Origin: Rickettsiales bacterium
GTDB taxonomy: Bacteria > Pseudomonadota > Alphaproteobacteria > Methylaequorales > Methylaequoraceae
Assembly: GCA_002689325.1 (NCBI GenBank)
Contig: NZFP01000038.1
Location: 1-51,958, forward strand
DNA: 51,958 bases
Reading direction: 5' to 3'
In this document: positions 1-51,958 of the stretch, one piece after another
Layout of the letters: each line of letters begins with the position of its first letter
Numbering within the stretch: the first letter of the stretch is position 1
Made by a program: the position numbers and the translations under genes
Notes under the pieces: generated by a model
What the model was told of the DNA's origin: nothing
What the model saw: the letters and a program-made list of their open reading frames with translations, nothing else
Database searches by the model: none

Positions 1-668
1 AGTTTACAGTTAAAATTAGATACTTTGTAATTTTCTTTAATAAATATTTCAACTAAATCAGTTAAATAAAATTCTTTTTTTTTATTCTTATTCTTAATCT
101 TTTTTAATTTTTCAAAAAGATTTTTTGTTTTAATAATCATTATACCAGAGTTACATAATTGAATCTTTTTTTCTTCACTAGTTTGTTCTGTTTTTTCTAT
201 AATTTTGTTGAGTTTACCTTTTTTAATTAATAATCTTCCATAGGAATTATTTAAATCTTTTACAATCATAGAAATAACAGATAGATCGAGTTTTTTTTTA
301 TCAAAATCTCTCAAAGCAGCGTTTAAAGTTTTAAATGTCACAGCAGGAGTGTCACCATACAAAACCAAAGTAGTATCAGTTTCCTCTATTTCACTGTTTT
401 TAGAAGCCTCTAAAACCGCATGGGCAGTACCCAACTGATTATTTTGGTAACAAAATTTAATATGATGGTATTTTGATAATAATAATGTTTTATAATTATC
501 AAGTTTTTTTGAAATGACTAAAGTAGTACTTTTTGCTTTTAATTTTTGACTAAGATCAAGTACATGAAATATCATTGGGTAGTTTCCAACTTCGTGAAAA
601 ACCTTGGGTATATCAGAGTTCATTCTTGTACCTTGGCCAGCAGCTAAAATAATAACGGAAAGAATCAT
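1..668 (-). CDS. glmU: GlmU-type N-acetylglucosamine-1-phosphate uridylyltransferase, N-terminal part (3' end runs off the window)
   Basis: Reverse complement from ATG at 668 reads MILSVIILAAGQGTRMNSDIPKVFHEVGNYPMIFHVLDL..., with the LAAGxGTRM nucleotidyltransferase signature and LVLYGDTPAV. The frame stays open to position 1. Absent from the ORF track because it is truncated by the edge. Confidence 0.85.
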   Translation of the reverse strand, partial: MILSVIILAAGQGTRMNSDIPKVFHEVGNYPMIFHVLDLSQKLKAKSTTLVISKKLDNYKTLLLSKYHHIKFCYQNNQLGTAHAVLEASKNSEIEETDTTLVLYGDTPAVTFKTLNAALRDFDKKKLDLSVISMIVKDLNNSYGRLLIKKGKLNKIIEKTEQTSEEKKIQLCNSGIMIIKTKNLFEKLKKIKNKNKKKEFYLTDLVEIFIKENYKVSNFNCK

Positions 669-728
669 TGTACTTTTAGAAATAGTTAGAGTTATTATAA
701 ATATTTTTTAAAAAAGGTTTAGGAAATA

Positions 729-1382
729 ATGAATAAAAATTTGAAATGTGTAATTTTTGATCTTGATGGTACTTTGATTGATAGTGGACCAGATCTTTTA
801 AACACACTAAATTATATTCTTACTGAGAATAATCTAAAAGAGATAGACCGTTCTGTAATAGGTAATTTAGTTGGAGGAGGAGCAGAGGCAATGATAAGAA
901 GAGGATACAAACACTTAAATGCACATCTTGATGAAAAAGAAATACCTTCACTAATTGATCTTTTCATTAACCATTATTATAAAAATTGTACAAATCAAAC
1001 AAAGCTTTATAATGGAGTCTTAGATATCTTAAAGTTTTTAAGAAAAAAAACTATAATTTGTTTGTGTACTAACAAAAAACAGTTTTTAGCTGAAAAAATA
1101 CTTGAAGAATTAGGGTTAATAAATTTTTTTAATTATATTCTAGGTTCTGATGGAAAAACTCCTTTGAAACCCGAGGTTGAAATGCCAAAAAAATGTCTTA
1201 AAAAATTTAGAATACCGGCCGATCAAGTAGTATTTGTCGGTGATAGTGAAAATGATATTTTACCTGCTAATCATCTAGGTATGTTCTCTGTTCATGTAAC
1301 CTATGGTTACGGTAAAATAGGAGACAACGTTAAAGCTGACCTAGTTATCAAAGAGATAAAGGAACTAAGAAAAATTTTTTAA
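729..1382 (+). CDS. gph: Phosphoglycolate phosphatase, HAD superfamily
   Basis: FDLDGTLIDS motif I, CTNKK, and VGDSENDILPA motif IV. Confidence 0.85.
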   Translation: MNKNLKCVIFDLDGTLIDSGPDLLNTLNYILTENNLKEIDRSVIGNLVGGGAEAMIRRGYKHLNAHLDEKEIPSLIDLFINHYYKNCTNQTKLYNGVLDILKFLRKKTIICLCTNKKQFLAEKILEELGLINFFNYILGSDGKTPLKPEVEMPKKCLKKFRIPADQVVFVGDSENDILPANHLGMFSVHVTYGYGKIGDNVKADLVIKEIKELRKIF

Positions 1383-1383
1383 T

Positions 1384-1509
1384 TTAAATTTTAATTCTTT
1401 CTGTAAAAAATTTGTTAATTTCGCTGACTCCCTCATATATAGTAATTATTGCTATTATTAGCGCGCAAAAAGCAATTACATATAAAAACTTATAAAATTT
1501 AGGGTCCAC
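1384..1509 (-). CDS. Putative 41-aa single-TM small protein (GTG start)
   Basis: Reads MDPKFYKFLYVIAFCALIIAIITIYEGVSEINKFFTERIKI*. Hydrophobic segment followed by a charged tail; below the ORF-track size cutoff. Confidence 0.4.
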   Translation of the reverse strand: MDPKFYKFLYVIAFCALIIAIITIYEGVSEINKFFTERIKI

Positions 1510-1620
1510 GAGTTTATTATATTAAAAAAATTCAATAATTATCATTAATAATGCAAATAAATTTTATCAATATTAGCTATAATTTTATATTTACCTTAGG
1601 TAATCAACTAGGAAGAAAAA

Positions 1621-1836
1621 ATGAAAAAAAATACGATACTTACTTTTTTACTTAGCTTAGCTTTTAATACAGATATTGCTACAGCAGAGACCAAACAAAA
1701 AGCTGCACAAAAAAATTGGAAACTTATACAAGTTGCAAACGGAAAATCTTCATATCAATGCAAATTAGATATACCAAAATCATTACTTAAGTATTATACT
1801 CAAATTATTCATAAAAAAAAAAGAAGAGTATATTAA
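1621..1836 (+). CDS. Small putative exported protein (71 aa)
   Basis: SD-like AGGAAG before the ATG, N-terminal signal-peptide-like MKKNTILTFLLSLAFNTDIATAE, and a strong hairpin terminator just downstream. Confidence 0.55.
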   Translation: MKKNTILTFLLSLAFNTDIATAETKQKAAQKNWKLIQVANGKSSYQCKLDIPKSLLKYYTQIIHKKKRRVY

Positions 1837-1859
1837 AATATTATTGTTTAAAATAGATT

Positions 1860-1882
1860 AAAGCCCTGAATTCAGGGCTTTA
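1860..1882 (+). terminator. Rho-independent terminator-like hairpin
   Basis: Perfect inverted repeat AAAGCCCTG-AATT-CAGGGCTTT followed by AAATTTTT. Confidence 0.8.
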
Positions 1883-1914
1883 AATTTTTCATATTTTTTC
1901 ATATATTATTGCAA

Positions 1915-2866
1915 ATGAATAACATTTTAAAAGAATCGTCATATTCAATAAATAAAGCAGTAAGATTATTGAATACAAACAAACTAGTATCACTTAAAGC
2001 AGAGACTGTATATGGACTTGCATGTGACCCTAGTTCAATCAAATCAATAAAAAAACTTTATGACCTAAAAAAAAGGCCTTATAACAACCCTCTCATAATT
2101 CACATATCTTCAATACAAATGTTAAATTCAATTTGTCAGACGAATGAACTTACAAAAAAAATAATTAGTCAATTTTGGCCTGGCCCATTAACTATTATAT
2201 TACCAAAAAAAAAAAAATAAAAATATACTTGATTTAGCAGTTTCAGGGTTGGATACAATCGCTGTGAGGATGCCTAAATCTTCTGTTTTTCTTTCAGTTA
2301 TAAAAAAATTTGGAAAACCAATTGCCGCACCTAGTGCAAATGAAAGTGGTTATATCTCTTCTACAAAAGCAATTCATGTATTTCATTCATTTAAAAAAAA
2401 AATTGATTTAATAATTGATTCTGGACAGTCAGATTTTGGGTTAGAATCAACAATAATTGATTTGTCATCAAACAAAATAATTTTAAAAAGACCTGGAATT
2501 ATAGATATAGAATCACTAGAAGTTTTCATTGGGAAAAAAATTTATGAGTCAAAAACAAACACTAAAAAACCAAACTCTCCAGGTCAATTTTTAAAGCATT
2601 ATTCTCCAATCACCCCTTTAAAGTTAAATGTAAAACTACCAAAAGATGGTGATGCTTTTCTAGGTTTCGGGAAACTTAATTTTAATCACAACCCTTCACT
2701 TAACTTATCAAAAAAAGGTGATTTAAACGAAGCCGCTTTTAATTTATTTAATTTTTTAAGAAAACTAGATAAATTAAATAAGAATAATATTTCCGTTTAT
2801 CCAATTCCAAAAAAAGGTATTGGCAAAGCTATAAACGAAAGATTAGCAAGAGCAGAGTGTAAATGA
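1915..2866 (+). CDS. tsaC: Threonylcarbamoyl-AMP synthase (TsaC/Sua5), split by a +1-type frameshift at a 13-A run (2205-2217); ORFs 1909..2220 and 2249..2866
   Basis: First ORF has LKAETVYGLACD, KKRPYNNPLIIHI and FWPGPLTIILPKKK. The downstream frame continues NKNILDLAVSGLDTIAVRMPKS...PIAAPSANESGYIS. With 12 As the frames join. Confidence 0.85.
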
Positions 2867-4257
2867 GTCAGATTTATAAGAACCTTCTAAAAGAATTAAA
2901 AAGTTCTGAGTATAGTCTAGATAAGGATACAATAAATAATTATTGTGTAGATTGGAGAGGTAAATATAAAGGTTCTTCAGAAATAATTTTTTTTCCAAAG
3001 TCAGTTTCGTCAGTTATTAAAATAGTTAAATTTTGTTACAAAAAAAATATCCCGATTGTTCCTCAAGGAGGAAATACAAGTCTTGTAGGGGGCTCAGTTC
3101 CGAGATTAAATAAGGGAGAAATAATTATTAATCTTTGTAAATTAAATAAAATCAGAGAAATAGATACTTTTAGTAATACAGTTACAGTTGAAAGTGGTTG
3201 TATTTTACAAAGTATTAATGATCAACTTGAATGTTATAATTTACAAATGCCAATTTCACTAGGATCAAAGGGTAGTTGTCAAATTGGTGGAAATATTGCT
3301 ACAAATGCAGGTGGCTTGAACGTTATAAAATTTGGTTCCATCAGAAGTAATATTTTAGGAATTGAAGCAATCCTTCCAAACGGCGAGTTTTATAACGATT
3401 TAAAAAATGTCAAAAAAAATAATACAGGCCTAGATTTAAAGCAATTATTTATAGGATCTGAGGGAACACTCGGAATAATAACTGCAGCAACATTTCAAAT
3501 TCATAAAAAAAGTAATGATAGAATTGTAATAATAATTTCTTTAGAAAAGTTTAGGCAGGTTCTCACTGCTTATCAAAGATTTATTTATATTTTTAGTGAA
3601 TTTATTACTGCCTTTGAATTGATGAATAAATTTTCATTAGACTTAACGGAAAAATTACATGGTTCTCTTAATCTTCCGCTTAGCGGAAATTATTATTGTC
3701 TTATTGAACTGACAAATTTTATTGAAATTGAAAATTTCAATAACTTTGTTTATTCAAAGCTCGAATATTTAACAATAAAAGAAATGGATTTGATTATGGC
3801 AAAATCGGAATATGAAAATAAAAATTTTTGGCAAATCAGAGAAGAAATACCCTTAGCAGAAAAGTTATTAAAGAATGTTATTCAACACGATGTTTCTTTA
3901 CCATTAAATAATATTGAAAGTTTCATATATCAAAGTTCTGAATCATTAAAAAAATATAATAAAAATATTTCAATAGTAAATTTTGGGCATCTAGGAGATA
4001 ATAACTTACATTTTAATGTATGTATTGATGAAAGCCTCAATAAAAAACAATTTGAAGGTTTTAAAAAAAATGTTAACGAAATTATTTTTTCTAACGTAAA
4101 AAAGTTTAATGGATCTATCAGTGCAGAACATGGAATTGGCCAGCTTAGAAAAGATGAATTAAAAAAATATAAAAGTTTTGAAGAAATACAAAGAATGAAA
4201 AAAATAAAAAAGATTTTTGATCCAAAAAATATAATGAATCCAGGTAAAGTGCTCTAG
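2863..4257 (+). CDS. FAD-linked oxidase (GlcD / D-2-hydroxyacid dehydrogenase family)
   Basis: PQGGNTSLVGGSVP, IGGNIATNAGGLNVIKFG, FIGSEGTLGIIT, GSISAEHGIGQLRKDEL. Confidence 0.85.
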   Translation: MSQIYKNLLKELKSSEYSLDKDTINNYCVDWRGKYKGSSEIIFFPKSVSSVIKIVKFCYKKNIPIVPQGGNTSLVGGSVPRLNKGEIIINLCKLNKIREIDTFSNTVTVESGCILQSINDQLECYNLQMPISLGSKGSCQIGGNIATNAGGLNVIKFGSIRSNILGIEAILPNGEFYNDLKNVKKNNTGLDLKQLFIGSEGTLGIITAATFQIHKKSNDRIVIIISLEKFRQVLTAYQRFIYIFSEFITAFELMNKFSLDLTEKLHGSLNLPLSGNYYCLIELTNFIEIENFNNFVYSKLEYLTIKEMDLIMAKSEYENKNFWQIREEIPLAEKLLKNVIQHDVSLPLNNIESFIYQSSESLKKYNKNISIVNFGHLGDNNLHFNVCIDESLNKKQFEGFKKNVNEIIFSNVKKFNGSISAEHGIGQLRKDELKKYKSFEEIQRMKKIKKIFDPKNIMNPGKVL

Positions 4258-5162
4258 TCTAAAAAAGACTCATAGATTTTATTTGCCTGTCTACAAACTT
4301 TTAAAGGCTGAATATTTATCCTTAACAAACCAATAAAATACAAAAAAAAATACTTCAGATATAAACTTTTTATCTTTTTATTCCTTGCAAATCTCCAAGC
4401 CCTTGCAGTTAACCTTCGTTGAGCATATAATCTTACATTAATTGGTAGGTCGGTATTCTCATTGATAAAAAATTCCAATGCTTTTGAAACCCTAAAAATT
4501 TGATTATTTTTTTTTTCTGATATTTGGCCTGGTGCACTTAACGGCAATATAGCAATAGGATAATTAAGTTTAATAAAATTTCCAATTCTAGATAGCCTTA
4601 AAGTTAAAGAATATTCTTGGCTATGAATCACTCGTTCATCGCAACCACCAACCATTTGACATACTTTTGTTCTCACCAAAAACTGAGACGGGTTAAACAT
4701 AGAATTTCTCATAGCTAGGAAAATTGGCTTTTCTATAATAAAAGTATCATTACAGTCAAAAACTTCATCTAAATCTACAGATTTAATGTTTTCAACCTTT
4801 CTTTGAAGCCCATACGCCAAAACAGACTCCCTATTTTTTTCTAGAAGATTTAAAAGACAAAGGGTAGCATTACTCAAAATAACATCATCTGCATCAAGAA
4901 ACTTTATGTATTTCATCTTGGCCATACTAATTCCAATATTTGTCGCATTAGCAGAGCCTTTATTTTTTTGGGTTATAATTTTACAATTTTTAAGGCCTCT
5001 TGTTTCTTTTTTTAAAATTTTTATAGAATCATCCGTTGAACCATCATCGATAAAAATATACTCCTTATCAAAATCTCCTTTTTGAGACAAAATTGAATTT
5101 ACTACATGTTTTAGGTATAAAGATTTATTAAAAACTGGGACTACAAAACTAACAGAAGACAT
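4254..5162 (-). CDS. Family 2 glycosyltransferase
   Basis: VSFVVPVFNKSLYL, FIDDGSTDDS, KFLDADDVIL. Confidence 0.8.
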   Translation of the reverse strand: MSSVSFVVPVFNKSLYLKHVVNSILSQKGDFDKEYIFIDDGSTDDSIKILKKETRGLKNCKIITQKNKGSANATNIGISMAKMKYIKFLDADDVILSNATLCLLNLLEKNRESVLAYGLQRKVENIKSVDLDEVFDCNDTFIIEKPIFLAMRNSMFNPSQFLVRTKVCQMVGGCDERVIHSQEYSLTLRLSRIGNFIKLNYPIAILPLSAPGQISEKKNNQIFRVSKALEFFINENTDLPINVRLYAQRRLTARAWRFARNKKIKSLYLKYFFLYFIGLLRINIQPLKVCRQANKIYESFLD

Positions 5163-5876
5163 TTATTCTTTAAAATTTATCAAAACTTTTTCTAAACTCA
5201 TATTTCCAAATGCTGAAGCCTTGGTATTTTCTTGTCTTTGTTGTTTAACAATACCTACCCCAGGACAAACCCATTCTTTTGTAAAAATATTAACTTTTAT
5301 TGGTCCCGAACGTGTATCAGCAATAAATTCTGACTCCCCTTTTCCTTCAATATAAATACAATTTTTAAAATGGCCTGCTTTGACATTTATCGATACATTT
5401 CTTTTTTTTATTGAATAAAAGATATTGAAAAGTGCTGAAGGCACAAAATCTCTTAAAGGTGGTTGGAAACCTTTTGTGATACGTAACTGACTTTTTGTTT
5501 TCCAATTATCAATTTTAAAACCAAGTGATGGATAAATTATTTTTTCAATAGGCTCGTCGTAACCAGATTTTGATACTACTTTCGCAGCAGTTCTTATTAA
5601 ATTATCCTCAAACTTATCTTTGAAAAAAGACAGCATATTACCATTAGAGTATATTTTAGAAAAAACAACCCCTTTTCCCATATTATTTGAAGCGATGTTT
5701 GTAGTAGTTAATCTTTTAATTTGTGTTAAACCGGTGTAGTCAGAATTAATTTTTATTTCATAATTCCAGATAAGACCCTGCTGATGTGGAAAAAAATTTT
5801 TGTCTTCTTTACAACCAACTATCATCAATACAAGGCTGAGGTTAATCATTAAAAATAAAATTTTTCTCATAAACAC
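5163..5876 (-). CDS. Putative lipoprotein of unknown function; paralogue of 33595..34287
   Basis: N-terminal hydrophobic stretch ending LMIVGC (lipobox-like). Shares the order FFPHQQGLIWNYEI / AGHFKNCIYIEGKG / FTKEWVCPGVGIVK with 33595..34287. Confidence 0.7.
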   Translation of the reverse strand: MFMRKILFLMINLSLVLMIVGCKEDKNFFPHQQGLIWNYEIKINSDYTGLTQIKRLTTTNIASNNMGKGVVFSKIYSNGNMLSFFKDKFEDNLIRTAAKVVSKSGYDEPIEKIIYPSLGFKIDNWKTKSQLRITKGFQPPLRDFVPSALFNIFYSIKKRNVSINVKAGHFKNCIYIEGKGESEFIADTRSGPIKVNIFTKEWVCPGVGIVKQQRQENTKASAFGNMSLEKVLINFKE

Positions 5877-5877
5877 G

Positions 5878-5953
5878 TGGTGCCCAGGGGAGGAATTGAA
5901 CCACCGACACAGCGATTTTCAGTCGCTTGCTCTACCAACTGAGCTACCTGGGC
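5878..5953 (-). tRNA. tRNA-Phe (GAA)
   Basis: Reverse complement GCCCAGG-TA-GCTCAGTTGGTAGAGC-A-AGCGA-CTGAAAA-TCGCT-GTGTC-GGTGG-TTCAATT-CCTCC-CCTGGGC-A-CCA; cloverleaf with encoded CCA. Confidence 0.95.
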
Positions 5954-5997
5954 AATTTGATTTATAAATAAAGTTATTACAACAGGAAAAAAAAAAT

Positions 5998-6588
5998 TCA
6001 ATTTTTAAATCCTATATTAATCAAGATTTTATACAAGTTGTTTAAACAAAGTCCAACAACATTTGAATATGAACCTCTAATTTTCCTCACGAATTTTCCT
6101 CCATTACCTTGAATAGCATAACCTCCAGCTTTACCGATACCTTCATTAAGTAAAATTGGATTAGTAAGCTCTTTACTGGATATGAAATCAAAATATACTT
6201 CTGATTTAACCAACCTTTTATAAATCTTTCCACTATTATCAATTATACAAATACCCCCATATACAAAGTGTTTTCTACCTGATAGTTGGGAAAGGTGACT
6301 TTTTACATCATCTTTAGAAAAACACTTGCTAAAAACTTTTCCACATCTAAAAACTTCAGTATCAGCTGAAATGATAATTTCATCGTTTATTTTGCTATTG
6401 GTTTTAATTGAATTAGCTTTTAAATATGAAAGTTCTATTACCTTTTTTGCAATTGGAAGTTTAACTTTGTAATTATCTTCGTCAAAAAGAGGTGGCATGG
6501 TTTTAAAATCATTTATTCCTAACTGTCTTAATAACAATTGCCTTTGCTTTGATGACGAGGCTAAAATAATTTTTTTTTTTTTATACAA
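5998..6588 (-). CDS. maf: Maf-family nucleotide pyrophosphatase
   Basis: IILASSSKQRQLLL, ISADTEV, GKAGGYAIQGNGGKFV. Confidence 0.9.
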   Translation of the reverse strand: MYKKKKIILASSSKQRQLLLRQLGINDFKTMPPLFDEDNYKVKLPIAKKVIELSYLKANSIKTNSKINDEIIISADTEVFRCGKVFSKCFSKDDVKSHLSQLSGRKHFVYGGICIIDNSGKIYKRLVKSEVYFDFISSKELTNPILLNEGIGKAGGYAIQGNGGKFVRKIRGSYSNVVGLCLNNLYKILINIGFKN

Positions 6589-6590
6589 AT

Positions 6591-6809
6591 TTATTTGTGT
6601 CTAAATGTTATTCTTCCCTTAGTAAGGTCGTATGGTGTCATCTCAACCGTAACTCTATCGCCAGCTAAAACCCTTATACGAAACTTTCTCATTTTTCCAG
6701 CAGTATGAGCGATTATTTCATGATTATTATCCAATAAAACTCTAAACATGGCATTAGGTAATAATTCTTTAACCGTACCATTAAATTCCAATAATTCTTC
6801 TTTAGCCAT
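6591..6809 (-). CDS. infA: Translation initiation factor IF-1
   Basis: [24 protein letters not shown]...[38 protein letters not shown]. Confidence 0.97.
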
Positions 6810-6821
6810 AATTAATAATAT

Positions 6822-8117
6822 CTAATTCTTAATCCTGCATTCTATTGATAAAGCATGAGCTTGTAAACCCTCTTGGTTAGCAAGAACTATAGCGTCTTTT
6901 CCAATTTTTTTTAAGTTTTGACTATTACAACTTACAATTGAGGTTCTTTTAAAAAAATCTAATACGCTTAGTCCAGAAGAAAATTTTGCAGTTCTATCTG
7001 TTGGTAAAACATGGTTAGGACCAGCAACGTAATCACCAATTGCCTCAGGAGTATATTTTCCAAGAAAAATTGCACCTGCGTTTTTAATTTCTTTTAGATA
7101 TTTTTTTGAGTTATCAATCGCTAATTCTAAATGTTCTGGTGCAATTTGATTCGCAAGTGAAATTGAACTTTGAATAGTTTTACTTATAATCACGACACCA
7201 TAATTATTCCAGCTCTCACTTGCTATATCTTTTCTATCGATTTTTTTCAAAAGAATTTTAATATTTTGAATAACTTTTTTAGCAAAACTCTCATCGTCTG
7301 TAATCAATATTGACTGGGCTAACTTATCGTGTTCAGCTTGGGATAAAAGATCAATTGCAATATGTTCTGGGTTATTTTTTTTGTCAGCAATTATTAATAT
7401 TTCTGACGGACCAGCAATCATATCAATTCCAACTAATCCAAATAATTTTTTTTTCGCAGTGGCAACATAAGCATTTCCAGGACCCACTATTTTATCAACT
7501 TTTTTAATTTTTTTTGTTCCGATAGCAAGTGCAGCTACTGCTTGTGCACCTCCTATTTTATAAATTTCTTTTATACCGAGAAGATTAGCACAGGCTAATA
7601 TTACAGGATTTAAAACACCATTGATTGCCGGAACAGTAATAACAATTCTTTTCACCCCAGCAACTATTGCTGGTACAGCATTCATTATTAAAGAAGACGG
7701 ATAAGCTGCTGTCCCACCTGGGACATATAAACCAACTGATTCAATTGGGTTCCATAACCCTCCAAGTAAAATTCCGTGCTTATCTTTGAAAAAGTCGTTC
7801 TTAGGAATCTGTCTTTTGTGATAATCCTTAATTCTCTTTATGGCAAATTTCAAAGAACTTAAGATTTTTCGATCTATTATTTTTTTAGATTCTTCAATTT
7901 CTTTTTTTTGAACAAGAAGCTGGTTTATATCTGAAACTGAAAAATTATCGTACCTCTTTGTTAACTCTATTAATGCTGAGTCCTCTCCAACTTTTATCTT
8001 TTTTATTATATTCTCTACGACCAGATCAACTGAAGAATCTATATTTTCTCTTTTAATTAAAATTTTTTTAAAATTATCAGTGAAACCTTTTTTATTTTCG
8101 TACAAAATTTTTGCCAT
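6822..8117 (-). CDS. hisD: Histidinol dehydrogenase
   Basis: GLYVPGGTAAYPSSLIMNAVPA, GPGNAYVATAKK, GPSEILIIAD, SQAEHD. Confidence 0.96.
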   Translation of the reverse strand: MAKILYENKKGFTDNFKKILIKRENIDSSVDLVVENIIKKIKVGEDSALIELTKRYDNFSVSDINQLLVQKKEIEESKKIIDRKILSSLKFAIKRIKDYHKRQIPKNDFFKDKHGILLGGLWNPIESVGLYVPGGTAAYPSSLIMNAVPAIVAGVKRIVITVPAINGVLNPVILACANLLGIKEIYKIGGAQAVAALAIGTKKIKKVDKIVGPGNAYVATAKKKLFGLVGIDMIAGPSEILIIADKKNNPEHIAIDLLSQAEHDKLAQSILITDDESFAKKVIQNIKILLKKIDRKDIASESWNNYGVVIISKTIQSSISLANQIAPEHLELAIDNSKKYLKEIKNAGAIFLGKYTPEAIGDYVAGPNHVLPTDRTAKFSSGLSVLDFFKRTSIVSCNSQNLKKIGKDAIVLANQEGLQAHALSIECRIKN

Positions 8118-8751
8118 TTAAAACCCTTTTAAATTTATTCAGTATTTTTGTTATATCATCATTCATCAATTTATAAGCAATCTTATTAATAATAAGTTTT
8201 GATGTGATTTGCATTACTAAACTAGATTCCTCCAGGTTATTTTCCCTAAGTGTTTTCCCAGTTGAAACTAAATCCACAATTGTTGAACATATTTTTAACT
8301 TTGGGGCTAATTCAATAGCGCCATTCAACTTTATACATTCAGCTCTTACGCCTTTTTTTGCAAAAAAATTTGTTGTAATATTTTTATACTTTGTGGCAAC
8401 AACAATATGACCTTTGTTATCTGATGTTTTTTTTTCTTTTATTTTTGCAACGGATAATCTACATTTACCTATTTTTAGATCATAAAAATTATATATTTCA
8501 TCATAATTAAATTCATTTATTACATCATCCCCCGCTACCCCAATTTGAGCAGCTCCTAATGCAACAAATGTTGCTACATCAAAGGACCTTACTTTTATTA
8601 TTGATAATTTTTTTTGATTAGTTTTAAACAATAGTTTCCTAGAACTAGTTCTAAAAAACTCTTCCTCAGGTACAATTTCTGCCTTTTGTAGCAAAGGTAT
8701 TAATTCATTTAAAATTCTACCCTTTGGTAATGCCATAATAATTTTGTTCAC
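8092..8751 (-). CDS. hisG: ATP phosphoribosyltransferase catalytic subunit, short form
   Basis: IIMALPKGRILNE, AQIGVAGDDVI, STIVDLVSTGKTLRENNLEE; 219 aa. Confidence 0.94.
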   Translation of the reverse strand: MNKIIMALPKGRILNELIPLLQKAEIVPEEEFFRTSSRKLLFKTNQKKLSIIKVRSFDVATFVALGAAQIGVAGDDVINEFNYDEIYNFYDLKIGKCRLSVAKIKEKKTSDNKGHIVVATKYKNITTNFFAKKGVRAECIKLNGAIELAPKLKICSTIVDLVSTGKTLRENNLEESSLVMQITSKLIINKIAYKLMNDDITKILNKFKRVLNGKNFVRK

Positions 8752-10016
8752 TCAGAAAATCTCCTTATTTTTACTCCACAATTCTTCAGTTTCTCTTCCA
8801 ATTTTTCATATCCTCTGTCAAGATGATATACCCTATTAACTGTTGTATTACCAGAAGCCATTAATCCAGCAATAATTAATGATGATGAAGCTCTTAAGTC
8901 AGTTGCCATAACCTCCGCTCCATGTATTTCTCTTACTCCATTTATAATTATTTTTGACCCCTTTTGTTTTAAATTAGCACCCATCCTTCTTAACTCACTT
9001 ACGTGCATAAATCTATTTTCAAAAATATTTTCTTTAATTACCGACTGAACCTCAGATTTAATTAGTGATGCAATAAGTTGAGCTTGTAAATCTGTTGGAA
9101 ATCCAGGATATTCTTTGGTAGAAAAAATTACATTATCAAGAAATTTATTAGTTTTTTTTACTATTAATTTTTCACCATTATCTTTTTTATTTAGTGATAA
9201 AACATTCAAGGGTTCAAAAATTTTCTTCAAATGATCACAAATTAAATCATTTACATTTTCTAATATTATTTTTCCGGAACACCCCATCACAGATAAAGCA
9301 AAAGTCCCAGCTTCAATTCTGTCTGGCATAACTGAAAATTCAGATCCTCTTAATTTTTTTTTTCCCTTAATTTTAATAACATTCGTCCCATGACCATAAA
9401 TTTCTGCACCCGCACTTACTAGAAAGTTTGACAAATCTGAAATTTCAGGTTCGCATGCAGCGTTTTTTATAATTGTTTCACCTTCAGCCAAAGTCGCCGC
9501 CATAATTATATTTTCCGTCGCCCCAACAGAAATTTTTTTTAAAGTAATTTCACAACCCTTTAATCTTCCCTTTACTTCTCCTTTTATATAACCATCCTTA
9601 ACAACAAACTCAGCGCCCATTTTTTCAAAACCATTAATATGCAAATCAACTGGTCTAGTTCCTATTGCACATCCACCTGGTAAAGAAACTTCTGCATAAC
9701 CATATTTAGCTAATAACGGACCTAAAATTAGGAAGGAAGCTCTCATTTTTCTAACTAGATCATATGAAACTTTTAGATTAGCTGGTTGATTGGATTTTAT
9801 TTGACAAATGGAGTCTTTAAAATTTATTTTAGAATCTAACGATTCCAAAATTTTTATCATAAAAATCACATCTGAAAGATTAGGAACATTTGATATAATT
9901 ATCTTTTCATCAATTAATAAGGAAGATGCCAAAATAGGTAAAGAAGAATTTTTTGAACCACTGATTTGGATAGCTCCCTCTAACCTATTAATACCTTCAA
10001 CTTCTATTTTATCCAT
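8748..10016 (-). CDS. murA: UDP-N-acetylglucosamine 1-carboxyvinyltransferase
   Basis: ISGSKNSSLPILASSLL, LPGGCAIGTRPVDLHI, ATDLRASSSLIIAGLMASG. Confidence 0.96.
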   Translation of the reverse strand: MDKIEVEGINRLEGAIQISGSKNSSLPILASSLLIDEKIIISNVPNLSDVIFMIKILESLDSKINFKDSICQIKSNQPANLKVSYDLVRKMRASFLILGPLLAKYGYAEVSLPGGCAIGTRPVDLHINGFEKMGAEFVVKDGYIKGEVKGRLKGCEITLKKISVGATENIIMAATLAEGETIIKNAACEPEISDLSNFLVSAGAEIYGHGTNVIKIKGKKKLRGSEFSVMPDRIEAGTFALSVMGCSGKIILENVNDLICDHLKKIFEPLNVLSLNKKDNGEKLIVKKTNKFLDNVIFSTKEYPGFPTDLQAQLIASLIKSEVQSVIKENIFENRFMHVSELRRMGANLKQKGSKIIINGVREIHGAEVMATDLRASSSLIIAGLMASGNTTVNRVYHLDRGYEKLEEKLKNCGVKIRRFSE

Positions 10017-10017
10017 A

Positions 10018-10563
10018 TTAAAGTTTTGGAAGTGTTACTTCTTTTTGGTGCATATATTTTCCTTTTCTGTCAGCATAAGAAAGTTCACAGTTTTCTACCC
10101 CTTGTAAAAATAAAAATTGAGCGGCACCTTCATTAGCATATATTTTAGCAGGAAGAGGAGTCGTATTTGAAAACTCTAATGTAACATGTCCCTCCCATTC
10201 TGGCTCAAGTGGTGTTACATTGACAATTATACCGCATCTTGCATATGTTGATTTACCTACACAAATAACCAGTGTTTCTCGTGGAATTTTAAAATGCTCA
10301 ACAGTTTTTGCTAAAGCAAAACTATTAGGTGGAATTATGCAATAATCTACGTCTCTATCTACGAAACTAGATTCAGAAAAATCTTTGGGATCAACAGTTG
10401 CTGAATTCACATTTGTAAAAATCTTAAAACTACTGGATACTCTTGCATCATATCCATAAGAAGACAGCCCGTAAGATAAAACGTTTTTCTTGACTTGGTT
10501 CTCAACAAAAGGATCAATCATTTTCCTTTCAATTGCCATTTTTTTTATCCATGAATCAGGCAT
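10018..10563 (-). CDS. dcd: dCTP deaminase (start taken at MPDSWI; the track extends to 10572)
   Basis: [10 protein letters not shown]..., [54 protein letters not shown]. Confidence 0.93.
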
Positions 10564-10654
10564 TATTCCCATTTTTACTTTCCTTTCTTTTCTTAATATT
10601 TCTTTTTAATGCTTCTGATAAGCGTTGTTCACGTGTATTTTTTTTTTTATTCAT
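10556..10654 (-). CDS. 32-aa basic small protein overlapping the dcd start
   Basis: Reads [32 protein letters not shown]. Its TGA lies within ATGCCTGA of the dcd start (8-nt overlap), consistent with coupling. Below the track cutoff. Confidence 0.6.
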
Positions 10655-11008
10655 TTATTTAAGTAAATTATATTTTGTGGCTTTTCCTTTACTTAAAGAA
10701 ACAGGATATTTCTTTTCATTTTTTTTTATTTTTTTTAAACAGCACTTTTCAATATCGATTTTTGCTAAATCCGAAAATCTTAATAAATAAAGCATTATAT
10801 CAGCAACTTCATCAGAAATTTTTTCTTTGATTGTTTTTTTTTTCAAATCTGACTCAATTTCAGCATCATTTTTCCATTGAAAAATTTCAAGTAGCTCTGA
10901 AGTTTCAATATTTATAGAAATAGCAAGGTTTTTAAGATTATGAAATTGTTCCCACTCTCTTTTATGTGCAAATTCCCTCAGAATTTTTTGTAGTTTCTTT
11001 TCATTCAT
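10655..11008 (-). CDS. MazG-like nucleotide pyrophosphohydrolase
   Basis: FAHKREWEQFHNLKNLAISINIETSELLEIFQW...EISDEVADIMLYLLRFSDL; EExxE...ExxD-type arrangement. Confidence 0.85.
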   Translation of the reverse strand: MNEKKLQKILREFAHKREWEQFHNLKNLAISINIETSELLEIFQWKNDAEIESDLKKKTIKEKISDEVADIMLYLLRFSDLAKIDIEKCCLKKIKKNEKKYPVSLSKGKATKYNLLK

Positions 11009-11146
11009 AGGTTAACAACTATTGTCAAGATTAAAATTCTACCTCTATGATTAACATATTGAAATTTTTTTTTAATAAATATTTTAATAAAAATAATTCT
11101 ATAATTTTCATTCTTTCTTTTTCCTATATAATTGTTATAAATTATT

Positions 11147-12766
11147 ATGAATGAAATAATTTGGGGCAGATACTCTTTATTAGTTTACACTGCAATAGTT
11201 TCAATTTTTTCCTTAACTTTATCCTTTTATGTAAAGGGATTTCTTGTAATTTTTTTTCCAAGCTTTTTACTTTTTTTAATATCTTTAAAAGATTTTCTTC
11301 AAAAAAAAAGATCTATTCTTTCAAATTTTCCTTTACTGGGAAGATTTAGATTTTTTCTAGAAAGCATTAGACCAGAACTAAGACAGTATTACTGGGAATC
11401 GGATGATGATGAGGTTCCTTATTCTAGAAATCAAAGATCTATGGTTTATCAAAGATCCAAGAATGAAGGTGGGGTGAGGCCTTTTGGCTCATTGGAAAAG
11501 TTTTATAAAAATGACTTTGTTTGGCTTAACCATTCAATATCCCCATCTCATATAAAAAATAATGATTTTCGAGTAAAAGTTGGGTTAGGAAAAAAACAAT
11601 ATCAAATGTCTGTACTAAATATTTCTGGAACATCATTTGGTGCAATTTCTCCTCCTGCTGTTACATCACTTAACAAAGCAGCCAAAATGGGTGGGTTTGC
11701 TCATAATACTGGCGAAGGTTCATTATCACCTTATCATGAAAAAGGGGGAGGCGATTCAATATGGCAAATTTCAACAGGATACTTTGGTTGCAGAGATAAA
11801 AATGGTAATTTTTGTCCTAAAGCTTTTTCAGAGAAAGCTAAAAAAGATCAAGTAAAAATGATTGAAATTAAATTAAGTCAGGGAGCTAAACCAGGACATG
11901 GGGGAATGCTTCTTGCTCCAAAAGTTACTGAGGAAATTGCACGAACTCGTGGTATAGAAGTTGGAAAAGATTGTATATCACCAGCTAAACATAAAGAATT
12001 TTCCACTCCATTACAATTACTGAAATTTGTTGAAAAATTAAAAAAATTATCAGGAGGTAAGCCAGTAGGAATTAAACTGTGTATTGGTCATCCGTGGGAG
12101 TTAATTTCTATAGTTAAAGCTATGGTCACTGAAAAAAAATACATTGATTTTGTAACTGTTGACGGTGCTGAAGGAGGAACTGGAGCAGCTCCGGCAGAAT
12201 TTACAGATCATCTCGGATGTCCTTTAAAAGATGCTTTGGTTTTCGTTGACAATGCTCTAATTGGTGCGAATCTGAGAGATAAAGTAAAAATAGGTGCATC
12301 AGGAAAAGTAGTCTCAGCGTTTGATATTGCACACATGTGTGCTTTAGGTGCCGATTGGATTAATATGGCTAGACCATTTATGTTCTCAATAGGGTGTATT
12401 CAATGTAGGTCTTGTCATACAGGTGAGTGTCCAACTGGAATTGCCACAATGGATCCCATGAGATATAGAGCAATTGATATTGATGATAGATCTAATAGAG
12501 CTTTCAACTTTCACAAAAATACATTATTTGTTTTAAAAGAACTTTTAGAATCAGTTGGAGTTAATCATCCAACTGAACTTAACAGACGACACATTGTTAG
12601 GAGACTATCGGAAAGTGAAATAAGGTTAGCAGATCAAATTTATCCAAGAGCCGAAAAGGGTGAACTTCTTAAAAGAGGGAAAAAAATAATTGCCGATCCG
12701 CGTATTGATGTTTACTGGAATAAAGTCACTCCCAATAGTTTTAATTACATACCAGGCTCAATTTAA
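11147..12766 (+). CDS. FMN-binding glutamate synthase family protein
   Basis: NISGTSFGAISPPAVTSLNKAA, KPGHGGMLLAPKVTEEIA, VTVDGAEGGTGAAPAEFTDHLG, CIQCRSCHTGECPTGIATMD. Confidence 0.9.
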   Translation: MNEIIWGRYSLLVYTAIVSIFSLTLSFYVKGFLVIFFPSFLLFLISLKDFLQKKRSILSNFPLLGRFRFFLESIRPELRQYYWESDDDEVPYSRNQRSMVYQRSKNEGGVRPFGSLEKFYKNDFVWLNHSISPSHIKNNDFRVKVGLGKKQYQMSVLNISGTSFGAISPPAVTSLNKAAKMGGFAHNTGEGSLSPYHEKGGGDSIWQISTGYFGCRDKNGNFCPKAFSEKAKKDQVKMIEIKLSQGAKPGHGGMLLAPKVTEEIARTRGIEVGKDCISPAKHKEFSTPLQLLKFVEKLKKLSGGKPVGIKLCIGHPWELISIVKAMVTEKKYIDFVTVDGAEGGTGAAPAEFTDHLGCPLKDALVFVDNALIGANLRDKVKIGASGKVVSAFDIAHMCALGADWINMARPFMFSIGCIQCRSCHTGECPTGIATMDPMRYRAIDIDDRSNRAFNFHKNTLFVLKELLESVGVNHPTELNRRHIVRRLSESEIRLADQIYPRAEKGELLKRGKKIIADPRIDVYWNKVTPNSFNYIPGSI

Positions 12767-14598
12767 TTGACTCAAATTATAAAAAGCAACCAAATCACAA
12801 ATAAATATTATTTACTTGCTTTAACAAATTTTGAAAAAAAAGATTTTAAATTAGCTAAATTTCATTTTTTGGAATATCTAGAGAAAAATGACGATTTTCA
12901 AGCACTAAATTTACTTGGAATTTGCTACCTAAATTTAAAAGAATACATATCGGCAGCAAAAATTTTTAAGGAATTAATTTCTAAAAAAATAATTACCGAC
13001 TCAATACTAAATAATTATGGTGTTGCATTAAAAAATTTAAAGGAATTCAATACTTCAAAATATTACTTTAAAAAATCTATTAAGATTAATCAGAAAAATT
13101 TCCTTGCTTTTTTTAATTTAGGAAATTTAAATTGCGAAATTGGGAAAGAAAAAGAAGCTGAAATTCTTTTCCTAAAATGTATGGAATTAAAAAAAGGTTA
13201 TCTTCCAGCAATCCTAAACTTATCAATGTTATATTTAAAAAATTATAATTTAGATAAGTGCTTAAAACTGCTTAAAAACTCTTTAAATATTTTTCCAAAT
13301 AATAACACAGTAATTGAAAATATAGCTAAAATTTATTTAATAAGAAAAAACTTTAATTTAGCAGAAAAGTATCTAATTAAACTTATACAACTATCAAAAG
13401 AAAATATCAAAAAGATAATACCTCTTGCCTTAGGATACTCCTATGAAGGAAAAGAAAAGGAATATAAAAAAATTTGTAAGCTTTATATCAAAAATTTAAC
13501 TAAAGATTCTTCAATATTTTCCTTAAACACAATTAAAAAAAAAATGCCTATAATATCATTTCTTTCGCCCGATATAAGAAATCACCCTGTTGGATTCTTT
13601 ACCAAAGACATGTTACCTGAATTATCCAAAAGATTTAAAATAGTTATTTTTAACACATGCGAATTTGAAGATGAGATTTCAATATACACTAAAAACTTTT
13701 GTCACTGGATAAATTTAAAGACGAACAATGAATATGAAATAGCTGATGCCATTTTCAAAAAAAATGTAGATGTGTTAATTGACTCTTCTGGTCTAACGAG
13801 AACGAACAATTTGGGAGTCTTTAAATTAAAGCCCAGTAAAAATCAAGTATCATGGGCAGGTTGGCTTGCTTCTACGAATTTAAAAGAAATGGATTATGTG
13901 ATTAGTGACCATTTTTGTACACGCCAAAAAGATGAAAAGTTTTTCACAGAAAAAGTATTAAGAATGAAAAATATTTGGTGTACTTATTCTTTATCAGTCT
14001 TAGAAAGTCTAAATTTAAAAAAAATAAATAACTCAGAATCTTTCATAATTTATGGGTGTTTTCAAAGACCAGAAAAAATTAGCAAAAAAGTATTACGAAC
14101 ATGGGCGGAGATACTTATAAGAGTCAAAAAAAGCAAAATTTTCTTTATTAATCAGTCCTTTAATGAATATGAAAAAAAAAGTTAATCTCCTATTTTAACA
14201 ATAATGGTATTTCAAACAAAAGATTAATTTTTATACAACCCAAAAATCGTAGGGAATATTTAAATTCTTATAATTTAGTTGATATAAACTTAGATACCTT
14301 TCCTTATAATGGCGGTACCACACTGTTTGAATCATCTTATATGGGGGTTCCAATATTAACAAAAGAGAACAACTCATTTTTGTTTCGATGCGGAGAGAGT
14401 ATTAATAATAATCTCAATATGAAAGATTGGATAGCAAAAAATACAAGTGATTATGTAAACAAAGCAGAGGATTTTTCAAACAAAAAGTATATAAACGAAT
14501 TAAAAAGAAAATTAATAATTGATTCAAATAAATCTATCCTATTTAATTCAAAAGTCTTTGCTAATGAATTTGGAAAAATGATTATGAATATTCTTTAA
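12767..14598 (+). CDS. TPR / O-GlcNAc transferase-like (SPINDLY type) protein, split by a frameshift at a 9-A run (14172-14180); ORFs 12767..14185 and 14341..14598
   Basis: N-terminal TPR-like repeats, then SPDIRNHPVGFFTKDMLPELSK and DVLIDSSGLTRTNNLGVFKLKPSKNQVSWAGW. After the stop, another frame continues KLISYFNNNGISNKRLIFIQPKNRREYLNSYNLVDINLDTFPYNGGTTLFESSYMGVPILT. Confidence 0.8.
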
Positions 14599-14638
14599 AA
14601 TTTTTGATTTTTAAACTATTCTTTATTTTAGTATTCTG

Positions 14639-14712
14639 GCCCTCTTAGTTTAATAGTAAAACAGGGTCTTGGTAAGACTCAGCCACTGGAGCGTAACCAG
14701 TAGAGGGCACCA
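14639..14712 (+). tRNA. tRNA-Thr (GGU anticodon), structurally divergent D/T loops
   Basis: GCCCTCT-TA-GTTT-AATAGTA-AAAC-A-GGGTC-TTGGTAA-GACTC-AGCC-ACTGG-AGCGTAA-CCAGT-AGAGGGC-A-CCA. 7-bp acceptor stem, 4/5/5-bp arms, encoded CCA. Confidence 0.8.
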
Positions 14713-14716
14713 TTTT

Positions 14717-15928
14717 ATGAAGGAAGATTTACAAAAATACATATTTTATAGTTTTCTTGTTGGAATTATCTTAGGGATTTCATTAAACAACTTATCAATC
14801 TATTATCCAGAAATAATAAAACTAACTTTAAATGTACTTCAATTTGGTGGAGATGTTTTCTTAAAAATTATAAAAATGCTTGTAGTACCTATTGTTTTCT
14901 TTTCATTATTAATTGGTGTTGCTAATCTAAAAAATATTTCAACTCTAGGCAGAATTGGAGCTAAAACTCTGTCTTTATATTTATTCACAACAATGATAGC
15001 TATTTCTTTGTCTCTTGTCATTGGGCATATTTTAAACCCAGGTCAGGGGGGCAACATCAGTCTTGAAAATACTCAATTAAAAATCAATGAAGCTCCTTCT
15101 TTTTTCGAAGTTTTACTTGATATCATTCCTGAAAACCCTTTTAAATCTCTAAGTGAAGGTAATATGTTACAAGTAATTTTTTTCTCTCTCATCCTTGGTG
15201 GATGTTTGTCAAATCTAAAAGATAATAAAAACTTACTTAATTTTTTTAATAGTATGAATGAGCTCGTTTTAAAGATGCTTTCGGCACTAATGACAATCGC
15301 ACCAATTGGTATTTTTTGTTTGATCTCTAAAACATTTGCTACGCAAGGCTTATCATCTATTTTAGAACTACTAAAATATTTCCTTGGAGTTGTACTAATA
15401 ATATTTATTCACTTCTTAATTGTTTACATCCCCTTAGTTAGGTTTTTGGGGAAAGTTAATATTAGAACTTTTGTAAATGGGATAAAACAAATTGTTCTAT
15501 TTGCTTTTTCAACATCAAGTAGTAGTGCAACGATTCCAGTCACACTACAAAATTTAAATAAGAATTTTAATGTGAAATCAAAGATATCGTCTTTTACAGT
15601 TCCTCTGGGTGCAACAATAAATATGGATGGTACAGCAATTATGCAAGGTATGGCTACCATTTTTATAGCAAATATTTATAATATAGATCTTTTATTCTCA
15701 GATTATTTATCAATCATTTTAACAGCGACTTTAGCCTCAGTTGGAACTGCCGGGGTTCCCGGTGTGGGAATAATTATGTTAGGTATGGTTCTAAATCAAG
15801 TTGGATTACCTCTTGAAGGAATTGCAATAGTAATAGGAGTAGATAGATTACTTGATATGTTGAGAACATCTTTAAACGTATCAGGAGATGCAATGGTAAC
15901 ATTAGTTGTAAATAAATCAGAAAAATAA
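14717..15928 (+). CDS. Dicarboxylate/amino acid:cation symporter (DAACS family)
   Basis: True start is probably ATG 14717 (MKEDLQKYIFYSF). The track start at 14669 lies inside the tRNA. FAFSTSSSSATIPVTL, PLGATINMDGTAIMQG, GTAGVPGVGIIMLGMVL. Confidence 0.93.
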   Translation: MKEDLQKYIFYSFLVGIILGISLNNLSIYYPEIIKLTLNVLQFGGDVFLKIIKMLVVPIVFFSLLIGVANLKNISTLGRIGAKTLSLYLFTTMIAISLSLVIGHILNPGQGGNISLENTQLKINEAPSFFEVLLDIIPENPFKSLSEGNMLQVIFFSLILGGCLSNLKDNKNLLNFFNSMNELVLKMLSALMTIAPIGIFCLISKTFATQGLSSILELLKYFLGVVLIIFIHFLIVYIPLVRFLGKVNIRTFVNGIKQIVLFAFSTSSSSATIPVTLQNLNKNFNVKSKISSFTVPLGATINMDGTAIMQGMATIFIANIYNIDLLFSDYLSIILTATLASVGTAGVPGVGIIMLGMVLNQVGLPLEGIAIVIGVDRLLDMLRTSLNVSGDAMVTLVVNKSEK

Positions 15929-16104
15929 TGCTCTTATTTGTAGTTGAATTAGAAATTATCTTTTTTGGAAAAGAGACAAAGTACGTACATGCTTATGATA
16001 AAAGTGATGCTGAATTTATAGCAATTCAAAAAACAATAAAAGAACTTAGTTGTTCAAAAGAAGATATTTCAATTATTCTTGTAAAAAAAGTTAATCATAA
16101 TTGA
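15928..16104 (+). CDS. 58-aa small protein of unknown function
   Basis: MLLFVVELEIIFFGKETKYVHAYDKSDAEFIAIQKTIKELSCSKEDISIILVKKVNHN*. Start overlaps the symporter stop (TAATG); 3' end overlaps the convergent amidohydrolase gene. Confidence 0.6.
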   Translation: MLLFVVELEIIFFGKETKYVHAYDKSDAEFIAIQKTIKELSCSKEDISIILVKKVNHN

Positions 16105-17425
16105 ATAAAACAGGTTCGCCTATTGGTGGTGATGCTATTTCAGAATCCTGCATCACAATTTTACCATTAACAACTGTAAAAACTGGCAAACCCTTAATTT
16201 TTAAACCATCGTAAGGAGTCCAACCTGATTTACTTGCGATCCATTCATTGGTAATTGTAAATTCTTTATTTAAATCAACAATAGAAAAGTCTGCATCGTT
16301 TCCAATCTTAATTTCTCCTTTGTATTTCATATTATAAATTTTCGCTGGGTTATAACATAGAAGTCTAACCAAATCATTGATACCAAGTTTCTTTTTATTA
16401 ACAAAATCAAGCATTATTGGTAATATCGTTTGGACTCCTGTCATACCAGAGGGACAATTGGGATATTTTTTTTTCTTTTCCTCTAATGTATGAGGTGCGT
16501 GGTCAGAACCAATTACATCTACTATTTTTTCTTCAATACCTTTCCAAAGACCAATATTATGACTTTTATCCCTAATTGGTGGATTCATTTGAGCCAAACT
16601 ACCTAAATTTTCATAACAATCTGGAGCGTGGAAAAATAAATGTTGAGGTGTCACCTCACAGGTTGAAAAGTTCTTATATTTTTTAAGGATTAATATTTCA
16701 TCTTTAGTCGAAATATGTAAAACATGTATTTTTCGATTAGTTTCTTGAGCAATCTTTAATAATCTCTCTGTACTTCTTATTGCTGTCTGCGAGTCTCTCC
16801 AAAAAGGATGACTGGAGACGTTTGCTTTTGGGTCTTCAACAAGGTGTTTTCTTTCTCTTAATCTATATTCATCTTCACTATGAACAGCAACTCTCCGACT
16901 ACCTGATGCTAAAATTTTTCTTAAACTTTCATCGTCTTCAACTAAGAGGTCTCCAGTCGAGGACCCCATAAAAATTTTCACACCGCAACATCCTGGTAAT
17001 CGCTCTAAGTTTTTTAAGTTTTCTATATTTTCCTTAGCAGCACCTACAAAAAAACTATAATTACAATAAGCATTTTTTTGTGCTATTAAAAGTTTTTCAT
17101 TAAGAGCTGCTTTGGTAGTTGTTGAAGGGTTAGTATTAGGCATTTCAAAAATTGACGTTATGCCACCAAGTATTGCTCCTTTGGTTCCGTTCATAATATC
17201 TTCTTTATGAGTCAAACCAGGTTCTCTGAAATGTACCTGAGTATCAACTGCTCCAGGTAAAACAATTAAATTGTTAATAACTATTTTTTTTTCACAATCT
17301 TTTTTTGAAAGATTTCCCAACTCAACAACTTTTGAACCTTTAACTCCAATATCAATTTTTTCTATAGATGAATTTGGCAGAACAACGTCTCCACCTGTAA
17401 TAATTAGATCTAGTTGTTTTTTCAT
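16091..17425 (-). CDS. Dihydroorotase / cyclic amidohydrolase family
   Basis: GAVDTQVHFREPGLTHKEDI, EMPNTNPST, GVKIFMGSSTGD, HVLHISTKDE, VIGSDHAPHT. Confidence 0.9.
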   Translation of the reverse strand: MKKQLDLIITGGDVVLPNSSIEKIDIGVKGSKVVELGNLSKKDCEKKIVINNLIVLPGAVDTQVHFREPGLTHKEDIMNGTKGAILGGITSIFEMPNTNPSTTTKAALNEKLLIAQKNAYCNYSFFVGAAKENIENLKNLERLPGCCGVKIFMGSSTGDLLVEDDESLRKILASGSRRVAVHSEDEYRLRERKHLVEDPKANVSSHPFWRDSQTAIRSTERLLKIAQETNRKIHVLHISTKDEILILKKYKNFSTCEVTPQHLFFHAPDCYENLGSLAQMNPPIRDKSHNIGLWKGIEEKIVDVIGSDHAPHTLEEKKKKYPNCPSGMTGVQTILPIMLDFVNKKKLGINDLVRLLCYNPAKIYNMKYKGEIKIGNDADFSIVDLNKEFTITNEWIASKSGWTPYDGLKIKGLPVFTVVNGKIVMQDSEIASPPIGEPVLFNYD

Positions 17426-17440
17426 TATTCTAATAAAATT

Positions 17441-19168
17441 TTAGTTAGATATTATATCAAAAAAATTACCGTCAGTTTTTACATTTTTAAAAGTTACATA
17501 ATACCACGTTGAAATAAAAATCATATGCCAAACACATCTAATAGCTTTTTTATTATGAGTAATAGATTTACATAAATCTTTGATTTCATTAGGATCAAAA
17601 AATATCCTGAGAATTTCAATTTTAGGTAAAAACTCTGAAAAAAATTTCCAATGTTTGGGAAGCCACTTTTCAATGGGAACAGTAAATCCCTCTTTCTTTG
17701 TGAAAGCATCATAATATTTAACTCTAGATCTTATAAAATTTCTTATCAAAAACTTTCCGAAACCATTATTGATTTTATACTTATCTTTTATAAAAAAAAA
17801 ATTTTCAAACAATTTTTTATCAATCAAAGGAGTTCTTCCTTCCATACCGTAACTCATTAGACATCTGTCTAACTTTACCAACAAATTATTAGGCAACCAA
17901 TTATAGTAATCAAAAAATTGATGTTTTTGAACTCTAGTTAAATCTAAATTTTCAATAAAAGTTTCGTTAGTTTCAAATTTCCAATAATTATCAGTAAATT
18001 TTCCTAACTTTCTAAAAGCACCTTTAAAGAATTTTTTTTTAAAAAAATTATAATGCCTATATCTTCCATATCCTCCAAATAATTCATCTCCCCCCTCTCC
18101 TGTTATTGCAACTTTAAATTTTTTTGAGGCTACGGCAGCTAATTTAAATGTTGGTAGAATCGCATAATCTGCTATTGGGTCATCTATTTTTTTTGCAGCA
18201 AAGGGAATAGTATTCCAGAAATCATCCTCAGTAAAACTTACTTCGTTGAACTTAATTTTATAATCATGGGATATTTTTTTTAACAAGGTATTATTTGAAT
18301 TATTTTTTTTATCATCTATGTTAACTTTAAAGGCTTCAATTTTACTTCCCAAATTAAGTTTACTCATGAAGTACATAATTAACATTGAATCAATGCCTCC
18401 AGAAAAGAACAAACAATAAGGTACGTCACTTCTTAAATGAACTGACACACTTTCTTCTAATTTTTTTTCAATAAATTTATTATCTATGTTAGGTGATCTT
18501 TTCTTTAATAAATTTAGTTTTTGCAGTTTACTATTTATGATTTTACCGTTCTTAATGGTTAAAAATTCTCCAGGTCTTAATCTAAAAATACCCTTAAAAA
18601 TAGTTTTTTTTCCAGTAGTATATTGTAATTCAAAGTATTCAATTAGTTTTTCTTCAGAAATACTTTTTTTAATGATCTTAGTGTTTATTAATGGTGTTAT
18701 TTCCGAACTAAATATAATTCCATCATTAATTAAGGAAAAATATAATGGCTTAATTCCAAAAATATCTCTGCCCAAAATTGTGCAGTCTTTTTTTTTGTCG
18801 TAAATTGCAAAAGCATACATACCCCTCAACTTTTCTAACCCAACCACCCCCTCTTGATGATATAATGTCATAATCGATTCTGAATCTGATTCTGTCTTAA
18901 AGTTATATGTTTTGTAAGTTGCCCTTATCTCTGGGTCATTATAAATTTCACCATTTGCAACTAGAATTAAATCATTATTTATTATTGGTTGTTTTCCTCC
19001 TTTTAAATCAATTATTGATAACCGAGTGTGAATAAACAAGTTTTTAGAATTTTTATAAAAGGAAGATGAATCAGGTCCTCTATGTAATAGTTGATTAGAA
19101 ATTTTCTGAAATTTTTCAATTAATTTCTTATTAGAATTATTCAATAAAATTCCAGCAATTCCACACAT
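17441..19168 (-). CDS. asnB: Asparagine synthase (glutamine-hydrolysing) family
   Basis: MCGIAGILL (N-terminal nucleophile Cys), LLHRGPDSSSF, FFSGGIDSMLI, ITGEGGDELFGGYGRYR. Confidence 0.92.
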   Translation of the reverse strand: MCGIAGILLNNSNKKLIEKFQKISNQLLHRGPDSSSFYKNSKNLFIHTRLSIIDLKGGKQPIINNDLILVANGEIYNDPEIRATYKTYNFKTESDSESIMTLYHQEGVVGLEKLRGMYAFAIYDKKKDCTILGRDIFGIKPLYFSLINDGIIFSSEITPLINTKIIKKSISEEKLIEYFELQYTTGKKTIFKGIFRLRPGEFLTIKNGKIINSKLQKLNLLKKRSPNIDNKFIEKKLEESVSVHLRSDVPYCLFFSGGIDSMLIMYFMSKLNLGSKIEAFKVNIDDKKNNSNNTLLKKISHDYKIKFNEVSFTEDDFWNTIPFAAKKIDDPIADYAILPTFKLAAVASKKFKVAITGEGGDELFGGYGRYRHYNFFKKKFFKGAFRKLGKFTDNYWKFETNETFIENLDLTRVQKHQFFDYYNWLPNNLLVKLDRCLMSYGMEGRTPLIDKKLFENFFFIKDKYKINNGFGKFLIRNFIRSRVKYYDAFTKKEGFTVPIEKWLPKHWKFFSEFLPKIEILRIFFDPNEIKDLCKSITHNKKAIRCVWHMIFISTWYYVTFKNVKTDGNFFDIISN

Positions 19169-20226
19169 TAATCTATGATTTTGTTAAAAAAGTTAAGGTA
19201 TTTTTTTATAATAAGTTCTTCGGAATAATTTTTTTTGAAATCTTTATAACCGTTAGTAACTATTTTCTTTTTTAAGGTTGGATTTGAATCTAATAATTTT
19301 ATTTGATTAACTAGACCAAATATATCCTCCTTTCCAAACTTAAGTCCATTAATTTTATTTTTTACCATTATTTTAGGGCCACCAGTATCAGCAACAATTA
19401 CTGGAACCTTGTGAGCCCAGGCCTCAACTATTACATTTCCAAAAGGTTCATGTCTAGAAGGGCAGATTAACAATGATGAAACATTTAAAAACTTAGAAAT
19501 ATTATCTGTCCATTCAAAAAAGCTAACTTTCTCTTCAAGTTTGTAATCTGAGATTATTTCATCATACAAATTTTTTTCATCTCCTGAACCCACTATCCAT
19601 AATTCAAAACCATTTATATATATCATCGCTTTTAATAAAATATCTATACCTTTATTTTGATGGAATCTTCCAAGACATAAAATTATTTTTTTATCAGTTT
19701 CTTTTTCTAACTTTTCTCTATTATTATCATCCACAAAATTTGGGATAAATTCAACTTTATTAGAATCCCAACCATGACCAACGATGTAATTTTTTAAATC
19801 TAATGTATTTGTAATTAAATAGTCACAGTTAACATAATTTTTAATCTTATAATATCCACCAAGTCTTCCAACATTTATAGAATTATACTTTCCACTTTGT
19901 GGTAAAAGTCTTGATGCCCTATTCATCCAAGTTAGAACAATATCTGGTTTAAATTTCTCAAAAATTAAAGCTATTTGTCTGTGACAAAAAGGATTAAAGA
20001 AATAGAAAAACTTAATTTGGTGAATTTTTTTTATTTTGTCTTTAAGTCTTTCAAATCTTTTTTTACTTTTTCTAATTATTATTTCTTGATCAACATTATT
20101 ATTTTTTGCCAAAGACAAGGAGATCCTCTCAAAAAATTTTTCTGCCCCTCCCTCTTTTGCTCCTCCAAGAATATTTAAAATTCTTAATCTATTATTTTTT
20201 GCCATCTTTTTGCAACTTCCGTCCAA
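19168..20226 (-). CDS. Group 1 (GT4-type) glycosyltransferase
   Basis: ILNILGGAKEGGAEKFFERIS, CLGRFHQNKGIDILLKAM, CPSRHEPFGNVIVEAWAHKVPVIVADTGG. Confidence 0.9.
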   Translation of the reverse strand: MDGSCKKMAKNNRLRILNILGGAKEGGAEKFFERISLSLAKNNNVDQEIIIRKSKKRFERLKDKIKKIHQIKFFYFFNPFCHRQIALIFEKFKPDIVLTWMNRASRLLPQSGKYNSINVGRLGGYYKIKNYVNCDYLITNTLDLKNYIVGHGWDSNKVEFIPNFVDDNNREKLEKETDKKIILCLGRFHQNKGIDILLKAMIYINGFELWIVGSGDEKNLYDEIISDYKLEEKVSFFEWTDNISKFLNVSSLLICPSRHEPFGNVIVEAWAHKVPVIVADTGGPKIMVKNKINGLKFGKEDIFGLVNQIKLLDSNPTLKKKIVTNGYKDFKKNYSEELIIKKYLNFFNKIID

Positions 20227-21215
20227 TTTTCATGATTATTATTTTTAATAAGGTTTTTATGCATTCTCATCCAAGTCTTATCATCTTTCAAGAGTTTTAT
20301 AGTTTTTAATGAAAAATCTTCATCATTTTCGCAAACATAACCAGTATGATTATTTTTAACGCGTTCTTTTAACGAACCAAAGTTGCAAACTACAGCTGGA
20401 ACACCTAATACCTGGGCCTCTGCAACAGCCATACAAAAAGTTTCATCATTTGTTCCTCTATAAAGCAAAACTCTAGATTTGGAAATTTGTTTTTTTAATT
20501 CATTTCTACTTACTGGGGGACTCAAGTTAATGCCCTTTTTTTTTGCACTCTTAACACGAGATAAAATTTTATTTATAGACTTCTCATGCTTTAATCCAAA
20601 CTTTCCATATGTCTCTAATCCAGTAAATAAGTTTAATTTAGCGCCAGTGACGTAGGAAAAAATATTTTTTTCCCACTGCTCTAATAACCAATCTAGTCCG
20701 CGCATAGGGTTTGAGGTGAAAATTGAGATTGGTTTCGGAGCTATATTTTTTTTTGAAAACAATTCATTTTTTACTCCATAAGGAATAACAATTTTTTCTG
20801 AAGCGGGAGCCCACTTAGGATAGGTTGAATAATGATAATTACTCGAGAAAACAATTTTAAATTTATTTAAAAATAATTTTGATAAGTACCTATACTTTAG
20901 AAGATATTTAGCCGGATTATGTATCCAAAAAATTCTTTTTTTACATCCTTTTTTAAAGTCAAGGAATTTATCACCTCTATTAACTATAAGAACATCAAAT
21001 TTTTCTTCAAATATCCTTGAATCAAGTTTTTTCCATTCAACACCATTTATTTTACCTTCGTTTAGACAATTATTATATATACATACTTCATAATTTAATT
21101 TTGCTAGGGCTTCAACTAATGATACAAACGCAACTTCAGCACCACCAAAAGGTTTTTTTTTTAGTAATATAGAATCAAATTCTATTCCATTATCAACAAA
21201 TAAAAGTTTGGTCAT
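20184..21215 (-). CDS. Group 1-type glycosyltransferase
   Basis: FGGAEVAFVSLVEALAKLN, FTSNPMRGLDWLL, YRGTNDETFCMAVAEAQVLGVPAVVCNFGSLKERV. Confidence 0.88.
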   Translation of the reverse strand: MTKLLFVDNGIEFDSILLKKKPFGGAEVAFVSLVEALAKLNYEVCIYNNCLNEGKINGVEWKKLDSRIFEEKFDVLIVNRGDKFLDFKKGCKKRIFWIHNPAKYLLKYRYLSKLFLNKFKIVFSSNYHYSTYPKWAPASEKIVIPYGVKNELFSKKNIAPKPISIFTSNPMRGLDWLLEQWEKNIFSYVTGAKLNLFTGLETYGKFGLKHEKSINKILSRVKSAKKKGINLSPPVSRNELKKQISKSRVLLYRGTNDETFCMAVAEAQVLGVPAVVCNFGSLKERVKNNHTGYVCENDEDFSLKTIKLLKDDKTWMRMHKNLIKNNNHENWTEVAKRWQKIID

Positions 21216-21967
21216 TTCTTTTGTTCAAATTTATATTTTAAGTAAGATATTAGAGGAAACAAACAAGCAACCAAAGCTATGATTATTCCAACCCTCTTTT
21301 CTTTATAGCCTTTTCTTAAGAAAAAAACTTTCCAAAATCTAGAAAAAATTCTCCTCAGATTAATTAGTAAGTTTTCTTTATCTGGTTTTTCTTTGAGATC
21401 TTTTGCTCTCGCTGTTGAATAACTATCAAGCTTATTTATGAGATCTGAGATTGATTTACAATAATAATGTTCAATTGAATTCTTGAGTGTTTCTCCTTGT
21501 TTTCCTTTAAGAAAAACCTTTGGATGAACTCTTTGCTTTCCCCAAGTCTTGGTATCTTTTTTAAAAAGGCCTGCATATGAGGATTTACCTATATATGCTC
21601 CCCATCCATTTTTTATAATTTTTTTTCCTAAATAATTATTTACATTAATTAGATGCCAACAATTTGTACTTGTTTTTGTAACTTCTAAAATTTCTTTTGC
21701 CAATTTTTTTGGAATTCTTTCATCTGAATCAATTTCTAAAATCCACTCGCAATTACATTTATTAATACCAAAGTTTCTTCTGTCTCCTTCAATTTCCCAA
21801 GAACCAGAAAATATTTTTTTTGTAAACTTTTTTGCTATTTGTTTAGATTTGTCAGTACATTTATCTAAAATTACAACTAATTCATCACCAAATGATATGG
21901 TTTTAAGACAACTCTCTAATTGTTTTTCTTCATTATGAACTACTATTAAAATTGATAAATTAGTCAT
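21212..21967 (-). CDS. Family 2 glycosyltransferase (LPS core WaaE/KdtX-like)
   Basis: LSILIVVHNEEKQLESCLKTI, GDRRNFGINKCNCEWILEIDSDERIPK, RVHPKVFLKGKQG. Confidence 0.85.
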   Translation of the reverse strand: MTNLSILIVVHNEEKQLESCLKTISFGDELVVILDKCTDKSKQIAKKFTKKIFSGSWEIEGDRRNFGINKCNCEWILEIDSDERIPKKLAKEILEVTKTSTNCWHLINVNNYLGKKIIKNGWGAYIGKSSYAGLFKKDTKTWGKQRVHPKVFLKGKQGETLKNSIEHYYCKSISDLINKLDSYSTARAKDLKEKPDKENLLINLRRIFSRFWKVFFLRKGYKEKRVGIIIALVACLFPLISYLKYKFEQKK

Positions 21968-22922
21968 AACAAGTTTTGTAAAATTTTATTAATTCTTTAA
22001 AAACATAATTCACTGTCAAATCCTTCATTAGTGAATTAACTTTTTTGGGGTTAAATTCCTTATGTCCCATCAATTGATTTGGAGATTTAGGACTTTTTAT
22101 AGCTAGAGTTTTTTTGCCCCAGGGATGATATCTTTTTGAATCACTAGGTCCAAATAAACCAACTGTTGGAGTGTCTGCCAATGCAGAAAGGTGCATGAGT
22201 CCTGAATCATTACCAATAAATAGTTTTGATTTTTTCATTATTAAAAATATCTCTACTAGATCAGTTTTTCCTACTAAATCAAAAATTGGTACATCTTTTA
22301 GTTTCAATAGACTTTCAATAGATTTTTTTTCATTTTTAGGTCCCACAATTATAAAACACGAATTTTTAAAATTTGTATTTTTAAATAATTTTTTTAACAG
22401 TGAACAAAAATTTTGAATTGGCCAGGTTTTACCAATCCAGTTGGCGCTTGGAGCCACTATAACTAATTTTTTATTTGAAGCAATTCTTTGGGTTAACTTC
22501 AAGAAGCTGTTATTTTTAACATTATTTTCATTCAAAAATATATTGGGTGAAAGATCTCTACCAGGAAATAAACTTGAAATTTCCTTTACTTTGTGAAGGT
22601 TTGACCTAACACTGTAAACTTTTCTTGTTTCTGCAAATAAAAAAAAACTTATCAAAGTTCCCCTTAGATCAACTATACAATCCCAATAATTAAAAAATAT
22701 TTGCTTCCAAAGGTAAAACCAATGTAAAGAAAATTTTCTTTTTTTTAGAATTATAAGTTTATCAATATTTTTACAAAATTTAAAAAAATCGCCAGGAATA
22801 GGTCCACAAACAAAATAAACTTTTGCATTATTAAATTTATTTTTTAAAAAACTGTTTAAACCTGATGATAGTATACAGTCGCCTAGCCTGTTTGATGAAA
22901 TTACTAAGACTTTTTTTGTCAT
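21960..22922 (-). CDS. Family 9 glycosyltransferase (heptosyltransferase-like)
   Basis: KVLVISSNRLGDCILSSGL, PSANWIGKTWPIQNF, FIGNDSGLMHLSALADTPTVGLFGPSDSKRYHPWG. Confidence 0.9.
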   Translation of the reverse strand: MTKKVLVISSNRLGDCILSSGLNSFLKNKFNNAKVYFVCGPIPGDFFKFCKNIDKLIILKKRKFSLHWFYLWKQIFFNYWDCIVDLRGTLISFFLFAETRKVYSVRSNLHKVKEISSLFPGRDLSPNIFLNENNVKNNSFLKLTQRIASNKKLVIVAPSANWIGKTWPIQNFCSLLKKLFKNTNFKNSCFIIVGPKNEKKSIESLLKLKDVPIFDLVGKTDLVEIFLIMKKSKLFIGNDSGLMHLSALADTPTVGLFGPSDSKRYHPWGKKTLAIKSPKSPNQLMGHKEFNPKKVNSLMKDLTVNYVFKELIKFYKTCYD

Positions 22923-22923
22923 T

Positions 22924-23823
22924 ATGAACTTGTTAAAAAATTTAAAAATTTATAAATTAAATAACATGTTTGACGACAAAGAATACTACCTTTTAAAAAA
23001 AAGAGGAATAATTTTAATTGAAGGTAAAGACAGATTTAAATTAATTCAAGGAATAATTTCCAATGATATAGAATTGTTAAGAAGAAAACCATCAATTTAT
23101 TCATCTCTTCTGACCCCTCAAGGAAGGTTTCAGCATGATTTTTTCATTTCTAACTTCAATGAAAAATTTTATTTAGAATGTAACATTAGTGAAAAAGAAG
23201 AAGTTGCAAAAAAACTTATGATGTACAAACTTAGATTAGATATTCAAATTACAATTATTTCTAATTTAAATATTATACTTACAAAAAAAAAATTGAATTT
23301 TTCAGAAATTTGCTCTTCTGAAATTATCAGTTTTTATGATCCCAGGTTTGATAATAGTTTTTTTTCGAGAACATATGCAGATTCAAATTTTCTTACTGAA
23401 ATTAAGAAAAAATTCGTTGAGATAAATGACATTAAATATGAATCTCTAAGACTAAATAATTGTATTCCTGATTTTTCAATAGATGCAATAAAAAAAAAAT
23501 CTCTTTTACTTGAAATGAGGTTTGATGACCTAAATGGTATTTCTTGGACAAAGGGATGTTTCATGGGACAAGAAATTACAGCAAGAATGAAGCACAGAGG
23601 AACTGTAAAAAAACTAATTTTTAAAGTTTTAATTGACTTTAAAAATAACCTGAAAAATGACATTACTTTAGAGGAAAAAATTGTTGGTCAACTAAAAAGC
23701 CACAATAAAAAAGATGGTATTGCTTTTTTTGATATTAATGCGTTAAGTAATCTTAATAAAAAAAAATTTTTTTCAGGTGACTCCAAACTCACAATTCAAA
23801 AACCATGGTGGGTTAAATATTAA
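22924..23823 (+). CDS. ygfZ: Folate-binding Fe-S/tRNA-modifying protein YgfZ/GcvT-like
   Basis: LIQGIISNDI, SLLTPQGRFQHDFFI, WTKGCFMGQEITARMKHRGTVKK signature. Confidence 0.9.
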   Translation: MNLLKNLKIYKLNNMFDDKEYYLLKKRGIILIEGKDRFKLIQGIISNDIELLRRKPSIYSSLLTPQGRFQHDFFISNFNEKFYLECNISEKEEVAKKLMMYKLRLDIQITIISNLNIILTKKKLNFSEICSSEIISFYDPRFDNSFFSRTYADSNFLTEIKKKFVEINDIKYESLRLNNCIPDFSIDAIKKKSLLLEMRFDDLNGISWTKGCFMGQEITARMKHRGTVKKLIFKVLIDFKNNLKNDITLEEKIVGQLKSHNKKDGIAFFDINALSNLNKKKFFSGDSKLTIQKPWWVKY

Positions 23824-24719
23824 TTTTTTAAAACTTTAGAGATTCTAGCTAATTCTGAGAAAGGATTTTTCTTATAATTAATCTTTTCAAACCCTTTTTT
23901 TAAGCCTACCAATCCAAATTCTCGAATAATAGAATTTTTCATCCATTCAATATCTTGCGAGTATCTATTTTTATTAAGTCTATCTTCTCTAATTAACCAT
24001 TTCCATCTACTTTCAATATCTTTTTCAAGAAAATTAAGACCAATATTTTTATGCGAGGAAGTCAAAATTATTTTAATATCCCATTCATTTTTATTTTTAA
24101 AATAAGTACTGCTACCTGATAAGTCAGAAAAAGTTTGATTTGATAGTTTTTCCATGTCACATTTTGTAACTACAACTAGATCTGGAATTTCAAAAATACC
24201 TGACTTCATAAATTGAATAGTATCACCGCTTCCAGGTTGAACACATAAAATAACTGTATCCACAATGTCTTTAATGCTTGTTTCTGATTGACCAACTCCA
24301 ACAGTTTCAACAATTAAAAAGTCGAATTTAGATCTCATTACTGTCATTGTAGGATACGTCAACTCCGAAACTCCACCTAAATAATCTTTGGCAGCCATTG
24401 ATCTCACATAAACTCCACCATCATTTGGATCTAGTTGAAATCTCGTCCTGTCTCCTAACAATGCACCACCAGATTTTGAAGACGATGGATCTATGGCTAT
24501 TACCCCCACAGTCTTTTTTTTTTTTCTTATAATAGCTATTAATTTATCTATTAGGGAGGATTTCCCAGCCCCAGGGGGACCTGTGATTCCTAAAACATGA
24601 GATTTTGGTTTAGAATGAAGGTTATCTAGCAACTTTATATTCTCAGGTGAATGACCGTCAACCTCAATTTTTTCAAGAATATTAGAAAGTTCAATTTTTT
24701 TTTTTAAATTAATCATCAA
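23820..24719 (-). CDS. meaB: MeaB/ArgK-type G3E GTPase
   Basis: LGITGPPGAGKSSLIDKLI, VIAIDPSSSKSGGALLGDRTRF, VETVGVGQSE, VVTKCDMEK. Confidence 0.93.
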   Translation of the reverse strand: MMINLKKKIELSNILEKIEVDGHSPENIKLLDNLHSKPKSHVLGITGPPGAGKSSLIDKLIAIIRKKKKTVGVIAIDPSSSKSGGALLGDRTRFQLDPNDGGVYVRSMAAKDYLGGVSELTYPTMTVMRSKFDFLIVETVGVGQSETSIKDIVDTVILCVQPGSGDTIQFMKSGIFEIPDLVVVTKCDMEKLSNQTFSDLSGSSTYFKNKNEWDIKIILTSSHKNIGLNFLEKDIESRWKWLIREDRLNKNRYSQDIEWMKNSIIREFGLVGLKKGFEKINYKKNPFSELARISKVLKN

Positions 24720-26736
24720 TTTTCAATATAGAGAAATCAAAAAAATAGCTTAAAACACTTTTACACTCAGATAAAAGTAACTTTCTATTAATTCTCACTG
24801 CTTTTTCCTCAGCATTAACCATTATGTTATCTAGAAAGTTATTGATTGCATGGGATATTTCTTCATGACAAACTTCATCAATTCTTAAATAATTATTTTC
24901 TTTATTTTTTTTAAAATTTTGAATGCTTTCAAATAACTCAATTTCCTCCCTTTTTTTTAAAAGGGAATGATCAGGCCCATAATTATTTTCCGTATTATCA
25001 ACAATTGAATTAAGTCTTTTAAATGCTTTCATAAAATTTATACCCTTTTTGGTATTTAAAAATTTAGTTAAATTTTTGATTTTACTTAAAATAATATAAG
25101 GGTTAAAGCTTTTTGAATTTAAACAAGATTTTATGACTTCAGCTTTATACCCCTCATCAATAAAAAAAACTTCAATCCTTTTATTCAAAAAACTTATAAT
25201 TAGTTGGAGATCATTAACACTATGAATTTTCTGTTCAATGTTTAATTTTTGACAACAATTAAAAATTTGGAAAAGATCAAGGTCCAATTTATTTTCAGTC
25301 AAAATTTTAATTAGTGAAATTGAAATTCTTCTAATTCCAAAAGGATCTCCTGATCCAGAAATTTTTTTTTTGGACGAAAAGAAGCTAAAAATGCTGTCTG
25401 TTTTTTGAGCTAAAGATAAAACAATAGATAAATCAACTTCTTTTCTAAATAGTGAAATTTTATATTGATCAGAAAAAGCCTCCTGAATATCCTTTGGAAA
25501 TCCAAATTTTTTTGCATAAAACCCGCCAGCTAGGCCTTGCAATGAAGGATATTCCTTTACAACTTCTGAGGTTAAATCAATATTGGAGTAAATTAAATAC
25601 TTACTGAATTTTTCGATTTTATAATCTAGTTTTTCAGCAATAATCTCAGATAATTTTTTAATTCTCAATGATCTTTCGTAAAGATTACCAAGGTTTTCAT
25701 AGTAAATTATTGAAGAAAGACTTTTAAGTCTTTGGTTAGCATCAATTTTAAGATCTTCTTTTATAAAAAATTCAGCATCTGAAAATCTTGCTTTTAAAAC
25801 ATTTAAATTACCTTCAACTAGGTTTTTCTTTTTAGATTTTTCTTTATTAGATATGAAAGCAAAGAAATTACTTAGGTCTCCGTTATTTTTTTTGAAACAA
25901 AAGTTATCTTGTTTTTCAGTTATTATCGTTTCTAGAATAAATTCAGGTATCTTAAAATTTTTATTGTCAAAACTACCAAAAAACACATTAGCATGCTCAA
26001 CAGAGTTTGACACCCTTTCAACTAGTGTATCTTCAAAATTGAATTTAAGATTATTATTTCTACAAAATTCTTCTAAGTCATCTAAGATTTTTTCTTTCCT
26101 CTCTTTAGATTTCAATGTAACATATGATTTTTTTAATTGTTTTTTATAAACCTCAGGGTTAAGGCATTTGATCCTTTTTTTTGAGTAGTGATAGTTACCA
26201 TAAGTAAAAAAATCTGAATTAATACCAGCAAATTGGAAGGATAACTTTTTATTTTCAAATATCCCCAAAATACTCTTTATGGGTCTACTCCATTTTTGGT
26301 TATTATATCCCCATCTCATCGATTTGTTCCATTTTATTGAAGAAAGAATGAGGGGAATTTCTGAATTTAAAATATCTCTTAATTTTTGTTGTTTGATTTT
26401 TTTTTTGTAAAAGTAGTATTCTTTATCCTTTATCTTTTTTTTTATAAGTTTTTTTTCATCATTAATATCATTTGATTTCAAAAAACCCATTAATGCCCTA
26501 TTGTCTGCTTCTGTTGAAGGTCCCCTTATTTCAATGAAATTATCTTTTTCATTTTTTGATATTTTTTTTATGACAATTGCAACCCTCCTTGATGTTGAAA
26601 AGGTTTCAATCGAGGAATAATGAATCTTTTTTTTTGTAAATAATTCTAAAAAAAGTTGATAAAGTTGATTTTCACCAATAATTTGTGCTGAACTTGGTAG
26701 CTCTTCACCATAAATTTCTAACAATAAATCATTCAT
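24709..26736 (-). CDS. glyS: Glycyl-tRNA synthetase beta subunit
   Basis: [64 protein letters not shown]. Confidence 0.95.
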
Positions 26737-27577
26737 TATTTTCTAAAATTAAGTTACAACATTTTTGAACCTGAGACCTTATTTTCAAAATATATGCTTG
26801 TCTCTCTGTTACAGATATTAATCCTCTTGCATCTAGAAGATTAAAGACATGACTGGCTTTAATACAAAGTTCATATGCGGGCAATGGTAAATTATTTTTA
26901 ATTAAATCTTCACACCCTTTGTCAAAAGAAGAGAATGAATCAAATAAAAAATCTTTTTGAGCATGTATAAAGTTATAAGCAGACATTTGCTCTTCATTCT
27001 TTTTAAAAATATCACCATAAGTTATGCCTGAGTCGTCCCATTTGATATCAAATATGTTTTCAACTTTTTGGACGAACATTGCTAATCGTTCTAATCCATA
27101 GGTTAGTTCTAGAGAAACTGGTTTGCAATCTATTCCTCCAACCTGCTGAAAGTAGGTGAATTGACTTATTTCCATACCATTACATTGAATCTCCCAACCA
27201 AGACCAGCAGCACCTAGTGTCGGACTTTCCCAATCATCCTCAATGAACTTTATATCATTTAAATTATGATCTATGCCTACTTTTGATAAACTTTCCAAAT
27301 AAATTTCTTGAGAATCACACGGGTTTGGTTTAATGATCACTTGAAGTTGATAGTAATGTTGTAACCTATTTGGGTTCTTTCCGTACCTTCCATCAGAAGG
27401 TCGCCTACAAGGTTGTACAAAAACAGATTTCCATTCTTTATCTCCTAGACTTTTTAATGCAGTTTGTGGATGAAAAGTTGCTGCTCCCATTTCCATATCA
27501 AAGGATTGAGTTAGCAAACAACCTTTGCTTACCCAAAACTTTTGGAGATTAAAAATTATTTCTTGGAATGATAACAT
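26729..27577 (-). CDS. glyQ: Glycyl-tRNA synthetase alpha subunit (start at MLSFQEI; the track extends to 27619)
   Basis: [90 protein letters not shown]. Confidence 0.97.
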
Positions 27578-27680
27578 TTTAATTAATAATTTCTTTCTAC
27601 TATAATTTTTTAAAAACACTATATTAAAAAAATAATAACTTTTAAAATGAATGTGAAATTTATAATGAATCTAAAAGTAA

Positions 27681-28691
27681 ATGAAAATTATCAAACTAAA
27701 AAATTTTAAAGAAAATGATTTTTTTGAAGAATTTTCAAACTGGCTTCAAAAAGATTTAAATCAAGTTAACAAAATTATTCTTGAAATACTAGAAACTGAC
27801 TCATCCCTAATCACAGAACTATCAAACTATATTATTGGAGCTGGTGGAAAAAGAATAAGACCCTTATTAACATTAGCCAGTGCGAGATTATGCCAATATT
27901 CAGGTAATAGACATTTAAACTTAGCATCTGCAATTGAGTTTATTCATACTGCCACACTTTTGCATGATGATGTAGTAGATGGTAGTAAAAAAAGACGAGG
28001 GAAAAAAACTGCTAATTTCATTTGGGGAAATAAGCCTAGTATCTTGGTAGGTGACTTTTTACTAAGCAAGGCTTTTAAGATTTTAATTAATGACGGCTCA
28101 CTCAAATGTATCGATATAGTCTCGAATGTTTCTGAAAAAATTTCTTTTGGAGAAGTTAAGCAATTAATGTCTGTAGGAAACTTAAATATGAGTGAAACAG
28201 ACTATTTGGAAATTATTGGCTACAAAACTGCAGAACTTTTCTCCGCAGCCTGTCAATTAAGTGCTGAAATAAGTGAAATTGAAGAAACAAAGAAAAAATC
28301 TTTAAAGGATTTTGGATATTTTCTGGGTATTTCTTACCAAATTATTGATGATACCCTAGATTATTTTTCTGAAGAAAAAATTTCTGGAAAAGAAGTCGGT
28401 AATGACTTTAAAGAAAATAAGATGACTCTCCCTTTAATCTTAGTGTTTAAAAGAGGAAACAAAAAAGAAAAAAACTTTATTGAACATTTAATTCAAAACA
28501 AAAAATTGAACGATTCAGACCTCGACTGGATTACAGAAAAAATGAAAAAGTACGATGTTTTAAAGGATTGTCTCCAAAAAGCCAGACATTTTTCAATTAT
28601 GGCCAAAGATTCTTTAGGTACATTTATAGATAACAAGGAAAAACAAAAACTTATGAATTTGGCGAATTTTTTAATAAATAGAAAAAGCTAG
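27681..28691 (+). CDS. ispB: Polyprenyl (octaprenyl) diphosphate synthase
   Basis: AGGKRIRPLLTLASARL, LLHDDVVDGSKKRRGKKTANFIWGN, YQIIDDTLDY. Confidence 0.94.
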   Translation: MKIIKLKNFKENDFFEEFSNWLQKDLNQVNKIILEILETDSSLITELSNYIIGAGGKRIRPLLTLASARLCQYSGNRHLNLASAIEFIHTATLLHDDVVDGSKKRRGKKTANFIWGNKPSILVGDFLLSKAFKILINDGSLKCIDIVSNVSEKISFGEVKQLMSVGNLNMSETDYLEIIGYKTAELFSAACQLSAEISEIEETKKKSLKDFGYFLGISYQIIDDTLDYFSEEKISGKEVGNDFKENKMTLPLILVFKRGNKKEKNFIEHLIQNKKLNDSDLDWITEKMKKYDVLKDCLQKARHFSIMAKDSLGTFIDNKEKQKLMNLANFLINRKS

Positions 28692-28693
28692 AT

Positions 28694-28840
28694 ATGGAAT
28701 ACTTTTTGCACAATTATTGTATGCAAAAACTAAAAATACGAGTTAAAGATCACTATATTGCAATTAAAATGATGGAATTTATTGCTAAAAACTACCTTAT
28801 TTTGTCGTTATTTTTGATTTTTCTGCTAATTTTCATTTAA
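28694..28840 (+). CDS. Possible 48-aa small membrane protein
   Basis: MEYFLHNYCMQKLKIRVKDHYIAIKMMEFIAKNYLILSLFLIFLLIFI*. ATG is 2 nt after the ispB stop; C-terminal TM-like segment; below the track cutoff. Confidence 0.3.
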   Translation: MEYFLHNYCMQKLKIRVKDHYIAIKMMEFIAKNYLILSLFLIFLLIFI

Positions 28841-28870
28841 TATTTTTTTATTTTCATTAATTTATTCATT

Positions 28871-30202
28871 ATGGATGAATTAAATAAATTTTCGAAAAGA
28901 TTTAAAAGGTATGCTGATTTAGGTACTTCAGCAGGATCTCTTGCTATAAATTTCCTTGGATCTAAAATTTTTAATTCAAAAGATGGAAAAAATGCAGAAG
29001 ATTTATCAAGAATTTTAGGGAATCTTAAAGGACCTATAATGAAGATTGCTCAACTATTATCAACAGTTCCAGATCTTCTCCCAGAAGAATATACTAAGGA
29101 ACTTACAAAACTTCAATCAAGTGCCCCTCCTATGGGATGGAATTTTGTTAAAAGAAGAATGAAAAATGAATTAGGTGATGAATGGTTAAATTTCTTTGAC
29201 TCATTTGAAAAGGAACCTTTTGCTGCAGCATCACTTGGCCAAGTTCACAAAGCGTTATTTAACGGAAATGAGGTTGTTTGTAAATTACAGTATCCTGATA
29301 TGTTGTCTATAGTTGAGGCTGATATCGGGCAGTTAAAATTATTATTTTCAATTTATAAAAAAATAGATCCAACTATTGACACATCAGAGATACAGAAAGA
29401 AATTTCATCAAGAGTCCGAGAGGAACTTGATTATTTTTTAGAACAAAAACATATGGAACTTTTTAACTTCATTTTTAAAAAAAATAAAAAGATTCATATC
29501 CCATATGTTTTAAATGAGATTTCTACTAAAAGACTTCTGACTATGAACTATCTTGAAGGAAAAAAGTTACTTGAGTTCAAAAAAGAATCAAAAAATAATA
29601 AAAAAGAGCTAGCCAAAAATATGTTTGTTGCTTGGTATTATCCTTTTTATAAATATGGTGTTATTCATGGTGATCCACACCTAGGAAATTATTCTGCAAA
29701 TAAGAATTATGAGATAAATTTACTTGATTTTGGTTGTATAAGAATTTTTAAGCCATCTTTTGTTGAAGGAGTCATAAATTTATATCATGCAATTATGCAT
29801 AATGATCAGGATTTAGCAGTAAATGCCTATGAAAGCTGGGGCTTCGAAAATATAAATAAAAAATTAATCGAAATACTAAATATTTGGGCAAAATTTTTGT
29901 ATTCTCCACTTCTAGAAAATAAGGTTAGAAAAATGCAAGAAACTAATTCGACAGCTTATGGAGCAGAAGCAGCAAATAAAGTACATCGTGAATTAAAAAA
30001 AATTGGCGGAGTTAAGCCTCCGAGAGAATTTGTTTTTATGGATAGAGCGGCTATCGGCCTTGGTTCAGTTTTTTTACATCTTGATGCAGAGTTAAATTGG
30101 TACAAAATATTTAATGAACTCATTGATGGTTTCACAGTCAAACAAATTAAACAATGTCAAAAAATAGCTTTAAAAACATCTAAATTGGAAGAAAACTACT
30201 AA
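28871..30202 (+). CDS. ABC1/UbiB/COQ8-family atypical kinase
   Basis: GNLKGPIMKIAQLLSTVPDLLPEEYTKELTKLQSSAPPMG, PFAAASLGQVHKA, HGDPHLGNYS, NLLDFGCIR. Confidence 0.92.
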   Translation: MDELNKFSKRFKRYADLGTSAGSLAINFLGSKIFNSKDGKNAEDLSRILGNLKGPIMKIAQLLSTVPDLLPEEYTKELTKLQSSAPPMGWNFVKRRMKNELGDEWLNFFDSFEKEPFAAASLGQVHKALFNGNEVVCKLQYPDMLSIVEADIGQLKLLFSIYKKIDPTIDTSEIQKEISSRVREELDYFLEQKHMELFNFIFKKNKKIHIPYVLNEISTKRLLTMNYLEGKKLLEFKKESKNNKKELAKNMFVAWYYPFYKYGVIHGDPHLGNYSANKNYEINLLDFGCIRIFKPSFVEGVINLYHAIMHNDQDLAVNAYESWGFENINKKLIEILNIWAKFLYSPLLENKVRKMQETNSTAYGAEAANKVHRELKKIGGVKPPREFVFMDRAAIGLGSVFLHLDAELNWYKIFNELIDGFTVKQIKQCQKIALKTSKLEENY

Positions 30203-30767
30203 CCTTTTGTTGGAAATTTTCAGCTGTAGACAAAAGTTTATCTAATTCAGCCATAGTTTTTGATAAATCTTCAGTATCATCTGACAACCAAGTTTTAAAT
30301 GTAATAGAATAGATAAAAAATAAAAAATTTTTTTTCAAAAAATCAAAAGCATAATTATTATATGAATTTGATAACTCAAGAAAAAAATCCATAGTATTCA
30401 TTACATTTTTAGTAATAATTGAGATCAACAATGGTTTATTTTTAGAAACATCTAATATTTTTACGAGTGAACCTTTAAAACCTTCCATTTCATCAAACCT
30501 CATCATTATTAGTTCAAAAAGAATGTCTTTTTTTGAGGAATCCTTAAAATCATCGATTCTTAATTTTGATTCAATATTTTTGTCAATCATTCTTGAAAAT
30601 TTATCAACAATAGAATTTTTACATTTAAAGAAAACTTTTAGGTCGTTAATTGGAATCTTTTCTTTAGTTGAAAGTTTTTCTAAAGAAAATTCCTCCCACC
30701 CAATGTCATTAATTAGATCAAACCCTTTCTTTATATATTTATTTTCTGTTTCTGTTGAATTATTCAT
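30180..30767 (-). CDS. COQ9/TetR-fold family protein
   Basis: N-terminal HTH-like region (GWEEFSLEKLSTKEKIPINDLKVFFKCKNSIV) and C-terminal TWLSDDTEDLSKTMAELDKLLSTAENF, which resembles the COQ9 C-terminal motif. Confidence 0.65.
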   Translation of the reverse strand: MNNSTETENKYIKKGFDLINDIGWEEFSLEKLSTKEKIPINDLKVFFKCKNSIVDKFSRMIDKNIESKLRIDDFKDSSKKDILFELIMMRFDEMEGFKGSLVKILDVSKNKPLLISIITKNVMNTMDFFLELSNSYNNYAFDFLKKNFLFFIYSITFKTWLSDDTEDLSKTMAELDKLLSTAENFQQKVSSFLPI

Positions 30768-30841
30768 TGATTTTCAGGTTGTTTTTAAAATATATATATA
30801 TATTCTTTAAGTTGTAAATAAATAAATGGAGTATTAAAAAT

Positions 30842-31234
30842 ATGATAAATAGATCTTTTATAATCACATTGCTTGGATTTTTCTTAATTTCCTTAAGTGC
30901 AAATGCTGGTGATGCTGAAAAAGGGAAAAAAGTTTTTAAGAAATGTGCAGCTTGTCACAACGTTGCTAGCGGTGCAAAGCACAAGACTGGTCCAAATCTT
31001 TGGAATATTGTTGGGGCTAAAGCCGGGATCCAAGACGGTTATAAATATTCTGATTGGTTAAAGGGCGCTGGCATTGAGTGGAACGATGAGAACTTAGCAG
31101 CTTGGGTTGGTAAAAAAAAAGAAAAAACAGCAAAATTTGGTAAGGATGTAAAGAAAAGCAAGATGATATTTGCTGGTCTTAGAAAAAAAGAACAAGTTGC
31201 AGATCTTATTGCTTATTTAAAGACACTCAAGTAA
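30842..31234 (+). CDS. Class I c-type cytochrome (c2/cytochrome c550-like)
   Basis: Signal peptide, GKKVFKKCAACHNV haem site, GPNLWNIVG, KSKMIFAG distal Met. Confidence 0.95.
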   Translation: MINRSFIITLLGFFLISLSANAGDAEKGKKVFKKCAACHNVASGAKHKTGPNLWNIVGAKAGIQDGYKYSDWLKGAGIEWNDENLAAWVGKKKEKTAKFGKDVKKSKMIFAGLRKKEQVADLIAYLKTLK

Positions 31235-31244
31235 CTTTTTATTA

Positions 31245-31757
31245 ATGAAAATTGAAGAAATTGAAAGTTTCATAGGAAAGGTTCCTGATTTTCCCAAACC
31301 TGGTATCCTTTTCTATGACATTTCAACTCTTATTTATAACAATGAAGCTTTTGCCTCCTCATTAGAAAAGTTTGAAGAATTATTTGATGAATATAAGTTT
31401 GATACCATAGCAGCAATAGATGCTAGGGGCTTCATATTTGGATCAGCTTTAGCTCACAAACTTAAACTTGGAATGATTATGATTAGAAAAAAAAATAAAT
31501 TACCAGGAAATAAAATTTCGTTTGAATATGATTTAGAATATGGAAAAGATACTCTTGAGATAAATATAAATGTTAAAAATAAAAAATTCTTACTTATAGA
31601 TGATCTTTTAGCAACAGGTGGAACAGCAGATGCCGCGGTAAAATTAATTGAAAAAGCTGGTGGAAAAGTTTCTTGCTTTGGATCATTGATAGAACTATCT
31701 TTTTTAAATGGGCGCGAAAAACTTTCTGTCCCTGTTCAAACGCTTATTAAGTATTAA
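31245..31757 (+). CDS. apt: Adenine phosphoribosyltransferase
   Basis: IGKVPDFPKPGILFYDIS, AIDARGFIFGSALAHKL, LLIDDLLATGGTADAAVKLIEKAGG. Confidence 0.95.
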   Translation: MKIEEIESFIGKVPDFPKPGILFYDISTLIYNNEAFASSLEKFEELFDEYKFDTIAAIDARGFIFGSALAHKLKLGMIMIRKKNKLPGNKISFEYDLEYGKDTLEININVKNKKFLLIDDLLATGGTADAAVKLIEKAGGKVSCFGSLIELSFLNGREKLSVPVQTLIKY

Positions 31758-31759
31758 TT

Positions 31760-32470
31760 ATGACAAGAGCACACAAACTTTTTCTAAAGTGGTTACTACA
31801 ATTTAATTTAATTTTTTTTTTCATCTTTTTTGCATTTGACCAAGGCTTAATTTTAAAGATCCTTTCGTCCGACAAAAGCTACATTACAAGCTTAATCTCA
31901 TTAATTTTCATTCTTGTTAGTGGACACTGTGCATTCTTTACGTTTAAGGTTTCAAAAGAACTTAATAAAGCTCATGTTATAAAAAAAAGCCTGCTAAATG
32001 AAAATGTTAAATTAAAAATTATTGATCAAAGCCTTATTCTTACATCGAAAGGCGAGATCGCTGGTGGTATTGTGTGCGATTATTTCAAAGATTTAATTGG
32101 ATTAAAAAAAAGCGGAGCATCCTCTCATGTCCAAATTCTTGATACCTATGTTAAAAAAGCCAATGGGTTTTTTGAGTTTGGGTGGTTTTGTTCAGACATA
32201 ATGCTTAAATTAGGCTTAATAGGTACCGTAATTGGTTTTATAATTATGCTAAGTTCTCTAGCTGATATTACCACTTTTGATGTAACTCTTCTTCAGGGAG
32301 TTCTCACGACAATGGGAAGTGGTATGGGTGTGGCACTTTATACAACTTTATCCGCACTTGTTACAGGGGTTTTAATTGCAATTCAATATTATAATTTAGA
32401 ATCTGGTTGTGAAGAACTTTTTTCTGTACTCAATCAAATTTCAGAAGTAAGTATCGACAAGAGTATGTGA
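31760..32470 (+). CDS. MotA/TolQ/ExbB-like proton channel family membrane protein
   Basis: Multiple TMs; LKLGLIGTVIGFIIMLSSL...LLQGVLTTMGSGMGVALYTTLSALVTGVLIAIQY resembles the TolQ/ExbB/MotA core. Confidence 0.75.
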   Translation: MTRAHKLFLKWLLQFNLIFFFIFFAFDQGLILKILSSDKSYITSLISLIFILVSGHCAFFTFKVSKELNKAHVIKKSLLNENVKLKIIDQSLILTSKGEIAGGIVCDYFKDLIGLKKSGASSHVQILDTYVKKANGFFEFGWFCSDIMLKLGLIGTVIGFIIMLSSLADITTFDVTLLQGVLTTMGSGMGVALYTTLSALVTGVLIAIQYYNLESGCEELFSVLNQISEVSIDKSM

Positions 32471-32471
32471 T

Positions 32472-33068
32472 ATGTCTTATTCTGGAAGAAGATTAAGGGC
32501 TGACCCTTTCACAGACTTATTATTCAATGTATTGTTATCTTTTACATTATTAATGTTTCTTGCTATAATTTTTATGAATCCAATTCCCAAAACTGGTGTT
32601 ATTAATCCAAAGGCAGAATATATAATAACAGTAAGTTGGGCTGATAATAATCCTGATGATATTGATACTTATGTTCAAAACCCAACAGGAGGGCTGGTTT
32701 GGTTTAGAGGTAAAGAATCAGAATTTGTTCATTTAGATCGAGATGACAGAGGTTTGCTTAATGACACTATTATGGTAAATGGCGAAAAAATACAAAATCC
32801 CCTTAATCAAGAAGTAGTAACATTACGTGCTGTCGTTCCCGGCGAATATATTGTGAATGTTCATTACTATGCAACAAAAACAAATCAACCTATCGATGTA
32901 AATGTTAAAGTTGAAAAGGTCAACCCTCAGCTTGAAGTGATTTATTATGGAACAATTAATTTAGAAAAAAAAGGTGTAGAAAAAACTGCAACAAGATTTA
33001 ATATAACACAAGACGGAATAGTTAATGTGACAGGTAACTTATTCAAAAAACTAGTACCGGAGAACTAA
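32472..33068 (+). CDS. ExbD/TolR-like single-TM protein with DUF2135/YfaP-like periplasmic domain
   Basis: DPFTDLLFNVLLSFTLLMFLAIIFMNP (Asp before the TM, as in ExbD/TolR), then VSWADNNPDDIDTYVQNPTGGLVWFRGKE and VPGEYIVNVHYY. Confidence 0.65.
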   Translation: MSYSGRRLRADPFTDLLFNVLLSFTLLMFLAIIFMNPIPKTGVINPKAEYIITVSWADNNPDDIDTYVQNPTGGLVWFRGKESEFVHLDRDDRGLLNDTIMVNGEKIQNPLNQEVVTLRAVVPGEYIVNVHYYATKTNQPIDVNVKVEKVNPQLEVIYYGTINLEKKGVEKTATRFNITQDGIVNVTGNLFKKLVPEN

Positions 33069-33073
33069 GTCAA

Positions 33074-33595
33074 ATGAGCACAGAAGTATTTTTTATTATT
33101 ATATGTTATGTTTTTATTGGTTTTTTACTTATATTATTTAACCTAAGAACAACTTATCACTGGATTATAAAATCCTCACTAATAATTATAACTTTAGTTT
33201 TTTATATATTTACCTACAAATCTTTCACCAATTTAGTTGGTTGGCCCACCAGTGCTTCACTTCCAGAAAGGTTTAGGCTTATATCAGCTCAGATATATGA
33301 ACCAAATACATTACTTAATATTGAGGGAGCAATTTACCTTTGGGTAACTAATATGGATGATCTCGCTGGGCTAGGAGTACCAAGATCATTTAAAATAAAT
33401 TACAACAAAGAATTACATGAAAAAATTTCGAAATCATTAGTTAATCTCAAAAATGGCGTACCCCAAATGGGCGAGAATTTGGATGATGAAAAAAAAGGAA
33501 TAATTTCAAGTCTTTTAAAAAAAGAAAAAATTACTACTGTTAGTACAACATTAAACTTTTTTGATATGCCTAACCAACTATTACCTGAAAAATAA
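33074..33595 (+). CDS. Membrane-anchored protein of unknown function
   Basis: Two N-terminal TMs, then GWPTSASLPERFRLISAQIYEPN...GAIYLWVTNMDD...GVPRSFKINY; part of the contiguous operon. Confidence 0.65.
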   Translation: MSTEVFFIIICYVFIGFLLILFNLRTTYHWIIKSSLIIITLVFYIFTYKSFTNLVGWPTSASLPERFRLISAQIYEPNTLLNIEGAIYLWVTNMDDLAGLGVPRSFKINYNKELHEKISKSLVNLKNGVPQMGENLDDEKKGIISSLLKKEKITTVSTTLNFFDMPNQLLPEK

Positions 33596-34287
33596 TGCGT
33601 TTATTAGTATTAATTTTTTGCATAATTTCTTGTTCTGAAAATTCATCTCAATACTTCCCCTTAGATAAAATTAAAAAATGGTCCTACAGCGTAGAGATTA
33701 TCCCTGAGGTTGAGAATAAAGCTTTATATAAAAAGACACATCTTTCAATGGGCGAAAAAAAAGTATCACTAAATGATAAAAAGAAAAACCTGTTTCCTAT
33801 TTTAAGGGAAAATGGAACAACACTTTTTTATGAATTCCTTGATGATGGTATTTACAGAGTTGGAAAAAAGTTTCTTAAAGAAAAGAAAATAACAGCCGAA
33901 ACCAAAAGAATGGTTTTACCAGTCCCACTTACACTTGATAAAACCTGGAATGTAGACAGCGAAACTTATTTGATTTTAAGAAAATATCCATATTATGATT
34001 ATAGAGCCACAACCAATTTTAAGCTCAACTATAAAGTTGCTTCAATGAAAGAAACGGTCAATACACCCTCTGGGACTTTTAAGGATTGTATTCTAATTAT
34101 TGGTAACGGAAAAACAAACTTCATTGGAAACAATGAAATAGGATCTATTGGTATAAAGATTTATTCTAAAGAATGGTATTCAAGAACAATTGGGTTAATA
34201 AAGATGGAAAGAATAGAAGAAACTGATACAGATTTATTTGGAACAACAAAAATGGTTCAACTCCTAGAAAGTTACCAAAAATTTTAA
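33595..34287 (+). CDS. Putative lipoprotein of unknown function; paralogue of 5163..5876
   Basis: MRLLVLIFCIISC lipobox-like N-terminus; start overlaps the previous stop (TAATG); shared motifs with 5163..5876. Confidence 0.7.
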   Translation: MRLLVLIFCIISCSENSSQYFPLDKIKKWSYSVEIIPEVENKALYKKTHLSMGEKKVSLNDKKKNLFPILRENGTTLFYEFLDDGIYRVGKKFLKEKKITAETKRMVLPVPLTLDKTWNVDSETYLILRKYPYYDYRATTNFKLNYKVASMKETVNTPSGTFKDCILIIGNGKTNFIGNNEIGSIGIKIYSKEWYSRTIGLIKMERIEETDTDLFGTTKMVQLLESYQKF

Positions 34288-35298
34288 ATGAATTATTTAA
34301 ATATATTAATATCTTCTGTAGTGGTTTTTTTTTTGCTACACCTTGGTAAATTCATTTTTATACCTTTTTTTTTTTCATTATTTTTTTACGTTATTATCAA
34401 TTCAATTTCAAATGATTTAGTTAATGTTTCAAATAAAATAAACATAAAAATTAATGAGTTTACATCCCATTTTATACTATTCTCAATTTTTATTTTTTTT
34501 GTTTATTTTTTTTTTAAAATTTTAAAAACAAATATCAACAATGTGATTCAAAATATTGATGTTTACCAAAACAATTTAAATCAACTTTCATTTTATTTTT
34601 CAAAAACTCCGGTAAACAATTTCTTCAATGAATCAATGATTTTAGAAAACTTAAATTTAATGAATATTTTTAACTATTTATTAAACATGGTAACAAACTT
34701 TGCAGGAAATTTTTCAATGATAATTTTTTTGCTAATATTTTTAGTAATTGAAAAAAAATATTTAAAGCTAAAAATTGCTAAAATAATAACAAACAAGAGT
34801 AAACTCAAAGTTTTCTCAAATATTAATAGTGACATATATAATTATTTTAGAATAAAAGCTTTGACTAGTTTTTTAACAGGAATTTTGACCTTTGTTATTT
34901 TATTTTTTTTTAATAGTGACTTAGCTATTGCTTTTGGGATTCTTTCTTTTTTTCTCAATTTTATCCCTTACATAGGGTCTTTAATTTCTATATTGTTACC
35001 AGTTACTTTCTCTGTAGTAGACAATTATAATTTCATGTACTCAATTATAATCTTCGCTTTACTTTTTCTAAACCATTTATTGATTGGAAATTTTCTGGAA
35101 AATAAATTAATGAGTAAAGCGCTTAATATAAGCCCAATAGTTCTTTTAATTTTCTTATCAATCATGGGAAAACTTTGGGGAATCTCTGGAATGTTTTTGA
35201 GTGTACCAATTATAGTTGTTTTAATTATCATACTTAATAATTTCAAACATACCAAGAATATTGCTATACTATTATCTGAAAAAGGAAATCTGAAATAA
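34288..35298 (+). CDS. AI-2E/PerM-family permease
   Basis: Poly-TM; AFGILSFFLNFIPYIGSLISILLPV and ALNISPIVLLIFLSIMGKLWGISGMFLSVPIIVVL are typical of AI-2E transporter C-terminal regions. Confidence 0.9.
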   Translation: MNYLNILISSVVVFFLLHLGKFIFIPFFFSLFFYVIINSISNDLVNVSNKINIKINEFTSHFILFSIFIFFVYFFFKILKTNINNVIQNIDVYQNNLNQLSFYFSKTPVNNFFNESMILENLNLMNIFNYLLNMVTNFAGNFSMIIFLLIFLVIEKKYLKLKIAKIITNKSKLKVFSNINSDIYNYFRIKALTSFLTGILTFVILFFFNSDLAIAFGILSFFLNFIPYIGSLISILLPVTFSVVDNYNFMYSIIIFALLFLNHLLIGNFLENKLMSKALNISPIVLLIFLSIMGKLWGISGMFLSVPIIVVLIIILNNFKHTKNIAILLSEKGNLK

Positions 35299-35303
35299 AA
35301 ACT

Positions 35304-36401
35304 TTAAAAATTCGTTTTTAATCCTCTATCCATTGATAAAATTAAACCAAAACCTATAAAGTAAGTAATCATAGAAGAACCACCGTATGAAACTAAAGGA
35401 AGGGGGAGTCCAACAACTGGAAGAAGCCCAATAACCATTGACATATTAATCATTGCTGCAAAAAAGAAATTAGAAATCAAACCATACGCAAGAACTCTAT
35501 TAAAAAAATCACGATTAAATTTATTTGCTATGTTATAGGTAGTTGAAGTAATAATAACAATCAGCCCAACTACTGAAAGTGTTCCTAGAAAACCAAATTC
35601 TTCTCCCAACATTGAAAAAATAAAATCTGTATGTTTCTCTGGTAAAAAATCAAGATGAGATTGAGTTCCTTTCATCCAACCTTTACCAAAGACGCCACCT
35701 GAGCCAATTGCAATTTGAGATTGTATAATATGATAACCAGAGCCAAGGGGATCATTTTCAGGGTTAAAAAGTGTTAAAATTCTTTGTTTTTGATAATTCT
35801 TTAACAAAGACCACAAATATGGTGCAATCATTAACATTAAAAAGCCTATAGAAGCAAAGAATTTCCAACTTAAGCCAGCTATAAAAAAAATTAAAAAACA
35901 AATGAAAAGTATAATAGCTGCAGTACCCAAATCAGGTTGTCTTAAAATTAGTCCAACAGGTAAAAGCACAATAAGTATTGGTAAAACTAAAAAAAAATAG
36001 TCACGAGTGTCTTTAATTTTCTTTTCATCAAAAAACTTAGCTAATGACAAAATAATAAAAATTTTCATAAATTCTGAGGGTTGAAAATAAAAACCTGATA
36101 TTTCAATCCACCTTCTTGAACCCTTTCCTATATGACCATAAAAAGATGCCCAAATAAGTAAAATTAAAAAAATTAAATAAAAGTAGAATGCATTCTTTTT
36201 CCAAAACTCCATATCTATGAGAGAAACTATAATCATAATTATTAAACCAAAAAAAACTTTGCTTATATGATTAAAAAAAATATCCATTTCCATTGCTGAT
36301 GTAGCACTATAAATCATTACAATTCCAACAAATGATAAAAAGCTCACCAAAAAGAAATAAAGCCAATTTAAATTCTTTAATTTAATAAAAATTTCATTCA
36401 T
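35304..36401 (-). CDS. rodA: Rod shape-determining protein RodA (SEDS)
   Basis: GKGSRRWIEISGFYFQPSEFMKI, RQPDLGTAAI, GFLPE-like FLPEKHTDFIFSMLGEEFGFLG, GLPLPLVSYGGSSM. Confidence 0.96.
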   Translation of the reverse strand: MNEIFIKLKNLNWLYFFLVSFLSFVGIVMIYSATSAMEMDIFFNHISKVFFGLIIMIIVSLIDMEFWKKNAFYFYLIFLILLIWASFYGHIGKGSRRWIEISGFYFQPSEFMKIFIILSLAKFFDEKKIKDTRDYFFLVLPILIVLLPVGLILRQPDLGTAAIILFICFLIFFIAGLSWKFFASIGFLMLMIAPYLWSLLKNYQKQRILTLFNPENDPLGSGYHIIQSQIAIGSGGVFGKGWMKGTQSHLDFLPEKHTDFIFSMLGEEFGFLGTLSVVGLIVIITSTTYNIANKFNRDFFNRVLAYGLISNFFFAAMINMSMVIGLLPVVGLPLPLVSYGGSSMITYFIGFGLILSMDRGLKTNF

Positions 36402-38182
36402 GAGACTTTAAAGAAATTTTTTAGAGAGAGTTTAATTATTTTTTTTGCAATTGGTGCAGCCACCTTTGAACCACTACCCATGTGCTCCGCAATTACTGTT
36501 ATTGCATATTTTGGTTTATTAAAAGGAGCAAAACCAGTAAATATTGAATGATCTCTGAGTTTATAAATAATTTCTTCGTTTTTTAAAACACCTAACTCTC
36601 TCTCCTCTTTTGAAATTTTTCTCACTTGAGATGTACCTGTTTTACCAACCAATTTATATTTTCCAGCTATTCTAGAGGAATATGCTGTACCTTCATATTC
36701 ATTCACAACCGAATACATAGCATTCCTAATAAAGGTTAAATTTTTTTTTGAAATCTCTATATTTTCAAAAATATCTTCGGGACTATATGAAATTTTTGGC
36801 TTAATTTTTTTTCCACTTGCTAAAATTGCTGTCATGTTCGTTATTTGTAATGGTGTGGACAACATAAATCCTTGACCAATTACTGTGTTGAGTGTCTCTC
36901 CTTTTTGCCATCTTTCACCTTTATTGTTTACCTTCCACTTTCTATTGGGCATTATACCAATTAGCTCGTTTGGAAAATCTATCTTTGTTGAGACACCTAG
37001 AGAGAATTTTTTAGAAAATTTAGACAATGGATCGATTTTTATTTGTTTGGCAAGGTTATAAAAATAGCAATCACAAGATTTTTTAATTGCTCCTTTTAAA
37101 TTGACAAAGCCATGTCCTTCTTCTTTCCAACAATGAAATTTTCTATTACCAAATTCAATGAAACCCTCACAAAAATATTCTGTCTTAGGATCAAAGCCTA
37201 ATTTTTCTAATACATATAAAGCAGTAATTAGTTTAAATGTTGAACCAGGAGAGTATAAGCCTGCAATACATCTGTTTAGTAGCGGTTTTGATTCGTTACT
37301 GATAAGCGATTTCCATTTTTCTGCAGTTACTCCGTTACTGAACTCATTACTATCAAATGAAGGTGTTGAAAGAAGACAGTTAACTCCTCCGTTTTCACAA
37401 TCAATCATAACAACAGCACCATTTATCTCTTTCATCAAAGAATAAGCATATTCTTGAATTGGAGCGATAAGATTAGTTTTAAGGTTTTCTCCAGGAATAG
37501 CTATTTTTTTGTTTAATTCTTTTTTGATTTTTCCCTTTGAATTAGTTTCAAGTTTAATCCAACCATCTTTTCCTAATAATTTTTTATCAAATAGTTTCTC
37601 GATTCCTGAAATACCAAACTTTAAATTATTCAGCTTTTTATTTTTTAAATCTTTTCTATAGCCAACATATCCAATAACGTGAGAAAAAATAAAGTTGTTT
37701 TTATAAGATCTTGTTCTTTCTTTATTAATAATTAAAAAAGGAAAATTATTTGAAATTAGTTCAAAAGCCTCAAGTTGATTCCATCCTAGGTTCTTTTTCA
37801 TAATTATGAAATCAGATAAATCTTTATTATTTATATTCTCCTTTAAATCTACTAAATCTTTTTCAGAAAATTCAACTACATTACGCAAACTAGAAATATA
37901 TTTATTTATAAGGTTTTCTTTTTCTCTAAAAATATTAAGCTGAAAATCTGGTCTGTTTAAAGCAATGGGGTTATTATAAAGGTCATAAATTATGCCTCTT
38001 TGGGGGTAAAGAATTTTTACTTTTATTCTATTTAAATCAGATAATTTTCCATACTTTAATTTATCAAGAATTTGAAGATGATATAATTTCCCAAAAACAA
38101 TTAAAGTAAATAATGTTTTTAATCCTCCCAAAACAAAAGATCTTTTACGAAGTAACTGAGAATTATCTTTTCTATCAATCAT
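36398..38182 (-). CDS. mrdA: Penicillin-binding protein 2
   Basis: PQRGIIYDLYNNPIALNRP, YSPGSTFK (SxxK), SCDCYFYNLA, GKTGTSQV, FTGFAPFNKPKYAITV. Confidence 0.95.
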   Translation of the reverse strand: MIDRKDNSQLLRKRSFVLGGLKTLFTLIVFGKLYHLQILDKLKYGKLSDLNRIKVKILYPQRGIIYDLYNNPIALNRPDFQLNIFREKENLINKYISSLRNVVEFSEKDLVDLKENINNKDLSDFIIMKKNLGWNQLEAFELISNNFPFLIINKERTRSYKNNFIFSHVIGYVGYRKDLKNKKLNNLKFGISGIEKLFDKKLLGKDGWIKLETNSKGKIKKELNKKIAIPGENLKTNLIAPIQEYAYSLMKEINGAVVMIDCENGGVNCLLSTPSFDSNEFSNGVTAEKWKSLISNESKPLLNRCIAGLYSPGSTFKLITALYVLEKLGFDPKTEYFCEGFIEFGNRKFHCWKEEGHGFVNLKGAIKKSCDCYFYNLAKQIKIDPLSKFSKKFSLGVSTKIDFPNELIGIMPNRKWKVNNKGERWQKGETLNTVIGQGFMLSTPLQITNMTAILASGKKIKPKISYSPEDIFENIEISKKNLTFIRNAMYSVVNEYEGTAYSSRIAGKYKLVGKTGTSQVRKISKEERELGVLKNEEIIYKLRDHSIFTGFAPFNKPKYAITVIAEHMGSGSKVAAPIAKKIIKLSLKNFFKVS

Positions 38183-38672
38183 TTAGTCTTCCAAACATCA
38201 CACTCAATTTTTGTATTAAAGAATAAAAAAGCGGAAACAAAATTATAGATAAAAGAACGCTTATAGAATTTTTAGAGATTGAATAAGAGAAATCTTTTAA
38301 TAAATAATTAATTAAAAAAAGACTCAAAAAATAAAAAAGTAATATAATAGCAAACTTAATCCAAATATTATTTAAATAATTTGTGGCTATAAAACCAATA
38401 TTATTGTTATTCAAATGATACATTGTTAAAAAAAAGAAAGGAGTCACTCCAACAATTCCATCCTTGAGGAAATCGTAGAACAACCCGAAAAAAAGAAGCC
38501 ATAAAGGTCTAAATCTTTCACTATCATGCTGAATCCAACAATAAATAACTGTAAATGTCATTAAAGGTTTTACTAATTCATTGTCATAATAATAAATAGG
38601 GGCTGTTTCTAAATATATAAAAAATATTATAAAAAAAAATGGAAACAGCTTAGTAAAAATTTTATTGATCAT
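38175..38672 (-). CDS. mreD: Rod shape-determining protein MreD
   Basis: Poly-TM 165 aa between mreC and mrdA; LLFFGLFYDFLKDGIVGVTPFFF. Confidence 0.85.
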   Translation of the reverse strand: MINKIFTKLFPFFFIIFFIYLETAPIYYYDNELVKPLMTFTVIYCWIQHDSERFRPLWLLFFGLFYDFLKDGIVGVTPFFFLTMYHLNNNNIGFIATNYLNNIWIKFAIILLFYFLSLFLINYLLKDFSYSISKNSISVLLSIILFPLFYSLIQKLSVMFGRLND

Positions 38673-38683
38673 TATATCTTTGA

Positions 38684-39523
38684 TTACTCCAAAATATTTT
38701 TAAAATCAAAAATCAAAACATTAACATAAATTGAGTCAGAAACTTTTGCAAAGGGCTTTACATAAACTTCATTTAATGTTTTGACAATTTTCCCAACTGA
38801 TATTCCTTTCTGAAAATAACCTGCAGCACTCGTCGTTAAAACTAGCTCACCATGTTCTAGTCCAAATGGTTTTTCTATGTGCTTCAAAAAAATTTTTTTT
38901 TCTCCACCTTTAATAAAAAATGATTTTTTAGTTTTTTTTGATATTACTGGAATAACTGAATCTTCATCCAAAATAGAAAGAACTTTAGAGGAATATTTTC
39001 CTAATTCAGTAACTCTTCCAATCATGCCATATTCATTAAAAACAACATCGTTAATTTTCAAACCATCTAATTTACCTACATCTATAAAAAAAGTTAAATC
39101 GTTACTTCTATATGGGTTGATTAGAATTCTAGATGTTATCTTTTTAGCATAATCTTTGTTATCTACATCAAGAAGTTTCTTAAGTCTAAAATTTTCAATT
39201 TCATAAGAATCACTAAGTCTTAATTTCTCTTTCAATATATTGTTTTCAAGATTAAGTTTCTTATTTAATTTTTCTAATTCAGTCAAATTACTTAGGTAAT
39301 AAAGAGAGTTATTTATAAATTCAAATGGAAATGAAATGATTTTAAGGCCAGGTTCACTAAAGGAAATTACATTATATTTAACACTTATGAAAAAGTTATT
39401 TTTTTGAATAGATGAAAAAAAAAAAAAAATACAAACTAAAAAACAAAAAAACATCTCTAAGCCATAGGAATTAATTAGACTTGAGTTAAAACTTCTTGAT
39501 GAAAAGGTGGCCTTTCGCGCCAT
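38684..39523 (-). CDS. mreC: Rod shape-determining protein MreC
   Basis: Single N-terminal TM, coiled coil, VGKLDGLKINDVVFNEYGMIGRVTELGKYSSKVLSILDEDSVIPV. Confidence 0.92.
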   Translation of the reverse strand: MARKATFSSRSFNSSLINSYGLEMFFCFLVCIFFFFSSIQKNNFFISVKYNVISFSEPGLKIISFPFEFINNSLYYLSNLTELEKLNKKLNLENNILKEKLRLSDSYEIENFRLKKLLDVDNKDYAKKITSRILINPYRSNDLTFFIDVGKLDGLKINDVVFNEYGMIGRVTELGKYSSKVLSILDEDSVIPVISKKTKKSFFIKGGEKKIFLKHIEKPFGLEHGELVLTTSAAGYFQKGISVGKIVKTLNEVYVKPFAKVSDSIYVNVLIFDFKNILE

Positions 39524-39524
39524 T

Positions 39525-40571
<1,047 letters not shown>

Positions 40572-40611
40572 CTATTACAAAATATTACATTTATTAAAAA
40601 AATCAATTTAA

Positions 40612-42186
40612 TTATATAACATGTTTGTCGATGGTGCTATTTGAAGAACTTAAAATCTTTTTTGAGTCTTTTGCTTTACTTTTCTTGTTAATTAATTTAT
40701 TGAGTCCGTTAATATAGGCTTTACCTGAGGCCACAATAGTGTCTATATCATTTCCTGTTCCAAGAACACTGACACCATCCTCTTCCAACCTAACACTTAC
40801 TTCCGCTTGAGCATCTGTGCCCTTAGTAATTGCATTAACCTGATAAACAGCCAAATGAGCTTTAGTTGTAATCAAACTTTTAATTGCTTTGAATACAGCA
40901 TCTACCGGTCCAGTACCTTCTAACTCTATTTCAAGCGTCTTATTTAAATATTTTAGCTTTACACGCGCTAAAGATCTTTGATTAGAGCCACATTTAATAG
41001 ATATATCTAAAAGATCGATGTGTTTGAGCTTTGATATAGATTGTTGCTCATCAGCTAAGGCAAGTAAGTCCTCCTCAAAAACCTGCTTTTTTTTATCTGC
41101 AAGTTCTTTAAATTTTTTAAATAATAAATTTATTTTATTTTCGCTAAATTCATATCCCAATTCATTTAGTTTTACCTTGAAGGCGTGCCTTCCAGAATGT
41201 TTTCCTAAAACAAGTTCAGATGATGACAATCCTACGGATTCTGGAGTCATAATTTCATAAGTATTTGAATGTTTCAACATACCGTCTTGATGTATTCCTG
41301 ACTCATGTGCAAAGGCATTTTTGCCAACTATTGCTTTATTCGGTTGAACAGAAAAACCAGTTATAGTAGAGACTAGATGAGAAATATTTGTTATTTTTTT
41401 TGTGTCAACATCAGAATAATAAGGAAGACTATCTTTTCTTGTTTTTAAACACATTACAATTTCCTCGAGTGCGGCATTGCCTGCTCTTTCTCCGATACCG
41501 TTTATAGTACACTCAACTTGCCTTGCTCCACCAATAATCGCACTAAGTGAGTTTGAAACCGCAAGACCTAAATCATTATGACAGTGAACAGAAATTATTG
41601 CTTTATCGATATTAGTTACATTATTTTTAATTTTTTTAATTAGTTCTCCAAATTCACTTGGAATTGCATAACCAACAGTATCGGGAATATTTATAGTAGT
41701 AGCGCCAGTTGAAATAGCAACTTCAATTGATTTATACAAAAAGTCAAGATCAGTTCTGGATGCATCTTCAGGTGACCATTCAATATCACTAGTATATTTA
41801 GCGGCTCTTTTGATACTCTTTTTAATTGCATTTATTACCTCGTCTCTGTCCATTTTCAATTTATATTTCATATGTAAATCACTAGTAGATATAAATGTAT
41901 GTATTCTATTTTTTTTAGCTTGCTTTAAGGCTTTACCAGCTGAATCAATATCATTATTATTCGCCCTGGCTAAAGCGCAAACAGTAGAATGTTTACATAT
42001 TTTAGAAATTTTACTGACTGCCTCAAAGTCACCTTCAGAAGCATAGGGAAAACCTGCTTCAATAACATCAACTTTCATTAAATCTAAATTTTTAGCAATT
42101 AATAATTTATCCTCCACAGACATTGATGCTCCTGCAGATTGTTCTCCGTCTCTGAGGGTGGTATCGAAAACTATTATTTTTTCCAT
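40612..42186 (-). CDS. leuA: 2-isopropylmalate synthase
   Basis: FDTTLRDGEQSAGASMSVEDKL, EAGFPYASEGDFEAV, SVHCHNDLGLAVSNSLSAI, AFAHESGIHQDGMLKH. Confidence 0.96.
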   Translation of the reverse strand: MEKIIVFDTTLRDGEQSAGASMSVEDKLLIAKNLDLMKVDVIEAGFPYASEGDFEAVSKISKICKHSTVCALARANNNDIDSAGKALKQAKKNRIHTFISTSDLHMKYKLKMDRDEVINAIKKSIKRAAKYTSDIEWSPEDASRTDLDFLYKSIEVAISTGATTINIPDTVGYAIPSEFGELIKKIKNNVTNIDKAIISVHCHNDLGLAVSNSLSAIIGGARQVECTINGIGERAGNAALEEIVMCLKTRKDSLPYYSDVDTKKITNISHLVSTITGFSVQPNKAIVGKNAFAHESGIHQDGMLKHSNTYEIMTPESVGLSSSELVLGKHSGRHAFKVKLNELGYEFSENKINLLFKKFKELADKKKQVFEEDLLALADEQQSISKLKHIDLLDISIKCGSNQRSLARVKLKYLNKTLEIELEGTGPVDAVFKAIKSLITTKAHLAVYQVNAITKGTDAQAEVSVRLEEDGVSVLGTGNDIDTIVASGKAYINGLNKLINKKSKAKDSKKILSSSNSTIDKHVI

Positions 42187-42198
42187 AAATTAATGATA

Positions 42199-43744
<1,546 letters not shown>

Positions 43745-45502
43745 TTAAACCAAAACCATTCCGTCTTCAGATATCTCACCATCAACTTTATCATCAGGTC
43801 CTAATAACATCTGGTTATGTGTGGAGCCTGAGGGAATCATTGGAAAGCAATTTTCGCCTGGGTCGACTATTATGTCACAAATTACCGAACCATTAATTTT
43901 AATCATTTCTTTAATCAAATCGTCAATTTCGCTTGGTTTATCAGTTCTCAACCCAGTTGCTCCAAATGACTCAGCTAGTTTTACAAAATCAGGTAAAGAA
44001 TCCATATAAGATTCAGATAATCTATTTCCATGCAAGAGTTCTTGCCATTGCCTCACCATTCCCATGTAATGATTATTTAAAATAAAAACCTTTACCGGCA
44101 ATTTGAACTGTTTAATTGTTGACATTTCTTGAATATTCATGAGGATGGAAGCTTCTCCTGCAACATCAATTACCAATGATTTTGGATGGGCTATTTGTAC
44201 TCCCATTGCAGCCGGAAGACCGTAACCCATAGTTCCTAAACCTCCAGATGTCATCCAATGCTTTGGTTTGTTAAAAGTCAGAAATTGTGCTGCCCACATT
44301 TGATGCTGTCCTACTTCTGTGGTGATGTATGGGTTATATTTTTTTGTAAGATGATCTAACCTTTTAAGTGCATGTTGAGGTTTAATAATTTTATCTGAAT
44401 TTTTAAACTTTAAACAATCTTTAGACCTCCATTTATTTATCTGTAACCACCAATTTTTAATTTTTTTTTCTTTAAAAATTATTTTTTTCTCTTCAATTTT
44501 TTTATTTATAATTTGTAAAATTTTTGATAGATCACCTTGAACAGTTAAATCAACATTTACACTTTTGTTAAAAGAAGATGCATCAATATCAAAGTGAACC
44601 TTTTTTGATTTAGGTGAAAAGCCTGAAACTTTACCCGTAATCCTATCATCGAACCTTGCTCCAACACATATCATCAGGTCACAATTATACATAGTCATAT
44701 TAGCCTCATAAGTCCCATGCATTCCTAACATCCCAACACATTGATTATCAGATGTGGGGTAAGCACCAAGACCCATTAATGTTTGAGTACACGGAAAGCC
44801 GGTTGTTTTTATTAATTTAAAAAGGTTTCTTGACGCTACTTCGCCTGAGTTAATAACTCCTCCTCCAACATAAAAAATTGGCTTTTCTGACTTTTTCAAC
44901 AATTCTATAAACTGTTCAATTTGGTTTATATTGGGCTGTAAATTTGGTTTATAGTAAGAAATTATCTTTGTGTTCTTTTTGCCTCCATAAGTTGCTTTAA
45001 AAGTTTGAATATCTTTTGGAATATCAACTAAAACAGGTCCTGGCCTCCCGTTTTTAGCTATAAAAAAAGCCGAATGTATTACATTAGGTAAAATAGAAAC
45101 ATCTTTTACAAGGTAATTATGCTTTGTACAAGGCCTAGTAATACCAACAATATCTGCTTCTTGAAAAGCATCGTTTCCTATCATATGAGTTGGAACTTGT
45201 CCAGAAATACAAACTAAAGGAACTGAATCCATCATCGCATCTGCCAACCCAGTTACTGTGTTAGTTGCACCTGGCCCAGAAGTAACTAATACAACTCCAA
45301 CTTTTCCGGTTGAGCGTGCATAACCCTCTGCTGCATGAACTGCAGCTTGTTCATGTCTTACAAGAATATGTCTAATTTTTTTTTGTTTGAATAATTCATC
45401 ATATATTGGAAGTACAGCACCACCCGGATAACCAAAAATAACATCAACTTTTTCTTCAATTAATGTTTGGATAACAATTTCTGCTCCTGTTATTTTTTTC
45501 AT
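43745..45502 (-). CDS. ilvB: Acetolactate synthase large subunit (start at MKKITGAEI; the track extends to 45538)
   Basis: VIFGYPGGAVLPIYDEL, RHEQAAVHAAEGYAR, TSGGLGTMGYGLPAAMGVQIAHP, NNHYMGMVRQWQELL. Confidence 0.97.
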   Translation of the reverse strand: MKKITGAEIVIQTLIEEKVDVIFGYPGGAVLPIYDELFKQKKIRHILVRHEQAAVHAAEGYARSTGKVGVVLVTSGPGATNTVTGLADAMMDSVPLVCISGQVPTHMIGNDAFQEADIVGITRPCTKHNYLVKDVSILPNVIHSAFFIAKNGRPGPVLVDIPKDIQTFKATYGGKKNTKIISYYKPNLQPNINQIEQFIELLKKSEKPIFYVGGGVINSGEVASRNLFKLIKTTGFPCTQTLMGLGAYPTSDNQCVGMLGMHGTYEANMTMYNCDLMICVGARFDDRITGKVSGFSPKSKKVHFDIDASSFNKSVNVDLTVQGDLSKILQIINKKIEEKKIIFKEKKIKNWWLQINKWRSKDCLKFKNSDKIIKPQHALKRLDHLTKKYNPYITTEVGQHQMWAAQFLTFNKPKHWMTSGGLGTMGYGLPAAMGVQIAHPKSLVIDVAGEASILMNIQEMSTIKQFKLPVKVFILNNHYMGMVRQWQELLHGNRLSESYMDSLPDFVKLAESFGATGLRTDKPSEIDDLIKEMIKINGSVICDIIVDPGENCFPMIPSGSTHNQMLLGPDDKVDGEISEDGMVLV

Positions 45503-45549
45503 AATTATTAAAGTAAACCAAAAAAAATAATTACTCAACTAGGCATAAA

Positions 45550-46452
45550 TTAAAGTTTCAATTCTCTAAGAACGTAATCTTTAATTTTTAAACCCTCTAA
45601 ATGGACAGCCTTCTTGGCTTTGTTATTAAACCAGGTTAATTGCCTTTTAGCATATCTTCTTGTTTCTTGCATGAATTCCGTCATCGTTTCTTCTAATGAA
45701 TTTATTCCCTTTATATGTCTTGTTAATTGACGCAACCCTATAGATTTGTGAATGGGATGCTCTAATTTTTGTTTTACTTCTAAAAAGGATTTTACTTCCT
45801 CTAAAACTCCAAGATTTATCATTGCATCACATCTCTGGTTTATTCTTGAATAAAGTTTTTCCCTTTCTGTTTTAACTACAACATATATAACTTTTTTAAA
45901 AATCCGATTTTTTTCCATCTTATGCCACTCTGATAGACTGGTTTTTGTTGACAGATTAACTTCTAAGGCCCTTATTATTCTTTGTGTATCATTAGGTGAA
46001 AGTTTTTTTGAATATTCTTCATCAATTTTTTTTAATTCTTTAGACAAATAATTAATTCCAAATTTCTTAAACATATAGTCCACTCTTCTTTTAGCCGCAG
46101 TAGATACTTTTGGTATCTTGGAAATATTATTAATAATAGAATCCATGTAAAGACCTGTTCCTCCAACGAAAATTGGAATTTTGTTTTTTTTTTTTCTCAC
46201 TGTAGATAAAGCTTTTTTTTGCCAACTGCCAACATTACACATATCTGGATATTTTGTGTAACTAAACAAATTACAATCATATTTTTCTCTTAATTTCTTG
46301 ATCGGTCTGTTAGTCAATATTTCAAGCTGATCATAAACCTGCATGCTGTCACTATTTACAATAAAACTAGGGAAATGGGACTGAAGGTTAAAAGCTATCT
46401 CTGTTTTGTGAGAAGCAGTTGGACCACCAATAAAAATAGCGACAGGAAACAA
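45550..46452 (-). CDS. miaA: tRNA dimethylallyltransferase
   Basis: IFIGGPTASHKTEIAFNL, IVNSDSMQVYDQLEILTNRP, IFVGGTGLYMDSI, QTRRYAKRQLTWFN. Confidence 0.92.
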   Translation of the reverse strand: MFPVAIFIGGPTASHKTEIAFNLQSHFPSFIVNSDSMQVYDQLEILTNRPIKKLREKYDCNLFSYTKYPDMCNVGSWQKKALSTVRKKKNKIPIFVGGTGLYMDSIINNISKIPKVSTAAKRRVDYMFKKFGINYLSKELKKIDEEYSKKLSPNDTQRIIRALEVNLSTKTSLSEWHKMEKNRIFKKVIYVVVKTEREKLYSRINQRCDAMINLGVLEEVKSFLEVKQKLEHPIHKSIGLRQLTRHIKGINSLEETMTEFMQETRRYAKRQLTWFNNKAKKAVHLEGLKIKDYVLRELKL

Positions 46453-46455
46453 AAG

Positions 46456-47928
46456 TTACTTTAATTTAAGAATTAAAAATCTAGAAAAATTATTTTCAAA
46501 AATTTGAATAAGAGCTGCATCGGCCCCTTTTTTTTTCATATTTTCTAATAATTTTTTAACTTCAGACGGTTTTTTGACATTTACTTGAGATATTTGAGAG
46601 ATAACGGTACCAACGTTCAATCCTGCCTTAGCGGCAAAAGAATCTCTTTTTACAGCAGTAACAACAACACCATCTACATTTTTAGGAATGCCATATTCAG
46701 TTCTTGTTTTAGAGTTTAGACCTTTCATCCTGATTCCAATATCATCCATTTCTAATTCATTGTCCTCAACCTCTTCATCTTTTTTCTCATCACTCTTAGC
46801 AGTTTCATCGAACTTTTCACGTTCACCTAGTTTTACTGTAAACTTTTTAACTTTTTTATTTCTCCAGACCTTAACTTCAGCTTTACTTTCTACAGCTGCT
46901 TCAGCAACAGAAACTTGCAAGGATTTTACGTCTTTGATTTTTTTGCCATTAAACTCTAAAATAACATCACCAGCTTTAAGCCCTCCTTTTTCTGCAGGTT
47001 CACCAGGGTTAACCATTGAAATCAAAACACCTTCTTCATTCTTTAAACCTAAGCTTTTTGCAATATCAAGCGTTATTTCTTGTATTCTTACACCAAGCCA
47101 CCCTCTTTGAGTTTTACCAAATTTTTTTAACTGTTGAATAATTGGTTGCGCAAGGTTTGACGGGATTGAAAAACCTATACCAACGCTACCGCCAGTTGGA
47201 GAAAAAATTGCGGTATTAATTCCTAAAACTTCTCCATCTAAATTAAAAAGCGGGCCACCAGAATTACCTCTATTAATTGAAGCGTCTGTTTGAATGAAAC
47301 TGTCAAAAGGACCAGCATTAATATCCCTGTTGAAAGCTGATATAATTCCAGATGTAACCGTACCGCCTAAACCAAAAGGATTACCAATAGCGATTACAGA
47401 ATGACCAACTCTTGCTTTATCAGAATCTGCGAATTTAACAAAAGCCAAAGGTTTTTTTGATTCTACTTTTAATAATGCAAGATCAGTCAGTTTATCTGTA
47501 CCAATTAATTTAGCCTCTAATTCTGAATCATCCTGAAATTTAACTCTTATCTCATTAGCTTGTTCGATAACATGGTTGTTTGTTACTATATATCCAGAGG
47601 AGTCAATTACAAAGCCTGAACCCAGAGCTTGGGGTCTTTCTTGTTGTGGTTGTTGCTGCGGACCTGGTTGAGGTCCAAATGGAAAACCTGGTGGGAAGTT
47701 TTTAAAAAAGTCTCTAAATTGAGGTGGAATATTATCTAAAGGCATTTGATTTTCGTTATTTTTTTTTGGTTTTTGAACTGTGAAAACATTTACTACAGAA
47801 GGAGAAAGCTTATCTACCAAATTGGCAAAATCATCTGAAAGGGGGTGAGTATAAGGGTTTTCAAATGAGAAAAAGTAAATTGGAACAAAAAATATAAAAA
47901 ATATGAATTTTTTTAAATATTTTTTCAT
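46456..47928 (-). CDS. degP: DegP/HtrA-family periplasmic serine protease
   Basis: ALGSGFVIDSSGYIVTNNHVI, SDKARVGHSVIAIGNPFGLGGTVTSGIIS, QTDASINRGNSGGPLFNLDG; PDZ domains. Confidence 0.94.
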   Translation of the reverse strand: MKKYLKKFIFFIFFVPIYFFSFENPYTHPLSDDFANLVDKLSPSVVNVFTVQKPKKNNENQMPLDNIPPQFRDFFKNFPPGFPFGPQPGPQQQPQQERPQALGSGFVIDSSGYIVTNNHVIEQANEIRVKFQDDSELEAKLIGTDKLTDLALLKVESKKPLAFVKFADSDKARVGHSVIAIGNPFGLGGTVTSGIISAFNRDINAGPFDSFIQTDASINRGNSGGPLFNLDGEVLGINTAIFSPTGGSVGIGFSIPSNLAQPIIQQLKKFGKTQRGWLGVRIQEITLDIAKSLGLKNEEGVLISMVNPGEPAEKGGLKAGDVILEFNGKKIKDVKSLQVSVAEAAVESKAEVKVWRNKKVKKFTVKLGEREKFDETAKSDEKKDEEVEDNELEMDDIGIRMKGLNSKTRTEYGIPKNVDGVVVTAVKRDSFAAKAGLNVGTVISQISQVNVKKPSEVKKLLENMKKKGADAALIQIFENNFSRFLILKLK

Positions 47929-47935
47929 TGATTTC

Positions 47936-48802
47936 TTAGTTTAAACCTTTGGAGTTGTTAAAAAATTCTAGAAATTCGCTGTCAGGAGACAAAATCATGG
48001 TAGTTCCTTCCTCACCCAAGACATTTCCATAAGCTTGCATTGATCTATAAAATGAATAGAAATCTGGATCTTTTTGAAATGCATTTGCATAAACATCAAC
48101 AGCTTCAGATTCACCTTCTCCTCTCAGAATTTCACCTTTTTTTGTTGCTTCAGCTAGAATAACTGTTCTTTCTTTGTCAGCCTCTGCTCTTATTTTTTGC
48201 GCTGTTTCGGCGCCCTTTGCTCTAAATTCCTTTGCTTCCCTGACTCTTTCACTAATCATTCTTTCATAGATTGCTTGGCTATTCGCTTCAGGCAAGTCAG
48301 CCCTTCTAATTCTAACATCAACTATTTCTATTCCAAATCTCGAAGCTTCATTATTTACTTCAAGCTTGATGTCTTCCATAATTTTACTTCTTTCCTCTGA
48401 TAAAAGTTCATCTAGTGTAACTCTACCAACGACTCTTCTTAATGATGAAATCACATTTGAATTTAACCTGTTTCTTACATTTGATTCAGTACCAACAGTT
48501 TTATAAAACTCTAATGGATCAGTTATTTTGAACCTAGTGAAAGAATCTAATAACATTCTTTTCTTATCAACGGCGATTACCTCTTCTATAGGAAGGTCAT
48601 ACTCTAAGATTCTTTTGTCATATTTAACTGTATTTTGAATAATTGGTAGCTTTACGTGTAGCCCAGAATCTTTAATTACTCTTTTAGGCTCTCCAAACTG
48701 GAGAACAAGACCTTGCTGTTTTTCACTCATTGTAAAAAGCGAATTAATTCCTAAAAAACCTAAGGCTACAATAATAACAATGAAAATAGTTGATTTACTC
48801 AT
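47936..48802 (-). CDS. hflC: Band 7/SPFH protein HflC
   Basis: FTMSEKQQGLVLQFGEPKRVIKDSGLHVKLP; RADLPEANSQAIYERMISERVREAKEFRAKGAE. Confidence 0.93.
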   Translation of the reverse strand: MSKSTIFIVIIVALGFLGINSLFTMSEKQQGLVLQFGEPKRVIKDSGLHVKLPIIQNTVKYDKRILEYDLPIEEVIAVDKKRMLLDSFTRFKITDPLEFYKTVGTESNVRNRLNSNVISSLRRVVGRVTLDELLSEERSKIMEDIKLEVNNEASRFGIEIVDVRIRRADLPEANSQAIYERMISERVREAKEFRAKGAETAQKIRAEADKERTVILAEATKKGEILRGEGESEAVDVYANAFQKDPDFYSFYRSMQAYGNVLGEEGTTMILSPDSEFLEFFNNSKGLN

Positions 48803-49910
48803 TTAATTTTTCCTGATTAGTGTTTCTATCTTTTTTTTTTAACTCCGGTAGTGGAAGATAAGGAACAATTCCACTGCCCGCGTTTTTATCAACAATTATC
48901 TTATCAATTTTTCCAAGAGTTTTTTCTAAAGTTTCTAAATAAATTCTTTCCCTGGTAACGTCTTTAGAATTTTTATAGGAATCATAAACGGATATAAACC
49001 TTTGTGCTTCACCTTGTGCTTTTGCTACTACCTCTTGTTTGTAAGCCTCTGCCTCTTGAACTTTTCTTTCGGCATCACCACGAGCTTTTGGGATTATATC
49101 ATTTCTGTAGGCTTCCGCCTCATTTCTCAATCTCTGTTCATCTGTTTTTGCTCTTTGAACATCTCTGTATGATTCAATAACCAATTCAGGGGGATCTGCT
49201 TTTTGAAGTTGTACTTGTGTTACAAGAATACCAGAGTTGTAATAATCCAATACACTTTGAACTTTATTTTTAACTTCCTCTTCAACTATAGACTTTCCTT
49301 CTGAGAGAATGGGGCCAATAGGAGTTTGACCTATTTTTTCCCTCATCACACTTTCTCCAATACTTTTAATGGTTGCTATTGGGTTTCTAACATTAAATAG
49401 AAAGTCTTTTGCATCATTAATAATCCAAAAAACTGTGAAATTTAAATCTACAATATTTTCATCACCTGTTAGCATTAAAGCTTCTTCCGGGACCTGTCGT
49501 GTTTGCTGATTTTGGCTAAATTGAGACTGAGAAGTTCTGAAACCAACCTCTATTCTATTCACACGTGTCACTTTTGGCTTATTCGCCGATTCAATTGGAA
49601 AAGGCAGGTGGTAGTGAAGCCCTGGCTCTGTTGTCCTGACATACTCACCGAATCTTGTTACTACTCCCTGTTCATCTGTACCTACTCGGTAAAAACCACT
49701 TAGAGTCCAAATTGAAACTAAGATTAGTAATATTAATGAAAAACTTGCGGGATTTTTTTTAGGGAAAAAATTCTTTAATCTATCCTGAAAATTATCAAAA
49801 AAATCGTCACTATTGTTTTTCCTTCCAGAACCATTGTAAGATGATTTAGAATTATCTTTTGAGTTTTTGCCCCATGGGCTATCATCATCGTTATTTGAAG
49901 ACCAAGACAT
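48795..49910 (-). CDS. hflK: Band 7/SPFH protein HflK (start at MSWSSNN; the track extends to 49964)
   Basis: MSWSSNNDDDSPWG; SGFYRVGTDEQGVVTRFGEYVRTTEPGLHYHLPFPIE; QLQKADPPELVIESYRDVQRAKTDEQRLRNEAEAYRND. Confidence 0.94.
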   Translation of the reverse strand: MSWSSNNDDDSPWGKNSKDNSKSSYNGSGRKNNSDDFFDNFQDRLKNFFPKKNPASFSLILLILVSIWTLSGFYRVGTDEQGVVTRFGEYVRTTEPGLHYHLPFPIESANKPKVTRVNRIEVGFRTSQSQFSQNQQTRQVPEEALMLTGDENIVDLNFTVFWIINDAKDFLFNVRNPIATIKSIGESVMREKIGQTPIGPILSEGKSIVEEEVKNKVQSVLDYYNSGILVTQVQLQKADPPELVIESYRDVQRAKTDEQRLRNEAEAYRNDIIPKARGDAERKVQEAEAYKQEVVAKAQGEAQRFISVYDSYKNSKDVTRERIYLETLEKTLGKIDKIIVDKNAGSGIVPYLPLPELKKKDRNTNQEKLNE

Positions 49911-50011
49911 AATTTTAATAGTTAAAAGTACTATTTTTATATAAGAATTGTTTTGACTATGCAAAGAAATATTTTAGATATTAATATAAACTTATTAAAT
50001 TGAATGTACTC

Positions 50012-50785
50012 ATGATTAAAAATATTGTTGTTATTGGATCTGGTAAAGGTGGCGTTGGAAAATCAACAATTACAGTAAATTTAGCAATTTCTTTGGCCAA
50101 AAAAAAATTCAATGTAGGTTTACTTGATGCTGATATCTATGGACCATCAATACCCAGAATGCTTGGAATTAAAGAAAAACCAGAAGTCTCGAAAAAAAAA
50201 AAAATTATGCCATATTTTAAATATGGGATAAAGGCCATATCAATTGGTAACATGATACCCGATAATGGAGCTGTAATTTGGCGTGGAGCAATGGCAACCA
50301 GTGCAATTAAACAACTTTATAATGATGTGGACTGGGGAGACCTCGATTACCTCCTAATTGATCTCCCTCCTGGTACTGGTGATATTCAACTTTCCTTATG
50401 CCAAAGCATGTCATTAAAGGGTGCCGTAATAGTTTCTACACCTCAAGAGATTTCTTTAATTGATGTAAGAAAATCAATCAACATGTTTAAAAGAGTAAAT
50501 GTTCCAATTCTCGGCATTGTCCAAAATATGAGTTATTTTGAAATTGGAGGTCAAAAAAATTATATTTTTGGAAAAAATGGAGTTACCTTAGAAGCAAAGG
50601 AACAAAATTTAGAATTGCTTGGGGATATACCGATTTTACCAAAAATTGCAGAATCAGGAGACATTGGAAAACCTCCAACCGACGATGATACAAGCGAAAT
50701 ATTTATGATTTATAATGAAATAGCTAAAAAAACAGTTAATGCATTAAATAAGGTAAAAATTAAAGACGTCGATATTTCATCTTAA
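50012..50785 (+). CDS. mrp: Mrp/ApbC/NBP35-type ATPase (Fe-S carrier)
   Basis: MIKNIVVIGSGKGGVGKSTITVNLAISLAK, LLDADIYGPSIPRMLG, WRGAMATSAIKQL, DYLLIDLPPGTGDIQLSL, IVQNMSYF. Confidence 0.93.
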   Translation: MIKNIVVIGSGKGGVGKSTITVNLAISLAKKKFNVGLLDADIYGPSIPRMLGIKEKPEVSKKKKIMPYFKYGIKAISIGNMIPDNGAVIWRGAMATSAIKQLYNDVDWGDLDYLLIDLPPGTGDIQLSLCQSMSLKGAVIVSTPQEISLIDVRKSINMFKRVNVPILGIVQNMSYFEIGGQKNYIFGKNGVTLEAKEQNLELLGDIPILPKIAESGDIGKPPTDDDTSEIFMIYNEIAKKTVNALNKVKIKDVDISS

Positions 50786-50790
50786 AAGGT

Positions 50791-51723
50791 CTATAAGTCA
50801 AAAACTTCCTTTAAAGTTTGTAATTCTCTTCTACTAAGTTTTGAGTCAGATACTTTTTTTCTATTAAGTTTTTGTTTAATATACTCTATAGCATCAGCGG
50901 AGAGTGTTAGTGAACTTAATCTGTTTTTTACAAAGGCCTCATAAGTTAGGGGCACCCATTTTTTTAAAATTTTAATCATAACATCAGCATATACTCTTAT
51001 TTCATACTGAGCATGAGGATCAAATCTAAGTGCTAAAAAATGCATTAAATTATGCAGATCTATTTTCCAATACCATTGTGTATAGGAATTTAATGGGAGA
51101 ACCATCCTTGCTAATTCTCTGGCAATTCCTGACCTTTTTTCATCTAAAATTTCTCCCTCTTCATCTAAATTTAATAAATGGTGATATGATGAAAAGTTAA
51201 TTTTTGCATTTTCTCTCATCAACGATAGGTAGTGTTTTCCTAGATTCTTATCAATCTCTCCAGATCTACCCTGATTATTTTGCTGTGATTGAGGTTTTAC
51301 ATCATCAATTTTGGGGATGTAAAACTCCTCATCAAGAATTGAATAACGAGCTGAATATTCATTTACATTTGCTGTTCTGTGTCTAATCCATTGTCTGGCT
51401 ACAAATATAGGAAGTTTAATATGAAATTTTATCTCATTCATTTCAAAAGGAGTTGAATGTTTATGACTTAAAAGATAATTAATTAAACTCTTGTCTTGGT
51501 TTAATTTTTTAGTTCCTTTTCCATAAGAAACCCTTGCAGCTTGAACAATTGAAGAATCATCTCCCATGTAATCAATTACTCTTATAAAACCATGATCCAA
51601 AACTTTGTAGGGTTTGTAGAGAATTTTTTCTAATTTAGCAACTGTTGCTCTTTTGGTAGAAAACTTTAAATTACTAATTTCTTCCAGTTGCTTAATTGAT
51701 TGTTTAGTATTTTTTTTCATCAA
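50791..51723 (-). CDS. thyX: Flavin-dependent thymidylate synthase
   Basis: [20 protein letters not shown] (RHRx7S motif), [33 protein letters not shown]. Confidence 0.96.
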
Positions 51724-51789
51724 GTTTATAAATTATAGACAATGTAAAAAAAATTATACGTTTAATTTTTTTTTTTTTTATTTATTATT

Positions 51790-51958
51790 GAATTGCTTAA
51801 TAAGCTATAGCAATAAACGTTTGAATTGTGAACCGAGACGGACCCGGGGGCGGTACCCGGCGCCTCCACCAAAAAAATATAACGGGGGCGAAATAGGATC
51901 GACGTGCGTGGAATTTTCAAAAACTTTGCTCGGAATGGTACCAACGTTATCGGACCAA
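51790..51958 (+). ncRNA. ssrA: Permuted (two-piece) tmRNA gene, truncated by the window end; left boundary approximate
   Basis: Acceptor piece ends GGACCCGGGGGCGGTACCCGGCGCCTCCACCA at 51871. A 12-nt spacer follows, then the coding piece begins GGGGGCGAAATAGGATCGACGTGCG at 51884. GGGGGCG (51884-51890) pairs with CGCCTCC (51861-51867). Confidence 0.9.

Follow-up and report, generated by a model that had tools for sequence, protein, structure and literature searches.

Four tightly packed ORFs, labelled A, B, C, and D here, lie at positions 31760 to 34287 of the window, the 51,958-nucleotide stretch of DNA that was analyzed, and the first of them resembles the polytopic subunit of a stator. TolQR, ExbBD, and MotAB are established proton-driven stator pairs coupled to periplasmic or outer-membrane work, and the locus raises the question of whether it encodes one of these systems or a motor of another kind. 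A preliminary description, made from the letters of the window, had proposed a proton motive force-driven envelope machine with its own partners, outside the named systems. Our analysis supports this reading, to which we assign a probability of about 65%: A-B-C would be an inner-membrane proton-driven motor of the 5:2 type (the MotA-MotB/ExbB-ExbD/TolQ-TolR class) whose tip and third subunit are both new and which acts on the envelope. The three genes co-occur outside the window genome, canonical Tol genes are located elsewhere in it, and we infer proton conduction and 5:2 assembly from the sequences.

Locus layout and genome context

The four ORFs form part of a tight run with the following features.

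30842 to 31234: cytochrome c gene, first of the run
31245 to 31757, plus strand: apt (Pribosyltran domain), a context gene found next to A across the family
31760 to 32470, plus strand: A, MotA/TolQ/ExbB-type polytopic membrane protein, 236 amino acids (aa)
32213 to 32239, plus strand: A residues 152 to 160, the G-L-I-G-T-V-I-G-F motif of transmembrane segment 3 (TM3) with the pore threonine T156, from alignment with the genome's own TolQ and ExbB
32342 to 32347, plus strand: A residues T195-T196 in TM4, the latter at the alignment position of the TolQ/ExbB pore threonine
32472 to 33068, plus strand: B, single-TM protein with a predicted periplasmic beta-sandwich, 198 aa
32514 to 32516, plus strand: B Asp15 in the P-F-x-D TM motif (here P-F-T-D15), the proposed proton-binding residue, from family conservation
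32658 to 32753, plus strand: conserved periplasmic acidic site of B (D63, D65, L88, R90-D91-D92, and G94)
33074 to 33595, plus strand: C, 173 aa, with two TM segments, a small alpha/beta domain predicted to be periplasmic, and a P-E-K conserved at the C terminus
33595 to 34287, plus strand: D, DUF3108-like lipoprotein with lipobox I-I-S-C13, 230 aa
34288 to 35298, plus strand: PerM/AI-2E-type permease (AI-2E_transport, 134 bits), a context gene found downstream of D in the family

The positions, the common strand, and the spacing given in the preliminary description were confirmed (A/B gap, 1 nt; B/C gap, 5 nt; C/D overlap, 1 nt), as was the placement between apt, which ends 2 nt before A, and the permease gene, which starts at the base right after the end of D.

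The window genome (assembly size, 1.3 Mb) is of the HIMB59/AEGEAN-169 type; among the matches listed, the named genomes closest to it come from uncultured marine Alphaproteobacteria, including MED-G10, labelled HIMB59. The order apt-A-B-C-D-permease is kept across the family of the window genome. Relative to two same-genus genomes, the dN/dS values are 0.024 to 0.025 for A, 0.016 to 0.019 for B, and 0.024 to 0.049 for C, and they are higher for D (0.063 to 0.065) and apt (0.076 to 0.084). The recurring order, together with the low values of the core genes, argues that the arrangement is not due to chance. B is present in 28 of the 31 relatives from the family, the three genomes without it being 65% to 77% complete; C is missing from the same three and present in the 15 others that were checked. 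The HIMB59 locus is thus core, single copy, and slowly evolving; that a streamlined marine lineage has conserved A-B-C implies that its task is important.

Five other loci of the MotA/TolQ/ExbB type were found, which makes A-B-C one of six in this streamlined genome. Located on other contigs, ybgC-tolQ-tolR-tolA-tolB (L001) and exbB-exbD-exbD-tonB (L003) were recognized by reading the ORFs, and their TolR and ExbD proteins were confirmed by PF02472. Two further loci (L002 and L006) encode Mot-like pairs with OmpA-type B subunits, assigned by eye. In the fifth (L004; G000:C10), a MotA/ExbB-like gene is followed by two genes whose products each have an ExbD-like TM, the first of them being a VWA protein; an apparent formylglycine/SUMF-type enzyme gene adjoins this locus. 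Since the genome carries canonical Tol and Ton operons at other sites, A-B-C is an extra motor candidate and its first pair is not the canonical TolQ/TolR. The flanks of the pair (apt, C, D, and the permease) also agree with the earlier statement that TolA/TolB, TonB, Pal, and an OmpA-like domain are absent from the locus. A canonical Tol, Ton, or Mot identity was ruled out by this domain content and by the separate Tol and Ton operons, and in the window genome A-B-C is a conserved motor candidate, probably with a housekeeping role in the envelope besides those of Tol and Ton.

Just upstream of the run, an ABC1/UbiB-type kinase gene (28871 to 30202, plus strand) and a convergent COQ9/TetR-like gene (30180 to 30767, minus strand; the COQ9 match is sub-threshold) form a pair that suggests ubiquinone functions.

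Predicted properties of proteins A, B, and C

The description of A as a MotA/TolQ/ExbB-like poly-TM protein was borne out. MotA_ExbB (PF01618) matched it with 32.4 bits (Pfam cut-off, 22.9), four TM segments were predicted by hydropathy, and the profile of the A family (62 relatives) matched solved MotA, TolQ, and ZorA chains with E values of 2e-5 to 0.09. When A was aligned with TolQ and ExbB of its own genome, the G-x-x-G-T-V-x-G motif and the TM4 threonine were seen to be kept. In the family alignment, G152 and G155 are invariant and T156 occurs in 92% of the members, whereas T196 is found in all 62; among 116 viral copies, T156 is retained in 95 and T196 in 115. As judged from these alignments, A is a distant but genuine member of the MotA/TolQ/ExbB proteins.

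Protein B had been called an ExbD/TolR-like single-TM protein, which holds for its TM segment with the P-F-x-D motif and not for its periplasmic domain. The Asp15 residue is conserved in 60 of 66 rows of the B family alignment and in 118 of 119 viral copies, and five of the 66 rows, from a presumed Bradyrhizobium group, have a valine at this site and an aspartate four residues earlier. Such valine-bearing copies were seen in loci L145 to L149 and L128 to L138. When B was compared with TolR and the ExbD proteins of the same genome by hhalign, only 16 columns in the TM stretch were aligned (probability, 4%; E value, 0.009). The ExbD/TolR periplasmic domain (PF02472) was not matched in B, and the three PF02472 proteins of the genome are all encoded elsewhere. 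In the AlphaFold2 model (pLDDT, 79.8), a helix at residues 12 to 35 precedes an all-beta domain, in line with which no OmpA-like peptidoglycan-binding domain was matched in Pfam. No Pfam family matched B above the cut-off, DUF2135 and PPC being sub-threshold matches; profile searches did not match a vWA domain, and a PDB fold search with the loosely Ig-like model gave no significant match. The periplasmic part of B is therefore predicted to be a beta-sandwich that is weakly DUF2135-like. We know of no periplasmic domain of this type in the MotA/TolQ/ExbB superfamily.

The acidic site of B listed above is invariant across the 66 rows and present in almost all of the 119 viral copies, and it belongs to a wider periplasmic signature, with W56, E114, G124, and E170, that is essentially invariant, phages included. 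Its acidic cluster (D63, D65, D91, and D92) could bind a cation, and together with the variable partners of the module this would be compatible with a transporter or ion channel that has no mechanical output and in which the B sandwich serves as a gate or ligand-binding domain. We regard such a channel as quite improbable, because the conserved pore threonine and the TM aspartate are features of the stator class and no transporter fold was recognized.

The earlier view of C as a two-TM protein agrees with its model (pLDDT, 76.9, which is moderate), in which a small alpha/beta domain accompanies two TM helices. Because the loop joining the helices is positively charged, this domain is predicted to be in the periplasm. 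Pfam, NCBIfam, and PHROG gave no match to C, nothing significant was found among PDB sequences, and a fold search of the PDB with the model was also without a significant match; no family library searched recognized B or C above its cut-off. The S-H-L-S motif of the TonB/TolA type does not occur in C of the window, and there is no histidine among the C positions conserved at 80% or more.

Distribution, accessory genes, and phage copies

Relatives of B were found on at least 547 contigs in a first scan. In even genome samples, and with an E value below about 1e-20 as a strong match, B is carried by about 55 of 385 alphaproteobacterial and 40 of 369 gammaproteobacterial genomes (about 1 in 8; roughly 11% to 14%). 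All three genes are present in 71 of the 80 loci fetched from these samples; part of the remaining nine are explained by truncation at a contig end, by weak matches, and by a single lineage that carries additional solitary B genes. In the first 151 loci, A-B-C is complete in all but 7 (three contig ends, the odd genome G191 counted twice, and an unrelated long protein in G242 counted twice). The survey of gene neighborhoods, set beforehand as a test, thus found the co-occurrence across Alpha- and Gammaproteobacteria and in phages, and A-B-C is, to judge from these sequences, a fixed module inherited as one unit in both bacteria and phages. Solitary B genes without A or C were observed at L389:7518-8754, L392:576-1187, and L393:7445-8050 in two genomes (G1101 and G844) that also have full A-B-C; a B-domain protein with a signal-peptide-like start is encoded just after a solitary B gene (L389:8218-8754).

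The lipoprotein nature of D, noted earlier, was upheld by its lipobox, whose C13 is conserved in relatives, and by DUF3108_like (PF21347; 29.9 bits; cut-off, 27); the D profile also matched the solved lipoprotein 4fvs (E value, 3e-5). However, D is present in just 11 of the 80 sampled loci and was rejected as a core part. Of the four-gene module originally proposed, the A-B-C core, which travels together, therefore stands, and the lineage-specific D does not belong to it. D is probably in the outer membrane, its location and joint work with A-B-C being read from gene order only. In one locus (L027, genome G089), A-B-C is followed in a single run by three paralogues of DUF3108-like lipoproteins.

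In other lineages, many Gammaproteobacteria among them, A-B-C is accompanied by a VWA-FHA protein (identified by Pfam), an L,D-transpeptidase, and a DUF302 lipoprotein, and no locus has both D and the VWA-FHA protein. Because the accessory genes vary so much from lineage to lineage, they do not point to any one envelope task. Quinoprotein-related genes are found near 18 of the 80 sampled loci, 2 of which were counted from a START-domain match only; within about 7 to 8 kb, they encode PQQ dehydrogenase, a SoxYZ-like carrier, a quinoprotein-relay hydrolase, and MxaJ-like proteins. They make it attractive in some lineages to think that A-B-C assists quinoprotein (PQQ) dehydrogenase systems of the periplasm, for instance by energizing cofactor or metal loading or electron-carrier handling. 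As a general role, this is very unlikely: most loci are without such genes, the one PQQ_2 gene in the window genome resembles the gene for BamB, and there is no evident need for such a service in phages. A dedicated quinoprotein role was accordingly set aside for the window genome and for most loci.

Sequenced Rhizobium and Sinorhizobium phages also encode B relatives. In phages P10VF, N3_19, and I1_18, B lies between a short A and C, and in phage 16-3, where p038, p040, and p042 are A, B, and C, small ORFs are interspersed among the three genes. In IMG/VR, 190 and 39 stretches encode relatives; the module is present in about 200 viral contigs, and contigs are up to 527 kb long. A, B, and C follow each other in order in 113 of the 119 viral loci examined; three are truncated where the contig begins, and in three no C is recognizable. 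Viral A proteins are short (median, 168 aa, versus 236 aa in the window). A PHROGs scan of 74 neighboring proteins recognized a late sigma factor, UvsX, exonucleases, primase/helicase, head closure, and major head proteins, which indicates that the contigs are largely genuine phage; the phage A, B, and C proteins that were tested had no match among the PHROGs families. In 17 of about 125 phage loci, a gene for a secreted trypsin-like protease is located near A-B-C (for example, L154:4214-5113, L156:9234-9926, and L158:4018-4740).

Cellular and viral branches are intermingled in trees of B, with well-supported branches forcing three label changes in the first tree and two in a larger sample. 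Exchange of B between phages and cells is thus likely, as judged from these trees, in which support is patchy and the root is not known, so that a direction of transfer is not given. The recognized phage neighbors are mostly DNA-metabolism genes, not lysis genes, which suggests use during infection and not a lysis module. We tentatively propose, as a possibility that falls short of an even chance, that A-B-C of tailed phages, T4-like and very large phages among them, is a complete miniature proton-driven motor that is deployed in the host inner membrane during infection, e.g., for superinfection exclusion or for holding or remodeling the envelope, and that the bacterial versions, including that of HIMB59, are related to it by repeated exchange. 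To our knowledge, no virus-encoded stator-type motor has been known; if the proposal is true, phage A-B-C would be the first.

The same phage setting could be read in terms of defense. A-B-C might act as a Zorya-type sensor that exerts no force, senses disturbance of the envelope by phage entry or cell-wall damage, and signals, and phages might carry it to exclude competitors. ZorA models match 50 of the 62 A family members weakly but consistently (best E value, 5e-9), the phage copies lie among DNA-metabolism genes, and gammaproteobacterial loci adjoin a VWA-FHA protein and a two-component system. We nevertheless consider a sensor unlikely. No ZorC/ZorD-type effector was found adjoining, A is without the long ZorA tail, and B is without an OmpA-like domain, by which Zorya identity as such was ruled out; in addition, the HIMB59 locus is retained as a core element in the family, unlike patchy defense systems. 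The absence of a ZorC/ZorD partner from the locus had been remarked on before and was confirmed: PADLOC gave no match to ZorC/ZorD (or ZorE) effectors among B, C, and D, and the other flanking genes were identified by Pfam as unrelated.

Proposed mechanism and comparison with known systems

In the proton-driven motor that we favor, A would form a pentameric channel or wheel and two B subunits its axle. Protons would pass between Asp15 of B and Thr156/Thr196 of A, and B would be turned or stroked. The force-transmitting end would consist of C, with its two TM segments, and the B beta-sandwich, which takes the place of an ExbD or OmpA-like domain. Lineage-specific partners may then link the motor to envelope work, namely, D in HIMB59 and the VWA protein, L,D-transpeptidase, and DUF302 lipoprotein in many Gammaproteobacteria.

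TolQ-TolR and ExbB-ExbD resemble A in the MotA_ExbB domain and the GxxGT and threonine motifs and B in the P-F-x-D TM segment, and their genes have the same order (A and then B). However, A-B-C is without PF02472, TonB, TolA, TolB, and Pal and has a beta-sandwich tip and an extra two-TM core subunit, C. MotA-MotB and PomA-PomB are similar in having a four-TM A and a single-TM B with an aspartate, whereas B here has no OmpA-like peptidoglycan-binding domain. With ZorA-ZorB of Zorya, the similarity is that of a remote A subunit: the ZorA models have 545 to 648 positions, and the 236-aa A matches only their core.

Searches of open-licence papers yielded no description of A-B-C, and queries on DUF2135 with ExbB, phage-encoded ExbB/TolQ, and HIMB59 motors gave nothing relevant; a FlcA-regulated MotA/TolQ/ExbB gene reported in Azospirillum could not be tied to the A family. 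The closest accounts are two recent ones. As far as its available portions go, PMC12204202 (Mol Biol Evol 2025) describes motor-linked vWA force transducers and uncharacterized 5:2-type motors that have a noncanonical periplasmic domain on the transpore helix or vWA partners. Locus L004 resembles the paired transpore-helix vWA motors of that paper, whereas a beta-sandwich B, subunit C, and phage carriage are not among the features described in those portions; next to A-B-C, a separate VWA-FHA gene is seen in some relatives only. PMC12505986 (mBio 2025), in its corresponding portions, treats generic ion transporters with DUF appendages, including the A-subunit domains DUF3450 and DUF2341; these belong to the same broad superfamily and have accessory domains whose function is not known, and the B type, C, and phage copies reported here are not described in those portions.

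Understood proton-driven envelope motors are few (flagellar, Tol, Ton, gliding, and Zorya). A-B-C would add a further class to them, distinguished by a third core subunit and by a periplasmic tip of its own, and its presence in isolated Rhizobium phages makes its function testable in laboratory phage-host pairs.
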